Shown: piece after piece, positions 1 to 64,000 of the stretch | How the letters are laid out: each line of letters opens with the position of its first letter | Numbering within the stretch: the first letter of the stretch is position 1 | Notes under the pieces: generated by a model | The model's database searches: none | Told to the model about the DNA's origin: nothing | What the model saw: the letters and a program-made list of their open reading frames with translations, nothing else | Source: Candidatus Allofournierella excrementigallinarum | Lineage (GTDB): Bacteria; Bacillota; Clostridia; Oscillospirales; Ruminococcaceae | DNA: 64,000 nt | Assembly (NCBI GenBank): GCA_019119025.1 | Contig: DWXV01000078.1 | Location: forward strand, 52,771 to 116,770 | Direction of reading: 5' to 3' | Made by a program: the position numbers and the translations under genes

Positions 1-62
1 CCCAGCAGGTGGGTGGAGTTTTCGTAGCGGCCGTAGAGTTCGTTCTTCTTCGCTTCGTTCAT
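1..62 (-). CDS. Partial gene, N-terminus only, product unknown
   Basis: Only the first 20 or so codons lie in the window; the gene runs off the left edge. The reading starts MNEAKKNELYGRYENSTHLL, a charged hydrophilic N-terminus. The start lies 12 bases after the stop of the DUF5058 gene, so the two are almost certainly co-transcribed. The upstream sequence carries a GAGGTG ribosome site. I do not recognise the family from this piece; given the partner, a membrane protein is plausible but not shown. Confidence 0.6.
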   Translation of the reverse strand, partial: MNEAKKNELYGRYENSTHLL

Positions 63-74
63 CCCGGCACCTCC

Positions 75-815
75 TCACACCACGGCGAACAGCGCCACGG
101 CCGCCGCCATGCCCACCAGCATGCTGCCCGCCATGGAGAAGTTGTCCAGCCAGGTCATGCCCCTTTTGCGGGCCAGATATTCGAACAGCCCCATGGCCGC
201 CGCGCTCACCGCCGCCACGAACAGGGGCATATAGTTGCCGGCGCTGGTCCACTCGCCCAGGTACGAGCCGATGTAGGCGCTGACCAGGCCCACGAACATG
301 GCGGTGAACATGTAGTCGCCGAAGCCCTTTTTGCCGCCCTTTTCCTTTTGGGCGGCGCTGCGCACCTTTTTCATATAGGCCTTGAGGCAGAAGATGCACA
401 AGAAGCAGCCCGCCAGGATGCCCGCGGTCATCACCAGGGCGATGGTCAGAAACACCGGCGCGGTGAGTTCCTCGCTGCCCAGGCCCCCGCTCATGCCGGC
501 GGCGCGGGCGGCGATGTCCGCCACGTTGCCCTCGTAGTGCAGCGCGCCGATCACCGAAAGCCTGATCCAGGGCAGCGGGATGCCCAGGCTCCCCGACAGG
601 GCGATGACCCCCAGCAGGATGGAGACGCTGGGCAGCAGGGTGAAGGTGGCGCTGGAGGTGACGGCCCGGCGGAGCCTGGCCTTGTCCATCCCCATGGCCA
701 CGCCCGCGCGCCAGCTGCGCGCCAGGAACACCACGCAGAGCGCCGCAATAAAGGCCACCACCACGCCCACGATCAAGAACATGGGCAGGCTGTTGAGCTG
801 TGTCAAAAGGTCCAT
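75..815 (-). CDS. DUF5058 family membrane protein
   Basis: A 246-residue integral membrane protein with about six hydrophobic segments: residues 9-31, about 60-80, 125-147, and three in the C-terminal third. It matches what I know of DUF5058, a Firmicutes family without an assigned function, usually about 240 residues and paired with another small membrane protein. I start it at MDLLTQ because GGGAGG lies six bases upstream; a start eight codons earlier has no ribosome site. A soluble charged stretch near residues 150-165 (KKVRSAAQKEKGGKK) probably faces the cytoplasm. It lies between the AraC-type gene upstream and the partial gene downstream on the same strand, so a transporter pair controlled by that regulator is possible. 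Substrate unknown. Confidence 0.7.
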   Translation of the reverse strand: MDLLTQLNSLPMFLIVGVVVAFIAALCVVFLARSWRAGVAMGMDKARLRRAVTSSATFTLLPSVSILLGVIALSGSLGIPLPWIRLSVIGALHYEGNVADIAARAAGMSGGLGSEELTAPVFLTIALVMTAGILAGCFLCIFCLKAYMKKVRSAAQKEKGGKKGFGDYMFTAMFVGLVSAYIGSYLGEWTSAGNYMPLFVAAVSAAAMGLFEYLARKRGMTWLDNFSMAGSMLVGMAAAVALFAVV

Positions 816-899
816 TTCGATCCCTCCCGATTTTATCACGCTAAAGCGATGGTGTAAGTATACCAGCTTTTGGGGGCGCTGTCCAGCGGCAAACGCATC

Positions 900-1745
900 T
901 CACAGCACCACCGAGGTGTCCAGCGTGGGGTCGAAGGTGCTGCCCTGGCTCAGCAGCACCCGCCGGTCCAGCGAAAAGCCGGCGGGCAGGCTGGTGGGGG
1001 CGTAGCCGGTGACGGCCTTGAACACCCGGTTGAAGTTGCGCAGGGTGTTGAAGCCGCACCGGGCCATCAGGTCGGCCATGGTGATGTCCTCTCCGCCGGC
1101 CAGCAGTTCCACCGCCCGGTCCACCCGCAGCACGTTCAGATAGCCCGAAAAGGTGAGCCCCGTCATCTTTTTAAAGTAGCGGGAAAAGTAGGCGGGGGAC
1201 ATGTGCATGAAGTCCGCCGCCTCCGCGAAGGTGCCCTCGCCGCCCTGCTGCTCCAGCAGGAGGAGCAGCTGCTTGTAGCGGGCGAGGGTGGGCTGAGCCG
1301 CCTCCGCCTGCTCCGCCAGCGGCTCGCTGCGGAAAACATCCGCCATCAGCGAGGTGATGAGGGCGTTCATCTTCTCGGCATAAAAAGGGCGCTTTTCCCG
1401 GCTTTCCCGGTCCAATTCGTCCAGCCGCGCCCCGGCGCGGTAGCGGTCGGCAAAGACCGGCGCGCGCAGCCGCAGCGGCGCGTCGAACAGCCCGGCGAAC
1501 TGGGCCACCGCCGCCCGGCTGCCCGGCGCGCCGGCAATGCTGTGCACGCTCTCGCGGCTGATGAAGGCGCAGTCCCCTTCCGTCAAATCAAAAATGCAGC
1601 CGTTCAGCGTCAGCCGCACCTCGCCCCCCTGGCAGACCACCAGCTCGTCCTCAAAATGCCAGTGCGCCAGGTTGCGCAGGTTCTCGTAACGCTGCACCCA
1701 CACCTTGGCCCCCGCGTCGAAGGCCCGCTTTTCCTGCTGGATCAT
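900..1745 (-). CDS. AraC family transcriptional regulator
   Basis: A 281-residue regulator. The N-terminal half looks like a cupin-type sensing domain (ENLRNLAHWHFEDELVVCQG with following beta-rich sequence). Residues about 180-270 hold the double helix-turn-helix of the AraC/XylS family, including FMHMSPAYFSRYFKKMTG and a second helix-turn-helix ending FNRVFKAVTGYAP. The start at MIQQEKRAF follows GGGGG at eight bases; the frame is open a further 60 codons upstream, but that part crosses the promoter. It is divergent from the alpha/beta hydrolase gene and 84 bases upstream of the DUF5058 gene, so it may control either. The arabinose genes lie just beyond the hydrolase, making a sugar response possible but unproven. 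Confidence 0.85.
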   Translation of the reverse strand: MIQQEKRAFDAGAKVWVQRYENLRNLAHWHFEDELVVCQGGEVRLTLNGCIFDLTEGDCAFISRESVHSIAGAPGSRAAVAQFAGLFDAPLRLRAPVFADRYRAGARLDELDRESREKRPFYAEKMNALITSLMADVFRSEPLAEQAEAAQPTLARYKQLLLLLEQQGGEGTFAEAADFMHMSPAYFSRYFKKMTGLTFSGYLNVLRVDRAVELLAGGEDITMADLMARCGFNTLRNFNRVFKAVTGYAPTSLPAGFSLDRRVLLSQGSTFDPTLDTSVVL

Positions 1746-1778
1746 CCGGCATGCCCCCTTTGGCGCTTTTCTGGTTTT

Positions 1779-1807
1779 ATTATGAGGCTCAGTGCGAAAG
1801 ATGTCAA
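1779..1807 (-). promoter_or_regulatory. Sigma-A promoter for the AraC-type gene
   Basis: On the minus strand TTGACA is followed after 17 bases by CATAAT. It lies about 35 bases upstream of the regulator's start codon, in the 227-base divergent intergenic region. No equally good promoter is visible for the plus-strand hydrolase, which has AT-rich sequence at 1850-1920 but no clear -35. Confidence 0.6.
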
Positions 1808-1972
1808 TAAATGTCCATACACAGGCAAACAAATTCTTTTGTCTTGTTGTGTAGAGTGCTATATTTATATCACAGTGAAATGTTTTTTTGTGCATAACTT
1901 TTATTTTTATATGTGCAAAACACATTTCCGCCCCATTCCCGGTTTGCCGGATATAAAGAGGAGGAACGTTTT

Positions 1973-3838
1973 ATGTCCACAGCAAGCACGAAAAAAAGCC
2001 TGATTGCTCTGCTCGTCTGTCTGCTTTTGTGCCTGACGAGCATCGTCGGCACGCGCTATATGATGACCGACGGCGGCAAAGTGGAGGTCAACGACCTGAA
2101 AATCGCGATCAACACCGGGGACATCGTGCGTTTTCTGGAATACCGGCCTGTGAACGCTACGGCTGAAGAACCTGTTCCCGCGGTGGTCTACAGCCCCGGC
2201 AACGACAGCACGGCGGAAAGCGCGCGCCTGGTCGCTTCGGAACTTGCGCGGCGCGGCTTTGCGGTCTATGTGCTGGACCTGCTCTCCGCCGGGCATTCGT
2301 CCGAGTCCACGGGTGCTTCGCCCACCTATGGATTTGCGGAACTTATCGACTATGTTTACTACAACCTGCCCTACATCGACAGCTCCCGCATCGGCATTGC
2401 CGGTTATTCCAAGGGCGGCGGGAACGTGGTGCGTGTAATGACCGACTACGGCGAGGAACAGCGCAATTCCCCCGAGACCTATGAAAAGAAGGTCAGCGCA
2501 GCGCTGATCCTGGCGCCTCCCTACTCGCCTTTGGACGACCTGGCCACCGGCATCAACCTGGGCTTTGGTGCGGGCCTGTATGACCCCTACTCCCGGCTGG
2601 GTTTCAAAGATGTTCCCGGCTACTGGCCGGGCGACCTGAGCGTGAAGACCGAGATGAAGGATGTGGTCAACCTGGGGGTACCCGGCACCTTCTCCGAGGA
2701 AGACCTGCAGGACCCGAACGTGAAGGTGGAGATCGGCCATGTGTACGGCAGTTACGAGGAAAACAACGGCCGCGTGATCTATAACCCCGAGGATTCCACC
2801 CACGGCTCCGGCATGATCAGCAGCGCCTTCATCCGCGATACTGTCACCTTCTTCTCTGACACGCTGGGTGCGCCGAACCCCATTGACCCCAACAACCAGA
2901 CCTATCAGATTTTGATGGCTTTCTCGGCATTGGGACTGCTCGCCGTTCTGGCGCTCACCGTGCCCGTGGCCCTTCTGCTGCTGCAAGTGCCGGTGTTTGC
3001 CGGGCTGCGCCGCCCCGCGCAGGCGCCGGTGACCGGGCTGAAGAACAAAAAGGACTGGACCATCTTCATTGTAGCCTCGCTGATCGGCGGCTTTGTGCCC
3101 CCCATCATGGCGCCGGTCATCATCCAGCAGACCAGCAAGATCTTCTCCCTGACCGGGCAAGGCACCACCGGCAGCGTTTTCGTCTACGGTGTGTCCAACA
3201 ACGTGGTGGTCTGGATGATGTTCAGCAGCCTGTTCCTGTTGGCCATGTTCCTGCTTTTCCACAACCTGATCCACAAGAAAAATGGCGTGAAACTGTCTGA
3301 CTATCATTTGAAAGTCAGCCTGCCGGACGTTGGCCGCATCCTCCTTCTGGGGGTCGTTGTGGTGGTGCTCTGCCACAGCGTGGTGTGGTTTGCCGACTTC
3401 TTCTTCAAGGTCGACTTCCGTCTGGTAGACCTGGCCGTCTCCGTGATGAAGTGGTCGCATCTGAAAGCATCTCTGGTGTATGTGCCTTTCTTCATTCTGT
3501 ATTGGTGCATCAACTCCCTCATCATGAACGGCTGCAACCGTTTCAAGGGCATGTCCGAAGGTCTGAACCTGTTCTTGTGCGTTCTGTGCAATGTACTGGG
3601 CATCATTGTTGTTGTGGTGGTGTATTACACCATCCTCTACACCACCGGTGTGGGCATTGGCGCGTTCTCCAACTGGAAGGCCTACATGATGCTGTGCTAC
3701 ATGATCCTGTCCGCCACCGCTGGCACCATCATCAACCGTAAGGTCTACAACGCCACCTCCAGCATCTATCTGGGGCCGGTCATTTTCGGCACGCTGATCA
3801 CCCTCATCAACACGGCAGTGTACACCCTGCCCGCCTGA
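1973..3838 (+). CDS. Alpha/beta hydrolase fused to a multi-span membrane domain
   Basis: A 621-residue protein in three parts: an N-terminal membrane anchor (residues 9-28), an alpha/beta-hydrolase domain (about 50-300), and a C-terminal half with about eight to nine hydrophobic helices (312 to the end). The nucleophile elbow is GYSKGG with Ser146, and DSTHGS near His277 is the likely catalytic His. Topology suggests the hydrolase faces outside the membrane. It starts at MSTAST with AGAGGAGG eight bases upstream. Codon use is less GC-rich than the arabinose genes that follow. I know similar large membrane-bound hydrolases in Clostridia but no substrate for them; an esterase or peptidase acting on a cell-envelope or secreted substrate is a guess. 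Confidence 0.75.
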   Translation: MSTASTKKSLIALLVCLLLCLTSIVGTRYMMTDGGKVEVNDLKIAINTGDIVRFLEYRPVNATAEEPVPAVVYSPGNDSTAESARLVASELARRGFAVYVLDLLSAGHSSESTGASPTYGFAELIDYVYYNLPYIDSSRIGIAGYSKGGGNVVRVMTDYGEEQRNSPETYEKKVSAALILAPPYSPLDDLATGINLGFGAGLYDPYSRLGFKDVPGYWPGDLSVKTEMKDVVNLGVPGTFSEEDLQDPNVKVEIGHVYGSYEENNGRVIYNPEDSTHGSGMISSAFIRDTVTFFSDTLGAPNPIDPNNQTYQILMAFSALGLLAVLALTVPVALLLLQVPVFAGLRRPAQAPVTGLKNKKDWTIFIVASLIGGFVPPIMAPVIIQQTSKIFSLTGQGTTGSVFVYGVSNNVVVWMMFSSLFLLAMFLLFHNLIHKKNGVKLSDYHLKVSLPDVGRILLLGVVVVVLCHSVVWFADFFFKVDFRLVDLAVSVMKWSHLKASLVYVPFFILYWCINSLIMNGCNRFKGMSEGLNLFLCVLCNVLGIIVVVVVYYTILYTTGVGIGAFSNWKAYMMLCYMILSATAGTIINRKVYNATSSIYLGPVIFGTLITLINTAVYTLPA

Positions 3839-3887
3839 TCTTCATTTTATCGCGGCTTTAAGCCGCACAACAACGCTCTGTTTTTGC

Positions 3888-3922
3888 GGAGTGCGGCGGC
3901 AGGTCATGCTCCGCCGCACTCC
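3888..3922 (+). terminator. Hairpin between hydrolase and kinase genes
   Basis: GGAGTGCGGCGG pairs perfectly with CCGCCGCACTCC around an 11-base loop. The sequence after it (GATTTCATTTATG) has only a weak T run, so it may be a weak terminator or a processing or attenuation hairpin directly before the kinase ribosome site. Confidence 0.45.
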
Positions 3923-3947
3923 GATTTCATTTATGGGGAGGCTCATT

Positions 3948-5531
3948 ATGAACGGACTCAAGCTGCCCGCCCTCGGCATCGAACTGGGCTCCACCCGCAT
4001 CAAGGCGGTGCTGGTGGACGGCACGGGCGCGCCGCTGGCCAGCGGCGCCTGCGACTGGGAGAACCGGCTGGAGGACGGCTGGTGGACCTATCATCTGGAG
4101 GAGGTGCAGGCGGGCGTGCGCGCCGCCTTCGCCGCGCTGGCGGCGGACTGGCAGGCCAAAACCGGCGCGCCCCTTGCCCGGGTGGGGGCGCTGGGCGTCT
4201 CCGCCATGATGCACGGCTACCTGCCCTTCGACGCCGCCGGGCGGCAGCTTGCGCCCTTCCGCACCTGGCGCAACACCGCCACCGGCGAGGCCGCCGCGGC
4301 CCTCACCCGGCGCTTCGGCTTCAACATCCCCCAGCGGTGGAGCGTGGCCCATCTCTATCAGGCCATGCTGCGGGGCGAAGCCCACGTGAAGGACCTGGCC
4401 TATCTCACCACCCTGGCGGGCTATGTGCACTGGCAGCTCACCGGCCGCAAGGTGCTGGGCGTGGGGGACGCCTCCGGCATGTTCCCCATCGACAGCGCCG
4501 CCTGCGACTGGGACGCGGGCATGCTGGCCTCCTTTGACGAACTGCTGGCCCGGGCGGGCCTGCCCTTCACCCTGCGGCAGGTGCTGCCCAAAGTGCTGGC
4601 CGCCGGGGAGGACGCGGGCTGCCTGACCCCGGAGGGCGCTGCCTGGCTGGACCCCGCCGGGGTGCTGGAGCCCGGCGCGCCCCTGGCCCCGCCGGAAGGG
4701 GACGCGGGCACCGGCATGGCGGCCACCAACGCCGTGGCCGCCCGCACCGGCAACGTGTCGGCGGGCACCAGCGTGTTCGCCATGGCGGTGCTGGAAAAGC
4801 CTTTGTCCCGGGTCTACCCCGAAATAGACATGGTCGCCACCCCCACCGCCCGCCCGGTGGCCATGGTGCACTGCAACACCTGCACCTCCGACCTGGACGC
4901 ATGGGTACGCCTGCTGGGCCAGATGGCCGAAGCCGCCGGGGCAAAGCTCGCAAAACCCGCCCTCTACGACCTGTTCTATCAGAAGGCGCTGGAAGGCGCG
5001 CCGGACTGCGGCGGCCTTGTGAGCTTCAACTGCTATTCCGGCGAGCCGGTGCTGGGCCTTGACGAGGGGCGGCCCCTCTTTGTGCGGCGGCCAAACGCAC
5101 GCCTCACGCTGGAAAACTTTGCCCGCGCCCAGCTCTATTCCACCATGGCCGCCCTCAAGCTGGGCATGGACCTGCTCTTTGAAAAGGAGCAGGTGAAGCT
5201 GGACCGCCTTCTGGGCCACGGCGGCCTCTTCAAGACCCCCGTTGTGGGCCAGAAGCTGCTGGCCGGGGCGCTGGGGGTGCCGGTGTCGGTGATGGCCTCG
5301 GCGGGCGAGGGCGGCCCCTGGGGCATGGCCCTGCTGGCCCTCTACCGCCTGCGCTGCATGCAGGGCGGCGCGCCCGCCCTGGATGCCTGGCTGGACGAGG
5401 CCGTCTTTGCCGGGGTGGAAGGCAGCACCATCGCCCCGGAGGAGGCCGGCGCGGCGGGATTTGCCGCCTTTATCAAAGATTACGCCGCCTGCATCCCGGT
5501 GGAAAAGGCCGCTGGGCAGGCACTGCGCTGA
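3948..5531 (+). CDS. FGGY-family carbohydrate kinase, probable L-ribulokinase
   Basis: A 527-residue FGGY-superfamily sugar kinase. The N-terminus has the phosphate-binding ALGIELGSTRIKAVLVDG, followed by GVSAMMHGYLPFD typical of the first FGGY domain. The second domain carries GTGMAATNAVAARTGNVSAGTS and LGHGGLFKTPVVGQ, the ATP-side motifs. It starts at MNGLKLP with GGGGAGG eight bases upstream. Araf isomerase follows 16 bases later, so this kinase probably phosphorylates L-ribulose in place of classical AraB, which it does not closely resemble; by sequence alone it could also be called a xylulokinase-like protein. No ribulose-5-phosphate 4-epimerase gene is nearby. Confidence 0.8.
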   Translation: MNGLKLPALGIELGSTRIKAVLVDGTGAPLASGACDWENRLEDGWWTYHLEEVQAGVRAAFAALAADWQAKTGAPLARVGALGVSAMMHGYLPFDAAGRQLAPFRTWRNTATGEAAAALTRRFGFNIPQRWSVAHLYQAMLRGEAHVKDLAYLTTLAGYVHWQLTGRKVLGVGDASGMFPIDSAACDWDAGMLASFDELLARAGLPFTLRQVLPKVLAAGEDAGCLTPEGAAWLDPAGVLEPGAPLAPPEGDAGTGMAATNAVAARTGNVSAGTSVFAMAVLEKPLSRVYPEIDMVATPTARPVAMVHCNTCTSDLDAWVRLLGQMAEAAGAKLAKPALYDLFYQKALEGAPDCGGLVSFNCYSGEPVLGLDEGRPLFVRRPNARLTLENFARAQLYSTMAALKLGMDLLFEKEQVKLDRLLGHGGLFKTPVVGQKLLAGALGVPVSVMASAGEGGPWGMALLALYRLRCMQGGAPALDAWLDEAVFAGVEGSTIAPEEAGAAGFAAFIKDYAACIPVEKAAGQALR

Positions 5532-5547
5532 CGGGAGGTTTATACCA

Positions 5548-7023
5548 ATGAGCATGAAGCAATATGAATTCTGGTTCGTGGTGGGCAGCCAGTTCCTGTA
5601 TGGCCCCGAAGTGCTGGAGACGGTGGCCGCCCGGGCCGCCGAGATGGCCGGGGCGCTGAACGCCTCCGGCCGCCTGCCCTGCAAGCTGGCCTACAAGCTC
5701 ACCGCCAAGACCAGCGGGGAAATTTCCGATGTGGTGCGCCAGGCGAACCACGACCCCGCCTGCGCCGGCATCGTGACCTGGTGCCACACCTTCAGCCCCT
5801 CGAAGATGTGGATCAACGGCCTTGCCAGCCTGCAAAAGCCCTGGTGCCACCTGGCCACCCAGTACAACCGACAGATCCCGAGCGACGAGATCGACATGGA
5901 CTTCATGAACCTGAACCAGGCCGCCCACGGCGACCGGGAGCACGGCTTCATCGGGGCCCGGCTGCGCTCGGCCCGCAAGGTCATCGCCGGCCACTGGCAG
6001 GACGAGGCGGTGCAAAACCGCCTGGGCCGCTGGATGCGCGCCGCCGTGGGCGCGGCGGTGAGCAGGGAGCTGAAGGTCATGCGCTTCGGCGACAACATGC
6101 GGGAGGTGGCCGTGACCGAGGGCGACAAGGTGGAGGCCCAGATGAAGCTGGGCTGGCAGGTGAACACCTGGCCGGTGGGCCAGCTGGTGGAAACCATGAA
6201 CGCTGTGACCGAAAGCGAGATCGACGCGCTGATGGAGGAGTACCGCGCCCAGTACGACTTCGCCACCGACGACATCGCCACCGTGCGCTACCAGGCCCGG
6301 GAAGAGATCGCCATGAAGAAGATGCTGGACGCGGAGGGCTGCCGCGCCTTTTCCAACAACTTCCAGGACCTCTACGGCATGGAGCAGCTGCCGGGCCTTG
6401 CCAGCCAGCACCTGATGGCCCAGGGCTACGGCTACGGCGGCGAGGGCGACTGGAAGGTGGCCGCCATGACCGCCATCCTCAAGGCCATGAGCGAGGGCCA
6501 GACCGGCGGCACCGCCTTCATGGAGGACTACACCTACCATCTGGAGCCGGGCAATGAGTACAGCCTGGGGGCCCACATGCTGGAGGTCTGCCCCAGCGTG
6601 GCGGCGGCGCGGCCCCGCATCGAGGTGCACCCGCTGGGCATCGGCGGCCGCCGGCCCCCCGCCCGCCTTGTGTTTGAAGGCCGCGAGGGCGACGCCATCG
6701 TGGTGAGCCTCATCGACATGGGCGGGCGGCTGCGCCTTGTCTGCCAGGACATCCGCTGCGTCAAGCCCATCCTGCCCATGCCCAACCTGCCGGTGGCCCG
6801 GGTGATGTGGCAGGCGATGCCGGACCTTGCCACCGGCATCGAGTGCTGGATCACCGCCGGCGGCGCGCATCACACGGTGCTGAGCTACGACGTGACCGCC
6901 GGCCAGATGGCCGACTGGGCCCGGATGATGGACATCGAGTTCGTGCACATCGGCAAAGGCACCACGGTGGAAGGGCTGGAGCACGACCTGTTCCTCTCCG
7001 ACCTTGCCTGGAAGCTGAAATAA
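5548..7023 (+). CDS. araA: L-arabinose isomerase
   Basis: A 491-residue enzyme, the usual AraA length, converting L-arabinose to L-ribulose with a divalent metal. The N-terminus MKQYEFWFVVGSQFLYG is typical of the family. The central part keeps NQAAHGDREHGFI, the metal-site regions FMEDYTYHLEPG and AHMLEVCPS, and the C-terminal GGAHHTVLSYDVT. The start is at MSMKQYEF with GGGAGG nine bases upstream; the open frame extends far upstream but overlaps the kinase gene. It is in operon with the kinase and ends with a strong terminator. Arabinose from plant pectin and arabinan is a common gut-bacterial carbon source, which fits the suggested host. Confidence 0.95.
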   Translation: MSMKQYEFWFVVGSQFLYGPEVLETVAARAAEMAGALNASGRLPCKLAYKLTAKTSGEISDVVRQANHDPACAGIVTWCHTFSPSKMWINGLASLQKPWCHLATQYNRQIPSDEIDMDFMNLNQAAHGDREHGFIGARLRSARKVIAGHWQDEAVQNRLGRWMRAAVGAAVSRELKVMRFGDNMREVAVTEGDKVEAQMKLGWQVNTWPVGQLVETMNAVTESEIDALMEEYRAQYDFATDDIATVRYQAREEIAMKKMLDAEGCRAFSNNFQDLYGMEQLPGLASQHLMAQGYGYGGEGDWKVAAMTAILKAMSEGQTGGTAFMEDYTYHLEPGNEYSLGAHMLEVCPSVAAARPRIEVHPLGIGGRRPPARLVFEGREGDAIVVSLIDMGGRLRLVCQDIRCVKPILPMPNLPVARVMWQAMPDLATGIECWITAGGAHHTVLSYDVTAGQMADWARMMDIEFVHIGKGTTVEGLEHDLFLSDLAWKLK

Positions 7024-7030
7024 CAGCGGC

Positions 7031-7075
7031 GGGCGGCGGCTCCTCAAAAAGAAGCCGCCGCCCGTTTTCGTATTT
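7031..7075 (+). terminator. Intrinsic terminator after araA
   Basis: GGGCGGCGGCT pairs perfectly with AGCCGCCGCCC around an 11-base loop, followed by TTTTCGTATTTTA. It ends the kinase-araA unit; the last bases overlap the end of the convergent spoIIP gene. Confidence 0.85.
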
Positions 7076-8304
7076 TATGCCCCGGTGGTGAAAAGGCCCG
7101 CCAGCGCCTCGCCCACCAGCTGCCCGGAATACACCGCTTCATCCAGGGTGTTGCCGTGGCTGCCGATCTCGATGAGCAGGCTGCCGGTGGTCAGGTCCTG
7201 GTTATAATAGCGGTAGTCGAAAAGCACCGGGCGGGTAAAGCCGGGGAAGCGGCTTTCCATGGCGCTCTCCCATTTTGCCGCGAAGGCCAGGTTCTGTTTG
7301 AAGTTGGGCAGGTTGTCGCCTTTGTCCGCGCCGCAGATGATCATCACCTGGGCCGCAGTCCTGCCGTTCACGTCGGCCACCGCCTTCACCCGGCCCTCGC
7401 CGGTCTCGATGGCGTCCCGGTGGACGTCCAGCACCACCTTGATGCTGGGGTATTTTTCCAGATAACTGCGCACCGTGGCGTTGCTGCGCTCGTAGCTGCC
7501 GTTGTAGCTGGGGTAATCGTGGAGGGTGGCGTCCTGCACCGTCGCGATGCCCGCCGCGTTCAGCTGCCCGGCGATGGCCGCCCCCACCGCCACCATGTTG
7601 AGGGAGGTATCGGTGCGCCGGCAGGTGTACTCCGGGTCGAACCAGCCCAGGTCCTCCAGCTCGTAGCTCTCGGTGGCGTGGGTGTGCATGATGAGCACCT
7701 GGGGCTCATCCGAGCCCACCTCGACGCTGAAGGGCAGCGGGGCCGAGGCCGCCTCGGCCACCTCGGCGGCGGAGAGGCTGGTGCAGTTTTTGATGGTGCC
7801 CGCTTCGCAGGGGATGTAGGCGGCGCCGCTGCCCTGCTGGTAGTGGGCGCTCACGATGGCGCCCATCCCCTCGGGGGGCGGGCCGGGGGTGGGGGCCGGG
7901 GCGGCCTCCGCGTTCTCTTCCGGCTGGGCCGCCGGCTCGGCGGCTTCGGGCGCGGGGGTGGCCTTGGGCAGCAGTTCCTCGGGCGACGGGGTGGTGAACA
8001 CCGGCGGGCTCTCCGCGTCCTCCACCTCGGTCTGGGCGGCGGCCACCGCCTCCTGCCGGAACATCCGGTCCGCCGCGCCGAAGGCCGCCGCCGGGCTGGC
8101 CAGCAGGCTGCCCGCCACCGCGAGGCTGCCCGCCAGGTCCGGCACGCCGGCATAGCGGCCCGCGCCCATGGCCGCCGTGCCCACCGCCGCCGCCAGCGCC
8201 AGCGTGCCCAGCCGCCGCAGCGTTTTGGAATGTGCCAACGGCTTCTCCCCCCCCCCTTTTTCATAGTCCTGCTGAAAGGATATGCGCCGGGGGGCGTTCT
8301 TCAT
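7075..8304 (-). CDS. spoIIP: Stage II sporulation protein P
   Basis: A peptidoglycan amidase/endopeptidase that works with SpoIID and SpoIIM during forespore engulfment. The protein is up to 409 residues: an N-terminal membrane anchor, a long Pro/Ala/Glu linker (about residues 100-150), and a C-terminal catalytic domain with MHTHATESY, VVLDVHRDA and LLIEIGSHGNTLDEA, which hold the expected zinc-binding residues. It begins four bases after gpr stops, so the two are one unit. The start is uncertain: the ATG at 8304 has a poor ribosome site, while a TTG at 8238 sits six bases behind a run of ten G followed by AGAAG and would leave a cleaner anchor (AHSKTLRRLGTLALAAAVG). Confidence 0.9.
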   Translation of the reverse strand: MKNAPRRISFQQDYEKGGGEKPLAHSKTLRRLGTLALAAAVGTAAMGAGRYAGVPDLAGSLAVAGSLLASPAAAFGAADRMFRQEAVAAAQTEVEDAESPPVFTTPSPEELLPKATPAPEAAEPAAQPEENAEAAPAPTPGPPPEGMGAIVSAHYQQGSGAAYIPCEAGTIKNCTSLSAAEVAEAASAPLPFSVEVGSDEPQVLIMHTHATESYELEDLGWFDPEYTCRRTDTSLNMVAVGAAIAGQLNAAGIATVQDATLHDYPSYNGSYERSNATVRSYLEKYPSIKVVLDVHRDAIETGEGRVKAVADVNGRTAAQVMIICGADKGDNLPNFKQNLAFAAKWESAMESRFPGFTRPVLFDYRYYNQDLTTGSLLIEIGSHGNTLDEAVYSGQLVGEALAGLFTTGA

Positions 8305-8308
8305 TCCA

Positions 8309-9112
8309 TCAGTTGGCCAGATAGCACAGTTCCGCGATGGAAAGCCGCTGCTGCAGCGCCTTGTTCACCGCCAGGGACAGCAGCTCCGCGCCCTTTTTCA
8401 CCACCGTGTCCAGCTGGCGGGGGGTGACGACGCAGCCCGGGCGGCCCAGGAGGTCGTCCGCCTCCATCATGGTGGGGATGCCCACCGCCAGCACCGGCAC
8501 CCCCAGCATGGCCCGGGTGAGGCACTTGCCGCTGGAGGGCCGGGCGGGGCACAGGCCGGTGTCGCTGATCTGCACCGTGCGGCCCATGCGGGCCGGGTCG
8601 GAGGTGCACAGGCTGTCGATGCAGAGGATGGCGGCGGGCTTCACCGCCCGCACCAGCCCCGCAAGCACCTGGGCCAGGGGGATGCCCGTCTCCCCCGACG
8701 CGCCGGGCGAGACGCAGCACACCTCCCGCAGGCCCAGCTCGGCGGTGCGGCTGTCCGGCGCGATGCCCCGCGTCACCAGCACGCCCCCCGCCGCCCGGGG
8801 GCCCAGCGCGTCCGCCGTGACCCGGCGGTTGCCCACCCCCGCCACCAGCACGGCGCCCGTTTCGGGCAGCATGGCCCGCAGCTCCCCCGCCACGGCGCTG
8901 ACATAGCGCTCGTCTTTCGAATCCGCCACGGCGAGGCTGGGCATCTCCAGGGTGGAGTAGCGCCCCGCCGGGCGGGCAAGGCCGGTGCGGGTGATCTGCA
9001 CCCGGGTGAGGGTGACGGGCCCGGAGCGGGCGGTGAACAGCTTGACCCCGCCGGGCACCTGCCCTTTGGAGGGACCGTAGATCTCGTCGGCGATGTCGGT
9101 GTAAACGGACAT
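8309..9112 (-). CDS. gpr: GPR germination protease
   Basis: A 267-residue protease that degrades small acid-soluble spore proteins during germination. Family features are the N-terminal TDIADEIYGPSKGQVPGGVKLF, the central GAVLVAGVGNRRVTADALGPRAA, VSPGASGETGIPLAQVL, and PAAILCIDSLCTSDPARMGRTVQISDTG. It is shorter than B. subtilis GPR (368 residues) but in the range of clostridial homologues. The start MSVYTD follows GCGAGGTG at six bases; a longer open frame upstream runs across the divergent rpsT promoter and is not credible. Expression in other species is forespore-specific, but I could not fit a convincing sigma-G promoter upstream. Confidence 0.92.
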   Translation of the reverse strand: MSVYTDIADEIYGPSKGQVPGGVKLFTARSGPVTLTRVQITRTGLARPAGRYSTLEMPSLAVADSKDERYVSAVAGELRAMLPETGAVLVAGVGNRRVTADALGPRAAGGVLVTRGIAPDSRTAELGLREVCCVSPGASGETGIPLAQVLAGLVRAVKPAAILCIDSLCTSDPARMGRTVQISDTGLCPARPSSGKCLTRAMLGVPVLAVGIPTMMEADDLLGRPGCVVTPRQLDTVVKKGAELLSLAVNKALQQRLSIAELCYLAN

Positions 9113-9235
9113 GAAAAACACCTCGCAGCGGTATGAAGTGGCCGCCGCCCGCGCCCTTTTCGCGCGGCGGGGCCCCATGGGAGTGTGGGCCGTCAGCGCC
9201 CGCGCCATACCGCCGGAAAAAAGTTTAAAAAACGC

Positions 9236-9264
9236 TTGCATGCGCCGCCCAAATGTGGTATTAT
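9236..9264 (+). promoter_or_regulatory. Sigma-A promoter of rpsT
   Basis: TTGCAT, a 17-base spacer and TATTAT, about 38 bases upstream of the S20 start codon. It is a textbook housekeeping promoter. Confidence 0.85.
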
Positions 9265-9301
9265 AAGTTGCACTGTTATGGGTAGTAAGGAGGTGGTACG
9301 A

Positions 9302-9565
9302 ATGCCTAACATCAAATCCCAGAAGGATCGCGTGGTCCAGTCCAAGAAGGAAGCCCTTCACAACAAGGCGATCAAGTCCAACCTGAAAACAGTCGTCAAG
9401 AAGGCAAACGCTGCCATCGCCGCGAATGCCGCTGACAAGGACGCCGTTGTCAAGGTGGCTGTTTCCACCATCGCCAAGGCGCAGAGCAAAGGCGTGGTCC
9501 ACAAGAACACCGCCGCCCGCAAGATCAGCCGCATGGCGAAGCGCGCGAACAAGGCCAACGCCTGA
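9302..9565 (+). CDS. rpsT: 30S ribosomal protein S20
   Basis: An 87-residue basic protein, the usual S20 size. It begins MPNIKSQKDRVVQSKKEALHNKA and ends RKISRMAKRANKANA, rich in Lys and Ala helices that bind the 5' domain of 16S rRNA. AAGGAGGTGG lies just upstream of the ATG. It is a single-gene unit with its own promoter and terminator. Codon use is less GC-extreme than its neighbours, as expected of a highly expressed gene. Confidence 0.97.
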   Translation: MPNIKSQKDRVVQSKKEALHNKAIKSNLKTVVKKANAAIAANAADKDAVVKVAVSTIAKAQSKGVVHKNTAARKISRMAKRANKANA

Positions 9566-9585
9566 TTTTTCCAGACGAAAACAGA

Positions 9586-9615
9586 GACCTGCCGGTTTCG
9601 GCGGGTCTTTTGTTT
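9586..9615 (+). terminator. Intrinsic terminator of rpsT
   Basis: GACCTGCCG pairs with CGGCGGGTC (one G-U pair) around a four-base loop, followed by TTTTGTTTT. Confidence 0.85.
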
Positions 9616-9680
9616 TGCCTTTTTTGCGGGCCGGGGCGCGCGTTGCTTCGCCGCATCCCCCCGCGCCGGGCGCATCCGGC

Positions 9681-9720
9681 AAAAAAAGGGCCGGCCCCCG
9701 CGCTTTTGGGGCCGGCCCTT
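9681..9720 (-). terminator. Terminator of the LCP gene
   Basis: GGGCCGGCCCC and GGGGCCGGCCC form an 11-base stem with a nine-base loop. On the minus strand the stem is followed by seven T, which fits termination of the LCP gene; on the plus strand the tail TTTCGGTTTT is weaker. Confidence 0.85.
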
Positions 9721-9732
9721 TCGGTTTTCGGT

Positions 9733-10875
9733 TCAGTTCGCCGCGGCGGAGGAAGAATCAGGCGAAGAGGAGGCGTCCAGCTCCTGCTGGCCCTCTTGGG
9801 CGGCGTCCATCACGCTGCCCATGGTGCGGCCCTCGTCCACATTCATGCCGGCGATGTACTCATAGCCGGTGGCAAGGCCCAGGTCTTCGGCGGCCACCGG
9901 CTTGTCCGGGCTGCGGAAGTGCTCGTTCAAAATGCGGGCGCAGCTGTCCCGGTCGGTGTAATACACCCACTTGTGGCCGTTGATGTGAGCCGCGCCGCCG
10001 GGGGCCCGCACGATAAAGATGTTCTCCGGCTGCACCTTGAGCATGGTGCCGTAGAGGCCCCAGATGTCGGTGATGTCCAGGCTGGTGTTGATGTAGTGGG
10101 CGATCACCTTGCAGGTGCTGTAGTAGTCCGCCAGGGTGTAGTCCTCCAAAAAGGTCTTGACCAGGGCGGCGTAGAAGTACTGCTGGGTCTCCAGCCGCTG
10201 GTAATCGGCGGTGTCGTAGTTGCGGTTGCGCAGGATCAGCTCGGCGGTGTCGCCGCTGATGAGATGGGTGCCCTGCCTGGCCACCACGTCCTCCTTGCCG
10301 GTTTTCTCGTCCTTGGTGACGATGTCCCAGGGGACATACATCTCGATGCCGCCCATGTTGTTCAGCATGGTCTTGAAGGCGTCCATGTCGATGGTGACAT
10401 AGTCGTCCACCGGCAGCTTGTAGAGCCTGTAGATCATGTTGGCGATGTTGTTGATGAGATTCTCCTGGTCCGGGCCGTTGGCGTAGACCTCGTTGATCTT
10501 GCCGTAGATGGCCTTTTTGCCGTCGCCCATGTCCTCGCCGTAGTAGGTGTCCCGGGGGATCTGGAAGGCGTTGACGGTGCCCGCGTCCCGGTCGATCTGC
10601 AGGTAGAGGATGACGTCGGTGTTGCCCTTGCCCTCGGCGTAGTCACGGTCGGTGTCGTAGTCGATGCCCAGCAACAGCAGGTTGTAGGTGCGGTCGCCCT
10701 CGGCCTCCAGGTCCGGGTCCTTCACCTGGTTCAGCTGGCCGGCCTCGCCCTCATCCAGGGCGGGCGCCACCTGGCTGTACATGTACCAGACTGTGCCGCA
10801 GGCGGCCAGCAGCACCACCGCCAGCACGATCAGCGCCAGTTTGACGGCGCCGCGTTTGTTCTTCGGCTTGTTCAA
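9733..10875 (-). CDS. LCP family (LytR-CpsA-Psr) glycopolymer ligase
   Basis: A 380-residue membrane-anchored protein. Residues 1-12 are basic, 13-33 form a membrane helix, and about 60-290 form the LCP domain, with YNLLLLGIDYDTDRDYAEGKGNTDVILYLQIDR, FQIPRDTYYGE, GKINEVYANG and LILRNRNYDTADYQRLETQQYF, which contain the conserved Arg and Asp residues binding the lipid pyrophosphate. The family attaches teichoic acids or capsular polymers from undecaprenyl carriers to peptidoglycan outside the membrane. The C-terminus ends in a Ser/Ala-rich tail. The start codon is TTG, with GAGGG nine bases upstream; no in-frame ATG fits. It is a single-gene unit with its own terminator. Confidence 0.9.
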   Translation of the reverse strand: MNKPKNKRGAVKLALIVLAVVLLAACGTVWYMYSQVAPALDEGEAGQLNQVKDPDLEAEGDRTYNLLLLGIDYDTDRDYAEGKGNTDVILYLQIDRDAGTVNAFQIPRDTYYGEDMGDGKKAIYGKINEVYANGPDQENLINNIANMIYRLYKLPVDDYVTIDMDAFKTMLNNMGGIEMYVPWDIVTKDEKTGKEDVVARQGTHLISGDTAELILRNRNYDTADYQRLETQQYFYAALVKTFLEDYTLADYYSTCKVIAHYINTSLDITDIWGLYGTMLKVQPENIFIVRAPGGAAHINGHKWVYYTDRDSCARILNEHFRSPDKPVAAEDLGLATGYEYIAGMNVDEGRTMGSVMDAAQEGQQELDASSSPDSSSAAAN

Positions 10876-11076
10876 AGGGTCGTTCCCTCGCTTTCGGTTT
10901 TTTGCGGCCCGGGTCGGCGGACCAAAAATGTCAAAAGAGTTACAGAGTCATTATACTCCATCCCGCGGCAAAATTGGAGCATTTTTGCCCAATTTCGCCC
11001 ATTGCCACAAAAGCACTTTCAATTTTTCTGCCATTTTACTATATTTTTACACGGTTTTTGTGCTCCACAGGCGCAC

Positions 11077-11107
11077 AAAAACCCCCGCGCCAAAGGCGCG
11101 GGGGCGT
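11077..11107 (-). terminator. Terminator of the SpoIID-fusion operon
   Basis: CCCCCGCGCC pairs perfectly with GGCGCGGGGG around AAA. On the minus strand it is followed by TTTTTGTGC. It ends the cysteine desulfurase-thiI-cinA-SpoIID run. Confidence 0.88.
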
Positions 11108-11118
11108 TTTTGCCCTTT

Positions 11119-14115
11119 TTACTGGGTGACCAGGGTGGTGCCGGGGTAATAATGGGCCAGGATGTCCGCATAGCCCCAGCCGTTGGCGGCGTAGCCCCAG
11201 GCGCCCATCTGGCTCATGCCGCAGCCGTGGCCGTAGCCCCAGACGGTGAAGGTGAAGGCCTCGCTGCCCGCATCGTAGGCGACGTCGAAGGCGGCGGAGC
11301 GCAGGGTCTTGCCGTTGACGTTGTTCAGCACGCTCTCCCGCAGCTGGCGGCCGGTGGTGGTGGCGGTGCCCACCCGGATGCTGGTGACGTAGCCGCTGGA
11401 ATTCTTGACGATGTCGCCAAACCAGGTGGAGGGGTCGTCGCTGCAGGCATAGAGGTCCACGCCCAGGCGCTCCTGGGCGCGGGCGGCCACCTCGCTGGCG
11501 TAGTAGACCCGGGTGCTCTGCCAGTTGGAGGCATAGTCCTTGTCGTAGGGGCTTTCCACGTTGATGAGGTAGGGCCGCGCGCCGCCCCACACCTCCTGGC
11601 TGGAGTTGGTGCCGAAGGCCGCGGAGGCAAAGTAGGGGGTGAAGGCGACGCTGCCGTTGTAGGTGAGGATCTGGCCGGCCACCTCACGGGCGGCGGCGCG
11701 GATGGTCTCGTTGGGCTCGCGGCCCGCCACGCTGGGCGCGCCGCCCTGGCTGAGGATCCAGCTGTGGGCCGCCACGATCTGGGCCTTGTAGGCTTCCACC
11801 GGGGCGTTCGCGCCCATCTCGTTGCGGGCGATCATGGCCAGGCACTCCACCAGGTCCATCTCCTGGCGCACGCCGTTCATGGTGACCGTGATGGTGCTGC
11901 CGGAAGAGGGTGTGGGGGTGGGAGTGGGTTCGGGGGTGGGCGCGGGGGTCGGGCCCGGGGTGGGCGCGGCGGTGGCCGGCGTGCTGGCCGGGGGAGTCGC
12001 GCTGGGCTTCGGGCTGGCGGAGGCGTCCGGCGAGGCGGACGGGCCGGGGCTGGCGGAAGCGTCCGGCGCAGGGGAAGCGGAAGGCTCCACCGCTTCGCCG
12101 CCGCCCACCTCGCTCAGAGGCCGGTCCTCGTCGGGCATGCCCGCCTCCTCCTGCACGTCGCTGGAGGTGGCGCCGCCGGTCTTGTACCAGTTCAGCCAGT
12201 ACTGGCTGAGGGTGGTGAGGCTGGGGGCGGAAACGCCCTCGCTCTCATACACCGCCATGGGCATCAGGGGCTGCTCGGCGGGCTGCACCTGGTTGCCGAA
12301 GAGGATGGCGGCCTCGTTTTCCCGCAGCTGGCGGCCAGTGATGGCCAGCATCCGCCCGCTGGCGGAGGGGCTGTCCGCCACCAGGGTGACGAAGGCGTCG
12401 CCGTCCTGCACATTGGCGGGCATCTCGTAAAGGCTGCGGGCCTTGGCCCCCAGCACAAAGGTGAGGTAGTCCTCGTAGTTGGACAGGTCCTGCAGGCCGT
12501 AGAGGTCAAAGGCGGACTCGCCCGTCTCGGCGGGGTCCCACTCGTAGACCGCCAGCACCTTGTAGCGGTAATCGCCGCTTGCGGTGTAGAGGGTGAAGCC
12601 GCTGTTCTCTTTCAGCACTTCCTCCTGCACCAACTCGCTGAGCTGTTCCATGGAGGCGGTGGGGCAGCGCACGAGCACGTTGCTCTGGCTCTGGCCCAGG
12701 GTCTCCGAGCCGGTGAAGCGGGGCAGGGCGTCCTCGGCGGCGTTCACCACGCCCCCCTGCCGGCCGCCGGGGGCCGCCGCGCCGGCGGACCAGACCAGCG
12801 AGCCGTCCAGTTCGGGCAGGGCCAGATAGGCCGCCACGCCCGCGTCCTTGGCCTGCTGGGCCAGCAGATAGTCCCGGGCCGCGTCGTCGTAGTCGGCGGT
12901 GCCGTAGCCCACGTCGCCCAGGACGCTGCCGCCGCCGGGCAGCTTGCCGCCCTGCCACAGCCACAGCGCCACGCCGCCGGCAATGGCCGCCACCAGCAGG
13001 ACGCAGCCGATCAGCCGCCCCCAGTGGGGGCCGGAGGGCTTTTGCTCCTGCCCTTCATGGGCGGGTTCGGAAGCTTCGCCGCCGAACAGCAGCTGCGCCG
13101 CGCTGGTGAGCTGCTCGTCCGGTTCGAGAAGGCCGGCGGGCGCGCCCTCGGGTCGGGGCGCCTTGCCGGTGAAAGCCGGGGCCGCGGGCGCAGGGGCGCT
13201 TTGGGCCGGGGCGGCTTTCGGGGCCGGCCGGGCCGAGGCCTGGGGGGGCTGGGCCGCCTCCGCCTTGGGGGCCGCCGGGACCGCCGGGGCGGGGGCAGCT
13301 TTGGCCGCCGCGGGGGCGGGAGCCGCCGGGGCCGCCGCTTTCGGGGCCGGGGCGGAGGCGAGGCCCGCCAGCGCCTGACCGGGCAGTTCCAGCCTCGGGG
13401 CGGGGCCGCCCAGCTTGAACCGCTCCACAAAGGAGTCCATCTCCCTGCCCTGGGCCATGCGGCGCAGCATGTCCAGCAGCCAGCCGGCGGCCAGGGCCCG
13501 CTCGTCGCCGTCCGCGGGCAGGGGCCGCACCCAGGCGTATTTGTCGTTGCAGGTGAGCACGAAGGCCGGGTGCTGCCCGTCCGAGGGGCAGTAGGCCGCG
13601 GCCCAGTCCGCCCCGGAGACCCGCAGCGCCGCGTGGGCGCGGGTGGCGGCGGGCTGCACCGGGCAGTGGGGGTATTTCTTTAAAAGGTGCTTGTTGGGCG
13701 CCACCCGCGCCCCCCGCTTGGGGTGGGCGTAGCTCTGGGCGCCGAAGTCGTAGACGCTGCCCGCCGCGTCGCATCCGGCGAGGGCGGCGTCCAGCAGCTT
13801 GCCGGTGGCGGCGTCCGCCGCCACAAACAGCCGGCCGGACTTTGCCAGCGCCTCCACCGCCACATTGGCCAGGCTCGTTTCGCCCACACAGAACACCGCG
13901 TCGCCGAAGCGGCTTTCAAAGTAGTCCTGCCAGCGGCGGCAGACCGAGGCGGCGTTCCCGCCCCGGGCGGTGACGCAGACGGCGTACTCGCCGTTTTTCA
14001 TCAGAAGGTTCAGGCCCGGGCAGCCCTGGCTCGCGGCGGTGCGCAGCACCTGGGTCACCTGGTCCAGCTGCGGGCCGAACAGCCGCAGCACCAGTGAGCA
14101 GGAGTTTTGTTCCAT
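11119..14115 (-). CDS. Three-domain fusion: CinA-like pseudo-enzyme, sortase-like domain, SpoIID
   Basis: A 998-residue protein. Residues about 6-225 align along their full length with the C-terminal part of the neighbouring CinA, starting at the shared SLVLRL and including FGDAVFCVGETSL against GEYIYAEGEEGLE; the nicotinamide-deamidase motif ESCTGG has become DAATGK, so the catalytic Ser is lost. An Ala/Pro linker (250-325) and one membrane helix (about 366-388) follow. Residues about 410-600 resemble class B sortases (YKVLAVYEWDP, KARSLYEM, DAFVTLVADS, GRMLAITGR) but the catalytic Cys and His are gone. After a Pro/Ser linker, residues about 725-998 are a SpoIID domain with IARNEMGANAPVEAYKAQ and GYGHGCGMSQMGAWGYA, including the catalytic Glu. 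The ATG follows GAGAGGTG at six bases, 12 bases after cinA. Confidence 0.85.
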   Translation of the reverse strand: MEQNSCSLVLRLFGPQLDQVTQVLRTAASQGCPGLNLLMKNGEYAVCVTARGGNAASVCRRWQDYFESRFGDAVFCVGETSLANVAVEALAKSGRLFVAADAATGKLLDAALAGCDAAGSVYDFGAQSYAHPKRGARVAPNKHLLKKYPHCPVQPAATRAHAALRVSGADWAAAYCPSDGQHPAFVLTCNDKYAWVRPLPADGDERALAAGWLLDMLRRMAQGREMDSFVERFKLGGPAPRLELPGQALAGLASAPAPKAAAPAAPAPAAAKAAPAPAVPAAPKAEAAQPPQASARPAPKAAPAQSAPAPAAPAFTGKAPRPEGAPAGLLEPDEQLTSAAQLLFGGEASEPAHEGQEQKPSGPHWGRLIGCVLLVAAIAGGVALWLWQGGKLPGGGSVLGDVGYGTADYDDAARDYLLAQQAKDAGVAAYLALPELDGSLVWSAGAAAPGGRQGGVVNAAEDALPRFTGSETLGQSQSNVLVRCPTASMEQLSELVQEEVLKENSGFTLYTASGDYRYKVLAVYEWDPAETGESAFDLYGLQDLSNYEDYLTFVLGAKARSLYEMPANVQDGDAFVTLVADSPSASGRMLAITGRQLRENEAAILFGNQVQPAEQPLMPMAVYESEGVSAPSLTTLSQYWLNWYKTGGATSSDVQEEAGMPDEDRPLSEVGGGEAVEPSASPAPDASASPGPSASPDASASPKPSATPPASTPATAAPTPGPTPAPTPEPTPTPTPSSGSTITVTMNGVRQEMDLVECLAMIARNEMGANAPVEAYKAQIVAAHSWILSQGGAPSVAGREPNETIRAAAREVAGQILTYNGSVAFTPYFASAAFGTNSSQEVWGGARPYLINVESPYDKDYASNWQSTRVYYASEVAARAQERLGVDLYACSDDPSTWFGDIVKNSSGYVTSIRVGTATTTGRQLRESVLNNVNGKTLRSAAFDVAYDAGSEAFTFTVWGYGHGCGMSQMGAWGYAANGWGYADILAHYYPGTTLVTQ

Positions 14116-14127
14116 GGCGTTCACCTC

Positions 14128-15402
14128 TCAATCCGGGATGTCCCGGGCGTTCACCGCGCCGGGGATGGGCAGCCCCAGGGCCAGCCGGCGGGCGGCGTCC
14201 AGGGCGTTTTTTGCGGCGGCCAGGCGGATGGTGGCCCGGTCCCGGTTTCCCAGGTCCAGGCGCTTGACCAGCACCTGGCCGCCCCGGGCCGCGCCCATGT
14301 ATACAAGGCCCACCGGCTTTTCGGGGGTGCCGCCCCCGGGGCCGGCGATGCCGGTGAGGGCCACGGCCACGTCCGCGCCGGCGGCCCTGGCCGCCCCCGC
14401 CGCCATGGCGGCGGCCACCTGGGGGCTCACCGCGCCGTGCTTTGCCAGCGCCTGCCCGCTGACGCCCAGCAGCTTCTGTTTGGCCTCGTTGGCGTAGGTC
14501 ACAAAACCGAAGCCGAACACCTCGCTTGCGCCGGGCACGTTCGTGACCAGCTGGCTCACAAGGCCGCCGGTGCAGCTCTCGGCGGTGGCGAGGGTGAGGC
14601 CCTTCTGGCGCAGGGCGCTCACCAGGGCGTATTCCAGCCCTTCCTCGCCCTCGGCGTAGATATACTCCCCCGCCAGCCGGTAGAAGTTTTGGGCGTAGCC
14701 CCGGCAGACGGCCCGGGCCGTCTGTTCATCGGGGGCGGCGGCGGTGATGCGGATGAGCAGCTCCGAGGTCTTGGCGTAGACGGCGGCGGTGGGGTTCTCA
14801 TTTTTGAAGAGGTGCCCCAGCAGCTCCTCGGCGTGGCTCTCACCGATGCCGGTGAGGCGCAGCACGAGGCTTTCCAGCACCCGGTGCTGGCCCTTTTGCA
14901 AAAAGGGCCGCACGGCGTTTTTCCACAGAGGCTCCAGCTCCGAGGGCGGGCCGGGCAGCAGCACCGCCCGCTTGCCGCCCGATTCAAACCACACCGCCGG
15001 GGCGGTGCCGTTGGGGTTCTCGAACCAGCCGCCCTTTGTGGGCACCATGGCCTGTTTTTCGTTGTTGGCGGGGGTGGTGCGCCCGGTGGAGGTGAAAAAG
15101 GCGCGGATGCTTTCCAGCACCTTGGGCTCGAAGCGCATTTCGTCGCCAAAGCAGCGGGCCACCGTCTCCTTGGTCAGATCGTCCGCCGTGGGGCCGAGGC
15201 CCCCGGAAAACACCAGCAGGTCGCTGCGGCCAAGGGCGGCGCGCACCGTTTCCTCCAGGCGGGCGGCGTTGTCGCCCACCACCTGCTGGTGCAGCACGTC
15301 AAACCCCAGCGCCGCCAGCTCCCGGGATAAAAAGCGGGCGTTGGTGTTCAGAATGTCACCCAGCAGCAGCTCGGTGCCCACACAGATGATCTCGGCGGTC
15401 AA
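14128..15402 (-). CDS. cinA: CinA, competence/damage-inducible protein with nicotinamide mononucleotide deamidase domain
   Basis: A 424-residue protein. Residues 1-165 form the MoaB/MogA-like ADP-ribose pyrophosphatase domain (ICVGTELLLGDILNTNARFLS, FSGGLGPTADDLTKE, LLPGPPSELEP). Residues about 260-420 are the PncC domain with the intact AESCTGG and ALTGIAGPGGGTPEKPVGLVY. Together they act in pyridine-nucleotide recycling. The start is TTG with GGGGGAGAAG upstream; the sequence MTAEIICVGTELLLG fits the family N-terminus exactly. It is flanked by thiI (24 bases upstream) and the SpoIID fusion. Its C-terminal domain is the evident relative of the first domain of that fusion. Confidence 0.93.
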   Translation of the reverse strand: MTAEIICVGTELLLGDILNTNARFLSRELAALGFDVLHQQVVGDNAARLEETVRAALGRSDLLVFSGGLGPTADDLTKETVARCFGDEMRFEPKVLESIRAFFTSTGRTTPANNEKQAMVPTKGGWFENPNGTAPAVWFESGGKRAVLLPGPPSELEPLWKNAVRPFLQKGQHRVLESLVLRLTGIGESHAEELLGHLFKNENPTAAVYAKTSELLIRITAAAPDEQTARAVCRGYAQNFYRLAGEYIYAEGEEGLEYALVSALRQKGLTLATAESCTGGLVSQLVTNVPGASEVFGFGFVTYANEAKQKLLGVSGQALAKHGAVSPQVAAAMAAGAARAAGADVAVALTGIAGPGGGTPEKPVGLVYMGAARGGQVLVKRLDLGNRDRATIRLAAAKNALDAARRLALGLPIPGAVNARDIPD

Positions 15403-15426
15403 GTTCTTCTCCCCCTTTCGGCGGCC

Positions 15427-16644
15427 TCACAGCAGCAGGCCGTCCTCGTCTTCCTCCGATCTGCGCATGTCGATGCGGATGCGCTCCACCGCTTTGGCCG
15501 CCTGCTCTTCCAGCGCCGCCAGGCCGGGCATCTCCGCCTCGGCGGCCTCCACTTCGGCCAGGGTGGGCTTGGTCTTGGGGTGGGGCGGGGTGAAGATGGT
15601 GCAGCAGTCCTCATAGGGCAGGATGCTGGTCTCAAAGGTGCCGATGCGCCGGGCCACCTCCACGATCTCGGTCTTGTCCATGCCGATGAGGGGCCGCAGG
15701 ATGGGCAGATCCTGGGCCGCGTCGGTGCAGGCCAGGGCCATCAGGGTCTGGCTGGCCACCTGGGCCAGGCTCTCGCCGGTGACCAGGGCCTTTGCGTCGA
15801 TCTCCTTGGCGATGCGGTTGGCAATGCGCATCATGCTGCGGCGCATGAGCACGGTGAACAGCACGTCGGGCGCGTGGTCCCGGATGTACTCCTGGGGGGG
15901 GGTGTAGGGCACCACATACAGAACGCAGCTGCCGGTGTAGCCGCTGATGGTCTGGGCCAGGGTCTGCACCTTGCGCTTGGCCGCCTCGCTGGTGTAGGGC
16001 GGGCTGGCGAAGTGGATGTGGTGCAGCGCAAGGCCCCGCCGGGCCATGTACCAGGCGGCCACCGGGCTGTCGATGCCGCCGGAGAGCATGTTCACCGCGC
16101 GGCCGCTGGTGCCCACCGGCAGGCCGCCGGGGCCGGGCGTCTTGGGGCCGTGGATGTAGGCGCCGTAGTCCCGCACCTCCACCATGACCACGATGTCCGG
16201 GTGGTGCACGTCCACCTTCAGGTGGGGGTGTTTGGAAAGCAGGAAGCCGCCCAGCTCCCGGCTGATCTCCGGGCTTTTCATGGCAAAGGACTTGTCTGAG
16301 CGCTTGGCCTCCACCTTGAAGGTGCGCAGGCTGCGCAGGGTCTCGCCCAGATAGCTTTCCGCGGCGGCCTTGATGGCCTCAAAATCCTTTTCGCACACCG
16401 CCGCCCGGCTGAGGGCCGCCAGGCCGAACACCTGGCTCACCCGTCTGAAAGCCTCGTCGAAGTTGGCGGCGGCCTCCTCGTCCCGGGGTTCCACATACAT
16501 GGTGCTCTGGGCCTTGTAGACCTGGAACTTGCCCAGCTCCCGCACCCGGAAGCGCAGGGCCTTGGCCAGCGCCGCCTCAAAGGTGGCCTTGTTCAGGCCC
16601 TTCAGGGCCATCTCGCCCTGATAGCACAAAATGACTTCCTTCAT
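15427..16644 (-). CDS. thiI: tRNA 4-thiouridine synthase ThiI
   Basis: A 405-residue enzyme that adenylates and thiolates uridine 8 of tRNA. It has an N-terminal ferredoxin-like and THUMP region (about 60-165, ending VVMVEVRDYGAYIHG) and a PP-loop domain with NMLSGGIDSPVAAWYMARRG and LVTGESLAQVASQTL. The C-terminal DCCTIF carries cysteines, but there is no rhodanese domain, as in most Firmicutes ThiI. It lies 23 bases downstream of the cysteine desulfurase gene, its expected sulfur donor; this pairing is common in Firmicutes. AAGGAG lies upstream of the ATG. Confidence 0.95.
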   Translation of the reverse strand: MKEVILCYQGEMALKGLNKATFEAALAKALRFRVRELGKFQVYKAQSTMYVEPRDEEAAANFDEAFRRVSQVFGLAALSRAAVCEKDFEAIKAAAESYLGETLRSLRTFKVEAKRSDKSFAMKSPEISRELGGFLLSKHPHLKVDVHHPDIVVMVEVRDYGAYIHGPKTPGPGGLPVGTSGRAVNMLSGGIDSPVAAWYMARRGLALHHIHFASPPYTSEAAKRKVQTLAQTISGYTGSCVLYVVPYTPPQEYIRDHAPDVLFTVLMRRSMMRIANRIAKEIDAKALVTGESLAQVASQTLMALACTDAAQDLPILRPLIGMDKTEIVEVARRIGTFETSILPYEDCCTIFTPPHPKTKPTLAEVEAAEAEMPGLAALEEQAAKAVERIRIDMRRSEEDEDGLLL

Positions 16645-16667
16645 CGTCGTTTCTCCTTACGTTGCGC

Positions 16668-17834
16668 TCAGCGCAGCTGCGCCAGCGTTTTGAGGCCCTG
16701 TTCCAGGCCGTTGAGAAGGGCGTCCACGTCCGCCTCGGTGTTCTCGGCGCACAGGCTCACCCGCAAAGCGGTGTCGATGCGCCGCGGCTCGAGGCCCATG
16801 GCCGCCAGCGTGTGGCTGGCAGCGCCCCGGGAACAGGCCGACCCGCTGGACACATACACCTGCGTCTGCTCGAGATAGTGGAGCATGGTCTCGCTTTTGA
16901 CGCGCATGGTGCTGAAGTTCAGCACCTCGCTCACCGCATCCTCCGGGCTGTTGAGCACCACGTCCAGGGTGGCAAGGCCCGCCCGCAGCCGGGCGTTCAG
17001 CGCCGCCACATGGGCCGCGCGGGCCGCGAAGGTCTTTTCCATCCGCTTCGCGGCGGCGGCGAGGCCCACCGCGTAGGGCAGGTTCTCGGTGCCGGGGCGC
17101 ACGCCCTGCTCCTGGCCGCCGCCGCGGCCCTTCTCCTGCCCGCCTCCGAGGTACGGCGGCTGGATGTTATAGCCCCGGCGCAGATAAAGCGCGCCCACGC
17201 CCTTGGGGGCGTGAATTTTGTGGCCGCTGACGGTGTAGCTGTCGATGTTTTCAAGGCTCACCGGCAGGCGCATCCAGGCCTGCACGCCGTCCACATGCAC
17301 GGCGGTGCGGCTGTTGACCGCCTTCACCCGGGCGGCCAGCTTCTTCACGTCCTGCCTTGCGCCCGTCTCGTTGTTCACCTGCATGCAGGTGACTAAAATG
17401 GTGCCCTTGTCCACCCGGTCGGCAATGGCGTCCACGTCCATGCGGCCGTCCGCGCCGGGGGCCACGAAGTCCACCGCAAAGCCCTCTTCGGCCAGGCGGG
17501 CCAGGGGCAGCGCCGCGCTGGGGTGCTCAAAGCCGCTGGCCACGATCTTTTTGCCCCAGCTGCGCCGGGCCAGCGCCGCGCCCAGCAGGGCGATGTTGTT
17601 GCTCTCGCTGCCGCAGCCGGTGAAGAACACCTGCCCCGGCTCGGCCCCCAGGGTGCGGCCCACGATGTTGCGGGCCCTGTCCAGCAGCTCCTTGGACTCC
17701 ACGCCGGGGGTGTAGAGGCTGGAGGGATTGCCCCAGTGGTTCGTCATGGTCTTGTAAATGGCGTCGGCCACCTCGGGGGCTACCCGGGTGGTGGCGGCGT
17801 TGTCCAGATAATGGAGGGCTTCGTTGTCGATCAT
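16668..17834 (-). CDS. Cysteine desulfurase (NifS/IscS-like) dedicated to ThiI
   Basis: A 388-residue PLP enzyme releasing sulfur from cysteine as a protein persulfide. Visible motifs are YLDNAATTRV, FTGCGSESNNIALLGAA, the cofactor lysine in YTVSGHKIHAPKGVGALYLRRG, RPGTENLPYAVGLAAA, and the sulfur-carrying Cys in VSSGSACSRG. I start it at MIDNEALHYLDN because AAAGGTCGGGAAG lies in front of an ATG; a TTG 13 codons earlier also exists. It is the first gene of the run with thiI, cinA and the SpoIID fusion. No iron-sulfur scaffold gene is adjacent, so the tRNA-thiolation role is the best inference. Confidence 0.93.
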   Translation of the reverse strand: MIDNEALHYLDNAATTRVAPEVADAIYKTMTNHWGNPSSLYTPGVESKELLDRARNIVGRTLGAEPGQVFFTGCGSESNNIALLGAALARRSWGKKIVASGFEHPSAALPLARLAEEGFAVDFVAPGADGRMDVDAIADRVDKGTILVTCMQVNNETGARQDVKKLAARVKAVNSRTAVHVDGVQAWMRLPVSLENIDSYTVSGHKIHAPKGVGALYLRRGYNIQPPYLGGGQEKGRGGGQEQGVRPGTENLPYAVGLAAAAKRMEKTFAARAAHVAALNARLRAGLATLDVVLNSPEDAVSEVLNFSTMRVKSETMLHYLEQTQVYVSSGSACSRGAASHTLAAMGLEPRRIDTALRVSLCAENTEADVDALLNGLEQGLKTLAQLR

Positions 17835-17929
17835 CGCAGCTTCCCGACCTTTACAATCAGTATAGTCCGCCAATTTTGTCCGTTTTGTTTCGATTTTGCC
17901 CGGCGGCGGGCCGCAAAAATACAGAATAT

Positions 17930-17959
17930 ATTATAGCACGACTGTGCCCGGCGGCACAA
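17930..17959 (-). promoter_or_regulatory. Promoter of the cysteine desulfurase-thiI-cinA-SpoIID run
   Basis: On the minus strand TTGTGC, 18 bases, then TATAAT preceded by TGC (an extended -10). It lies about 95 bases upstream of the desulfurase start. Confidence 0.65.
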
Positions 17960-18089
17960 GGCCGCGGCGGGGCTGGAAAGTGTTACTTTTGCGGCGGGCC
18001 TTGTAACCGGCGGCCGGTTCTGCTACCATGGATAATATAAGAAAAGGGGGCGGCAGGCCCCCGGGATGAGAACAGAAAGGGTGGCGCGC

Positions 18090-19751
18090 ATGAAAACGGA
18101 TATCCAGATCGCCCAGGAGGCGGCCCTTGAGCCCATCACCGAGATCGCGGCGGGGCTGGGCCTTGGCGAGGACGACATCAGCCTTTACGGCAAATACAAG
18201 GCGAAGATCGACCACCGGCTGGCCAAAAAGGCCCAAAAGCAGGGCAAGCTGATTTTGGTCACGGCCATCAGCCCCACCCCGGCGGGCGAGGGCAAGACCA
18301 CCGTCAGCTGCGGCCTGGCGGACGCGCTGAACGCTCTGGGCAAAAAGACCATGCTCTGCCTGCGGGAGCCCAGCCTCGGGCCCGTGTTCGGCATCAAGGG
18401 CGGCGCGGCCGGCGGCGGCTACGCCCAGGTGGTGCCCATGGAGGACATCAACCTCCACTTCACCGGCGACCTGCACGCCATCGGCGCGGCCAACAACCTG
18501 CTGGCCGCCATGGTGGACAACAGCATCTACCAGGGCAACCCCCACCGCATCGACCCCCGCCGGGTGACCTGGAAGCGCTGCGTGGACATGAACGACCGGC
18601 AGCTGCGCTTTGTCACCGACGGCCTCGGCGGCAGGGTGAACGGCACCCCCCGGGAGGACGGCTTTGACATCACGGTGGCCAGCGAGGTGATGGCCATCTT
18701 CTGCCTGGCCACCGACCTGGCCGACCTGAAGGCGCGGCTCTCCCGCATCGTGGTGGCCTACACCTACGAGGGCCAGCCGGTGACCGCCGGCCAGATCGGC
18801 GCGGCGGGCGCCATGACCGCCCTGCTGAAGGACGCCTTTGACCCGAACCTCGTCCAGACGCTGGAAAACAACCCCGCCATCATCCACGGCGGCCCCTTCG
18901 CCAACATCGCCCACGGCTGCAACAGCGTGATGGCCACCCGGCTGAGCCTTTCTCTGGCGGACTATGTGGTCACCGAGGCGGGCTTCGGCGCGGACCTGGG
19001 CGCGGAGAAGTTTTTGGACATCAAGTGCCGCATGACCGGCCTTGCCCCGAACGCGGTGGTGCTGGTGGCCACCGTGCGGGCGCTGAAGCACCACGGCGGC
19101 TGCCCCAAGGACCAGCTGGGCGTGCCCGGGGTGGGCTACCTGAAGGCGGGCGCGGCGAACCTGGCCCGCCATGTGGAGAACCTGCGCGGCTTCGGCGTGC
19201 CGGTGTGCGTGGCCATCAACGCCTTCCCCACCGACAGCGCCGAGGAGCACGAGTGCCTGCGGGGCATCTGCGCCGACCTGGGCGTGCCCTGCGAGCTGGC
19301 CACCGTCTTTGCCGACGGCGGCAAAGGCGGCCTGGAACTGGGCAAAGCGGTGCTGAGCATCCTGCAGCCGGAGACCTGCCTCAACTTCACCTACCCCGAC
19401 GAGGCCCCGCTGGCCGAGAAGGTGGACGCGGTGGCGAAGAAGATCTACCGCGCCGCGGCGGTGAGCTGGAGCGCCCCCGCCAAAAAAGCGCTGGCGGAGA
19501 TCGAGGCCATGGGCTACGGCACTCTGCCGGTGTGCATCGCCAAGACCCAGTATTCCTTCAGCGACGACGCCGCCCTGCTGGCCGCGCCGGAGGGCTTTTC
19601 CATGACCGTGCGGGACGTGCGCCTTTCGGCCGGCGCGGGGTTCGTGGTGGTCATCATGGGCAGCATCATGACCATGCCGGGCCTGCCCAAAAAGCCCGCC
19701 GCCGAGAACATCGACGTGGACGAAAACGGCCGCATCACCGGGCTGTTCTGA
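18090..19751 (+). CDS. fhs: Formate--tetrahydrofolate ligase
   Basis: A 553-residue enzyme, normal for the family (about 556), that makes 10-formyl-tetrahydrofolate from formate, THF and ATP for one-carbon metabolism. The ATP site [46 protein letters not shown] and FVTDGLGG are intact, as are [21 protein letters not shown] and the C-terminal [19 protein letters not shown] sequence, here [18 protein letters not shown]. It starts at [11 protein letters not shown] with AAAGGG eight bases upstream. It stands alone with a strong terminator; I looked for a THF riboswitch upstream and did not find one. Confidence 0.97.
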
Positions 19752-19763
19752 GAAAAGCGCAGC

Positions 19764-19799
19764 AAAAGGCACCCCTTCACGCGAAGGGGTGCCTTTTTT
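19764..19799. terminator. Bidirectional terminator between fhs and spoVAE
   Basis: GGCACCCCTTC pairs perfectly with GAAGGGGTGCC around ACGC. It has AAAA before and TTTTTT after, so it can stop both fhs and the convergent spoVA operon. Confidence 0.92.
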
Positions 19800-19822
19800 G
19801 TCTGCCCGGGCATGGCCCGCCG

Positions 19823-20179
19823 TCAGTTCTGGTCTTTCGAGCGGCTGAAGGCCGCGGCCAGCACGCCGCACACAAGGCTGGCGGTGACCCCGGCGGCAGC
19901 GGCGGAAAAGCCGCCGCAGAGCGCGCCCAAAAGGCCGCTTTTTTCCACCGCGTCCACCACGCCCTGGGCCAGCAGGTGCCCAAAGCCCAGCAGCGGCACG
20001 CTGGCCCCCGCGCCGGCAAACTGGGCCAGCGGGTCGTAGAGGCCCAGGGCGCTGAGCACGACGCCCGCCACCACATAGGTCACCAGCACCCGGGCGGGGG
20101 TGATGCTGGTCAGGTCGATGAGCAGCTGCCCCGCCACGCAGATGAGGCCGCCCACCACGAAGGCCCAAAGATAGGTCAT
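19823..20179 (-). CDS. spoVAE: Stage V sporulation protein AE (SpoVAEb type)
   Basis: A 118-residue membrane protein with about four helices, beginning MTYLWAFVVGGLICVAGQLLIDLT and ending in a short polar tail. In other spore formers SpoVAC, SpoVAD and SpoVAEb form the inner-membrane complex that moves dipicolinic acid into and out of spores. Its ATG overlaps the spoVAD stop by four bases, so translation is probably coupled. It closes the spoVAC-AD-AE operon. The sequence resembles SpoVAC in its first part (WAFVVGG against WAFLVGG), as is normal for this pair. Confidence 0.93.
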   Translation of the reverse strand: MTYLWAFVVGGLICVAGQLLIDLTSITPARVLVTYVVAGVVLSALGLYDPLAQFAGAGASVPLLGFGHLLAQGVVDAVEKSGLLGALCGGFSAAAAGVTASLVCGVLAAAFSRSKDQN

Positions 20180-21186
20180 GTCCCTTCCTCCTCGCTCACA
20201 AGTTCCACCAGATGGGCCACGCCGGGGATGCTCATGCCCTGCTGGCTGGTGATCTGGCTCATCAGCGCCCCGGTGGAGAGGAACAGCACCCGGCGCATTT
20301 CCCCCTTGCGCAAAGCGGGCAGCACCCGGGCGCAGAGCACCGCCGCCGAGCAGCCCGCCCCGCTGCCCCCCGCCTGCACGTCCTGTTTGTGGATGTCGTA
20401 GATTTCCAGGCCGCAGTCGATGTGGTTTTTTATTTCCAGCCCCTCCGCCTCCAGCAGCTGGGCCAGCAGGCGGCTGCCCACCAGCCCCAGGTCGCCGGTG
20501 TAGACGGCGTCGAAATCCGCGGGGGTGCGGCCGGTGTCGGCGCAGTGGCGCAGGATGGTCTCGGCGGCGGCAGGGGCCATGGCGCCGCCCATGTTGGTCA
20601 GGTCGGCGACGGCATAGTCACGCACCCGGCCAAAGGTGACCGAGCGCACCCGGGGCCCCGCGCCCCGGGGTGCCACCAGGCAGCAGCCCGCGGCGGTGGC
20701 CGTCCACTGGGCGGTGGGGGTGCGCTTGCCGCCGTAGCTCAGAGGGGTGCGGAACTGCCGCTCCGCCGCGCAGAAGTGGCTGCTGGCCAGCGCCGCCGCC
20801 ACCTCCACGCATTCCCCTGCGGCAAGGCAGGCCGCCAGCCCCAGCGCTTCGGCCATGGTGCTGCACGCGCCGTACAGCCCGGCAAAGGGCACGTCGGCGC
20901 GGCTCATGTGGTAGGCGGTGGCGGTGCACTGGTTCTGCAGATCGCCCCCCAGCACCAGGCTCAGGCGCTCTAAAGGCAGCCGGGCCTTTTGCAGCGTCAG
21001 GTCCAGGCAGTGCTGCTGCAGGCGGCTTTCCGCCTGCTCCCAGGTGGCCTCGCCCAGGCTGTTCTCGGGGAACAGCAGGTCGAACTGGGCCGCCATCGGG
21101 CCCTCCCCTTCCTTTTTGCCGCCCACGGCCCCCTGGGCCAGAATGACCGGCGGCGCGTCAAAAAGAATGGTGTCGCCTTTGCGCAT
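20176..21186 (-). CDS. spoVAD: Stage V sporulation protein AD
   Basis: A 336-residue protein with a thiolase-like fold that binds dipicolinic acid on the inner membrane of the spore. Family signatures include KGDTILFDAPPVILAQGAVGG, LVLGGDLQNQCTATAYHMSR, GLYGACSTMAEALGLAA, and the C-terminal GGSGAGCSAAVLCARVLPALRKGEMRRVLFLSTGALMS. It starts at MRKGDTI with AAAGGGGG upstream, 13 bases after spoVAC. The frame extends upstream through spoVAC and should not be used. Confidence 0.95.
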   Translation of the reverse strand: MRKGDTILFDAPPVILAQGAVGGKKEGEGPMAAQFDLLFPENSLGEATWEQAESRLQQHCLDLTLQKARLPLERLSLVLGGDLQNQCTATAYHMSRADVPFAGLYGACSTMAEALGLAACLAAGECVEVAAALASSHFCAAERQFRTPLSYGGKRTPTAQWTATAAGCCLVAPRGAGPRVRSVTFGRVRDYAVADLTNMGGAMAPAAAETILRHCADTGRTPADFDAVYTGDLGLVGSRLLAQLLEAEGLEIKNHIDCGLEIYDIHKQDVQAGGSGAGCSAAVLCARVLPALRKGEMRRVLFLSTGALMSQITSQQGMSIPGVAHLVELVSEEEGT

Positions 21187-21199
21187 CAGCCCGCCCCCT

Positions 21200-21646
21200 T
21201 TAAATGAAGGGGCGCAGGAAGTAGTACAGCGCCCCCCAGGCGGTGCCGGCCAGCACCCCGTAAACGATGACCGGGCCGGCGATCTGGAACATCTTGGCCC
21301 CCACGCCGGTGACGTAGCCCTCGCACCGGGCCTCGATGGCCTGGCTGACCACCGCGTTGGCAAAACCGGTGATGGGCACCAGCGTGCCCGCCCCGGCCTG
21401 CGCGGCCAGCTTTTGATACCAGCCCAGGGCGGTGGCGACGGCGGAAAGCACGATGAGGGTGATGCTGGTCATGCAGCCCGCGTCGCTGCGCACAAAGCCC
21501 GCCGCCATGTAGGCACGGCGCAGCGCTTCGCCCGCAAGGCAGATGCCGCCGCCCACCAAAAAGGCCCACAGGCAGTCTTTGAGCAGTTTGGAGCGGGGGC
21601 TGGCCCCCGCCACCAGCCTGCCATATTCTTCCATCGTTATCTTCAA
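21200..21646 (-). CDS. spoVAC: Stage V sporulation protein AC
   Basis: A 148-residue membrane protein with about four helices and the family sequence FVRSDAGCMTSITLIVLSAVATALGWYQKLAAQAGAGTLVPITGFANAVVSQAIE. In B. subtilis it acts as a mechanosensitive channel for dipicolinic acid release. The start is TTG: AGGAGG lies eight bases before it, while the nearest ATG, four codons on, is too far from any ribosome site. First gene of spoVAC-AD-AE. Expected forespore expression; I see no convincing sigma-G site in the 85 bases upstream. Confidence 0.93.
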   Translation of the reverse strand: MKITMEEYGRLVAGASPRSKLLKDCLWAFLVGGGICLAGEALRRAYMAAGFVRSDAGCMTSITLIVLSAVATALGWYQKLAAQAGAGTLVPITGFANAVVSQAIEARCEGYVTGVGAKMFQIAGPVIVYGVLAGTAWGALYYFLRPFI

Positions 21647-21730
21647 ACCAGCTTCCTCCTCCCGCTGCGCAAAAAACGTTCTGTTTGCAGTTTCTCCCGC
21701 CGCGGGGGGATTTATGTACAGACAGCAAAA

Positions 21731-21766
21731 GGGCGGGCGCCGGTCGTTGCCGGCGCCCGCCCTTTT
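21731..21766 (-). terminator. Terminator of secA
   Basis: GGGCGGGCGCCGG pairs perfectly with CCGGCGCCCGCCC around TCGTTG. On the minus strand it is followed by TTTTGC; on the plus strand by TTTTCG. Confidence 0.88.
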
Positions 21767-21776
21767 CGTTTCTATC

Positions 21777-24536
<2,760 letters not shown>

Positions 24537-24624
24537 AGTATCACTCACGTTCTGAACGGGCGGGCGAAAAAGCGGCCCTTTGCCCGGTAATCCGCACGCG
24601 AAAACCCACAGTGCGCTATTTTAT

Positions 24625-24654
24625 ATAGTACATCACAAAGCCGGGGCCTGTCAA
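24625..24654 (-). promoter_or_regulatory. secA promoter
   Basis: On the minus strand TTGACA, 18 bases and TACTAT, followed by AT-rich sequence. It is about 90 bases upstream of the secA start. Confidence 0.7.
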
Positions 24655-24775
24655 CGCCGCCAGGGGTCGAAAACCCGCTGGTGGAGCCGAACGGGCGGCA
24701 TTTCACCGCCCGCCGGGCCGCCCCTCTGGTGCGCGGGGGCCAAATGAAACTTTTTTGTGAATTTTCATCAAAGGC

Positions 24776-24804
24776 TTGTTCCCGGGGAACAATATGGCTA
24801 TAAT
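24776..24804 (+). promoter_or_regulatory. trhA promoter with an overlapping palindrome
   Basis: TTGTTC, 17 bases and TATAAT. The -35 is the left arm of the 17-base palindrome TTGTTCCCGGGGAACAA (24776-24792), and a second, smaller one, TGATAATATCA (24804-24814), follows the -10. This arrangement suggests an operator for an unidentified repressor. Confidence 0.75.
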
Positions 24805-24857
24805 GATAATATCATATAATATCAAAAACTATATATTATGGTTTTGGAGGTGGCGTT

Positions 24858-25508
24858 ATGAGCCGGTATTTTGAAAAAGGGCGGGAGCCCGTGAGCAGCT
24901 ACACCCATTTCTGGGGGGCGCTGGCCAGCGCCTTTGGCACGCTGGCCCTGGCGGCGCGCTGCCTGCGCACCGGCGCGGGCGGCGCGGTGCTGGCGGGGGT
25001 GGTGCTGTTCGGCCTGTCGCTGGTGGCGCTCTATTCCGCCAGCAGCGTCTACCACTACGCCCTGGGCGCGGCGGCCAGGGTGCGGCGGCTGCGCAAGCTG
25101 GACCACGCCATGATCTATGTGCTCATCGCCGGCAGCTACACCCCGCTGTGCATCAAATTCATGGACCCGGCCAAGCTGCCGGTGTTTCTGGGGGCCATGT
25201 GGACGATGGCGGCGGCGGGCATCCTGCTGAAACTTTTGTGGCTGGACGCGCCCCGCTGGCTGGGCACCCTTTTGTATCTGGCCCTGGGCTGGGCCATCGT
25301 GGTGGACCTGCCCGCCTTCGCGGCCATGCCCGCGGGGTGCCTGGGCCTTGTGGCCGCCGGGGGCGTGTGCTACTCGCTGGGGGCGGTGCTCTACCTGCTC
25401 AAGCGGCCCAACCTGAGCGCGCGGTGGGGCTTCCACGAATTGTTCCACCTGTTCATCCTGGCGGGCAGCGCCTGCCACTTCGCCGCGGTGTTCTTCTTCG
25501 TGGCGTAA
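24858..25508 (+). CDS. trhA: PAQR-family membrane homeostasis protein TrhA (hemolysin III)
   Basis: A 216-residue membrane protein with seven predicted helices. It keeps the PAQR residues: the N-terminal E-x(n)-SSYTHFWGALAS, YSASSVYHYA, LDHAMIYVLIAGSYTPL, and the C-terminal HELFHLFILAGSACHFAAV with the metal-binding histidines. In bacteria this family (once called hemolysin III) is linked to membrane-fluidity control. GGAGGTGGCGTT precedes the ATG. The first codons match family starts, since EPVSSYTHFWG lies near the N-terminus. It has a strong promoter with a palindromic operator, so it is probably regulated rather than constitutive. Confidence 0.9.
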   Translation: MSRYFEKGREPVSSYTHFWGALASAFGTLALAARCLRTGAGGAVLAGVVLFGLSLVALYSASSVYHYALGAAARVRRLRKLDHAMIYVLIAGSYTPLCIKFMDPAKLPVFLGAMWTMAAAGILLKLLWLDAPRWLGTLLYLALGWAIVVDLPAFAAMPAGCLGLVAAGGVCYSLGAVLYLLKRPNLSARWGFHELFHLFILAGSACHFAAVFFFVA

Positions 25509-25731
25509 AAAGGGCTTGCGGGGGCGGGGGCTGGGCACGAGGCTGCTGGCCGGCGCGCTGGACTACGCCCGCGGGCAGCTGGGCCTTCCCTGGGTGCTGC
25601 TGACCTGCGCCGACGGCAACACCGGCTCCGCCCGGGTCATCGAGAAGAACGGCGGCGTTCTGCTGGACAAGCTGGACGACGTCATCGACGGCAGGCCCCG
25701 CGTCACCCGCCGGTACCGCATCGAGCTTTGA
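25509..25731 (+). pseudogene. C-terminal remnant of a GNAT acetyltransferase
   Basis: Directly after the trhA stop the plus strand encodes about 72 residues: the acetyl-CoA binding RGRGLGTRLL motif, then TCADGNTGSARVIEKNGGVLLDKL and a C-terminal RRYRIEL. This is the last half of a GNAT protein of the type that usually has about 170 residues; the N-terminal hundred are missing. The only in-frame initiator is a TTG with no ribosome site. It is probably a deletion relic fused to the end of trhA. Confidence 0.7.
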
Positions 25732-25744
25732 ATCTTTTTATTAC

Positions 25745-25790
25745 AAAAAAGGTGGAATTTCCGTATGAGGAAATTTCCACCTTTATTTTC
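25745..25790. terminator. Bidirectional terminator between GNAT remnant and HAD gene
   Basis: AAAGGTGGAATTTCC pairs with GGAAATTTCCACCTTT (one bulged base) around GTATGA. T-rich tails lie on both sides (TTTTTTGTAATAA on the minus strand), so it most likely ends the queT-HAD operon. Confidence 0.8.
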
Positions 25791-25823
25791 TGCCTGAAGG
25801 CTGGTATTATTAAAAATAGATCT

Positions 25824-26468
25824 TCAAAGGCCCAGCAGTGCCGGCAGCTCCTTTAGCGTGCCGATGACCGGCGCCCCCGCCGCGAGCAGCCGCTCCCGGC
25901 TCTGGTGCCCGGCGGCGCAGAGCACGCATTTTGTGCCAAGGCCCGCCGCCACCTGGGCGTCGTGGAGGGTGTCCCCCACCAGCACCGCCTGGGCGGGGTC
26001 GAAGCTTTGGCGGGCCATCCACGCCTTGCCCACCGCCAGTTTGCCGTGGGCGTAGTGGTCGGCCTGGCCCAGCAGCTCGTCGAAGTATCCTGCCACGCCC
26101 AGATGCCCGGCCTGAGCGTTCAGCAGCGTCTGCTCGCTGGCCGAGAGGATGACCTGCCGCACCCCGGCGGATCTCAGCGCGGCCAGAGCATCGGCCGCGC
26201 CGGGGCACAAAGAGCAGGCAAAGCTCGCGGGGTCATAGCGGGCCACATAGTCCGCCGCCAGCGCCTCGAAGCTGCGTGCTTCAAAGTCGAAGCCCGCCCG
26301 CCGGTAATAGTCCACCACCGGGAACCCGAAGATCTCCCGGTAGGCGGCAAGGTCGTAGCGGTTGGGGCTGCCGTTTTGTTCCAGCAGCTCGTTCAGCAGG
26401 CCGAGACACAGCTGAAGGTCGTCCAGCAGGGTGCCGTTCCAGTCCCAGATGACGCAGAGGGGTTTCAT
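25824..26468 (-). CDS. HAD-superfamily hydrolase, queT operon
   Basis: A 214-residue HAD phosphatase. It has motif I VIWDWNGTLLDD, motif II ILSASEQ, the Lys of motif III near GKLAVGKAW, and motif IV VLVGDTLHDAQVA. It resembles phosphoglycolate-phosphatase-like proteins, except that the nucleophile motif reads DWNGT rather than DxDGT, with both Asp positions covered by D and the following residues. It starts at MKPLCVI with AAAGGAGG six bases upstream, 25 bases after queT, and so should lie under the same preQ1-sensing leader. A role in dephosphorylating a queuosine-salvage intermediate is a reasonable inference but not shown. Confidence 0.82.
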   Translation of the reverse strand: MKPLCVIWDWNGTLLDDLQLCLGLLNELLEQNGSPNRYDLAAYREIFGFPVVDYYRRAGFDFEARSFEALAADYVARYDPASFACSLCPGAADALAALRSAGVRQVILSASEQTLLNAQAGHLGVAGYFDELLGQADHYAHGKLAVGKAWMARQSFDPAQAVLVGDTLHDAQVAAGLGTKCVLCAAGHQSRERLLAAGAPVIGTLKELPALLGL

Positions 26469-26493
26469 GGCGGGCCTCCTTTGGTGAAAAGGG

Positions 26494-26997
26494 TTATTCC
26501 ACGAACAGTTTGCGCAGGGCGGGGTTGGATTCAATGAGCTTCACCAGCGCCACGCCCAGCACGCCGCAGGCCACCGCTTCGCCCAGGGCCACGGTGAACC
26601 CGTTCCAGGCCATCAGCGGCAGGGTGGCCGGGGTGTCGGAAAAAAAGACGGCGATCTCCGGCCCCACGATGAGGGCGTTGAACAGGATGGGGGGCAGCGC
26701 CGCGGGCAGGGCCAGGCCCCGCACCCGGAAACTGCGCAGTTTGTAAGTCACAAGGCAGGCCAGCAGGGTGGCCAGGGTGCCGAAGACGACGTCCGGCAGC
26801 ACCGAGCCCAAAAGGTTCGACAGAAAGCACCCCAGCACGGCGGCGGCGATGTACTCCGCGCCGAACACCGGCAGCAGCACCAGCGCCTCGGCAAAGCGGA
26901 CCTGCACCGCGCCGAAGGAGAGGGGCTGCAGCGCCATGCACAGCACCACGTAGAGGGCGGCCACAAGGCCGCAGCGGACGAGTTTTCGCGTTGACAT
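26494..26997 (-). CDS. queT: QueT family queuosine-precursor transporter
   Basis: A 167-residue membrane protein of the QueT (COG4708) family, the substrate-binding S component of an ECF transporter thought to import preQ0/preQ1 or queuine. It has about five helices; VRCGLVAALYVVLCMALQPLSFGAVQVRFAEALVLLPVF is the characteristic N-terminus. It starts at MSTRKLV. Directly upstream is a preQ1 riboswitch, which supports the substrate. It uses a shared ECF module that would have to be encoded elsewhere or supplied by the ECF set at 59-62 kb. Confidence 0.93.
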   Translation of the reverse strand: MSTRKLVRCGLVAALYVVLCMALQPLSFGAVQVRFAEALVLLPVFGAEYIAAAVLGCFLSNLLGSVLPDVVFGTLATLLACLVTYKLRSFRVRGLALPAALPPILFNALIVGPEIAVFFSDTPATLPLMAWNGFTVALGEAVACGVLGVALVKLIESNPALRKLFVE

Positions 26998-27006
26998 GAT
27001 TACACA

Positions 27007-27107
27007 CTCCGGCAGTTAGATTTTGACCGCCCGGCCCTGCCAGCTCCCGGCGGTGTGACCGCGCCTTTTTCAAAAAGGGCGGCGAGCCTAAAATCCTAAG
27101 TTGCTCT
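27007..27107 (-). promoter_or_regulatory. preQ1-III riboswitch before queT
   Basis: On the minus strand the RNA begins GAGCAACTTAGGATTTTAG and GCTC, and ends CGGTCAAAATC, then a stem-closing strand and CCGGAG. This fits what I remember of the Faecalibacterium preQ1-III riboswitch, in which the GAGC/GCTC pairs form P1 and the A-rich strand makes the pseudoknot. The middle has a long hairpin arm. The last GGAG lies nine bases from the queT ATG, so it doubles as the ribosome site and translational control is likely. The identification is from memory of the consensus, not from a covariance search. Confidence 0.85.
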
Positions 27108-27193
27108 GGCGGGCGCTGGGCCCGCGTAAAAGATATTATACCAGCCGCCGGCAGGATGCGCAACGCCCGCCGCGGATTTTACAAACTTCTTGT

Positions 27194-27222
27194 TTTACAT
27201 CCCCTTCGCCGGGGCCTATAAT
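27194..27222 (+). promoter_or_regulatory. Promoter of the phosphofructokinase gene
   Basis: TTTACA, 17 bases and TATAAT, about 30 bases upstream of the start codon. The spacer contains CCCC and GGGG, an inverted repeat. Confidence 0.8.
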
Positions 27223-27251
27223 AAAAAGGTACACAGAAAGGAAAGACCACC

Positions 27252-28427
27252 ATGAAACAAGGCAACCTTCTGATCGTTCACGGCGGCGCGCCCACCGCCG
27301 TGATCAACTCCTCGCTGTACGGCGCGGTGACCGAGGCCAAAAAGCACCCGGAAGTGGAAAAGGTGCTGGGCGCGGTGGGCGGCACCGGCGGCATGCTGAA
27401 GGAGAACTTCTGCGATCTGTCCGCCGTGCCGGAGGAGCGCTTGAAGCTGCTGCTGCAGACCCCCGCCTCCGCCATCGGCACCAGCCGCGACGCGCTGGAG
27501 CCTGAGCACTACGCCGCCATGGCCGAGATCTGCCGCAAGCACAACATCCGCTGGGTGCTGTTCAACGGCGGCAACGGCAGCATGGACGCCTGCGGCAAGC
27601 TGTTCAAAGCCTGCGTGGCCGCCGGCGTGGACGTGCGGGTGGTGGGCATCCCCAAAACGGTGGACAACGACATCGCCGTGACCGACCACGCCCCCGGCTT
27701 CGGCTCGGCGGCCCGGTTCATCGCGGGCGTCACCAGCGAGATCAGCCAGGACGTGCGCAGCCTGCCCATCCATGTGTCGGTCATCGAGGCCATGGGCCGC
27801 AACGCCGGCTGGGTCACCGCCGCCAGCGCCCTGGCCCGCACCGGCAGCGGCGACGGCCCCGACCTCATCTACCTGCCCGAGCGCCCCTTCAACGAAGAGG
27901 AATTCCTGGAGAAGGTGGGCGACCTTTACCGCAAAAAGGGCGGCGTGGTCGTGGTGGCCAGCGAGGGCCTCACCGGCCTGGACGGCAAGCCCATCGTGGA
28001 GCCCATCTTCCAGGTGGGCCGCGCCACCTACTATGGCGACGTGAGCGCCCATCTGGCCAACCTGGTCATCAAGAAGCTGGGCATCAAGGCCCGCAGCGAA
28101 AAGCCCGGCATCAGCAACCGCGCCTCCATCGCCTTCCAGTCCGAGACCGACCGGGACGAGGCGGTGCTGGTGGGCGGCGAGGCCGCCCGCGCCGCCCTGG
28201 CCGGCGAAAACGGCGTGATGGTGGGCCTGCGCCGGGCACCCGGCCCGGTGTACCGGGTGGAGACCTTCCTCATCCCGGTGGAGCAGGTGATGCTCTACGA
28301 GCGCAAAATGCCCGACGAATTCATCAGCGCCGACGGCTGCGACGTCACCGACGCCTTTGTGGAGTGGTGCCGCCCGCTGATCGGCAGCCCGCTGCGCCAG
28401 TTCATCACCTTCAAGCCCACGCTGTAA
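27252..28427 (+). CDS. Phosphofructokinase family protein, probably PPi-dependent
   Basis: A 391-residue PFK-family enzyme phosphorylating fructose 6-phosphate. It has GNLLIVHGGAPTAVINSSLYGAV, the donor-site FNGGNGSMDACGKL, the substrate-site GIPKTVDNDIAVTDHAPGFGSA, and VSVIEAMGRNAGWVTAASALA. The Lys in PKTVDND and the residues after GG (NGSMD) point to the pyrophosphate-dependent class rather than PfkA, though the donor is not certain from sequence. GGAAAG precedes the ATG. The HD-domain gene follows 25 bases later and is probably co-transcribed. Confidence 0.88.
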   Translation: MKQGNLLIVHGGAPTAVINSSLYGAVTEAKKHPEVEKVLGAVGGTGGMLKENFCDLSAVPEERLKLLLQTPASAIGTSRDALEPEHYAAMAEICRKHNIRWVLFNGGNGSMDACGKLFKACVAAGVDVRVVGIPKTVDNDIAVTDHAPGFGSAARFIAGVTSEISQDVRSLPIHVSVIEAMGRNAGWVTAASALARTGSGDGPDLIYLPERPFNEEEFLEKVGDLYRKKGGVVVVASEGLTGLDGKPIVEPIFQVGRATYYGDVSAHLANLVIKKLGIKARSEKPGISNRASIAFQSETDRDEAVLVGGEAARAALAGENGVMVGLRRAPGPVYRVETFLIPVEQVMLYERKMPDEFISADGCDVTDAFVEWCRPLIGSPLRQFITFKPTL

Positions 28428-28452
28428 AAACAAACAATGAACGGAGGGACCC

Positions 28453-29124
28453 ATGTCCAGCCTGCCCGTGACCTATGAAATGGTGCGCCACAGCGCCGAG
28501 ATCAACACCTACATCCAGCAGGCGGACGCCTCGCTCATCGCACTGGGCTTCACCGAGCACTCCTTTGCCCACGTGACCCGCTGCGCGGCGGTGGCCAGCC
28601 ATCTGCTGGAAGAGCTGGGGGCGGACGAGCGCACGGTGGAGCTGGCCCGCATCGCCGGCTACATGCACGACATCGGCAACCTGGTGAACCGGGTGGACCA
28701 CGCCCAGAGCGGCGCTGTGATGGCCTTCCGCATCCTGGACAAGATGGGCATGCCCCCCGCCGACACGGCGCTGGTGGTGACGGCCATCGGCAACCACGAC
28801 GAGGGCACCGCCTTCCCGGTGAACGGGGTGGCGGCGGCGCTCATCCTTGCGGACAAGACCGACGTGCGCCGCAGCCGGGTGCGGGGCCGCGACACCATCC
28901 GCTTCGACATCCACGACCGGGTGAACTGGGCGGTGGAGCGCTCGGACCTGGAGCTGGACAAGGAGCGCAAGACCCTGACCCTGCGCATCCAGCTGGACAC
29001 CGCCGTCTGCCCGGTGATGGATTATTTCGAGATCTTCTTGGAGCGGATGCTTTTGTGCCGCAAGGCGGCGGAATATTTCGGGCTTTCCTTCCGGCTGGAA
29101 GTGAACGGCCAGACGCTGCTGTGA
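28453..29124 (+). CDS. HD-domain phosphohydrolase
   Basis: A 223-residue HD-superfamily protein with a metal-binding set: H of EHSFAHVTRC, GYMHDIGN (His-Asp), and NHDEGTAF, followed by ILADKTDVRRSRV, a sequence common in the clostridial HD proteins of this size. The family hydrolyses phosphate esters, often of nucleotides, but the substrate is unknown. Its start ATG follows GGAGGGACCC. It lies between the PPi-type phosphofructokinase and a strong terminator. Confidence 0.85.
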   Translation: MSSLPVTYEMVRHSAEINTYIQQADASLIALGFTEHSFAHVTRCAAVASHLLEELGADERTVELARIAGYMHDIGNLVNRVDHAQSGAVMAFRILDKMGMPPADTALVVTAIGNHDEGTAFPVNGVAAALILADKTDVRRSRVRGRDTIRFDIHDRVNWAVERSDLELDKERKTLTLRIQLDTAVCPVMDYFEIFLERMLLCRKAAEYFGLSFRLEVNGQTLL

Positions 29125-29137
29125 ATTCATACACAAA

Positions 29138-29173
29138 CAAAGCCCCTTCCCGTTGCGGGAAGGGGCTTTTTGT
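29138..29173. terminator. Bidirectional terminator after the HD gene
   Basis: AAAGCCCCTTCCCG pairs with CGGGAAGGGGCTTT around TTG, with TTTTTG on the plus side and TTTGTTTG on the minus side. It also ends the metG-tatD run that converges from the right. Confidence 0.9.
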
Positions 29174-29181
29174 ATGAAAAC

Positions 29182-29412
29182 TTACTTTTCCTCGATGGTG
29201 TATTCGAAGCCGTACTCCGCCTGCAGGGCCTTCACCTGCTCCTCGGTGTCCTGGATGAAGGTGGGCTCGTAGACGCTGTTTCCGTTGTGGGCCTTCTTGT
29301 AGTCCTCCAAAATCTGGTTCAGCTTGTCCCAGGCTTCGTCGTTGCGGGCCTCGTCGCTGCCTTCGGGGAAGCTGATGACATACTCGTGGCGTTTGGGAAG
29401 ACGTGCTTTCAT
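29182..29412 (-). CDS. Small conserved-looking protein of unknown function
   Basis: A 76-residue acidic protein beginning MKARLPKRHEYVISFPEGSD and ending LQAEYGFEYTIEEK. It has no membrane segment and no recognisable motif; the C-terminal part is predicted helical with several Glu/Lys. It starts after AAGGAGAG at eight bases, and follows tatD by 31 bases on the same strand. The good ribosome site and the shared terminator make it a real gene. I cannot assign a family. Confidence 0.65.
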   Translation of the reverse strand: MKARLPKRHEYVISFPEGSDEARNDEAWDKLNQILEDYKKAHNGNSVYEPTFIQDTEEQVKALQAEYGFEYTIEEK

Positions 29413-29443
29413 GGGTGATTCTCTCCTTACAATTTGTTTTGGT

Positions 29444-30241
29444 TCAGCCCAGGCCAAAGAGGGCCCGGGCGTTCTGGCAGGCAGTTTCCAGCAGCTGCTC
29501 CGGCGTCTCCCCCCGCACGCCGGCCAAAAAGGCGGCGGTGTGGGCGATGAGGGAGGAGTCGCACCGGCGGCCCCGGCAGGGCTCGGGGGCCATGTAGGGG
29601 CAGTCGGTCTCCAGCAGCAGCTTGTCGGCGGGCACTGCGGCGGCGGCCTTCACCGCCCGCTTGGCCCCTTTGAAGGTGGCCGCGCCCCCAAAGCCGATGT
29701 ACAGCCCTTGCGCGGTGAGCCAGGCAGCGTCTTCCGCCGAGCCGGAAAAGCAGTGCAGCACCCCTTTGGGGCGGTATTTTTTGAGCAGGGCGTAGGTGTC
29801 GGCGTGGGCCTCGCGGTCGTGGACGATGACGGGCTTGCCCAGCTCCAGCGCCAGGCGTATCTGGGCCTCGAACAGTTCCAGCTGGGCGTCCTTCGGCACC
29901 GGCCAGTGGTAATCCAGGCCTATCTCCCCCACCGCCACCGCCTTTTTTTCGCTCAGCAGCGGGGCGATGGCGGCCAGTTCCGCCTTCCAGTCGCCGGAAA
30001 ACTGCGTGTTGGTGGAGGCATCCTCTTCAATGAGGCTCTCCGGGTGGATGCCCAGCGCCGCCCACACAAAGGGCCATGCGGCGGCCAGTTCCAGCGCGCC
30101 CTTGCTGGTGGCAAAATCGGTGGCGCACTCCACCACCCCCGCCACCCCGGCGGCGGGCAGGCTCTGCAAAAGGGCCGCGCGGTCGCCGTCGAACTGGCGG
30201 CTCTGGTAGTGGGCGTGGCTGTCGAAGATGGGGCCGGCCAT
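29444..30241 (-). CDS. tatD: TatD family metal-dependent hydrolase
   Basis: A 265-residue TIM-barrel hydrolase of the TatD family (deoxyribonuclease or D-aminoacyl-type activities in different members). It has the metal-binding IFDSHAHYQ, ALGIHPES, VGEIGLDYHWPV, KPVIVHDREAHADT, GVLHCFSGSAED, and LLLETDCPYMAPEPCRGRRCDS. It is a complete, normal-length member. Its ATG overlaps the metG stop by one base (TGATG), so it is coupled to metG; a metG-tatD pair is common in bacteria. Confidence 0.93.
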   Translation of the reverse strand: MAGPIFDSHAHYQSRQFDGDRAALLQSLPAAGVAGVVECATDFATSKGALELAAAWPFVWAALGIHPESLIEEDASTNTQFSGDWKAELAAIAPLLSEKKAVAVGEIGLDYHWPVPKDAQLELFEAQIRLALELGKPVIVHDREAHADTYALLKKYRPKGVLHCFSGSAEDAAWLTAQGLYIGFGGAATFKGAKRAVKAAAAVPADKLLLETDCPYMAPEPCRGRRCDSSLIAHTAAFLAGVRGETPEQLLETACQNARALFGLG

Positions 30242-32235
30242 CAGTGGATGGCGCTGCCGGGCAGCACGTCGTCGGGGAAGAAAACCACCGAAGCGCCGCC
30301 GTCCGGCATGTCGGCGGCCATCACCATGCCCTCGCTCACATACTTGCCCTTCATCATCGGGCGGGGGGCGAGGTTCGCCACGATGCCCACCTTGCGGCCG
30401 ACGAGGTCTTCCGGCTTGTACCACTTGGCGATGCCGGAGAGGATGGTGCGCTCACGCTCGCCGTCGAACAGGGTCATCTTCAGCAGCTTGCGGCTTTCGG
30501 GCAGGGTCTCGCAGGTGAGCACCTGGGCCACCCGCAGCTCCACCTTGCAGAAGCCGTCGAAGGAAATTTCCGGCTGGTGCTCGATGCCCTCGGCAGCGGC
30601 AGGGGCGGGCGCGGGGGCCTTGTCGGCTTTTTCGGCGGCCTGTTCGGCGGCTTTCAGCTTTGCCTCCTGGGCGGCGGCCAGCTCCGCCAGCTCCTTCGCC
30701 GCGTCGATGCGGGGGAAGAGGGCGTCGCCCTTGTGCACGGTGTAGTCCGCCTTGCCGCCAAAGCGCAGGTCCGCCCAGGCGCGGTCGGCATCGGAAAGGC
30801 CCAGCTGGGCGGCCATCTTGTCGGCGGTGTCCGGCAGGAAGGGCGCCAGCAGCACGGTGGCAAAGCGCAGCGCTTCGCACAGGTTATACAGCACCATGGC
30901 CAGCCGGCCGCGGTTCGCCTCGTCCTTGGCAAGGGCCCAGGGCGCGGTCTCGTCGATGTATTTGTTGGCCCGCTGGATGGCCCGGAACACCTCCTGCAGG
31001 GCCTGGGGGATGAGCAGGTCGTCCATGCAGGCGGCCACCTTGGCGGGCATCTCGCTCACCGTTTTGATAAGGTCGCCGTCGAACTCGCCGCTCTGGCGCT
31101 GGGCGGGCAGGGCGCCGCCGAAGTATTTTTCCGCCATGGCCACCGTGCGGCTGAGCAGGTTGCCCAGGTCGTTGGCAAGGTCCGAGTTGATGCGGGCGAT
31201 GAGGGCCTCGTTGGAGAACACGCCGTCGTTGCCGAAGGGGATCTCCCGCAGCAGGAAGTAGCGGATGGCGTCCACGCTGTAGCGCTCGCAGAGCACCGCC
31301 GGGTCCACCACGTTGCCCTTGGACTTGCTCATCTTGCCGCCGTCCAGCAAAAGCCACCCGTGGCCGAACACCCGCTCGGGCAGGGGCAGGTCCAGCGCCA
31401 TCAGCATGGCGGGCCAGAGGATGGTGTGGAAGCGCAAAATCTCCTTGCCCACCATGTGCAGGTCGGCGGGCCAGAAGGCGTCGTAGTCGCTGTACTGATC
31501 GTTGCCGTAGCCCAAAGCGGAGATGTAGTTGGAAAGCGCGTCTACCCACACATACATGGTGTGCCCCGGGTCGAAGGGGACGGGGATGCCCCAGGAGACC
31601 GAGGTGCGGGAGACGCAGGTGTCCTGCAGGCCCTGGTTGATGAAGGCGATCATCTCGTTCTTGCGGGTCTCGGGCTGGATGAAGGCGGGGTGGTCCTCGT
31701 AGTATTTCAGCAGCCGGGGGGCGTATTTGCCGGTTTTGAAGAAGTAAGCCTCCTCCTCGGCCTCATAGACCTCGCCGCCGCAGTCGGGGCACTTGCCGTC
31801 CTTCAGCTGGCTGTCGGTCCAGAAGCTCTCGCAGGGCTTGCAGTAATGGCCCTTGTAGACGCTCTTGTAGATGTCGCCCTGGTCATACAGCTTCTTGAAA
31901 ATTTTCTGGCAGCTGGCGATGTGGCAGTCGTCGGTGGTGCGGATGAACCGGTCGTAGCTGATGTTCATCAGCTTCCACAGGTCCTTCACGCCGCCCGCGC
32001 CTTCCACGATGTTGTCCACATACTGCTTGGGGGTCACGCCCGCAGCGGCGGCCTTGTCCTGAATTTTCTGGCCGTGCTCGTCGGTGCCGGTGAGGAACAT
32101 CACCTTTTTGCCCTGCATCCGCTTGAAGCGGGCCAGCGCGTCGCAGGCCACGGTGGTGTAGCTGTGGCCGATGTGCAGCTTGTCGCTGGGGTAGTAGATG
32201 GGGGTGGTGATGTAATAGGTGTCTTGCTGCTTCAT
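30241..32235 (-). CDS. metG: Methionine--tRNA ligase
   Basis: A 664-residue class I synthetase. It has HIGH as HIGH-like LHIGHSYTT, a zinc knuckle CKPCESFW...CPDCGGEV (two CxxC pairs), the KMSKS loop DGGKMSKSKGN, and a C-terminal tRNA-binding domain (about 560-664, from FCKVELRVAQVLTCETL) joined through an Ala/Pro/Lys linker. The dimer-forming C-terminal domain is the kind fused in many bacteria. AAGGAAGT lies upstream of the ATG. I looked for a T-box in the upstream sequence and saw none; the acetyltransferase gene is only 49 bases away. Confidence 0.97.
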   Translation of the reverse strand: MKQQDTYYITTPIYYPSDKLHIGHSYTTVACDALARFKRMQGKKVMFLTGTDEHGQKIQDKAAAAGVTPKQYVDNIVEGAGGVKDLWKLMNISYDRFIRTTDDCHIASCQKIFKKLYDQGDIYKSVYKGHYCKPCESFWTDSQLKDGKCPDCGGEVYEAEEEAYFFKTGKYAPRLLKYYEDHPAFIQPETRKNEMIAFINQGLQDTCVSRTSVSWGIPVPFDPGHTMYVWVDALSNYISALGYGNDQYSDYDAFWPADLHMVGKEILRFHTILWPAMLMALDLPLPERVFGHGWLLLDGGKMSKSKGNVVDPAVLCERYSVDAIRYFLLREIPFGNDGVFSNEALIARINSDLANDLGNLLSRTVAMAEKYFGGALPAQRQSGEFDGDLIKTVSEMPAKVAACMDDLLIPQALQEVFRAIQRANKYIDETAPWALAKDEANRGRLAMVLYNLCEALRFATVLLAPFLPDTADKMAAQLGLSDADRAWADLRFGGKADYTVHKGDALFPRIDAAKELAELAAAQEAKLKAAEQAAEKADKAPAPAPAAAEGIEHQPEISFDGFCKVELRVAQVLTCETLPESRKLLKMTLFDGERERTILSGIAKWYKPEDLVGRKVGIVANLAPRPMMKGKYVSEGMVMAADMPDGGASVVFFPDDVLPGSAIH

Positions 32236-32284
32236 GGGTCTTACTTCCTTTCATAACGCGGCCGCGAATGAAACGGCCGCGGGA

Positions 32285-32905
32285 TCACAAGAATTCGGGC
32301 GGGACGGGCCGGCCATGGTCGTAGGCCAGGCGGTCCTCCCCGCCGATGGGGCGCACCACCCGGCAGGGGCTGCCCACAGCGAGCACGCCCGCCGGGATGT
32401 CCTTTGTGACAAGGCTGCCCGCGCCGATGACGGCGTTCTCCCCGATGGTCACCCCCGGCAGGATGACGCTGCCCGCGCCCACCCACACGCCCGCGCCGAT
32501 GGTGACAGGCTTGTTGTATTGCAGCCCCTTGCGGCGCAGCGCCGGGTGCAGGGGATGGGCGGCCGCCGCGATGGTCACATTGGGGCCGATCATCACATCG
32601 TCGCCGATGTAGATGTGGGTGTCGTCGGTGAGGGTGAGGCCAAAGTTGGCGTAGACGTTTCTGCCCAGGTGGGTAAAGCAGCCCCAGTTGGCGTTAAAGG
32701 GTGCCTCGATGATGCAGCCCTCTCCCACCTCGGCAAAGATGCGGGGCAGCAGGGCGGCGCGGCCGTCCATGTCCCGGGGGTCCATCTGGTTGTACTGCCA
32801 GATGAGCGCCCGGTGCTCCATCTGCAGCCGGAACATCTCCGGCGAGTTGCAGACGTACAAATCGCCCGTGTGCAGCAGCTGCATGTTCTTTTCCAGCTCC
32901 GTCAC
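32285..32905 (-). CDS. Sugar O-acetyltransferase, LacA/Maa type
   Basis: A 206-residue left-handed beta-helix acetyltransferase. It has the N-terminal maltose/galactoside-acetyltransferase region (MQLLHTGDLYVCNSPEM and RALIWQYNQMDPRD) and hexapeptide repeats, with the catalytic His in IAAAAHPLHPALRR and the acetyl-CoA side IGAGVWVGAGSVILPGVTIGENAVIGAGSLV. The start is GTG with GGGGAGG nine bases upstream; a TTG 11 codons earlier overlaps the racemase stop and is less likely. It lies between the racemase and metG on the same strand. Confidence 0.9.
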   Translation of the reverse strand: MTELEKNMQLLHTGDLYVCNSPEMFRLQMEHRALIWQYNQMDPRDMDGRAALLPRIFAEVGEGCIIEAPFNANWGCFTHLGRNVYANFGLTLTDDTHIYIGDDVMIGPNVTIAAAAHPLHPALRRKGLQYNKPVTIGAGVWVGAGSVILPGVTIGENAVIGAGSLVTKDIPAGVLAVGSPCRVVRPIGGEDRLAYDHGRPVPPEFL

Positions 32906-32927
32906 AAAAGAACGCCTCCCCTCCGGT

Positions 32928-33659
32928 TCAGAAATCAAAACCCACAGGGGTCTTGCCGCAGGCCTCGATGGTGGCTTTGGCCAGCACCTCGGTGCTGTCG
33001 AGGAAGAAATCGTCCAGGCCGTAGTCCCGCTTGATGAGGCTCAGCTCGGTGCAGCCCAGCACTGCCCTCTGGCAGCCTTGCGCCTTGAGGCCGCCGGCGA
33101 TGCGGCCGAAGAGTTCCAGGTCCACCGGCTTGCCGCTCTTGATCTGGCCGTAGATGATGGTGTTCATCAGCGCGGCCTGGTCGGCCTCGCTGGGCACGGC
33201 GCAGCCGATCCCCTCCGCCGCGCACATGCGCTGGTAGGAACAGCTGGCCACCGTGCCGCTGGTGGCCAGGATGCCCAGCTTCCGGCAGCCGCCCGCCTTG
33301 GCGGCGCGCACGGTGAGCTGGATCATGTTCAGCACCGGCACCGGCAGGCTGCGCTGCAGCCGGTCATAGAAATAGTGGGCGGTGTTGCAGGGGATGGCCA
33401 GCACGGTGGCGCCGTAGCGCACCAGCATCTCGGCGTCCCGCTCCATCACCGAGAAGGGGTCGTCGTTGCTTTCGCCCAGGATGTAGGCGCTGCGGTCCGG
33501 GGTGGTGGCCCGGCTGCTGATGACGATATCCAGGTGGTCCTGGTCTTTTTCGGCCTTGGTGTGGGCGGTGATCATCTCATAGAAATAGACGGTGCTCATC
33601 GGCCCGATGCCGCCCAGCACCCCCAAAACGGGGTGGGGCGCGGCGGATGTCTGGTTCAT
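32928..33659 (-). CDS. Aspartate/glutamate racemase family protein
   Basis: A 243-residue PLP-independent racemase. The two catalytic cysteines are visible in AIPCNTAHYF and VLGCTELSLI, with the N-terminal GVLGGIGPMSTVYFYEMI of the Asp/Glu racemase family. Aspartate racemase or a broad amino-acid racemase is the likely activity. It starts at MNQTSAA with GAGAGGC upstream; the frame is open 18 codons further up. It heads the racemase-acetyltransferase-metG-tatD run. Confidence 0.9.
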   Translation of the reverse strand: MNQTSAAPHPVLGVLGGIGPMSTVYFYEMITAHTKAEKDQDHLDIVISSRATTPDRSAYILGESNDDPFSVMERDAEMLVRYGATVLAIPCNTAHYFYDRLQRSLPVPVLNMIQLTVRAAKAGGCRKLGILATSGTVASCSYQRMCAAEGIGCAVPSEADQAALMNTIIYGQIKSGKPVDLELFGRIAGGLKAQGCQRAVLGCTELSLIKRDYGLDDFFLDSTEVLAKATIEACGKTPVGFDF

Positions 33660-33770
33660 GGCGTTGCCTCTCTGATGCTTCTTCGCCCGGCGGGCGGGGG
33701 TGTTGCTTGACATGCGCGGCGCGCAAAAACAGCCGCCCGCGCCGCGTTCGGCGGGGCGTACACATCTTTA

Positions 33771-33798
33771 ATTATAAGGGCGGGGGTGTCAAAGTCAA
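33771..33798 (-). promoter_or_regulatory. Promoter of the racemase-metG run
   Basis: On the minus strand TTGACT, 16 bases and TATAAT, about 110 bases upstream of the racemase start. A second TTGACA lies only 10 bases from the -10 and cannot serve as its -35. Confidence 0.7.
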
Positions 33799-33942
33799 GC
33801 AAAACCCGGCAGGGCGGCAAAGCCCGCCCGTGCGCCACGATTTTTAACACGGCGGCCGCTTTTGTGCCGCGTTTGGTTGGTGGAAGCGGCTGGAAGGCCG
33901 TGATAGAATGTGTTAAAATCTTTTGCAAAGGCGGGAAAACAT

Positions 33943-35025
33943 ATGCGCCGGCACTATCTGGACAATCTTCGCTGGGCCACCGTTCTGCTGGTGGTGCTCT
34001 ATCACGTCATCTATATGTACAACGGCGTCATCACCGCCGGGGTGGCGGGGCCTTTTGCCCCGGTGCAGCCCCAGGATGCGGTGCAGTACCTGCTCTACCC
34101 CTGGTTCATGGTGCTGCTGTTTGTGGTGTCTGGCGCGAGCGCCCGTCTCGCGCTGGAGCGGCAGCCGCCAAAGGCCTTTGCCGCCCGCCGCACCGAAAAG
34201 CTGCTGGTGCCCTCCACCCTGGGGCTTCTGGTCTTTCAGTGGGTGCTGGGCGGCTTCAATATGGCGCTGGCCGAGGCCTTTGACATCCTGCCGCCCCTGC
34301 CCGCCCCGGTGCTCTGGCTCATCATGGCGGCGTCCGGCTGCGGCGTTTTGTGGTTTGCCCAGATGCTCTGGCTTTTTTCCATGGCGCTGGTTCTGCTGCG
34401 CCGGTTTGAACGGGGCCGCCTCTACCGCGTCTGCGGGCGGCTTGGCCCCCTCGCCCTGACGGCGCTGGGCCTGCCCCTCTGGGCCGCGGCGCAGGTGCTG
34501 AACGCCCCTTACATCGCGGTCTACCGCTTCGGCATCTACGCGTTCGCCTTCATGCTGGGCTATTTCGCCTTTGCCCACGAGGAAGTAGTGGAGCGTCTTG
34601 CCGCTCATCCCCTGCCCTTCTGCGCCGCGGCGCTGGCGCTGGGCACGGCCTACACCCTGCGCTGGTTCGGGCAGAATTACGCCGCGCCACCGGCGGTGAA
34701 CTGCCCGCTGGCCATCGCCTTTGCCTGGGCGGTGGTGCTGGCGGCCTTCGCTGCCATGAAGCGCTGGGGCGACAGAACGGGCCCTCTGGCCGCCTGGCTG
34801 GGGCAGCGCAGTTTCGGGCTGTATGTGCTTCACTACCTGCCCCTGGCCGCCGTTGCCTGGGCCATGGACCGGTTTTTGCACCTGCCCGCCGTGGTCTGCT
34901 ATCTGCTGGCGGCAGCGGCGGCCTTCGGCGGCGGGTATGGTTTGAACGCCCTCATCTCCAAAACGCCGGTGCTGCGCTGGTGCGTTTTGGGCAAGCGAAA
35001 GGAGAAACGCCATGTTTCGGGATAA
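33943..35025 (+). CDS. Acyltransferase 3 family membrane protein
   Basis: A 360-residue membrane protein with about ten helices. The N-terminus RRHYLDNLRWATVLLVVLYHVIYMYNG carries the conserved Arg and His of the acyltransferase-3 family (RH in LYHVIYMY), and helices follow through LGQRSFGLYVLHYLPLAAVAWA. The family acylates sugars of the cell envelope, such as exopolysaccharides or glucans, at the membrane. It starts at MRRHYLDN with AAAGGCGGG upstream. The last 14 bases overlap the XRE-AbrB gene, so the two are translated together. Confidence 0.85.
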   Translation: MRRHYLDNLRWATVLLVVLYHVIYMYNGVITAGVAGPFAPVQPQDAVQYLLYPWFMVLLFVVSGASARLALERQPPKAFAARRTEKLLVPSTLGLLVFQWVLGGFNMALAEAFDILPPLPAPVLWLIMAASGCGVLWFAQMLWLFSMALVLLRRFERGRLYRVCGRLGPLALTALGLPLWAAAQVLNAPYIAVYRFGIYAFAFMLGYFAFAHEEVVERLAAHPLPFCAAALALGTAYTLRWFGQNYAAPPAVNCPLAIAFAWAVVLAAFAAMKRWGDRTGPLAAWLGQRSFGLYVLHYLPLAAVAWAMDRFLHLPAVVCYLLAAAAAFGGGYGLNALISKTPVLRWCVLGKRKEKRHVSG

Positions 35026-35437
35026 TCTCTGCCAGCTGCGCAAACTGAATGGCCTCTCGCAGGAAGAACTGGCGGAAAAGGTGAACGTCTCCCGCCAGAC
35101 CCTCTCCAAGTGGGAGAGCGGCGAGTCCGCGCCGGATCTGGAGCGGGCCGCCGCCCTGGCGGAGGTGTTCGGGGTGACGCTGGACGATCTGGTGAATTAC
35201 GAGAGCACGGTGGAGGGCCTGAGCCCGCCGCCCCGGGGCAAGCACATTTTCGGGGTGGTCGCCGTGGGGGAGAAAGGGCAGATCGTCCTGCCCGCCGCGG
35301 CCCGCAAAATTTTCGACATCGACCCCGGCGACCGGCTGCTGGTGCTGGGGGATGAAACGCAGGGGCTGGCGCTGATGCGGGAGGACGTCATTTTTGAGCG
35401 GCTGGTGAAGCCTTTCCTGGACGAGGATGGGCACTGA
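35012..35437 (+). CDS. XRE helix-turn-helix regulator fused to an AbrB-like domain
   Basis: A 141-residue protein. Residues 5-60 form an XRE helix-turn-helix (QLRKLNGLSQEELAEKVNVSRQTLSKWESGESAPDLERAAALAEVF). Residues about 78-125 form a SpoVT/AbrB-type beta domain (GVVAVGEKGQIVLPAAARKIFDIDPGDRLLVLGDETQGLAL). This two-domain layout is known in clostridial regulators. AAAGGAG precedes the ATG. No terminator with a T run follows on the plus strand; the next hairpin belongs to the minus-strand RNA. It probably controls its own transcription and that of the acyltransferase. Confidence 0.85.
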   Translation: MFRDNLCQLRKLNGLSQEELAEKVNVSRQTLSKWESGESAPDLERAAALAEVFGVTLDDLVNYESTVEGLSPPPRGKHIFGVVAVGEKGQIVLPAAARKIFDIDPGDRLLVLGDETQGLALMREDVIFERLVKPFLDEDGH

Positions 35438-35461
35438 GCGTCGCGCGCTGCAAAAGGGCGC

Positions 35462-35494
35462 AAAAAAACCGGGGCGCCGGACACGGCGCCCCGG
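35462..35494 (-). terminator. Terminator of the large minus-strand RNA
   Basis: CCGGGGCGCCG pairs perfectly with CGGCGCCCCGG around a four-base loop. TTTTTTT follows on the minus strand; the plus-strand side is AAAACG, so it does not serve the XRE-AbrB gene. Confidence 0.9.
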
Positions 35495-36533
35495 AAAACG
35501 ATTCAGTACATTGGTCTGCCCTCTCATTTCCCGGATTTCAAACGTTCAAACAGAAATTTTTTCATGTTCATCGCGCTTTCTATCTGGAAATCCTTTTATG
35601 CAGGCTTTGTAGCTTCACATCGCCTGTATATCAGTTTGGAGCAAACGATGTTACCACATTGGGGTATCCCTCTCTTGGTTTTGATGCAACGTTCGTTTCG
35701 AAAGGCGTTTTATCAGTTTGCCTTGTGGATAAAATCGGGGTCCTGTTTGGCGCCATTGGATCAAAACTTGCTGTCAGCCGCGCCTTTCGATCTTTTGGTG
35801 TTTGAAAACAAAACTCGGAACCTGGTTTCCCGCCGTTTGCTGTTCCATTCCTCAAAGCATGTTCTCACGCGGCCCATCGGCCCCATTGAAAACCTTCCTG
35901 CTTTGCCTTACCTGGACGCTCGCGGCTCGATCTTGCCATTTCGCGCGCTGTTGTATCCGCTTTCGTTCTTCGTACGTTTCAAAAGGGGACGTTCCCTTTC
36001 ATGGTTAGTACATTGGAGTTGAAACCTCCGTGTTTTTGTAGTGTCGTCTTTTTACAGACCCTTCTCACACCGGTGTGTGTATGAGACATCCGCGTTTTCA
36101 CGGCGGACGTTTCAAGGCTGTCTATAATTCGACGTGCAGGCCGCTTTTCATATAGAAAAAACGCCCGCGGGTAATGAGTTTTTAAACGGATGGAAGTTTT
36201 GGAAGTTCGGATGTTTTTTGCGCTTTCTAAGCGCGTCGATCCGTTGTTCACTGCTTCATCTATCTAAAAATTCATGCCGGCAGGTCGTGGGCTCTGTACG
36301 CTATTTGAACGATCATGTGCCAGATAAACCGCTCTTGTCTCTGGTCCTCTTGAAAAGAAAGCATCTTTTGGTGTTGTGAGCGATCTGGATCGTCAGCGGC
36401 AGGACCCACCCTGCCCAAACTGCTTGGGTTCTTCTTTTACCATGATGGCCCTGCGCTCCTTTCCTTCCCGGGGGCCACGTTTCTTCGTTTCCTACCCGCC
36501 GGTTTCTAGACCTTGGTGTTCTCTCCTTGGTGT
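35462..36533 (-). ncRNA. Candidate large structured non-coding RNA, about 1.07 kb
   Basis: About 1.1 kb with no protein gene, clearly less GC-rich than its flanks. On the minus strand it starts at an extended -10 promoter and ends at a canonical terminator with seven T. The RNA is purine-rich and dotted with GAAA-type loops and local hairpins, for example AAAGGG/CCCTTT at 35985-36000, GCGCTT/AAGCGC near 36220-36235, TCCGC/GCGGA near 36090-36110, and CACACCGGTGTG near 36070. No frame on either strand is longer than about 150 codons or carries a good ribosome site. Size and style recall the ornate large RNAs (OLE, ROOL, GOLLD), but I cannot match it to any. Confidence 0.6.
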
Positions 36534-36539
36534 GTCTAT

Positions 36540-36568
36540 ACTATAGCATACCCCAAATCGTTTGTATA
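36540..36568 (-). promoter_or_regulatory. Promoter of the large minus-strand RNA
   Basis: On the minus strand TATACA, 17 bases and TATAGT, with TGC directly before the -10 (an extended -10). The predicted start is near 36533. Confidence 0.55.
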
Positions 36569-36616
36569 TTGACATGATGCATAGACTTATGGTGCAAAAT
36601 TTGTTCGATTGTTGCC

Positions 36617-36645
36617 TTGAAGGAGCCAGGAATTTGTGCTATGAT
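36617..36645 (+). promoter_or_regulatory. Promoter of a very short plus-strand unit
   Basis: TTGAAG, 17 bases and TATGAT, with TGC before the -10. The predicted start near 36652 leaves only about 50 bases before a strong terminator and no gene. It may make a tiny RNA. Confidence 0.5.
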
Positions 36646-36663
36646 GTAAATGTTGGAGTGTAT

Positions 36664-36703
36664 AAAGCGCCGCCTGCTTTTGAAGAGAGCAGGCGGCGCT
36701 TTT
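36664..36703. terminator. Terminator, end of DUF1934 gene and of a short plus-strand RNA
   Basis: AAGCGCCGCCTGCT pairs perfectly with AGCAGGCGGCGCTT around TTTGAAGAG. TTTTT follows on the plus strand; on the minus strand the tail is TTTATA. It ends the ddl-murI-DUF1934 unit and any plus-strand transcript from the promoter at 36617. Confidence 0.85.
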
Positions 36704-36776
36704 TCTGTTGTTCCGGCGCGGTCTCGCTTGGCGGGGGGCGGAGCCCTCTATCTCTATATTACAATATATAGGGCGG

Positions 36777-37217
36777 TCAGGTCAGCGGCCCGGTGCGCTT
36801 GACGCTGATCTTCACCAGGTTGCGGCTGAGGATGGTGTTCTGGTCGGCGTCCAGGGTGTAGCTGAACTCCACCTCGCCCCCCTCGTCGGTGAGGCGGCTG
36901 TGGATCTCGTCCGCCGCCACGCCCAGGGTCATGGCGCCGTAGCCGGTGTCGTAGTGGCACAGATGGCGGATGCCCTTTTCCACCACCAGCTGGCCCGCCG
37001 CCGGGCCAAAGCGGGTCATGGAGACCTTGCTCTCGTCCTTCGCCACCTTCACGGTGGTGGTGCAGCCCTCGTAGCCGGTGGCCTCGGTCTCCTTGTAGCT
37101 GATGAAAAAGCTGCCGCCCCGGCGCACGAAGCTGCCCCGGGTCATCAGCTGCACCGAGCCCGACTCGTCGCCCTGCTCCATGCGCCCGTCGATGCGGATC
37201 AGAAAATCCTCGTTCAT
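36777..37217 (-). CDS. DUF1934 (YwiB-like) beta-barrel protein
   Basis: A 146-residue protein of the DUF1934/YwiB family, a small calycin-like beta barrel of unknown role. It begins MNEDFLIRIDGRMEQGDESGSVQLMTRGSFVRRGGSFFISYKETEATGYEG and ends FSYTLDADQNTILSRNLVKISVKRTG. Length and strand pattern fit the family. It lies 40 bases after murI on the same strand; YwiB-like genes are often near cell-wall or nucleotide genes, but this does not define a function. Confidence 0.85.
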   Translation of the reverse strand: MNEDFLIRIDGRMEQGDESGSVQLMTRGSFVRRGGSFFISYKETEATGYEGCTTTVKVAKDESKVSMTRFGPAAGQLVVEKGIRHLCHYDTGYGAMTLGVAADEIHSRLTDEGGEVEFSYTLDADQNTILSRNLVKISVKRTGPLT

Positions 37218-37257
37218 GGGCTGTTTTCCTCCTTGGATGCGGGGCCCGCGGCCCCGG

Positions 37258-38070
37258 TCAGTAGTTGTCGATGGCCACCCGGGTCACGGGGCCGTCGTTT
37301 GCGCCCACGAACAGCCGGATGAAGGGCTCAAAGCCCGCGGGCTCGTCACTCACATAATACTCCGCGCCGCCCTCGCTGCCCTCGGGGGCCAGCAGGCCCA
37401 GCTCAAAAAGGCGGCGGCGGGCCAGCAGCGCGCCCTCCCGCCCCGCGTCGATGAGGGCCACCCCCGGGCCCATCACCTTGGCGATGGCCGGGGCGATGAG
37501 GGGGTAGTGGGTGCAGCCCAGGATGAGGGTGTCCACCCCTTCCCCGCGCAGCGGCGTGAGGTACTGGGCCGCGATGGCGGCGGTGACGGGGTCGTCCGGG
37601 GCCACATAGCCGTTTTCCACCAGCGGCACGAACATGGGGCAGGCCCTGGCGAACACCTGAAAGCGCCCGCTTGCATTGTGCAGCCGCTGCTCGTAGCTGC
37701 CGCTGCGGATGGTGGCGCTGGTGCCGATGACGCCGATGCGCCCGTTTTTGGTGGCGACGGCCGCCGCGGCGCACGCCGCGTCCACCACGCCGGCAAAGGG
37801 CACGGGCAAAGCGTCGGTGTAGCCGGCGGGCAGGATGCTGCTCACCGTGCCGCAGGCCGCCAGCAGGAACTTGACGTTTTTCGAGAGAAGGAACGCGATG
37901 TCCTGCTTTGCATACTGGAAGATGGTCGACGGGCTGCGGGTGCCGTAGGGCACGCGGCCGGTGTCGCCGAAGTAGACGATCTTCTCCGCCGGCAGAAGCC
38001 GCCGCAGCTGCCGCACCGCCGTGAGGCCGCCCGCGCCGGAGTCGAACACGCCGATGGCACGCTCATCCAT
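37258..38070 (-). CDS. murI: Glutamate racemase
   Basis: A 270-residue enzyme making D-glutamate for peptidoglycan. It has IGVFDSGAGGLTAVRQL, YFGDTGRVPYGTRS, the first catalytic Cys in LLAACGTVSS and the second in LILGCTHYPLI. The usual ACNT around the first Cys reads ACGT here. It starts at MDERAIGV; the ATG lies inside the end of ddl, so the two genes overlap by eight bases and are coupled. Together with ddl it supplies D-amino acids for wall precursors. Confidence 0.95.
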   Translation of the reverse strand: MDERAIGVFDSGAGGLTAVRQLRRLLPAEKIVYFGDTGRVPYGTRSPSTIFQYAKQDIAFLLSKNVKFLLAACGTVSSILPAGYTDALPVPFAGVVDAACAAAAVATKNGRIGVIGTSATIRSGSYEQRLHNASGRFQVFARACPMFVPLVENGYVAPDDPVTAAIAAQYLTPLRGEGVDTLILGCTHYPLIAPAIAKVMGPGVALIDAGREGALLARRRLFELGLLAPEGSEGGAEYYVSDEPAGFEPFIRLFVGANDGPVTRVAIDNY

Positions 38071-39139
38071 GGCTGGCCTCCGCGCGCGCCAGCGCCAGTT
38101 CCACCAGTTCATCCAGCAGCGCGCCCAGGGGCTTGCCCGCCGCCTCCATCAGCTTGGGGTACATGCTGATGGAGGTGAAGCCGGGCATGGTGTTGATCTC
38201 GTTGATGAGCACGTTGCCGTCCTGTTCCACAAAGAAGTCGCACCGTGCCAGGCCCTGGCAGCCCAAAGCGGCGTATGCCTTTTCCGCCAGAGAGCGCACC
38301 TCGTCCAGCTTCTCCTCCGGCAGGCGGGCGGGGATAAGGGTGCGGCTGGCGCCCAGCACGTACTTGTCGTCGTAGGTATAAAACTCCTCGCTGGCCAGGA
38401 TCTCGCCGGGGCGGGTGCTCACGGCGCAGCGGTTGCCGATCACAGCGCACTCCACCTCCTGGCCTTTCACAAAGCGCTCAAAGACCACCTTGTCGTCCTC
38501 GGCCAGGGCGGTGGCCACCGCGGCTTTCAGGGCCGCGCGGTCCTCCGCCTTGCTGATGCCCACGCTGCTGCCCGCGTTGGCGGGTTTCACGAAGATGGGC
38601 CAGCCCAGCTTCTTTTCCAGCCGGTCGGCCAGCGCGTCGAAGTCGTCGCAGCCGGCCCGGTCGGCCCAGTCCCAGCGGCAGTGAGGCACGCCCGCCGCGT
38701 CGAACAGGATGTTGGCCACCGCCTTGTCCATGCAGGCGGCGCTGGCCAGCACGCCGCAGCCCACGTAGGGGATGCCAGCCAGCTCGAGCAGGCCCTGGAT
38801 GGTGCCATCCTCGCCGTTTTTGCCGTGGAGCACCGGGATGGCCGCGTCCAGCCGCACCGTGCGCACGCCGCCCTCTTCAAAGAGCAGCATGCCGTGGCAG
38901 CCCCGGTCCGGGCTGATGAGGCAGGGGATGTTTCCCGGGCAGGCAAGCCACTGGTCCCCGGGCATCTTGCCGGAAGGGCCGGGATAGTAAAACCAGCGGC
39001 CGTCCCTGGTGATGCCGATCTTGTATACATCGTAGCGGGCTTCGTCCAGGCCGTCGGCAAAGGTCTTTGCCGACATGCAGCTCACATCGTGCTCGCTGGA
39101 AACGCCGCCGAACAGCAGCGCGACAGTCAGTTTTTTCAT
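38063..39139 (-). CDS. ddl: D-alanine--D-alanine ligase
   Basis: A 358-residue ATP-grasp enzyme joining two D-alanines for the peptidoglycan stem. It has LFGGVSSEHDVSCMSA at the N-terminus, VLHGKNGEDGTIQGLLELAGIPYVGCGV, the ATP-grasp core FVKPANAGSSVGISK, and RCDFFVEQDGNVLINEINTMPGFTSISMYPKLM. The start is MKKLTVALLFGG with AAGGAT upstream; the frame continues 43 codons further but has no ribosome site. It heads the ddl-murI-DUF1934 unit. Confidence 0.96.
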   Translation of the reverse strand: MKKLTVALLFGGVSSEHDVSCMSAKTFADGLDEARYDVYKIGITRDGRWFYYPGPSGKMPGDQWLACPGNIPCLISPDRGCHGMLLFEEGGVRTVRLDAAIPVLHGKNGEDGTIQGLLELAGIPYVGCGVLASAACMDKAVANILFDAAGVPHCRWDWADRAGCDDFDALADRLEKKLGWPIFVKPANAGSSVGISKAEDRAALKAAVATALAEDDKVVFERFVKGQEVECAVIGNRCAVSTRPGEILASEEFYTYDDKYVLGASRTLIPARLPEEKLDEVRSLAEKAYAALGCQGLARCDFFVEQDGNVLINEINTMPGFTSISMYPKLMEAAGKPLGALLDELVELALARAEASHG

Positions 39140-39286
39140 CGTTTTTATCCTTCTCTCTTCGGGCAAAGTGGGCCCCTTTGGGGCATATGCCCATAAGTAT
39201 TCTAATAATACCATAAAAATGCCCGGCGCGCTACTGCCCGCGCGTGCCCCGCCGCCGCTTTTTCGCATTTCAGGGAGATTTTTCTC

Positions 39287-39315
39287 TTGACGGGCCGCCC
39301 CGGGTGTGATATGAT
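39287..39315 (+). promoter_or_regulatory. Promoter of rpmG-secE-nusG-rplK-rplA
   Basis: TTGACG, 17 bases and TATGAT, about 105 bases upstream of rpmG. The long untranslated leader has no clear terminator. Confidence 0.8.
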
Positions 39316-39421
39316 GGTATCACCTCTTTTGCAGGTTTATTTTTTTGTGCCCATTTTTCGGGTGCGGCCTGCAACTGTCAGGGAGGCTAAACAAACCGTT
39401 AATTGGAGGTGCCGAAGACAA

Positions 39422-39571
39422 ATGCGAGTGAAAATCACCCTTGCCTGCACGGAGTGCAAACAGCGCAACTACAACACCAAGAAGAACAAGAAGAACAGCC
39501 CCGACCGCCTCGAGATGAAGAAGTATTGCCGTTTCTGCAGAAAGCATACTGTCCATCGCGAGACCAAGTAA
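39422..39571 (+). CDS. rpmG: 50S ribosomal protein L33, zinc-binding form
   Basis: A 49-residue ribosomal protein. CTECKQR and CRFCRKH supply the four zinc-binding cysteines, so this is the C+ form that depends on zinc. The order rpmG-secE-nusG is the standard Firmicutes arrangement. GGAGGTGCC lies upstream of the ATG. Confidence 0.97.
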
Positions 39572-39586
39572 GAAAGGCGGAGCATC

Positions 39587-39838
39587 ATGGCTGAGACTAG
39601 CAGCAAGAAACCCGGTTTCTTCTCGAAGGTCAAGAACTGGTTCAAGGGCATCGGCAAATTCTTCCGCGACACCGCGAGCGAGATGAAGAAAGTCGTGTGG
39701 CCCAGCAAGAAGCAGATCATCAACAACACCATCGTGGTCATCGTGGTGGTCATCATCGCCGCCGTCGTGGTGCTGGCGCTGGACCTGCTCTTCGGCTTTG
39801 GCCGCGACGGCCTGCTGGCGCTGGCCCGGAGCCTGTAA
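39587..39838 (+). CDS. secE: Preprotein translocase subunit SecE
   Basis: An 83-residue single-span protein of the SecYEG channel. It has the conserved amphipathic helix FFRDTASEMKKVVWPSKKQIINNT followed by one hydrophobic helix (IVVIVVVIIAAVVVLALDLLF). The basic N-terminal extension (about 25 residues) is common in Firmicutes. It starts after AAAGGCGG, 15 bases downstream of rpmG. Confidence 0.96.
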   Translation: MAETSSKKPGFFSKVKNWFKGIGKFFRDTASEMKKVVWPSKKQIINNTIVVIVVVIIAAVVVLALDLLFGFGRDGLLALARSL

Positions 39839-39871
39839 CACGCAAGCACAAAACGAGGGGAGCGAACACGA

Positions 39872-40393
39872 ATGGCAGAACAGGCACTGTGGTATGTGGT
39901 GCACACCTATTCCGGCTACGAAAACAAAGTGGCCACCAACCTTGAGACCATCGTGGAAAACCGCCGCCTGCAGGACCTCATCCAGGAGGTCAAAGTGCCG
40001 GTGGAGATGGTTCCCGAGCTGAAGGACGGCAAGGAACGCCTGGTGGAGCGCAAACTGTTCCCCGGCTATGTTCTGGTGAAGATGGTCATGACCGACGAGA
40101 GCTGGTACATCGTGCGCAACTGCCGCGGCGTGACCGGGTTTGTCGGCCCCTCGTCCAAGCCTGAACCCCTGAGCGACGAGGAAGCGGAGAAGCTGGGCAT
40201 GAACGCCAAGGCCGAGCTCACGCTGGACTATGCGGTGGGCGACAACGTCCAGATCACCGGGGGCCCCCTGGAGGGCTTCGTGGGCGTGGTGGACGAGATC
40301 GACCTGCAGGCCCAGAAGGTGAAGGTGAAGGTCTCCATGTTCGGGCGCGAGACCCCCGCCGAGCTGGAACTGGGCCAGGCGAAACCCCTGTAA
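39872..40393 (+). CDS. nusG: Transcription termination/antitermination protein NusG
   Basis: A 173-residue factor binding RNA polymerase. It has an N-terminal NGN domain (ALWYVVHTYSGYENKVATNLETIVENRRL through LVERKLFPGYVLVKMVMTDESWYIVRNCRGVTGFVG) and a C-terminal KOW domain (YAVGDNVQITGGPLEGFVGVVDEIDLQAQKVKVKVSMFGRETPAELELGQ). Length and motifs are normal. GAGGGGAGC lies upstream of the ATG. It is 33 bases after secE. Confidence 0.97.
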   Translation: MAEQALWYVVHTYSGYENKVATNLETIVENRRLQDLIQEVKVPVEMVPELKDGKERLVERKLFPGYVLVKMVMTDESWYIVRNCRGVTGFVGPSSKPEPLSDEEAEKLGMNAKAELTLDYAVGDNVQITGGPLEGFVGVVDEIDLQAQKVKVKVSMFGRETPAELELGQAKPL

Positions 40394-40536
40394 CAACGAA
40401 CGTGCCCGCAAGGCGGGCAAACCATCGGTAAGAGCCGCCAGGCGCGGTTTTTATAGGGCGCGGCATTCCCCGCGCCCGTGGGAGGGCCGAGGCTTTCGGC
40501 CCGCTATCTTACCACAAATTTTGGAGGTGCATTAAA
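40394..40536 (+). promoter_or_regulatory. nusG-rplK intergenic leader with hairpins
   Basis: A 143-base region with two clear hairpins: GGGCGCGG with CCCCGCGCCC near 40455-40476, and GGGCCGA with TCGGCCC near 40484-40501. Neither has a T tail, so readthrough from nusG is expected. L1 feeds back on the rplK-rplA mRNA in other bacteria; a hairpin here could be its site, but I cannot match the motif. Confidence 0.4.
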
Positions 40537-40962
40537 ATGGCGCAAAAAGTAACTGGTTACATCAAGTTGCAGATCCCGGCCGGCAAAGCGACTCCGGCCC
40601 CCCCTGTCGGCCCCGCGCTTGGCCAGCACGGCGTGAACATCATGGCGTTCACCAAGGAATTCAACGAGCGCACCCAGAAGGACATGGGTTACATCATCCC
40701 GGTGGTCATCACCGTGTATGCCGACCGTTCCTTCAGCTTTATCACCAAGACCCCTCCGGCTCCGGTCCTGATCAAGAAGGCCTGCGGCATCGAGAGCGGT
40801 TCCGGCGTTCCCAACAAGACCAAGGTGGCCACCATCACCAAGGCCCAGCTGGAAGAGATCGCCAAGACCAAGATGCCCGACCTGAACGCCGCCAACCTGG
40901 AGAGCGCGATCAGCATGATCGCCGGCACCTGCCGCAGCATGGGCGTCACCGTCACCGAGTGA
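40537..40962 (+). CDS. rplK: 50S ribosomal protein L11
   Basis: A 141-residue protein of the ribosomal stalk base. It has [39 protein letters not shown], the proline-rich N-terminal domain that binds thiostrepton, and the C-terminal RNA-binding domain ([14 protein letters not shown] through [17 protein letters not shown]). TTGGAGGTGC precedes the ATG. It lies 62 bases before rplA. Confidence 0.98.
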
Positions 40963-41024
40963 AGAGTCCCGGCTGAATTCGTGGGAGGAAATTGATCCGA
41001 TAGACCACACAGGAGGATAAAGTT

Positions 41025-41720
<696 letters not shown>

Positions 41721-41741
41721 GCTTAAAACCCGCTGCAAAGT

Positions 41742-41770
41742 GCCGGGGCACTCTCGCCCCGGCCTTTTTC
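41742..41770 (+). terminator. Terminator after rplA
   Basis: GCCGGGGC pairs perfectly with GCCCCGGC around ACTCTC, followed by CTTTTTC. Confidence 0.88.
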
Positions 41771-41798
41771 GGGCGTTGTGGTTTTTTCAAAAATAAGC

Positions 41799-41826
41799 TT
41801 GACAACGCCCCGCCTCATGGTATAAT
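41799..41826 (+). promoter_or_regulatory. Promoter of rplJ-rplL
   Basis: TTGACA, 16 bases and TATAAT: a near-consensus sigma-A promoter in front of the L10 leader. Confidence 0.9.
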
Positions 41827-41832
41827 AATAAT

Positions 41833-41966
41833 GCTGTTTTTAAGACAGCAGGTGCTCAATGCATAGCGTAAAGGGCTTTCGCCCGCCTGCCGAGAAACGC
41901 GCATAACACTGTGACTGTGCATGTTTATGCCCTTTTCTCGCCATGGCGGGAAAAGGGCTTTTTTAT
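41833..41966 (+). promoter_or_regulatory. Ribosomal protein L10 leader with attenuator
   Basis: The region between the rplJ promoter and its start has the usual L10-leader layout: a kink-turn-like segment (GTGCTCAATGCATAGCG and GCCGAGAAACGCG), then GCCCTTTTCTCGCC pairing with GGCGGGAAAAGGGC, followed by TTTTTT. L10(L12)4 binds such leaders to shut down its own operon. The terminator hairpin spans 41929-41966. I identify it from layout and remembered consensus. Confidence 0.8.
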
Positions 41967-42010
41967 CGCGAACGAAAGAATGTTATCGCTTGAAACGAGG
42001 TGAAACCGAA

Positions 42011-42520
42011 ATGCCCAGTGAGAAGATTTTGACTGCCAAGCAGGCCTATGTTGCCGAGCTGAAAGAGAAGATCGCCAATTCCGTCGCCGGCGTGGTCGTG
42101 GACTACAAAGGCATCAACGTGGCCGACGACACCAAGCTGCGCAAGGAGCTGCGCGAGGCCGGCGTGGAGTACTTCGTCGTGAAGAACACCATGCTGCGCC
42201 TTGCCATCAGCGGCACCGAGCTGGAAGGCATGAACGAGGTGCTGGAAGGCACCACCGCCCTGGCCATCGCCAAGGAGGACCGCATCGCCGCCGCCCGCAT
42301 CCTGTGCAAGTATGCCGACGCTTCCAAGGACAAGTTCAACGTCAAGGCCGGCTATATGGACGGCAAGCTGATGGAGAAGGCCTCCGTGGAGGAGATCGCA
42401 AAGCTGCCCGGCCTGGAAGGCATGCTCTCCATGTTCGCCGGCGCCCTCACCAGCACCCTCAGCGGTCTGGCCGTGGCCATGCAGGCTTATGTGGACAAGA
42501 GCGAGGAACCCGCCGCCTGA
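42011..42520 (+). CDS. rplJ: 50S ribosomal protein L10
   Basis: A 169-residue protein that anchors the L7/L12 stalk. It begins MPSEKILTAKQAYVAELKEKIANSVAGVVVDYKGI and has YFVVKNTMLRLAIS and the C-terminal helices (KLPGLEGMLSMFAGALTSTLSGLAVAMQAYVDK) that hold L7/L12. GAGGTG lies eight bases upstream of the ATG. It is regulated by its own leader. Confidence 0.97.
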   Translation: MPSEKILTAKQAYVAELKEKIANSVAGVVVDYKGINVADDTKLRKELREAGVEYFVVKNTMLRLAISGTELEGMNEVLEGTTALAIAKEDRIAAARILCKYADASKDKFNVKAGYMDGKLMEKASVEEIAKLPGLEGMLSMFAGALTSTLSGLAVAMQAYVDKSEEPAA

Positions 42521-42602
42521 TCGTTTCGCGGCGCAACACAGGGCCCCGAGCGCCTGAGGCGCGGCCCGCAACAAAAAGTAAACTACATTGGAGGTAAACA
42601 CA

Positions 42603-42974
42603 ATGGCTTCTGAGAAAATCACCAAGATCATTGACGCTGTCAAAGAGCTGAGCGTTCTGGAGCTGAAAGAGCTCATCGACACCTACTGCGAGGAGTTCGG
42701 CGTTTCCGCCGTGGCCGCTGCCGCTCCCGCTGCCGCCGCCGCTGCTCCCGCCGCCGAGGAGAAGACCGAGTTCGACGTTGTGCTGGCCGAGGTCGGCGCC
42801 AACAAGATGGCCGTTATCAAGACCGTGAAGGAGATCACCGGCCTGGGCCTGAAGGAGGCGAAGGACCTGGTGGACAACGCTCCCAAGACCCTGAAGGAGG
42901 CCGCTTCCAAGGCCGACGCCGACGAGATGAAGAAGAAGCTGGAAGACGCTGGCGCCAAGGTGGAGCTGAAGTAA
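42603..42974 (+). CDS. rplL: 50S ribosomal protein L7/L12
   Basis: A 123-residue stalk protein that recruits translation factors. An N-terminal dimerisation helix ([30 protein letters not shown]), an Ala-rich hinge (about 36-52), and a C-terminal factor-binding domain ([45 protein letters not shown]) are visible. GGAGGT precedes the ATG. It is 82 bases after rplJ and ends with a strong terminator. Confidence 0.98.
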
Positions 42975-43002
42975 GTTCTTTCCTTCCTTTGAGCATCTGC
43001 AA

Positions 43003-43040
43003 AAACCGCCGTACCCACCTGGGTGCGGCGGTTTTTGCGC
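43003..43040 (+). terminator. Terminator after rplL
   Basis: AAAAACCGCCG and CGGCGGTTTTT flank ACCC and GGGT arms (one mismatch), forming a long stem with TTTTT at its end. Confidence 0.9.
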
Positions 43041-43085
43041 AGGGGCGGGGCAAAGCCGGCCTTTTCCCGGAAACGCCCGATCCCC

Positions 43086-43113
43086 TTGAAAGCGGGCGCA
43101 GAAATGCTATAAT
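43086..43113 (+). promoter_or_regulatory. Promoter of the GH13 gene
   Basis: TTGAAA, 16 bases and TATAAT with TGC before the -10, about 38 bases upstream of the ATG. Confidence 0.8.
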
Positions 43114-43150
43114 GAGGCCGTGAAAAACCATCTGCAAGGGAGGAACAGCC

Positions 43151-44836
43151 ATGGAACGGCAGTGGTGGCAGGACAAGGTCTGTTATCAGATCTGGCCCAA
43201 AAGCTTCCAGGATTCAAACGGCGACGGCGTGGGCGACATCCCCGGCATCATCGGCCGGCTGGACTATCTCAAGGAACTGGGGGCGGACATCCTCTGGCTC
43301 TCTCCGGTGTACAAAAGCCCGCTGGCGGACGAGGGCTACGACATCGCCGACTACCGGGGCATCGACCCCCGCTTCGGCGCCATGGAGGACATGGAGCGCC
43401 TGCTGGCCCAGGCCAGGCGCCGGGGCATGTACGTGGTGATGGACCTGGTGGTGAATCACTGCTCCGACGAGCACCCCTGGTTCCAGAAGGCGCTGGCCGA
43501 CCCGGAAGGCCCCTATGGGAAGTATTTCTATTTCCGCAAGGGCAAAAACGGCGCGCCGCCCACCAACTGGCGCAGCTACTTCGGCGGCAGCGTGTGGAGC
43601 CCCGTGCCCGGCCAGGAAGGCCTTTACTACCTGCACCTGTTCGGCAAAAAGCAGCCCGACCTGAACTGGCAGAACCCCGCGGTGCGCCGCGAGGTGGTAA
43701 AGATGGCGAACTGGTGGCTGGAAAAGGGCGTGGCCGGCTTCCGGGTGGACGCCATCGTGAACATCGGCAAGCCCGCCAGTTTTGAGGACTTTACGCCCGA
43801 CCGGCCGGACGGGCTGGCGGACTGCCGCCAAATGCTGGCGGACCCGGTGTCCCGGCAGCGGCTGCACACCTATCTCGGCCAACTGCGGGACGAAGCCTTT
43901 GCCCCCCATGGCGCCTTCACTGTGGGCGAGGTGTTCGACACCGACCCCGCGGAGATGAGCCTGTTCATCGGGCAGGGGGGCTTTTTCTCCAGCATGTTCG
44001 ACTTTGCCGCCGCCTGCTGGGGCGGCAGCCCCAGGGGCTGGTACGACGCGAAAAAACCCGGCCCGGACAATTACCGGGACTGCTGCTTCGCCAGCGCCCT
44101 GCGGGCCGCGGGCGTGGGCTTTTTGAGCAACATCATCGAAAACCACGACGAGCCCCGCGGCGCCAGCCGCTACCTGCCCGAACAGGCCGCAAACGACCCG
44201 CGGGCCCAGAAGGCGCTGGCGGCGGTGCAGATGCTGCTGCCGGGCCTGCCCTTCCTCTACCAGGGGCAGGAACTGGGCATGACCAACACGGTGTTCCCTT
44301 CCATCGACGCGGTGGACGACGTGAACACCCACGGCGAATACGCCGCCGCGCTGGCGGCGGGCCTCGCCCCCGCCGAGGCGCTGGAGCGGGTGGCCCGCCT
44401 CAGCCGCGACAATGCCCGCACCCCGGTGCAATGGACGGCGGGGCACGCCGCCGGCTTCACCACCGGCACCCCCTGGCTGCCGGTGAACCCCAACTACACC
44501 CGGGTGAACGCGGCGGCCCAGCAGGGCGTGGAAGGCTCGGTGCTGGAATTCTACAAAAAGTTGATCCGGCTTCGGAAAAACGATAAGTATAAAGAGGCGC
44601 TGGTGTGGGGCGGCTTTGAGCCGGTGCGTCAGGAGCAGGCGGGCCTTGCGGCCTTTGTGCGCACCGGCGGCGGGCGCAGGCTGCTCGTCGCCTCCAACCT
44701 GGGCGGCGAGGCCCAGCGGGTAGAGCTGCCCGGCGCGGCAAAGGAAGTGCTGCTATGCTCAGACGGCGTGCCCGGTCAGGCGGGCGGCGTCCTGACCCTG
44801 GCCCCCTGGCAGGCGGCGGTGGTGGAGCTGGGGTAA
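43151..44836 (+). CDS. GH13 alpha-glucosidase (oligo-1,6-glucosidase type)
   Basis: A 561-residue cytoplasmic glycoside hydrolase of family 13. It has WWQDKVCYQIWPKSFQDSNGDGVGDIPGI, MDLVVNHCSDEHPWF, the nucleophile in GVAGFRVDAI (Asp200), the acid/base in FTVGEVFD (Glu260), and the third acid in NIIENHDEPR (Asp333). No signal peptide is present. It resembles oligo-1,6-glucosidases and trehalose-6-phosphate hydrolases; the exact bond is not decided, since the neighbours include no sugar transporter. It is a single gene with its own promoter. GGGAGGAACAGCC precedes the ATG. Confidence 0.93.
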   Translation: MERQWWQDKVCYQIWPKSFQDSNGDGVGDIPGIIGRLDYLKELGADILWLSPVYKSPLADEGYDIADYRGIDPRFGAMEDMERLLAQARRRGMYVVMDLVVNHCSDEHPWFQKALADPEGPYGKYFYFRKGKNGAPPTNWRSYFGGSVWSPVPGQEGLYYLHLFGKKQPDLNWQNPAVRREVVKMANWWLEKGVAGFRVDAIVNIGKPASFEDFTPDRPDGLADCRQMLADPVSRQRLHTYLGQLRDEAFAPHGAFTVGEVFDTDPAEMSLFIGQGGFFSSMFDFAAACWGGSPRGWYDAKKPGPDNYRDCCFASALRAAGVGFLSNIIENHDEPRGASRYLPEQAANDPRAQKALAAVQMLLPGLPFLYQGQELGMTNTVFPSIDAVDDVNTHGEYAAALAAGLAPAEALERVARLSRDNARTPVQWTAGHAAGFTTGTPWLPVNPNYTRVNAAAQQGVEGSVLEFYKKLIRLRKNDKYKEALVWGGFEPVRQEQAGLAAFVRTGGGRRLLVASNLGGEAQRVELPGAAKEVLLCSDGVPGQAGGVLTLAPWQAAVVELG

Positions 44837-44853
44837 GGGCGGCGCGGTCAGGC

Positions 44854-44882
44854 AAAAAGGCCGGGGCGAAGCCCGGCGGCCC
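44854..44882 (-). terminator. Terminator of the CmpB-type gene
   Basis: On the minus strand GGCCGCCGGGC pairs with GCCCCGGCC (one bulge) and is followed by TTTTTG. It lies between the convergent GH13 and permease genes. Confidence 0.75.
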
Positions 44883-44902
44883 AAGGGCGCCCCTTTGCCC
44901 TT

Positions 44903-45310
44903 CTATCCCTCCTGCCCGCCGCCGGGGGCCGCAGGGGCGTCCAGGCGGGCGCGGCAGAGGCTCAGGCTGCCGAAGATGGGGATGCACAGCAAAAACCACA
45001 GGCTGGAGTAAAGGGGGCAGATCTGGCCCCAAAGGTTGCCCCAGAGCAGGGAGTAGTCCCACACGCGCCAGCCCAAAGCCAGGTTGCAGACCACGCCGAA
45101 GGCCAGCTCCACGCCGGTGATGACCAGCGCGCCGGCGGCGCAGCGGGCCAGCAGCGGCCAGCGGGCCAGGCGCTCGTTCAGCGCCCAGAGGGCCAGCATG
45201 CAAAGCCCTCCCGCCAGCAGCATGGTCCAGTGGGTGCGCCCGCGCCAGGCCAGCTCGATGCAGCCGTAGCCCAGCGCCCCCAGACAAAACAGCGCGCTTT
45301 TTTCGATCAT
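44903..45310 (-). CDS. Putative ABC-transporter permease (CmpB/PF06541 type)
   Basis: A 135-residue membrane protein with about four helices and the typical GYGCIELAWRGRTHWTMLLAGGLCMLALWALNE and GVELAFGVVCNLALGWRVWDYSLLWGNLWGQICPLYSSLWFLL. The family name suggests an ABC permease, but members are small and lack known partners; function is unknown. The ATG at 45310 is directly after TTTTTCT of the pncB terminator, and its ribosome site (GGGTGAT) is part of the terminator stem. No better start is visible. Confidence 0.75.
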   Translation of the reverse strand: MIEKSALFCLGALGYGCIELAWRGRTHWTMLLAGGLCMLALWALNERLARWPLLARCAAGALVITGVELAFGVVCNLALGWRVWDYSLLWGNLWGQICPLYSSLWFLLCIPIFGSLSLCRARLDAPAAPGGGQEG

Positions 45311-45311
45311 A

Positions 45312-45347
45312 GAAAAATCACCCGGGGAACAGTGTTCCCCGGGTGAT
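45312..45347 (-). terminator. Long palindrome: pncB terminator that holds the next ribosome site
   Basis: Two 15-base arms (ATCACCCGGGGAACA and its exact complement) meet around a single base. On the minus strand it is followed by TTTTT. It lies 17 bases after the pncB stop and directly before the start of the CmpB-type gene. Confidence 0.85.
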
Positions 45348-45363
45348 GGATTTTTATGTGGGT

Positions 45364-46818
45364 TTACTGGCCCATGCGGGAAATGCGGGTGAGAAGTTCC
45401 TGGCGGCACTCCCACAATTTGCGGGAATAGTCCACATAATACCGATGAGGGTATTCGAAGCGGCGCATCTCCTCCCACAGGTTCTCCACCTGCCCGGCGC
45501 AGGCGGCGCGTATCTCGGTCACGGTGGGCCGGTCGTACACCAGCCTGCCCTCGCGGTAGATGGGGGTGGTGATGCACTTCACCGTGCAGTTTTTATAGGT
45601 GCGCTGCTTCCAGGTCTGGTTGGGGTCGAAGAGGGTGAGTTCCTCGTGCTCGCCCACCTCCTCATCATACACCGCCACATAGTCCGCCATGGCCTTGCGG
45701 GTGTAGTTGTCGTAGATGCGCCAGACCTTCTTGAGGCAGGGCAGGGTGATCTTTTCCACGCTCTCGCTGACCTTGATCCTGGGGATGTAGCTGTCCCCTT
45801 CCTTCACGGCGGCCAGCTTGTAGACCCCGCCGAACACCGGGTCGCTCTTGGCGGTGATGAGGTTCTCGCCGATGCCGAAGCTGTCGATCTTCGCCTCCTG
45901 CAGGATGAGGTCCCGCACGATGTACTCGTCCAGGCTGTTGGAGGCGCAGATGGGGCAGTCTTCATAGCCGGCCTCGTCCAGCATTTTGCGGGCCTTTTTG
46001 GAGAGGTAGGCGATGTCGCCGGAGTCGATGCGGATGCCCTTGGGCCGCTTGCCCAGGGGCTTTAAGACTTCGTCGAACACCTTGATGGCGTTGGGCACGC
46101 CGCTCCTGGTCACGTTGTAGGTATCCACCAGCAGCACGCAGCCGTCGGGGTAAAGGCGCGCGTAGGTGGCAAAGGCCTCGTATTCGCTTTGGAACATCTG
46201 CACCCAGCTGTGGGCCATGGTGCCGCTGGCGGGGATGCCGAAGTCCCGGGCGGCCATGACGCAGCTGGTGGAGGCGCAGCCGCCGATGTAGGCGGCGCGG
46301 GCGCCGTAGACCGCCGCGTCGTACCCCTGGGCGCGGCGGGCGCCGAACTCCATCACAGGGCGCCCTTGCGCGCTGCGCACGATGCGGTTCGCTTTGGTTG
46401 CCACCAGGCACTGGTGGTTGAAGGTGACCAGCAGCAGCGTTTCCAGCAGCTGGCACTCGATGGAGGGGCCCTCCACCGTGACGATGGGCTCCTGGGGGAA
46501 GATGGGCGTGCCCTCGGGGATGGCCCAGATGTTGCAGTGCAGGGTGAAGTGCCGCAGATAATCCAGGAACTTTTCGTTGAACACGCCGCAGGCGGCCAGG
46601 TACTCGATGTCCTGCTCGGTGAACTTGAGGTTTTCCACCGCTTCGATGAAGGTGTCCAGCCCGGCCATGATGGCGAAGCCGCCGCCGTCGGGTATTTTGC
46701 GGAAGAACATGTCGAAGACGCTTATTTTGTCTTCAAAACCCTCTTCCAGGTAGCCCGCCGCCATGGTCAGCTCGTAGAAGTCCATGATGGTGGTGAGATT
46801 GCGTTTCACGTCCAGCAT
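45364..46818 (-). CDS. pncB: Nicotinate phosphoribosyltransferase
   Basis: A 484-residue NAD-salvage enzyme converting nicotinate and PRPP to nicotinate mononucleotide. It has TIMDFYELTMAAGYLEEGFEDKISVFDMFFRKIPDGGGFAIMAG, MEFGARRAQGYDAAVYGARAAYIGGCASTSCVMAARDFGIPASGTMAHSWVQ and GIRIDSGDIAYLSKKARKMLDEAG, with the catalytic His in TMAHSW. It starts at MLDVKRN with GAGGGGG nine bases upstream. It follows dacA by 29 bases on the same strand, so the two share a transcript. Confidence 0.95.
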   Translation of the reverse strand: MLDVKRNLTTIMDFYELTMAAGYLEEGFEDKISVFDMFFRKIPDGGGFAIMAGLDTFIEAVENLKFTEQDIEYLAACGVFNEKFLDYLRHFTLHCNIWAIPEGTPIFPQEPIVTVEGPSIECQLLETLLLVTFNHQCLVATKANRIVRSAQGRPVMEFGARRAQGYDAAVYGARAAYIGGCASTSCVMAARDFGIPASGTMAHSWVQMFQSEYEAFATYARLYPDGCVLLVDTYNVTRSGVPNAIKVFDEVLKPLGKRPKGIRIDSGDIAYLSKKARKMLDEAGYEDCPICASNSLDEYIVRDLILQEAKIDSFGIGENLITAKSDPVFGGVYKLAAVKEGDSYIPRIKVSESVEKITLPCLKKVWRIYDNYTRKAMADYVAVYDEEVGEHEELTLFDPNQTWKQRTYKNCTVKCITTPIYREGRLVYDRPTVTEIRAACAGQVENLWEEMRRFEYPHRYYVDYSRKLWECRQELLTRISRMGQ

Positions 46819-46847
46819 AAGCCTTTGCCCCCTCGTTTTCCCTTTTA

Positions 46848-48209
46848 TCAATAGCGGCGGCGGATCTTTTTGGAGCCGCGCCTCTTTGCCAGCGAGATGA
46901 AATAGAGCGCCAGATACACCGCCACCGCGGCCCCGGTGAGCACCATCAGCACCTTGAAGTAGAGGCTGGAGAAGAATTCGCCCACCTTGCTCAAAGTGTA
47001 GAGCACCATGTTCCGGTCCAGGTCCCGCTCGGCCAGCAGCTCCACCGTTCCGATGACCTCGCCGGACAGCGAGATGTCAACCGTGCCGATCACGTCCCCC
47101 TGCTTCACCGGGGCGGACACGCTCTCGGGCAGGTGGAAGGTCTTTTGGGTGATGCTCTCGTCCGCGCCCACCGGCAGGATGGTGAGCAGGTCGTCCGCCG
47201 GGTAGAGCATCAGCCGGTCGGTCTCGGCGCAGTATTTCACCGGCACCTGCTCGATGGGCTCGTTCTTGTCCAGGGCGGGCAGGATGTCAAAGCTCTCGAA
47301 CACCCAGTCCATCAGCTGACAGGTCTCATAGGCGGCGGGGTTATACTTGGGGTTGCCGTTTGCATCCAGGTAGTTGACGCCGATCTGGTCGCAGGAGTTT
47401 GGGCTGTTCAGCACCACCGAGAGGTAGCTCTTGCCGTCCTGGTTGTGCCAGGCCACCAGGTTGGCCCAGTCCTGGAGGGTGCCGGTCTTGCCGCCCATGC
47501 AGTAGCTGCGGTAAAACTCGGCGCCCGCGCCTTCGCGGATCATCACGTTGGTGTTGAACAGGTTGTAGGTGCCCGCGGTGTAGCGGGGCAGCATCTCGCC
47601 CATGTCGTACTTCTGGGTGGCAATGACCTCTTTGAAGGTGTCGAAGCTGAGGGCGTAGCGGAACATCAGGTAGAGGTCCCGGGCGGTGGTGACGTTTTCG
47701 GTGCTCATTCCCACCGCGTCCACGAAGTTGGTGTTGGTGCAGCCGATCTCTTTGGCCTTGGCGTTCATCATGTAGACGAAGTTCTCCTGGCTGCCGCCGC
47801 CCACATAGTCGGCGATGATCATGGCCGCGTCGGCGCCGCTGTAGACCAGCATGGCGTTGAGCAGGTTGCGCAGGGTATGGGTCTCGCCGGGGCGGATGTC
47901 CGCCACCTGCATGCCCTTGCCGTAGAGTTCGTCCTGCACATAGCGGGGCATGGCCACGGTGACGGAATCCAGCTGATCCTGATACTGTTCCAGCAGCAGG
48001 ATGGCGGTCATCACCTTGGCGGTGCTGGCGGTGGGCAGCGGCTGGTCGCTGTTCTTTTCGTAAACGATGATGTTGGTGTCGAGGTTGACCACATAGGCCC
48101 CGGGGGCCGCCACCTCAAAGGGCGGGGTGAAGCCCGCCGCCGAGGCGGGCAGGGCCAGCAGCCCGGCCAGCGCCGCAAGGGTCAGCAGAAAGGCGATGGT
48201 TTTTTTCAT
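46848..48209 (-). CDS. D-alanyl-D-alanine carboxypeptidase (PBP5/DacF type)
   Basis: A 453-residue membrane-bound penicillin-binding protein. A signal peptide (residues 1-24, cleavage near ASAA) precedes the S11 peptidase domain with active-site Ser62 and Lys65 in PTASTAKVM, the second motif SGA in MLVYSGADAAMI, and KTG in CMGGKTGTLQDW. A PBP5-type C-terminal domain follows and then a membrane helix (about 418-440) with a basic tail that fixes it to the membrane. It trims D-Ala from stem peptides. It heads the dacA-pncB unit. Confidence 0.93.
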   Translation of the reverse strand: MKKTIAFLLTLAALAGLLALPASAAGFTPPFEVAAPGAYVVNLDTNIIVYEKNSDQPLPTASTAKVMTAILLLEQYQDQLDSVTVAMPRYVQDELYGKGMQVADIRPGETHTLRNLLNAMLVYSGADAAMIIADYVGGGSQENFVYMMNAKAKEIGCTNTNFVDAVGMSTENVTTARDLYLMFRYALSFDTFKEVIATQKYDMGEMLPRYTAGTYNLFNTNVMIREGAGAEFYRSYCMGGKTGTLQDWANLVAWHNQDGKSYLSVVLNSPNSCDQIGVNYLDANGNPKYNPAAYETCQLMDWVFESFDILPALDKNEPIEQVPVKYCAETDRLMLYPADDLLTILPVGADESITQKTFHLPESVSAPVKQGDVIGTVDISLSGEVIGTVELLAERDLDRNMVLYTLSKVGEFFSSLYFKVLMVLTGAAVAVYLALYFISLAKRRGSKKIRRRY

Positions 48210-48305
48210 ATAGACTTTTCCCTTTAAAGGCGTTACAATAAAACACAGATGACCCCGCCGGGGCGGGCGGCGCAGAGCCGGGCCCTCCCGGATGGTATCT
48301 CATAT

Positions 48306-48311
48306 ATTATA
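48306..48311 (-). promoter_or_regulatory. Extended -10 promoter element of dacA
   Basis: On the minus strand TGCTATAAT lies about 95 bases upstream of the dacA start. No clear -35 is seen, so the extended -10 may compensate. Confidence 0.55.
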
Positions 48312-48365
48312 GCAGTTTTGAGGCCGCTTATAAAGGCTTTTTGTGTGAAAGAGGTGTGTTCCCCC

Positions 48366-49031
48366 GTGATTTATGTGACCGGCGATCTCCACGGCGACAT
48401 CGGGCGTTTTGCCGACAAAGCCGTCAAAAAGCTGAAAAAAGGCGACACGCTCATCGTGCTGGGGGATTTCGGCTTTCTCTGGTCCGGCGGCAAGGCGGAG
48501 CAAAAGCACCTGAAATGGCTGACCAAGCGCCACTACCGTATCCTGTTCATCGACGGCTGCCACGAGAACTTCGACCTTTTGCGCGATTACCCCGTGGAGG
48601 ACTTCATGGGCGGCCGTGCGCGGCACATCGGCGGCAATCTCTATTACATCCAGCGGGGCAGCATTCTGGAGATCGAGGGCAAAAAGCTGCTCTGCTTCGG
48701 CGGCGCCGAAAGCTGGGACAAAGAGGACCGGGAGGAAGGCGTCAACTGGTGGCGGGCGGAACTGCCCACCAGCGACGAACTGGAATACTGCGCCGAGAAC
48801 CTGAAGGCCGCGGGGGGCCGGGTGGACTACATCCTCACCCACGACGCGCCGCTGCAGATTTTGGAGTTCACCCAGCTGATGCGGGGCCAGCCAAACTGGC
48901 TGCACAACTTCTTCGACCAGGTCATGAAGACCACCTGCTACAAAAAATGGCTGTTCGGCCGCTACCACAAGGACCTGAACTACAGCCCCAAGGTGCAGGC
49001 GGTGTTTCTGAAAGTGGTGCCGCTGGAATAA
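48366..49031 (+). CDS. Calcineurin-like metallophosphoesterase
   Basis: A 221-residue phosphoesterase. Motifs in order are VTGDLHGDIGRF, IVLGDFGFLW, FIDGCHENFDLL (GxHE-type) and LTHDAPLQI; the final GRYHKD supplies another metal ligand. The start is GTG with AGAGGTG nine bases upstream, which yields MIYVTGDLHG, the natural beginning of the fold. Such short proteins act on various phosphoesters; the substrate is unknown. It is divergent from dacA and convergent with proS. Confidence 0.88.
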   Translation: MIYVTGDLHGDIGRFADKAVKKLKKGDTLIVLGDFGFLWSGGKAEQKHLKWLTKRHYRILFIDGCHENFDLLRDYPVEDFMGGRARHIGGNLYYIQRGSILEIEGKKLLCFGGAESWDKEDREEGVNWWRAELPTSDELEYCAENLKAAGGRVDYILTHDAPLQILEFTQLMRGQPNWLHNFFDQVMKTTCYKKWLFGRYHKDLNYSPKVQAVFLKVVPLE

Positions 49032-49051
49032 GGCGGCTTTGCAAAAAAGGA

Positions 49052-49092
49052 AAGCGGCCCGGATGCCTTTGGCATCCGGGCCGCTTTTTGTT
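49052..49092. terminator. Bidirectional terminator between phosphoesterase and proS
   Basis: AGCGGCCCGGATGCC pairs perfectly with GGCATCCGGGCCGCT around TTT. TTTTTG follows on the plus strand, and TTTCC on the minus strand. Confidence 0.9.
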
Positions 49093-49096
49093 TGGT

Positions 49097-50536
49097 TTAG
49101 TAGGCTTTGCCCCAGTAGACCATCACCTTGGCGGGCTTGCCGCACACCGGGCAGACGTCGGAGAGGTGCTCCTGCTCGAAGGGCATGCACCGGCTGGACA
49201 GGCCAGCCTCCTCCTTCATCTTCTCCTCGCAGGCGGCGTCGCCGCACCACATGGTCTTGATGTAGCCGTTGTTCGCCTCGGCCAGGGCCTTCACCTCGTC
49301 CATGGTGGCGGCGGCCCAGGTGCGGTTTTCCCGGTTTTCCAGCGCCCGATCGTACAGCTGGCGGCTGATCTCCACCAGCTGGGCGGGGATGGCCGCTTCC
49401 AGCTCCGCCAGCGGGGTGAAGAGCTTTTCCCGGTCGGTGCGGCGCACCAGCACGCACTGGTTTTTCTCGATGTCCTTGGGGCCGATCTCCAGGCGCAGGG
49501 GCACGCCTTTCATCTCCCACTGGGCGAACTTCCAGCCGGGGCTGTTGTCCGAATCGTCCAGCTTGACCCGGCAGAACTTCGACAGGCGCTCCGCCAGCTC
49601 CCGGGCGGCCTCGGCCACGCCGGGCTTGTGGGCGGCCACCGGCACGATGACCACCTGGTAGGGGGCCACCGCCGGGGGCAGGATCAGCCCCTCGTCGTCG
49701 CCGTGGGTCATGATGATGGCGCCCACCAGGCGGGTGGACACGCCCCAGCTGGTCTGGAACGGGTATTGCAGCTGGTTGTCGCGGCCGGTGAACTGCACGT
49801 CAAAGGCGCGGGAGAAGCCGTCGCCGAAATAGTGGCTGGTGCCGCTCTGCAGGGCCTTGCCGTCGTGCATCATGGCCTCGATGGTGTAGGTGGCCTGGGC
49901 GCCGGCAAACTTCTCCTTGTCGGTCTTCTGGCCCTTGAGCACCGGGATGTTCAGCTCTTCCTCGCAGAATTTGGCGTAGGTGTTCAGCTGCAGCAGCGTC
50001 TCGTCGACGGCCTCCTGCTCGGTCTCGTGGATGGTGTGGCCCTCCTGCCACCAGAACTCCCGGCTGCGCAGGAACGGCCGGGTGGTCTTTTCCCAGCGCA
50101 CCACGCTGCACCACTGGTTGTACTTCATGGGCAAATCGCGCCAGGAGTGCAGCACATGGGCGAAGTGGTCACAGAACAGCGTCTCGCTGGTGGGGCGCAC
50201 GCACAGGCGCTCTTCCAGCTGGTCCAGGCCGCCGTGGGTGACCCAGGCCACCTCGGGGGCAAAGCCCTCCACATGGTCCTTCTCCTTCTGGAGCAGGCTT
50301 TCGGGGATGAAGATGGGCATGGCCACGTTCTCATGGCCGGTGGCCTTGAACATGCCGTCCAGGATGTGGGTGATGTTCTCCCAGATGGCGTAGCCGTAGG
50401 GCCGCAGGATCATGCAGCCCTTCACGCTGGAATAGTCCACCAGTTCCGCCTTGAGGCACACGTCGGTGTACCACTGGGCAAAATCCTCGTTGATGGGGGT
50501 GATGGCCTCCACCAGTTTCTTCTTCTGTTCGCTCAT
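49097..50536 (-). CDS. proS: Proline--tRNA ligase, archaeal/eukaryotic-like (type 3)
   Basis: A 479-residue class II synthetase of the shorter form without the bacterial editing insertion. It begins [55 protein letters not shown] and has motif 2 [21 protein letters not shown], and the anticodon-binding region from [14 protein letters not shown]. The C-terminal domain [10 protein letters not shown]...[18 protein letters not shown] keeps four cysteines for zinc. The start is at MSEQKKK; GGAAGG lies upstream. This form is common in Firmicutes and Bacteroidetes. It is 80 bases after acpP, with a terminator in between. Confidence 0.96.
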
Positions 50537-50565
50537 TTGCGCCGTTCCTTCCTGTTCGGTTTGGT

Positions 50566-50597
50566 AAAAAACACGCCCCCGCGGCTGCAGGGGCGTG
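50566..50597 (-). terminator. Terminator of acpP
   Basis: On the minus strand CACGCCCCTGC pairs with CGCGGGGGCGTG (one bulge) and is followed by TTTTTT, between acpP and proS. Some readthrough into proS is likely, because proS has no clear promoter of its own. Confidence 0.8.
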
Positions 50598-50616
50598 ATC
50601 ACAGCATGTGTGGTTT

Positions 50617-50847
50617 TCAGCTGTTCTCCTCGACGTAGCGCACGACGTCCCCAACGGTGTGGAAATTCTCGATCTGCTCGTCGGGCACTTCCACGCCAAA
50701 CTCGTCTTCCAGAGTCATGACCATGTCCACCACGTCCAGGCTGTCGGCCTCAAAGTCCTCAAGAATATCGCTGTCCATGGTGATCTTGTCCTCGTCGATG
50801 TCCAGCTGTTCGGCCAAGAGCTCACGGATGCGTTCAAAAGTATCCAT
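50617..50847 (-). CDS. acpP: Acyl carrier protein
   Basis: A 76-residue acidic carrier protein of fatty-acid synthesis. The phosphopantetheine attachment site is Ser36 in [20 protein letters not shown]. It is a normal length. It starts at [15 protein letters not shown] lies 11 bases upstream. It is not in a fab cluster here, and has its own strong promoter. Confidence 0.96.
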
Positions 50848-50905
50848 AATCGTTAAAACTCCCTTTTCGTTGCCCCGCATAGGCGGTGTGTTTATACTAT
50901 ATCAT

Positions 50906-50934
50906 TTTATAGCCTATCTATGAGGGGTTGTCAA
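50906..50934 (-). promoter_or_regulatory. acpP promoter
   Basis: On the minus strand TTGACA, 17 bases and TATAAA, about 60 bases upstream of acpP. It is a near-consensus promoter. Confidence 0.88.
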
Positions 50935-50965
50935 GGGTCTGGGGCAAGTTTTTTGGCGGTTTTCC

Positions 50966-50994
50966 TTGTGCTGGCCGGGGTTTGACGTTATAAT
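50966..50994 (+). promoter_or_regulatory. dapF promoter
   Basis: TTGTGC, 17 bases and TATAAT, about 65 bases upstream of the dapF start. Confidence 0.8.
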
Positions 50995-51057
50995 AAAAAC
51001 AGAGTGGGGCCGAAGGGCAGAATGCGCCCTTTTCCGCCCCGGAGGGGGGAGTTTTCG

Positions 51058-51888
51058 GTGGTTTTGGATTTCACCAAAATGGAGGGCTGCGGCAACGACT
51101 ACATCTATGTGGACTGCCTTGCCGGCCTTTCCTTTGACCCGGCTGCCGCGGCGGTGGCCCTGAGCCCCCGGCACTTTGCCGTGGGGGCGGACGGCCTCAT
51201 CTGCATCTGCCACAGCGACGCGGCGGACGCAAAGATGCGGATGTTCAACGCCGACGGCAGCGAGGGCTCCATGTGCGGCAATGGCATCCGATGCGTTGCC
51301 CAGTGGCTGTTTGAGCACGGTCTTGTGAAGGATGAGGCACGGGTGGAGACCCGCGCGGGCGTGAAAACGCTGCGGCGCATGGGCGACGGCATGTGGCAGG
51401 TGGAGATGGGCAAGGCCAGCTTTGCCCCCGCCGACCTGCCCGCGCTGGGCTTTGGCGGCGGGCCTGCCATTGGCAAGGAGCTGATGGTGGGCGGCCGGGC
51501 CTGGCCGGTGACCTGCGTGTCGGTGGGCAACCCCCACTGCGTGACGAAAGTGCCGGACGTGGCCGGGGTGGACCTGGCCCGCATCGGCCCTGGGTTTGAA
51601 CACCACATGGCCTTCCCCGAAGGGGTGAACACCGAGTTCATCCAGGTGCTGGGGCCAAACCGCCTGAAGATGCGGGTGTGGGAGCGGGGCAGCGGCGAGA
51701 CGCTGGCCTGCGGCACCGGGGCCAGCGCCAGCGTGGCGGCCTGCGTGGCCGAGGGGCTATGCCGCCCCGGCGAGGACGTGCAGGTGGAACTGTTGGGCGG
51801 CACGCTCACCATCCGGGTGGGCAGCGACTGGCGGGTGCTGATGGCCGGCCCCGCCCGCACCGCCTTCACCGGCAAAGCGAACATTTGA
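51058..51888 (+). CDS. dapF: Diaminopimelate epimerase
   Basis: A 276-residue enzyme converting LL- to meso-diaminopimelate for lysine and peptidoglycan. The two catalytic cysteines are in GSMCGNGIRCVAQW and ETLACGTGASASVAAC; FTKMEGCGNDYIYVD, SVGNPHCVTKV and FPEGVNTEF are also typical. The start is GTG six bases after GGAGGGGGGAG; a TTG two codons later is possible. The next gene begins 21 bases later, in the same unit. Confidence 0.95.
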   Translation: MVLDFTKMEGCGNDYIYVDCLAGLSFDPAAAAVALSPRHFAVGADGLICICHSDAADAKMRMFNADGSEGSMCGNGIRCVAQWLFEHGLVKDEARVETRAGVKTLRRMGDGMWQVEMGKASFAPADLPALGFGGGPAIGKELMVGGRAWPVTCVSVGNPHCVTKVPDVAGVDLARIGPGFEHHMAFPEGVNTEFIQVLGPNRLKMRVWERGSGETLACGTGASASVAACVAEGLCRPGEDVQVELLGGTLTIRVGSDWRVLMAGPARTAFTGKANI

Positions 51889-51909
51889 GTGGGTAAGGAG
51901 CGAGGGAAC

Positions 51910-52311
51910 ATGGAAGAACTGAAAAAGGTACTGGAAGGCCGTCCGGTCTTGTATCTGGCCACCGTGGAGGGCTATCTGCCCCGGGTGCGGCCCATCAACC
52001 ACTACATGGTCTGGAACGGCCGCTTCTATATCGCCATGGGCAAGCACAAGGAGGCCTACAAGCAGCTGCTGGACAACACCAACCTGGAACTGACCGCCGC
52101 TTTGGGCGAAAACGACTGGGTGCGCATCCGCGGCACGGTGAACTTCGACACCAGCGCCGAGGCCTACGCCGCCGCCTTTGCCGAGATGCCCGATTTGAAG
52201 GAGAGCTTCAGCGAGGACACCGGCAAGCGCCTGGCCCTCATTTATCTGGACCACATCAGCGCCATGGTCTTTGACCGTGAGGACAACGCGAAACTGCTGG
52301 CGAAATTCTAA
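51910..52311 (+). CDS. Pyridoxamine 5'-phosphate oxidase-like flavoprotein
   Basis: A 133-residue split-barrel protein of the PNPOx-like superfamily. It begins MEELKKVLEGRPVLYLATVEGYLPRVRPINHYMVWNGRFYIAMGKHKEAYKQLLDNTNLEL. Proteins of this size usually bind FMN or F420-like cofactors and are annotated only as pyridoxamine 5'-phosphate oxidase family. Function is unknown. GAGGGAAC is directly upstream of the ATG. It follows dapF by 21 bases and is followed by a terminator. Confidence 0.85.
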   Translation: MEELKKVLEGRPVLYLATVEGYLPRVRPINHYMVWNGRFYIAMGKHKEAYKQLLDNTNLELTAALGENDWVRIRGTVNFDTSAEAYAAAFAEMPDLKESFSEDTGKRLALIYLDHISAMVFDREDNAKLLAKF

Positions 52312-52324
52312 AAAACGCACACCG

Positions 52325-52356
52325 CCGGGCGGGGTTTTTGCCCTGCCCGGTTTTTT
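52325..52356 (+). terminator. Terminator after the PNPOx-like gene
   Basis: CCGGGCGGGG pairs with CCCTGCCCGG (one G-U pair) around TTTTTG, followed by TTTTTT. Confidence 0.85.
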
Positions 52357-52374
52357 ATAAGAGGGGAGGGTCCC

Positions 52375-52848
52375 ATGGAGCACAGCACATCCGCGTCCTT
52401 CATCCGTCCCGCGGCGGAGCAGGACGCCGGGCGCATCGCGGAAATATTGGTATTCAACAACCGGCTGAACTTCTTCCCCATCTTTAAAGACGAACAGTAT
52501 TCTTTCTGCGAGATGCAGGTGGTGCCGCTGGCGCAGCGGCTCGCGGAGGACCAGGACGCCCTATCCCGCACCTTCGTCTGGGACGACGGGGTGCTGCGGG
52601 GCTTCGTGCGCCTTCAGGGCCGGGAGGTGGAAAAGCTCTTTGTGGACCCCTGCTTTCAGGGCAGGGGCGTGGGCGCGGCGCTGCTGGAATTCGCGGCAGC
52701 GCGCTTTGGGGCAGACCGCCTCTGGGCGCTGGAGGCAAACGCAGGCGCGCGGCGGTTTTATGCCGCCCACGGGTTCAGCCCCACCGGCGAGAGCCGTTTT
52801 GAGGAGGGCACCGACCAACGGCTCCTGCTGCTGCGCCGGCAGGCCTGA
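52375..52848 (+). CDS. GNAT family N-acetyltransferase
   Basis: A 157-residue GNAT protein with the acetyl-CoA motif FVDPCFQGRGVGAALLEFA, ALEANAGARRFYAAHGF (motif B), and the N-terminal SFIRPAAEQDAGRIAEILVFNN. The substrate is not evident. It starts after AGGGGAGGG, 19 bases beyond the terminator of the previous gene, and so is expressed by readthrough or from a promoter not visible. It is the last plus-strand gene before the SIS/ECF island. Confidence 0.88.
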   Translation: MEHSTSASFIRPAAEQDAGRIAEILVFNNRLNFFPIFKDEQYSFCEMQVVPLAQRLAEDQDALSRTFVWDDGVLRGFVRLQGREVEKLFVDPCFQGRGVGAALLEFAAARFGADRLWALEANAGARRFYAAHGFSPTGESRFEEGTDQRLLLLRRQA

Positions 52849-52861
52849 ACAAGAACAAAAC

Positions 52862-52900
52862 AGCGGCCCCCTCCCGGGTTCCGGGAGGGGGCCGCTCATT
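52862..52900 (-). terminator. Terminator of the SIS-PfkB operon
   Basis: AGCGGCCCCCTCCCGG pairs perfectly with CCGGGAGGGGGCCGCT around GTT. On the minus strand it is followed by GTTTTGTTC; on the plus strand by CATTTTAC. Confidence 0.85.
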
Positions 52901-52938
52901 TTACTGCTTGCTGCAATTCCTAGTCCGTTCAGGCATAG

Positions 52939-54144
52939 TCACAGCTCCTCCACAAAAACCTGTTCGCTCTTTTTGAAGCGGGCGCAGGCTGCATCCCTTT
53001 CATGCAGCTCACTGGAAATCCCAACGGGCATCTGACGGCGAAAGATTCCAAGATACGCCGCAATGAAGTCCATAGGGATGTGTTGCAGCAGCGCGTTGAT
53101 CCAGCGGTATTTCGGGGTGGGCATTTTAAAAGTCCACGCCTGCTCGGGCAATCCATCGGCAGTATCCTCGCAGATGATGGCCAGTGGCCGCTTGATGGCC
53201 ACCGCGCAGGTGGCCGTCTCCTGATCCCGGGAGAAGGACGGCGAGGATGGATTGGCCATCAGGAAGGTGGCGATGCGGGCCGGGTTACGATTGAAATAAT
53301 TGATATGACACCAGTCTTCGGCGTCATCGTGAGTGGTCACCGCCCCGAATGACTCCACCATCTTGGCGGATGCGAAAAACGCGGTGGCAAATTCCTGGTC
53401 CTCCGCGATGAAGTCCATGCAGTCAAAGCCGTCCGCCTGCAGTTTTTCGGCAAAGCGGAACGCTTTCTCCTCCAAGTCATCAATCACCTCAGGCGTAAAT
53501 GCCCGGGCATATTCAATGGCGGCCTGCCGCTGTTCTTCGGCCTGCTGTTTTGTCATCAACCCTTTGCAGACGCACATGTACAGCCCGAACATCATCACAG
53601 CGTAACAGCCGGCGATGTAGGAGGTCATGCCGGGGCACTCCTCGTCGGTCACGCCGGGCTTGTAATGGTCCTGTGGCACATTGATGCGCACGGCGTACTT
53701 TGCCTCCCGGGCAAAAAGGCTGTTCTCGTTGTCAGTGAACGCCACCGATATGCCGCCCAGCTGGTTGATGCGGGCCAGAGCCTCCCGGGGGCGCACCGGG
53801 CTTCCGGTGATGGAAACCGCGCAGATCAGATGATCCTCCGCCTTTTTTTCGCCCCATCCAACATAGGTGCGGTAATATCGGGCGGCCTCGATGTTTCGGA
53901 GCGCCTCCGCCTGGAATCCCGGATAAGCGCCCTCCGACTCAAAGCAGGGCCGCGCCGCCACGCCAATGCAATAGCTGTCGCCGCAGCCAGTGAGAATCAC
54001 CTTCTGCACCTTTTGCAGCGCCTCGGCAGGCAGGCACTTTTCCAGATAGGAAAAGGTGAATGTCTCCGACATGGACAGCACTGTCTGGGCCGCATTGCGC
54101 ACTTGGGTGAGCAGCGCGTTGTCACAATCACGATGCGTCATCAT
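52939..54144 (-). CDS. SIS-domain protein A, probable sugar-phosphate isomerase or deglycase
   Basis: A 401-residue protein with two SIS domains (about 45-185 and 235-345) and no glutaminase part. The first has ILTGCGDSYCIGVAARP and the phosphate-loop VSITGSP. The second has KMVESFGAVTTHDDAEDWCHINYF: Glu264 and His280 are 16 residues apart, the same spacing as Glu488/His504 of GlmS and Glu214/His230 of the deglycase FraB. The Schiff-base Lys of GlmS is not seen. It is the last gene of the S-component operon, after yjbQ. The ATG at 54144 or the next one at 54141 follows AGGAGG. It is a paralogue of the second SIS gene at 54580. Confidence 0.85.
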   Translation of the reverse strand: MMTHRDCDNALLTQVRNAAQTVLSMSETFTFSYLEKCLPAEALQKVQKVILTGCGDSYCIGVAARPCFESEGAYPGFQAEALRNIEAARYYRTYVGWGEKKAEDHLICAVSITGSPVRPREALARINQLGGISVAFTDNENSLFAREAKYAVRINVPQDHYKPGVTDEECPGMTSYIAGCYAVMMFGLYMCVCKGLMTKQQAEEQRQAAIEYARAFTPEVIDDLEEKAFRFAEKLQADGFDCMDFIAEDQEFATAFFASAKMVESFGAVTTHDDAEDWCHINYFNRNPARIATFLMANPSSPSFSRDQETATCAVAIKRPLAIICEDTADGLPEQAWTFKMPTPKYRWINALLQHIPMDFIAAYLGIFRRQMPVGISSELHERDAACARFKKSEQVFVEEL

Positions 54145-54153
54145 CTCTCCTCC

Positions 54154-54567
54154 TCACTGTTCACCCAGCACCGCCACATTCACCTTACGGTGACGCGGGC
54201 CGTCATATTCCATCATAAAAATACCCAGTTTATCCTTGGAAAGCAGAGTTCCATTTTCAACAATGAGGGTCACGGTATTTCCGAACAGAGCACACTTGAT
54301 GTGTCCGGACGCGTCTTCCGGCGTTTCCTGGTGGATAAAGTTTACCCGCGGAGGAACGAGACGGTCCAGTTCAGCTGCCAGATCCTGCTGCACCTCCGGG
54401 CAGTGGTCTGTGGTGGTCATAATACCCGCGGTGGAATGGCCGATCTCCACGGCGGCGAGCCCATTTTGAATGCCGCTCTCACGGATGGCATCCAGGATTA
54501 TGGCTTTGATGTCGATCCCATCATTACTCTTGGTGGTGACGAGGGGATAGGTCTTTCTGAAATACAT
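54154..54567 (-). CDS. YjbQ (UPF0047) family protein
   Basis: A 137-residue member of the YjbQ family. Landmarks are GLAAVEIGHSTAGIMTTTDHCPEVQQDLAAELDRLVP, the His in ASGHIKCALFGNT, and the C-terminal MMEYDGPRHRKVNVAVLG. E. coli YjbQ has weak thiamine-phosphate synthase activity, but the true substrate of the family is open. The usual LGTWQ in the last third reads LGIFMM here, so this is a divergent member. It lies between the two SIS genes, nine and 12 bases from them. AAGGAGAG precedes the ATG. Confidence 0.85.
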   Translation of the reverse strand: MYFRKTYPLVTTKSNDGIDIKAIILDAIRESGIQNGLAAVEIGHSTAGIMTTTDHCPEVQQDLAAELDRLVPPRVNFIHQETPEDASGHIKCALFGNTVTLIVENGTLLSKDKLGIFMMEYDGPRHRKVNVAVLGEQ

Positions 54568-54579
54568 AAGCTCTCTCCT

Positions 54580-55740
54580 TTATACCATTTCGATCTTGCT
54601 GGAACGGATGCGCACCTCGTCCTCGGTGTTCTCCTGGTGAAAATCCGCCAAATCGCTGCGGAACTGCGGGATCTCCAGCAGCATCTCGATGCCGCCCGCC
54701 ACCATGTCGAAAGCGAAATGCTCCATCAGCGGCGCAAGCCAGAAGTACTCCGGCTTGGGGAAGGTGAATACGGTGCATTCCGGCGGAAACAGTGCGGGGT
54801 CCGCATCAGTCACCACCATGCAGGGGCTCTCCAGCAAACTGATAGCCCGGATGGTCTCCCGGATACGTCCAAAGGAGGGTGACTGCTGGTTTGCAATCAC
54901 CACACGCCCCACGGTGCGGGGGTCCTGGATGAAGAAGTTGATGTGGCACCAGTCTTCCGAATCATCGTATGTAGTGTAGCCACCATAGGTCTCCAGCACC
55001 TTGGCCGAACCGAAAAAAGCGGTGGCATAATCCCCGTAATCACCGATGAAGTCCACCGCGCGCAGGTCTTTCCAGCGCAGCGAGACCTGAAACGCTTTCT
55101 CCCGGTATTCCTTCATTTTTGCCTGGCAGGCCGCGGCGTAGGCGGGGATCGCATCCCGCATGGCAAAGAGTTCTTCTTCGGAGATATTGTTCTTTACTCG
55201 GCCCATCCGCAGGGCCAGGGCCATCAGCGCCACCAGGGAACCGTTGTAGCTGTTGGCCCCGGGACTGTAATCCAGGCCCTTGGGCAGGCCCAAGCACACT
55301 GTGTGTGCTGCGCTGCGGGCCACCGGAGAATCCGGGTCATCGGTGACCGCCAGGGTGTTCGCGCCGTTGATCGCTGCCCGTTTGATCGCTTCTTCCACAC
55401 GGGATACCGTGCCGGTGACTGAGATGCCAATTACCAAAGGCGTGTTAGGGCGGTATCCGAATCTACTTTTTGCCATGCAGCGGCTGACCTCGATGCAGGG
55501 CATTGCTCGCACTTTCACCCGGGTCATCTTTTCAAACAGCGGCTGTGTGGCCACCGCCGCGCAGTAACTGTCGCCGCAGCCGGTGAGGATGATCTCCCGT
55601 GTATTGAAGATCTCCTCCATGCTCAGAGCCTCCCAGCACTCGCCCACATGATCAAAAACTGCCTGGATCACGTCCACCGCGATCATAGCCTGCCTGGCCA
55701 GGCGAGAGTCAAACGCCCGCGCACGAAGTTCATCATTCAT
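54580..55740 (-). CDS. SIS-domain protein B, paralogue of A
   Basis: A 386-residue two-SIS protein. It has ILTGCGDSYCAAVATQP, the loop ISVTGTVSRVEEA, and KVLETYGGYTTYDDSEDWCHINFF with Glu250 and His266 again 16 apart. It aligns with protein A over the whole length, including FATAFFxSAK and FMVANxxSPSF-like stretches. The two may form a hetero-oligomer or handle two substrates. GGAGG lies eight bases upstream of MNDELRAR. It follows the PfkB gene by 15 bases. Confidence 0.85.
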   Translation of the reverse strand: MNDELRARAFDSRLARQAMIAVDVIQAVFDHVGECWEALSMEEIFNTREIILTGCGDSYCAAVATQPLFEKMTRVKVRAMPCIEVSRCMAKSRFGYRPNTPLVIGISVTGTVSRVEEAIKRAAINGANTLAVTDDPDSPVARSAAHTVCLGLPKGLDYSPGANSYNGSLVALMALALRMGRVKNNISEEELFAMRDAIPAYAAACQAKMKEYREKAFQVSLRWKDLRAVDFIGDYGDYATAFFGSAKVLETYGGYTTYDDSEDWCHINFFIQDPRTVGRVVIANQQSPSFGRIRETIRAISLLESPCMVVTDADPALFPPECTVFTFPKPEYFWLAPLMEHFAFDMVAGGIEMLLEIPQFRSDLADFHQENTEDEVRIRSSKIEMV

Positions 55741-55755
55741 TCAGCATGCCTCCTA

Positions 55756-56691
55756 CTAATTCAATTCTTCCTGTTGGAAGTTTGCATCATAATCCCGTGC
55801 AAGGCGCAAACAGCGCTGGCGCGTCTGCAGGTCGATGCGGGGCACCAACCCGACACAACTGGCGTTCAGCGAAGCGGTCACCGCGCCGATCATGGACGCA
55901 TAGCGAGGGCTGTGCCCTTCACACATGGCGTAAAACGCCGCCGCTGTGCTGGAATTTCCGCAGCCCGTGGGGTCTTTGGAGCCAAACACGTCAATCATGG
56001 GGGAATAGTGTGCCTTGTGGCCGGCAATCATATAGGCTCCCTGGGTACCCGCTCGGAAGAAAGAGGGGCAGTTGAGGGCGCACATGTAATCCAGCGCGTC
56101 TTTCAGATCCCGCACACCAGGCACGATGCTCTTGACCTCCTCGCAGGAGAGGGAGAAAAAGTCCACCAAGTAATCGGTGACCTGCCGGATGTATTCCGGC
56201 ATATCGGGGATGCTCTCGTCCGGGTCCATCTCGTACCCCACCAGCAGCCCCTTGGCCCGCTCCGCCTGCAGTTGTTTCAGCAGTTCCGTCAGGTCGGCGC
56301 CGATCAGATGCAGCGCCTTTTCCCCCGCGCCGCGCAGGAACGGTTCCACCAGTTGCCAGTCCGGCAGATCGCCCCCATTCATATAGTTAGGGTCACCCGG
56401 GCCCATGGCATGGGTGCCGTTAGGCAGGTAAAACAGATCCGCCTGGTTTGTGTGCTCGAACCGGGGAATGAACCCGTCCGCGGCTATCCCGTTCTCCACC
56501 AGCCAGTTTCCGTAATACTCCGGAAAATCCCGGCCTGTATAGGCCGCGGCACCGCAGGCATCCGTCCATATCTTTAGACCCGCCACTGCGTACATCACCC
56601 CGCCGCCTAGGCGGATCTCCGGCTCAGTCTGCTTTCCGTGAGGCATCACCCGATCTACCACGACCTGCCCGCAGACCATATACTGACGCAT
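55756..56691 (-). CDS. PfkB-family kinase-like protein with altered catalytic motif
   Basis: A 311-residue ribokinase-fold protein. It has the N-terminal GQVVVDRVMP, the GG of IRLGGGVMYAVAGL, YTGRDFPEYYGNWLVENGI, and a C-terminal DPTGCGNSSTAAAFYAM (residues 240-252). In active PfkB kinases the last GxGD holds the catalytic Asp; here it is Asn246 (codon AAT). Asn also occurs in the Mak32-like branch as I remember it. It may be inactive, slow, or use another base. In the cluster it fits a sugar or sugar-amine kinase role. GGAGGTGGG precedes the ATG. Confidence 0.8.
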   Translation of the reverse strand: MRQYMVCGQVVVDRVMPHGKQTEPEIRLGGGVMYAVAGLKIWTDACGAAAYTGRDFPEYYGNWLVENGIAADGFIPRFEHTNQADLFYLPNGTHAMGPGDPNYMNGGDLPDWQLVEPFLRGAGEKALHLIGADLTELLKQLQAERAKGLLVGYEMDPDESIPDMPEYIRQVTDYLVDFFSLSCEEVKSIVPGVRDLKDALDYMCALNCPSFFRAGTQGAYMIAGHKAHYSPMIDVFGSKDPTGCGNSSTAAAFYAMCEGHSPRYASMIGAVTASLNASCVGLVPRIDLQTRQRCLRLARDYDANFQQEELN

Positions 56692-56711
56692 TTTCCCACC
56701 TCCTTATTGTG

Positions 56712-57626
56712 TTACAGATTCAAAAGCGTCAGGCTCACCACCGTGACCACAATGGCGAGCTTCTGCATCGCGTTGGTTTTTTCCCGGAACAGCAGCATTC
56801 CCGCCAAGGAAACGACCACTAGATTGCCCACGGCATTGGTGGGGAAGTAGATGTTCGCGGGGACCGTCTGCATGGCCATCAGCGCCAGATAGCTGCCCGC
56901 CACGTTTGGCAGTCCCAGGATAACGCCACCCGCAATATCCCGCCAAGAGATTGTGAATCTGGTGCCAGTGCGTATGCAAGTGCGGGCGGTATTCGCCACG
57001 CAAAGCAAAAACGCCGTGGTGAAGATAACGTTCACATACAAGCTATCGAAGCCTTCTATGGTGTAATACACCGCGCATTTTCCATTGATCTCCATCAGGC
57101 CGCCGGTAAGTACAAGTGCGGCCAGTAGCAGCGGTTTTTTAGCACCGCCCGCGTTCTTCAGGCCGCCCGAAGCCAGCAGGATACCGGTAATCGCCAAGAG
57201 GATGCCGATAAACTGTAGCCCAGTGGGGATCTCCTTCCACACGATGGCCGCAGTGAAGGTGGAGATCAGAAAGCCGAACTTGCCGAACAGCGCGGTGAGG
57301 GTGGCCCCGTTGTAAATCACGCTGCTCTTGGTGTTGAAAAGGTCCACGATATAGTAGACTCCCGAAAAGAACCCTACGATCATCAGCAAAAAGCAGGTGT
57401 TTCCGGGCGTTTTTGCGGTCAGTAATGTGGGGATATCGGCGCTCATCAGCCGGGCGGGCAGGCCCGCATACAAACCGGCCTGCCCGCATAATACACCTGA
57501 TACCACTGCCGCAAGCGAATAATTCACCAGGATCAAATTGTCACTGTTCAGCCTGAGCCGGTCCGCCACCTTGAACAGGATCGTCACCAGGCTGGACAGC
57601 AGAACCCCGATTATCAGATAGATCAT
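56712..57626 (-). CDS. DMT-superfamily (EamA-like) transporter
   Basis: A 304-residue membrane protein with ten predicted helices in two repeats, typical of the drug/metabolite transporter superfamily. Landmarks are IYLIIGVLLSSLVTILFKVADRL, TALFGKFGFLISTFTAAIVWKEIPTGLQFIGILLAITGILLASGG, and the second repeat ending ALMAMQTVPANIYFPTNAVGNLVVVSLAGMLLFREKT. It could export a product or import a sugar; no substrate is indicated. AGGTGAACT precedes the ATG. It lies between the S component and the PfkB gene on one transcript. Confidence 0.85.
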   Translation of the reverse strand: MIYLIIGVLLSSLVTILFKVADRLRLNSDNLILVNYSLAAVVSGVLCGQAGLYAGLPARLMSADIPTLLTAKTPGNTCFLLMIVGFFSGVYYIVDLFNTKSSVIYNGATLTALFGKFGFLISTFTAAIVWKEIPTGLQFIGILLAITGILLASGGLKNAGGAKKPLLLAALVLTGGLMEINGKCAVYYTIEGFDSLYVNVIFTTAFLLCVANTARTCIRTGTRFTISWRDIAGGVILGLPNVAGSYLALMAMQTVPANIYFPTNAVGNLVVVSLAGMLLFREKTNAMQKLAIVVTVVSLTLLNL

Positions 57627-57685
57627 AGTTCACCTGTCACCCGTTGGTCGCCTCGTTTTCTGCGGCAAGCGGAAACGCGTTCTTT

Positions 57686-58306
57686 TTACGCCGCGCCGCT
57701 GTTGGCCTGTTCGCTCTTTCTCTTTTTGATAAACCGCTCGCCGTTGGGCAGTTTCACCAGATACCGCACCGGCAACGCCATGATGATCAGGAACGAGAAC
57801 ATGCATGCAATGATTTTGTCCGGCACATCCGAAATCAACCGCACAACGGCAATGGCCAGCAGTTTGGGCATGCCCGCCTCGTACAGAGGAATGCCCAGCA
57901 CCACCGACAGCCATCCGGCATCGAAATCCAGGCCGAAAGCAAGGTAGGTGGTGAGTGCACCGCCCAGGCCGCCGATCACCGAATAGAAAGGCGAGGTGAC
58001 GAGTGCCTTGGCAAAGGAGTCGAAAGCGCCCTTTTTACCCATGAAGCCGGCGATCACGCCAAATACGATGTTCAGCGGCGCGAAAAAGATAGCCGTGGGG
58101 TCGGTTATGCAGTTCACCAGATTGGACAAAAAGCCCACGATTGCGCCCGCCCAGGGTCCGCAGAGGGTACCCACTACGATAGTGCCGATGGAGTCCATGG
58201 AGAGAGGAAGCTTCAGCATGATAGCAAACAGCTGGAAGCCTACCAGATTGACAGCCACGCCGATAGGGATCAAAAACAGTGTCAAACGTTCGATTTTCTT
58301 ACTCAT
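57686..58306 (-). CDS. ECF transporter S component
   Basis: A 206-residue membrane protein with about six helices that matches the substrate-binding S component of energy-coupling factor transporters: LFLIPIGVAVNLVGFQLFAIMLKLPLSMDSIGTIVVGTLCGPWAGAIVGFLSNLVNCITDPTAIFF. It lacks the Trp and other signatures that would mark it as RibU, ThiT, BioY or QueT. The C-terminus is basic. It is the first gene of the operon that holds the DMT protein, PfkB, both SIS proteins and YjbQ, and its ECF partners are encoded on the neighbouring transcript. GGAG lies 11 bases upstream of the ATG. Confidence 0.88.
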   Translation of the reverse strand: MSKKIERLTLFLIPIGVAVNLVGFQLFAIMLKLPLSMDSIGTIVVGTLCGPWAGAIVGFLSNLVNCITDPTAIFFAPLNIVFGVIAGFMGKKGAFDSFAKALVTSPFYSVIGGLGGALTTYLAFGLDFDAGWLSVVLGIPLYEAGMPKLLAIAVVRLISDVPDKIIACMFSFLIIMALPVRYLVKLPNGERFIKKRKSEQANSGAA

Positions 58307-58440
58307 TGCTCTTTTGTCTCCTTTCTCGTACCAATTTCTCAGGGGGAAACAGCGTCGCCCCTCCTCTTATGCCTCAATATTACCAAATTATCCATAAAAT
58401 CTGTGGTTTTTTATATTAATATTTACCAAATTTTGCAGAG

Positions 58441-58454
58441 GTGTAAATTTACAC
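58441..58454. promoter_or_regulatory. Candidate RpiR operator 1, before the S-component operon
   Basis: The perfect palindrome GTGTAAATTTACAC. It overlaps the stop codon of the RpiR gene and lies about 135 bases upstream of the S-component start, in an AT-rich promoter region. Its TTTACA could be the -35 of that promoter, with TAAATA about 16 bases on. The identical 14 bases occur at 61939. Confidence 0.75.
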
Positions 58455-59270
58455 AATTTCGTCGTCCGTGTTCAGATAGGAATTCCAGTAGGTATTGGCA
58501 ATGTAGCGAATCAACAGCATGAGCCCGGTGAGATCCGGCACATTATAGTTTTTAAAATACTTGTCCTCGCTGCTGAACACCAGCGCTTTGTCGGCAATGC
58601 GACGCAGGGTGTTGTCGGTGTCCATGGTGATGGAGATGATAACCGCGCGCTTCTGATGTGCCAACCTGGCCAGGTCGGTGATCCAGGAAGATTCGCCGGT
58701 GCAGCTGATGAAGATGGCCACATCCCCTTCCTTCAGCCGGCTGACACTGTATTCCGAATCCATCAAAATATGAAAGCGCATCTCGATGTTATCGCTGACC
58801 CGGCTGAGATACTTGGCCAGCAGTTCGCAATAGTATTGGCTGTCCCCCATGCCGAACAGGGCTACACGACGGGCGTTGTACACCATGGTCAACACGTCGC
58901 GCAGCATTTTTTTGTCGATCAGGCGCACTGTGCGCAGAATGTGCTTGGACAATTCTGGTTCCAAAAAACGCTTGATCTTTTTGAGTTCTTCCTGCTCCCG
59001 ATCCCCGTGCTGCGCCGCGAGGGAATACTTCAGTTCGGAGAACCCCTTGTAGCCGAGTTTTCGCGCCAGACGTACAACTGTGTTGGGGCAGATATAGAGA
59101 TCCTTCGCGATCTTGTTGATGGATATATCGCTGATGCCTCCGGCGTTCAGCCGCAGGTAATCCACAATATCGTCCTCAACATCGTTGAGTTTCAGCATAT
59201 GCAGCGAGACCCTCTCCTCAAAGGACATGGGTCCGCTGTTTGTCTGTTCGGGGCTTTTTTCCTGTGGCAT
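58449..59270 (-). CDS. RpiR/MurR family transcriptional regulator
   Basis: A 273-residue regulator. The N-terminal HTH is about residues 30-100 (INKIAKDLYICPNTVVRLARKLGYKGFSELKYSLAAQ), and the C-terminal SIS domain (about 125-260; VALFGMGDSQYYCELLAKYLSRV, AIFISCTGESSWITDLARLAHQKRA) binds sugar phosphates in this family. It starts at MPQEKSPEQ with GGGAAGG upstream. It is the last gene of the EcfT-EcfA-EcfA transcript. Family members usually respond to the phosphosugar made by their target pathway, so the effector is probably the PfkB product or the SIS substrate. Confidence 0.92.
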   Translation of the reverse strand: MPQEKSPEQTNSGPMSFEERVSLHMLKLNDVEDDIVDYLRLNAGGISDISINKIAKDLYICPNTVVRLARKLGYKGFSELKYSLAAQHGDREQEELKKIKRFLEPELSKHILRTVRLIDKKMLRDVLTMVYNARRVALFGMGDSQYYCELLAKYLSRVSDNIEMRFHILMDSEYSVSRLKEGDVAIFISCTGESSWITDLARLAHQKRAVIISITMDTDNTLRRIADKALVFSSEDKYFKNYNVPDLTGLMLLIRYIANTYWNSYLNTDDEIV

Positions 59271-59284
59271 AACTGTTCCTTCCC

Positions 59285-60112
59285 TCATTGTTTGTTTCCG
59301 TCGGCCTGGCTGTGGCTGCAGATGAGTTCCACCATTTCGTCGCAGTGGAGTACCCGCTCGTCGTCCCATCCCAGGAGGTGGGCAATCTCCGCGATGCCGG
59401 GGCGGCGGATGCGGCATTCTTCCAGCGCCTGGTCGTTCCAGAACACATCCCGGGCACAGGCGTCCAGCACAACATTTTTGTGGGCCATCGCCACCACCCG
59501 GTCAAAGTTGTCGGCGACAAAATCCATATCGTGGGAGATGGTCACCACCGCGACCCCCTGCCCGGTCATCTCCCCGATGATTTGCCGAAGGATGGCATTG
59601 CCTCGGCTGTCCTGGCCGGCGGTGGGTTCGTCCAGAACGATGTACCGTGGCTGGGTGGCAATGACCGCCGCAATGGTCAGAAACTTGCGCAACGGCAAGG
59701 GGATGTCGTAGGGGTTGGTCTCCCGGTACGCCTCCAGCCCGGTGAGCGCCAGAGCGTGGTCGGTGCGGCGTTTGATCTCCTCCTCGGCGACCTTTGTGCG
59801 TTTGAGCATGTACTGCACCTCGGACACCACGCTTTGGTTAAAGATCTGATCGTCCGGATTCTGGAAAACATAGCCCACAAATTTCGCGATCTGGGCGGTG
59901 GTGCGTTCGCGGGTGTCCACCCCGTCCACCAGCACCCGCCCCTTGGTGGGCTTGTGGATACGGTTCATCAGTTTTACCGCAGTGGTCTTTCCCGCGCCAT
60001 TCTGCCCCACAATGGCGACCTTTTCCCCCTCGCTGATGGTGAGATTGATATCCTCCAATGCAGTGTAACCGTTGGGATAGGTATAATACACGTGTTCAAG
60101 CTGGATCGACAT
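59285..60112 (-). CDS. ECF transporter ATPase with unusual signature motif
   Basis: A 275-residue ABC ATPase. Walker A is GQNGAGKTT (36-44), the Q-loop FQNPDDQIF is typical of EcfA, and Walker B is YIVLDEPT (157-164). The signature LSGGQ is replaced by IPLPLRK (about 137-143); I recall a subfamily of EcfA-like proteins with PLxLRK at this place. Its partner has a normal signature, so one of the two ATP sites is likely degenerate. It is 15 bases downstream of the second ATPase. Confidence 0.9.
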   Translation of the reverse strand: MSIQLEHVYYTYPNGYTALEDINLTISEGEKVAIVGQNGAGKTTAVKLMNRIHKPTKGRVLVDGVDTRERTTAQIAKFVGYVFQNPDDQIFNQSVVSEVQYMLKRTKVAEEEIKRRTDHALALTGLEAYRETNPYDIPLPLRKFLTIAAVIATQPRYIVLDEPTAGQDSRGNAILRQIIGEMTGQGVAVVTISHDMDFVADNFDRVVAMAHKNVVLDACARDVFWNDQALEECRIRRPGIAEIAHLLGWDDERVLHCDEMVELICSHSQADGNKQ

Positions 60113-60127
60113 ATGAGCAACCCTCCT

Positions 60128-60976
60128 TCACAGTCCGCGCACAAGGGCGGCGGCCTCGCTGTTGGTAATCGGGATCCGGGGCAAGGCACAGCCTGCCGCC
60201 CGCAACGCATGGCCAAGCCGGGCCGCCGCCGGGACGGGTGCGCCCCATTCCTGCAGGCGGGGATCGGAAAGCACCGTGCTGGTATCGCCCTTCATGGCGA
60301 TGCGGCCATCCTTCATCACGATGACCTCGTCGCAGTATTCCGCAATCAGGTCGATTTTATGCTCTACCAGAATGATGGTCTTGTCCCGCCCTTTCAGCAG
60401 CTGGATGATTTCAAACACGTCCTCCGTGCCCTCCGGATCCAGCTGGCTGGTGGGCTCGTCAATGACCATCACGTCTGCGTCCATGGCGATGATGGAAGCG
60501 AAGGCCACCCTCTGGCATTGGCCGCCGGACAGCTCCAACGGGTTTTTGTCCAGCAGGTTTTCGATGTGCAGCGCGCGGCACACCTCCACGATTCGCCGCA
60601 TCATTTCCTCCCGCGGAATGCCCAGGTTCTCCAACCCGACACCCACCTCTTCGAACACAGTCTCACGAATGCCGCTCATCTGCACAAAGGGGTTCTGAAA
60701 CACAAACCCGATTTCCACGGCCAGCTTCTGGTCATCGATTGTGCGCACATCCTGTCCGTCGATCAACGCCTCACCCTCCAGCGTCCCCAGGTAAAAATGA
60801 GGGCACAGGCCCCGGATCAGATTGCACAGCGTTGTTTTTCCCGCGGCATTTTCGCCAATCACACCGTAAAATTTGCCCCGTTCGAGTACAAGGTCGAGGT
60901 GATCCAGCGCCGGATGATCGGAAAGCGGATACGTATAACGGACATCCGTCATCTTCACAAATTCTGTGCCTGCCAT
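60128..60976 (-). CDS. ECF transporter ATPase with canonical signature
   Basis: A 282-residue ABC ATPase with Walker A GENAAGKTT (41-49), Q-loop FQNPFVQMSG, signature LSGGQCQR (149-156), Walker B VMVIDEPT, and a switch His in LVEHKIDL. Together with the ATPase at 59285 it should form the motor of the ECF transporter. The C-terminal 50 residues (from WGAPVPAAARLGHAL) are an extension beyond the ATPase core, common in EcfA proteins. It is 15 bases after EcfT; GGAGAG lies upstream of the ATG. Confidence 0.93.
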   Translation of the reverse strand: MAGTEFVKMTDVRYTYPLSDHPALDHLDLVLERGKFYGVIGENAAGKTTLCNLIRGLCPHFYLGTLEGEALIDGQDVRTIDDQKLAVEIGFVFQNPFVQMSGIRETVFEEVGVGLENLGIPREEMMRRIVEVCRALHIENLLDKNPLELSGGQCQRVAFASIIAMDADVMVIDEPTSQLDPEGTEDVFEIIQLLKGRDKTIILVEHKIDLIAEYCDEVIVMKDGRIAMKGDTSTVLSDPRLQEWGAPVPAAARLGHALRAAGCALPRIPITNSEAAALVRGL

Positions 60977-60991
60977 ATCAAATCTCTCCTC

Positions 60992-61801
60992 TCACATGAT
61001 GCCCGTGATCTTAGCATAGATAGCCCAGGCCATTCCCAGCACACACGCAACGTCCACAAAGGCCACGAACACCTTTTCCCAAACCGGGACCGGGCGGAAA
61101 AGGCGCAAATAGGTGTGGCCCTTTTCATTCGCAAACGCGCGGGATTCCATGGAAATGCATTTTTCCTCCGTGTAGGAGATCGCACCCAGCACCATGGGGC
61201 TGATGGTGGGAAAGGCCGATTTAAAGCGCACCCACAGGTTTCCTTCCGTCTCGATGCCTCTCGCCTTCTGGCTCTCCAGAATAGTGCGCATGTTGTTAGT
61301 GAGCTCCGTGATGGTTTTGAAGGATACAAGTACGATATAGGAAGTGGAAGGCTTGACCCAGCCTTTTTGCTCCAGTGCCAGCATAATGTCGCGCATCGGC
61401 GTGGTGAGGAACAAAAGAAACAGCGCCCCGGAGAATCCCAGCAAAAACGCGGACATATCCAACCCGTTCTCCAGTGCTGCGTCGGTTACCGAAAACCCAA
61501 ACACCTGGAACAGCGAATCACCCTCGTTGCGATGGATAAAAACGCGGGTGACCGTCATAAACACGCCGAGAAACACCACGCACACCGAGAACATTTTGAT
61601 GAACGAGCGGAAAATGCCCAGGTATGCCGCCAGCAGAAGATAGGCTGCGATGGCCGCCGCGCCGAATCGCCAGTCCTTAAAAACCATTGCCGTAACTCCA
61701 ATCACAAGCCAAACATTTATTTTGTTGAGAGGATTCAGATCCTTCAGCCAGTTCCCGTAAAGTTGGTAACCCTGGTATTTTTTCACAATGTCTTCTGTCA
61801 T
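60992..61801 (-). CDS. ECF transporter transmembrane (T) component
   Basis: A 269-residue membrane protein of the EcfT/CbiQ family with about six helices. It has the coupling-helix pattern ESQKARGIETEG and a second one near ESRAFANEKGHTY, which contact the ATPases. It starts at MTEDIVKKYQ: GGAG lies nine bases before that ATG, while the ATG three codons earlier is too close to it. It is the first gene of the EcfT-EcfA-EcfA-RpiR transcript. The region ahead holds operator 2. Confidence 0.88.
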   Translation of the reverse strand: MTEDIVKKYQGYQLYGNWLKDLNPLNKINVWLVIGVTAMVFKDWRFGAAAIAAYLLLAAYLGIFRSFIKMFSVCVVFLGVFMTVTRVFIHRNEGDSLFQVFGFSVTDAALENGLDMSAFLLGFSGALFLLFLTTPMRDIMLALEQKGWVKPSTSYIVLVSFKTITELTNNMRTILESQKARGIETEGNLWVRFKSAFPTISPMVLGAISYTEEKCISMESRAFANEKGHTYLRLFRPVPVWEKVFVAFVDVACVLGMAWAIYAKITGIM

Positions 61802-61931
61802 TCCATTCATCTCCTTGTTGTCTTGGCTGGGTATGAAAGTGGATTTGGGTGGATTTTTCCTCCTTATATTGTCAAATATATACATATTTTTTCTAAATTT
61901 GTATATTTTATTATTAATATCGATTCAAACT

Positions 61932-61959
61932 ATGGGATGTGTAAATTTACACATCCCAT
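61932..61959. promoter_or_regulatory. Candidate RpiR operator 2, before EcfT
   Basis: A perfect 28-base palindrome with the core GTGTAAATTTACAC (61939-61952), flanked by ATGGGAT and its complement. It lies about 130 bases upstream of EcfT in AT-rich sequence. It shares the exact 14-base core with 58441. Confidence 0.78.
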
Positions 61960-61978
61960 TTTCTGGAAAGATACAAAA

Positions 61979-62022
61979 AAGCACCGACCCGTCAGAAGAT
62001 TCGAGCGGGTCGGTGCTTTTTT
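61979..62022. terminator. Bidirectional terminator between gpmI and the ECF operon
   Basis: GCACCGACCCG pairs perfectly with CGGGTCGGTGC around a 14-base loop, with AAAAAA before and TTTTTT after. It ends gpmI on the minus strand. Confidence 0.9.
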
Positions 62023-62036
62023 GATTTACAGGTTTC

Positions 62037-63557
62037 TTACTCGATGATGCTCCTGCCGGTCATCTCGGCGGGCTGTTCAAGGCCCAGGATCTTGAGCATG
62101 GTGGGGGCGATGTCCGCCAGAACGCCGCACTCGCGCAGCTTCACATCCCCCGCGCCGGCCACCAGGAAGGGCACCGGGTTGGTGGTGTGGGCGGTGAAGG
62201 GAGAGCCGTCCACATCGTACATGCGGTCGGCGTTGCCGTGGTCGGCGGTGAGTAGCACCTGGCCGCCGGCGGCCAGGGTGGCGTCGATCACCTTGCCGGC
62301 GCACGCGTCCACGGCCTCCACGGCCTTCACGGCGGCCTCGAACACGCCGGTGTGGCCCACCATGTCGCAGTTGGCGAAGTTCAGGATGATGACGTCGTAC
62401 TTGCCGCTCTCGATGCGTTTTGTGCACTCGTCGGCCACTTCGTAGGCGCTCATCTCGGGCTTCAGGTCATAGGTGGCCACCTTGGGGCTGGGGATGAGGG
62501 CCCGGTCCTCGCCCTCGAAGGGAGCCTCCACGCCGCCGTTGAAGAAGAAGGTCACATGGGCGTACTTCTCGGTCTCGGCGATGCGCAGCTGGGTCTTGCC
62601 GCAGGCGGCAAGGTAGGCGCCCATCACGTTGTCCAGGCTCTGGGGCTTGAAGGCCACCTCCACGTTGGGCATGGTGGCGTCGTACTGGGTGAAGCAGACG
62701 TAGTTCACGGCAAAACGGCCGTTCCGGCGCTCGAAGCCGGTGAAATCATCGTCCACGAAGGTGCGGGTGATCTCACGGGCGCGGTCGGGGCGGAAGTTGA
62801 AGAAGATGACGCTGTCGCCCTCGGACACGCGGCCCCCCTCGCAGGTCACGGCGGGCACCACGAACTCGTCGGTCACGCCCTCGGCGTAGCTGTTCTCCAT
62901 CACTTCGAGCGGCTCGCCCTTCACGCCCTCGCCGTAAACAAAGGCGGCGTAGGCCTTCTCCACCCGGTCCCAGCGGTTGTCGCGGTCCATGGCGTAGTAG
63001 CGGCCGGTGACGGTGGCGATCTTGCCCACGCCCAGCTCGCTGAGCTTGTCCTGCAGCTGGGCGATGTAGCCCTTGCCGGAATCGGGCGGCACGTCGCGGC
63101 CGTCCATGATGGCGTGGACATAAAGCTCCTTCACGCCCAGGTCCTTGGCCATGTCCAGCAGGCCGAAGAGGTGCTGGATGTGGCTGTGGACGCCGCCGGC
63201 GGAGAGCAGGCCCATCAGGTGCAGGGCCTTGCCGCTCTTCACTGCGGCCTCCATGCAGCCGCGGATGGCGGCGTTGTCACGGATGGAGCCGTCCTGGATG
63301 GCCTTGGTGATGCGGGTGAGCTCCTGGTAGACGATGCGGCCGGCGCCGATGTTGGTGTGGCCCACTTCGCTGTTGCCCATCTGGCCGTCGGGCAGGCCCA
63401 CGTCCATGCCGGAGGCGCCGATGGTGGTGTGGGGGCAGGCGGCGAACAGCTTGTCGAGGTTCGGGGTGTTGGCGGCAACGATGGCGTTGCCCTCTTTCTG
63501 CTCGGGCACCCAGCCGAAGCCGTCCAGGATGCAGAGCAGCAGGGGTTTTTTCGACAT
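62037..63557 (-). CDS. gpmI: 2,3-bisphosphoglycerate-independent phosphoglycerate mutase
   Basis: A 506-residue glycolytic enzyme of the alkaline-phosphatase superfamily. It begins KPLLLCILDGFGW and has MGNSEVGHTNIGAGRIVYQELTRI with the catalytic Ser, HAIMDGRDVPPDSG, GRYYAMDRDNRWDRV, and the C-terminal metal sites DMVGHTG and LTADHGNAD. It starts at MSKKPLLL. It is 59 bases downstream of tpiA on the same strand, the usual tpiA-gpmI arrangement. Confidence 0.97.
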   Translation of the reverse strand: MSKKPLLLCILDGFGWVPEQKEGNAIVAANTPNLDKLFAACPHTTIGASGMDVGLPDGQMGNSEVGHTNIGAGRIVYQELTRITKAIQDGSIRDNAAIRGCMEAAVKSGKALHLMGLLSAGGVHSHIQHLFGLLDMAKDLGVKELYVHAIMDGRDVPPDSGKGYIAQLQDKLSELGVGKIATVTGRYYAMDRDNRWDRVEKAYAAFVYGEGVKGEPLEVMENSYAEGVTDEFVVPAVTCEGGRVSEGDSVIFFNFRPDRAREITRTFVDDDFTGFERRNGRFAVNYVCFTQYDATMPNVEVAFKPQSLDNVMGAYLAACGKTQLRIAETEKYAHVTFFFNGGVEAPFEGEDRALIPSPKVATYDLKPEMSAYEVADECTKRIESGKYDVIILNFANCDMVGHTGVFEAAVKAVEAVDACAGKVIDATLAAGGQVLLTADHGNADRMYDVDGSPFTAHTTNPVPFLVAGAGDVKLRECGVLADIAPTMLKILGLEQPAEMTGRSIIE

Positions 63558-63616
63558 AAACGATATCTCCTTTTGAAAAAGGGCGCGCCGGGGCTGCCGG
63601 CGCGCCGCGGTGGTGT

Positions 63617-64000
63617 TTACTTGCCGGCGGCGGCGACGATGGCCGCGAAGGCGTCCGCCTTCAGGGAGGCGCCGCCGATCAGGCCGCCGTCCACGTCGGG
63701 CTTGGAGAGCAGCTCGTCGGCGTTGCCGGCGTTCATGCTGCCGCCGTACTGGATGGTGGTGGCCTTGGCCACCGCCTCGCCGTAGAGCTCGGCCAGCACC
63801 TTGCGGATGGCGGCGCAGACCTCCTGGGCCTGGTCGCTGGTGGCGGTCTTGCCGGTGCCGATGGCCCATACGGGCTCGTAGGCGATGATGACGTTCTTCA
63901 TGGCCTCAGCGTCGACGCCCTGCAGGGCGATCTTGGTCTGCATGCGCACCAGTTCCTCGGTGACGCCCTGCTCCCGCTGGGTCAGGTTCTCGCCCACGCA
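63617..64000 (-). CDS. tpiA: Triosephosphate isomerase, C-terminal part
   Basis: The gene enters from the right edge; about 127 residues are visible. The reading [12 protein letters not shown] is the standard middle of TpiA, followed by the catalytic Glu in [16 protein letters not shown], then [36 protein letters not shown] and the last Lys. It interconverts dihydroxyacetone phosphate and glyceraldehyde 3-phosphate. Confidence 0.97.

Follow-up and report, generated by a model that had tools for sequence, protein, structure and literature searches.

Group I ECF transporters are encoded in a single cluster that holds EcfT, two EcfA ATPases and an S component of their own. In the frl and fra fructosamine pathways, an importer, a PfkB-fold protein and a SIS-fold enzyme with a Glu/His pair are encoded in one operon. 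Ribokinase-family nucleoside kinases and the pyrophosphate-dependent inositol kinase TM0415 carry their catalytic Asp in a GAGD motif. PnrA has a nucleoside role, and importers of the Bmp/PnrA type (ABC family) occur in operons with IU nucleoside hydrolases (hereafter, IUNH).

The open reading frames and profile scans of the window (the whole 64-kb stretch of DNA that was analysed) reveal ten tightly packed genes on the minus strand between 52939 and 61885. The cassette contains an ECF importer (T, two A and its own S), an RpiR regulator, a DMT permease, a PfkB-fold protein (hereafter, PfkB-N), two SIS proteins and YjbQ (Table 1). Its intergenic gaps range from -4 to 59 nt, with the exception of 142 nt between RpiR and EcfS. 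A preliminary description had counted nine genes on a single strand; all of the genes it named are present on the minus strand, but the count is ten. The full importer set that it proposed is borne out by matches to PF02361, PF00005 (twice) and PF12822, each above its cut-off, which complete the Group I gene set. The regulator has the HTH_6 and SIS make-up of RpiR, both domains scoring above cut-off, and YjbQ belongs to the YjbQ/UPF0047 family at both the Pfam and the NCBIfam cut-offs. A homologue of the DMT permease (148 bits) also adjoins the PfkB-N gene in another locus, L063. With confidence that stands at the midpoint, we read the whole as a likely laterally acquired island that joins an ECF importer, likely for a nucleoside, to an RpiR regulator with two predicted operators and to riboside breakdown by PfkB-N, SIS1, YjbQ and SIS2.

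Table 1. Features of the cassette and its edges, in window coordinates.
Feature	Position	Strand	Evidence and remarks
Inverted repeat and T-run 3' of gpmI	61974..62023	-	Island's upstream edge
28-base perfect palindrome upstream of EcfT	61932..61959		Core GTGTAAATTTACAC at 61939-61952; -35-like TTTACA inside; predicted RpiR operator
EcfT, membrane scaffold of ECF importer, 297 aa	60992..61885	-	PF02361 77.7 bits (cut-off 25)
EcfA, first ATPase, 282 aa	60128..60976	-	PF00005 88.6 bits; top NCBIfam model ECF_ATPase_1 at 214 bits (cut-off 315 not reached)
EcfA, second ATPase, 275 aa	59285..60112	-	PF00005 91.1 bits; top NCBIfam model ECF_ATPase_2 at 196 bits (cut-off 330 not reached)
RpiR-type regulator, 279 aa as scanned	58449..59288	-	HTH_6 57.3 bits (cut-off 28.3); SIS 44.6 bits (cut-off 25)
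Second perfect palindrome (14 bases), upstream of EcfS	58441..58454		GTGTAAATTTACAC; -35-like TTTACA inside; predicted RpiR operator
EcfS, dedicated substrate-binding component, 206 aa	57686..58306	-	PF12822 37.0 bits (cut-off 30.7); NF045596 CD3073 76.3 bits, below cut-off 180; relatives tied to nucleoside genes
DMT/EamA-type permease, 304 aa	56712..57626	-	EamA 26.2 bits, slightly below cut-off 28.2
PfkB-N, PfkB-fold protein, 311 aa	55756..56691	-	DPTGCGN instead of kinase GAGD (motif alignments); predicted model, pLDDT 90.3; ribokinase-family matches
SIS1, GlmS-isomerase-type protein, 386 aa	54580..55740	-	
YjbQ/UPF0047 protein, 137 aa	54154..54567	-	PF01894 91.5 bits (cut-off 27); TIGR00149 97.8 bits (cut-off 67.75)
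SIS2, diverged SIS1 paralogue, 401 aa	52939..54144	-	PF01380 29.5 bits (cut-off 25); 31% identity to SIS1; Glu264 and His280 in 20/20
Bidirectional terminator-like hairpin	52862..52896		Island's downstream edge, aligned with relative L175

The cassette forms a 9.1-kb island. Alignment with the relative L175 shows an uninterrupted gpmI-GNAT junction at the same site, and the cassette is absent from the corresponding site in all four close relatives examined. The GC content of the island is 56.1%, versus 63.6%. The island was likely acquired laterally; its carrier is probably a gut bacterium.

One GTGTAAATTTACAC palindrome precedes each of the two transcription units, and these are the only matches with up to two mismatches in the 64 kb, where 0.04 would be expected. 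The preliminary description, which had not mentioned these palindromes, called the genes a regulon, and that label is strengthened because a perfect copy stands before each unit. Among the other module loci scanned (L008-L026 and L062-L092), none has a copy in front of a module; the only two loose matches (up to two mismatches) are at position 15890 of L017, just past an IUNH gene, and at position 15656 of L087. From the position of the observed sites across the -35 regions, RpiR is predicted to bind GTGTAAATTTACAC and would keep both units off until a sugar-phosphate-like intermediate released it.

None of the specificity models reaches its cut-off with the window S component; its best named match, the CD3073 family model NF045596, falls far short, and its relatives adjoin nucleoside enzymes. 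In 20 genomes, with the window excluded and among the IUNH matches listed, a gene of a nucleoside phosphorylase or hydrolase family lies within 5 kb in 9 of the 15 relatives that score below the CD3073 cut-off, compared to one case among 94 other S components matching PF12822 (Fisher 1e-8), a comparison framed after the neighbours of the relatives had been viewed and with loci that are not independent, four of the 15 coming from one genus (g393). These 15 are drawn from 19 below-cut-off matches, the window aside, with three in G333 and one in G863 set apart, as were a few weak IUNH matches in G808, G753, G733, G800 and G763. Six of the 11 members above the CD3073 cut-off were covered, and none has a nucleoside enzyme within 5 kb, or within 8 kb, among the IUNH matches listed.

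The operons of the S relatives combine EcfS-T-A-A with PNP, IUNH or both. In the S-component tree, the window protein, a long branch with 36% identity to its nearest relative, groups tentatively with those of G680, G808 and G832 (92/85) inside a 10-row group (84/82), where six of the nine others are nucleoside-linked; no set is starred. The nucleoside-linked S components of G870, G733 and G272 fall outside this group. The cassette itself has no nucleoside hydrolase or phosphorylase among its ten genes, and the genome contains no IUNH and only three PNP-family genes, all elsewhere. Judged from the neighbours of its relatives, the importer likely takes up a nucleoside (N-riboside). In the open-access literature searched, no title or abstract opening concerned a nucleoside ECF transporter, and no paper on CD3073 was found; a 2017 paper reportedly deals with YhhQ and preQ0 transport.

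A vitamin-like substrate had also been suggested. Vitamins are the best-known cargo of ECF importers and TIGR00149 names YjbQ a secondary thiamine-phosphate synthase, both pointing to salvage of thiamine parts or another cofactor precursor. Such a role is nevertheless highly improbable, given that no TPP or other vitamin riboswitch reaches its gathering score in the window (only a PreQ1-III and an L10 leader, far away), that no vitamin S model exceeds its cut-off (29.5 bits versus 60 for the folate family), and that the S relatives have a nucleoside context.

At E 0.001, PfkB-N matches nothing in Pfam or NCBIfam, and its ribokinase fold is assigned from the predicted model and from a profile match to solved kinases. 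The fold agrees with the preliminary description, but the usual catalytic Asp of PfkB and ribokinase is missing. Residues 240-246 read DPTGCGN, with the Asn present in all 16 aligned sequences (window included), whereas five solved kinases have GAGD at the equivalent position. Its relatives include P0122 (81%) and P0123 (78%). After removal of seven duplicate loci (L060, L061, L065, L066, L067, L070 and L074), which also preceded the motif count of ordinary PfkB proteins, the SIS clades and the comparison of 45 loci, 35 of the 38 proteins that carry a PfkB or PfkB-N label have GCGN, setting them apart from the nucleoside kinases and TM0415. The three exceptions are weak matches, from L076 (41 bits, GAGD), L094 (34 bits, GAGD) and L083 (26 bits, GCGD). 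The ordinary PfkB proteins in the core's operons have GAGD in 8/8.

In the window's group, the SIS1 and SIS2 sequences separate into two clades (100/100) with similar branching, both containing the same 20 loci plus a third-gene pair of L083, and the pair was inherited together. Glu250/His266 of SIS1 and Glu264/His280 of SIS2, the Glu/His pair known from GlmS-type isomerases, are each conserved in 20/20, with spacing identical to human GFAT, and would serve as acid and base. A SIS fold with Glu and His is also what characterises the fructosamine deglycases FrlB and FraB. The corresponding alternative, in line with the logic of the preliminary description, is an Amadori-product or amino-sugar pathway in which a glycated amine would enter through the ECF importer, be phosphorylated by the PfkB protein and be cleaved by the SIS proteins as deglycases. 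The cassette does share with frl and fra the combination of an importer with the PfkB and SIS folds in a single operon, but this pathway is unlikely: the FrlB model gives SIS1 20.2 bits against a cut-off of 430, with no FrlB match listed for SIS2; structures of GlmS, AgaS-type and the best NagB-II proteins outrank FrlB/FraB in the fold search with SIS1, although rank by itself shows no function; the Asp is missing from the PfkB motif; and the neighbours of the relatives are nucleoside genes. The cassette further differs from frl and fra in its two co-inherited, longer GlmS-type SIS paralogues, its YjbQ and its ECF import. Nor does SIS1 correspond to GlmS itself, as its 386 residues comprise the SIS part only, with no glutaminase domain, and score 57 bits against a cut-off of 418; Asp57 and Arg114 are invariant in the SIS1 group (20/20). 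The earlier interpretation is, overall, partly supported.

The enzyme core PfkB-SIS1-YjbQ-SIS2 recurs in Oscillospiraceae, Erysipelotrichaceae and an Avilachnospira, often near Bmp/PnrA-type importers and nucleoside hydrolases. No ECF importer accompanies the core in 45 other loci, within limited flanks. In 17 of these 45 loci, and in 11 of the 19 within the SIS clade to which the window belongs, an IUNH, a PNP or a putatively nucleoside-specific Bmp-type binding protein lies within -7/+6 kb; seven of the 11 are from Erysipelotrichaceae and so are not independent. In Erysipelotrichaceae (Pfam-scanned in L017, assigned by similarity in other loci) the core is surrounded by a Bmp-type importer, a TrpF-like barrel, an ordinary PfkB and an IUNH. 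The same core is attached to Bmp/PnrA and IUNH operons there and in Avilachnospira, whereas the window has an ECF importer and no hydrolase.

The company of a nucleoside hydrolase and an ordinary GAGD PfkB in Erysipelotrichaceae implies that other enzymes would remove the base. Nucleosides might therefore be taken up and stripped of their base by household phosphorylases, such as the three PNP-family proteins of the window genome, leaving PfkB-N, SIS1, SIS2 and YjbQ to process the released pentose, an unusual one, or its phosphate; sugar phosphates are the usual substrates of SIS proteins. We regard this as possible but doubtful, since plain ribose does not need such a set, the cluster lacks any other pentose enzyme, and the TrpF-like and BtpA barrels that adjoin some copies of the core hint at ribosyl-amine chemistry. 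It is very unlikely that the module makes a compound. Export could be the task of the DMT permease in this cassette and of the MATE-type transporters close to some other copies, but importers are commoner beside the core (the ECF system in this cassette, a Bmp-type ABC system in 9 of the 19 SIS-clade loci) and RpiR regulators usually accompany catabolism.

In a first look at 247 family genomes, with about nine IUNH candidates scored per genome and nearly all scored for 30 genomes, at least 20 candidates were found in 6 of 10 genomes having the SIS module versus none of the other 237, the two counts being assumed from equal number and matching handles to cover the same genomes. G140 and G000 have the module and no IUNH; G101, G242 and G232 have 9-10 candidates and lack a strong SIS module. 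Within the Oscillospiraceae genomes that show the expansion, none of 33 SIS clusters lies within 5 kb of a listed IUNH match (2.5 expected), and PfkB-N is near a listed match in 8 of 48 cases (3.9 expected, p 0.037), a weak excess that loses significance at 3 kb and at 8 kb. The SIS cluster of L077 has one unlisted IUNH neighbour. In the open-access literature searched, no paper joined SIS domains to PfkB and nucleoside hydrolase or to BtpA and nucleosides, and none linked Neobittarella with nucleosides.

The best reading of PfkB-N, SIS1, YjbQ and SIS2 is an uncharacterised ribosyl-processing module with a predicted reaction. After binding to EcfS, the riboside would be imported by EcfT and the pair of ATPases. 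PfkB-N would hold the ribosyl part and perhaps phosphorylate it by altered chemistry. SIS1 and SIS2, as a mixed pair, would open and isomerise the ribosyl group in an aldose-ketose, Amadori-like reaction on a ribosyl amine, which would free the base or amine from the pentose, and YjbQ would have a part in the reaction as well. More tentatively, the cassette may represent a new route of N-riboside breakdown, in which ECF import is followed by splitting of the ribosyl-nitrogen bond through Amadori-type isomerisation, rather than hydrolysis or phosphorolysis, by a SIS1/SIS2 hetero-enzyme with YjbQ and the Asp-less PfkB-fold partner. Many paralogous copies of this core, with exchangeable importers, would serve bacteria with 21-57 nucleoside-hydrolase genes.

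An orphan group of ECF S components thereby gains a testable substrate class, nucleosides, that was not found for ECF importers in the literature searched. The poorly understood YjbQ family gains a recurrent set of operon partners, and a PfkB-fold family is marked out by its replaced catalytic Asp. Both the spread of the core and the presence of as many as 57 genes for nucleoside hydrolases in a single genome suggest that such bacteria have a riboside economy that has stayed hidden.

The ten genes of the cluster run head-to-tail, in the order listed in the table below. At locus L175, from genome G221 of the same genus, the equivalents of window positions 52895 and 62025 are joined with just 7 bases between them and the cluster is absent; at L172–L174, from three further relatives, the flanks are as in the window and enclose an unrelated stretch of approximately 0.7 kb. 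A search with the PfkB-fold protein alone located its gene in one of five genomes of the genus and not in the other four, and the GC content of the cluster is 56.1%, versus 63.6% for the window. Taken together, the cluster-free sites, the restricted occurrence of the PfkB-fold gene and the lower GC content indicate that the set was probably acquired as a single piece. A database entry from Candidatus Allofournierella merdipullorum is 97% identical to the window PfkB-fold protein, so that the window genome is probably of this kind. The gpmI/GNAT interval of L172–L174 holds an unrelated open reading frame, acetyltransferase-like by eye, and a 132-base match (71–73%) to window 32327–32458; this site may be an insertion hot spot.

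Features of the cluster, its palindromes and the structured RNAs of the window
Feature	Window position	Strand	Remarks
Gene cluster	61885 to 52939	-	EcfT, EcfA, EcfA, RpiR, 142-nt gap, EcfS, DMT permease, PfkB-fold, SIS1, YjbQ, SIS2
28-base perfect palindrome ATGGGATGTGTAAATTTACACATCCCAT	61932–61959		Between gpmI terminator-like repeat and EcfT
Palindrome GTGTAAATTTACAC, second occurrence	58441–58454		In the gap preceding EcfS
PreQ1-III riboswitch	27007–27106	-	Rfam, 70.2 bits
Ribosomal L10 leader	41821–41973	+	Rfam, 50.4 bits

Upstream of the cluster, the terminator-like repeat of gpmI is followed by the longer palindrome. The motif GTGTAAATTTACAC has two matches in total in the 64 kb at up to 2 mismatches, versus 0.04 expected, and both palindromes contain a -35-like TTTACA. 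The promoter scan as a whole found 6 candidates versus 4.7 expected, so that the hexamers by themselves are no proof. The palindromes are predicted operators through which RpiR probably represses both transcription units. At gathering score, Rfam returned only the PreQ1-III riboswitch and the L10 leader in the window, both distant from the cluster.

Among named models, the window EcfS scores best with NF045596 (CD3073 family), reaching 76.3 bits where the cut-off is 180. This model matched in 27 of 299 genomes of the phylum, and many of the below-cut-off relatives lie in operons of EcfS, EcfT and two EcfA with a PNP-family (nucleoside phosphorylase) gene, an IU nucleoside hydrolase (IUNH) and sometimes PfkB, as labelled by similarity. 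In 20 genomes, the window excluded, a PNP-family or IUNH gene occurs within 5 kb of 9 of 15 below-cut-off S components. The same holds for 1 of the 94 other PF12822 S components (two when the distance is widened to 8 kb) and for none of six over-cut-off CD3073 members. The window S component, a long branch with 36% identity, falls inside a 10-row group (84/82) in which six of the nine other members are nucleoside-linked; three further nucleoside-linked S components fall outside it. The substrate of the importer is thus likely to be a nucleoside or other N-riboside, and the fructosamine (Amadori) pathway proposed in the preliminary description is less well supported.

Relatives of SIS1 were found at 19 loci in named genomes. 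Across 247 genomes of the family, strong matches (E ≤ 1e-30) occur in 10; most of the weaker matches are as long as GlmS. After removal of 7 duplicates, 45 loci of the module (PfkB-fold, SIS1, YjbQ and SIS2) were annotated, and no gene labelled EcfS or EcfT lies in the -7/+6 kb around any of them. In the SIS clade of the window the usual order is PfkB-fold, SIS1, YjbQ, SIS2 and a second YjbQ. Here SIS1 and SIS2 form two clades (100/100) with an identical 20 loci each and agreeing nearest partners (the window with L008, L009 with L011, and the Erysipelotrichaceae together), as expected for a pair held together since one duplication. One pair of the three SIS genes at L083 joins these clades. 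Outside the SIS clade of the window, neither the gene order nor the ancestry is as uniform. The window keeps the first YjbQ copy alone, with histidines at 44, 55, 79, 89 and 126. Across the L009–L025 modules and window 54154–54567, this copy is much less conserved than the second (11 near-invariant positions in 17 sequences versus 47 in 14). L071 also encodes a 272-residue double-length YjbQ (9072–9890), apparently two fused domains as judged by length and similarity. Five tandem genes for PfkB-N, the PfkB-fold protein reading GCGN where kinases read GAGD, occur at L071:13892–18714, all with the motif, and at L164:169–5111, labelled by similarity alone.

Of the 45 module loci, 17 have at least one gene for a Bmp-type binding protein, an IUNH or a PNP nearby, namely 11 of 19 in the window's SIS clade versus 6 of 26 elsewhere. 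Erysipelotrichaceae loci carry a Bmp-type ABC importer, a TrpF-like barrel (PRAI), an ordinary PfkB and IUNH (by Pfam in L017, by similarity in the others); L009 carries a PNP gene, and BtpA barrels adjoin other module copies. The IUNH counts of the ten module genomes are 57, 43, 35, 34, 22, 21, 9, 5, 0 and 0, and at least 20 IUNH candidates occur in six of them versus none of the 237 others in the family sample. In these six, each of a different genus of the family (G116, G169, G050, G043, G095 and G017, in descending order), the extremely expanded genes often stand in tandem; the gene layout of G116 is common to Neobittarella massiliensis NZ_OKQO01000004. Within the IUNH-rich genomes, the SIS clusters are no nearer to listed IUNH genes than by chance: none of 33 lies within 5 kb of one (2.5 expected), and an IUNH absent from that list adjoins L077. 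PfkB-N clusters show a slight excess near IUNH (8 of 48, versus 3.9 expected), and 18 of 33 SIS clusters lie near PfkB-N (1.5 expected). Certain PfkB-N arrays share an operon with IUNH: L158:1829–12315 has several PfkB-N genes, three IUNH, a TrpF-like barrel and an ordinary PfkB, and L169:2564–11424 several PfkB-N genes and four IUNH.

No nucleoside hydrolase was found in the window cluster or its genome, which has three PNP-family genes, all outside the cluster; either the module cleaves the riboside itself, therefore, or those genes do. The module is predicted to process the ribosyl part of the imported substrate. The SIS pair would open and isomerise a ribosyl amine, judging from its fold, from the Glu/His pair of GlmS-type isomerases kept in SIS1 and SIS2, and from the TrpF-like and BtpA barrels that adjoin the module at other loci.
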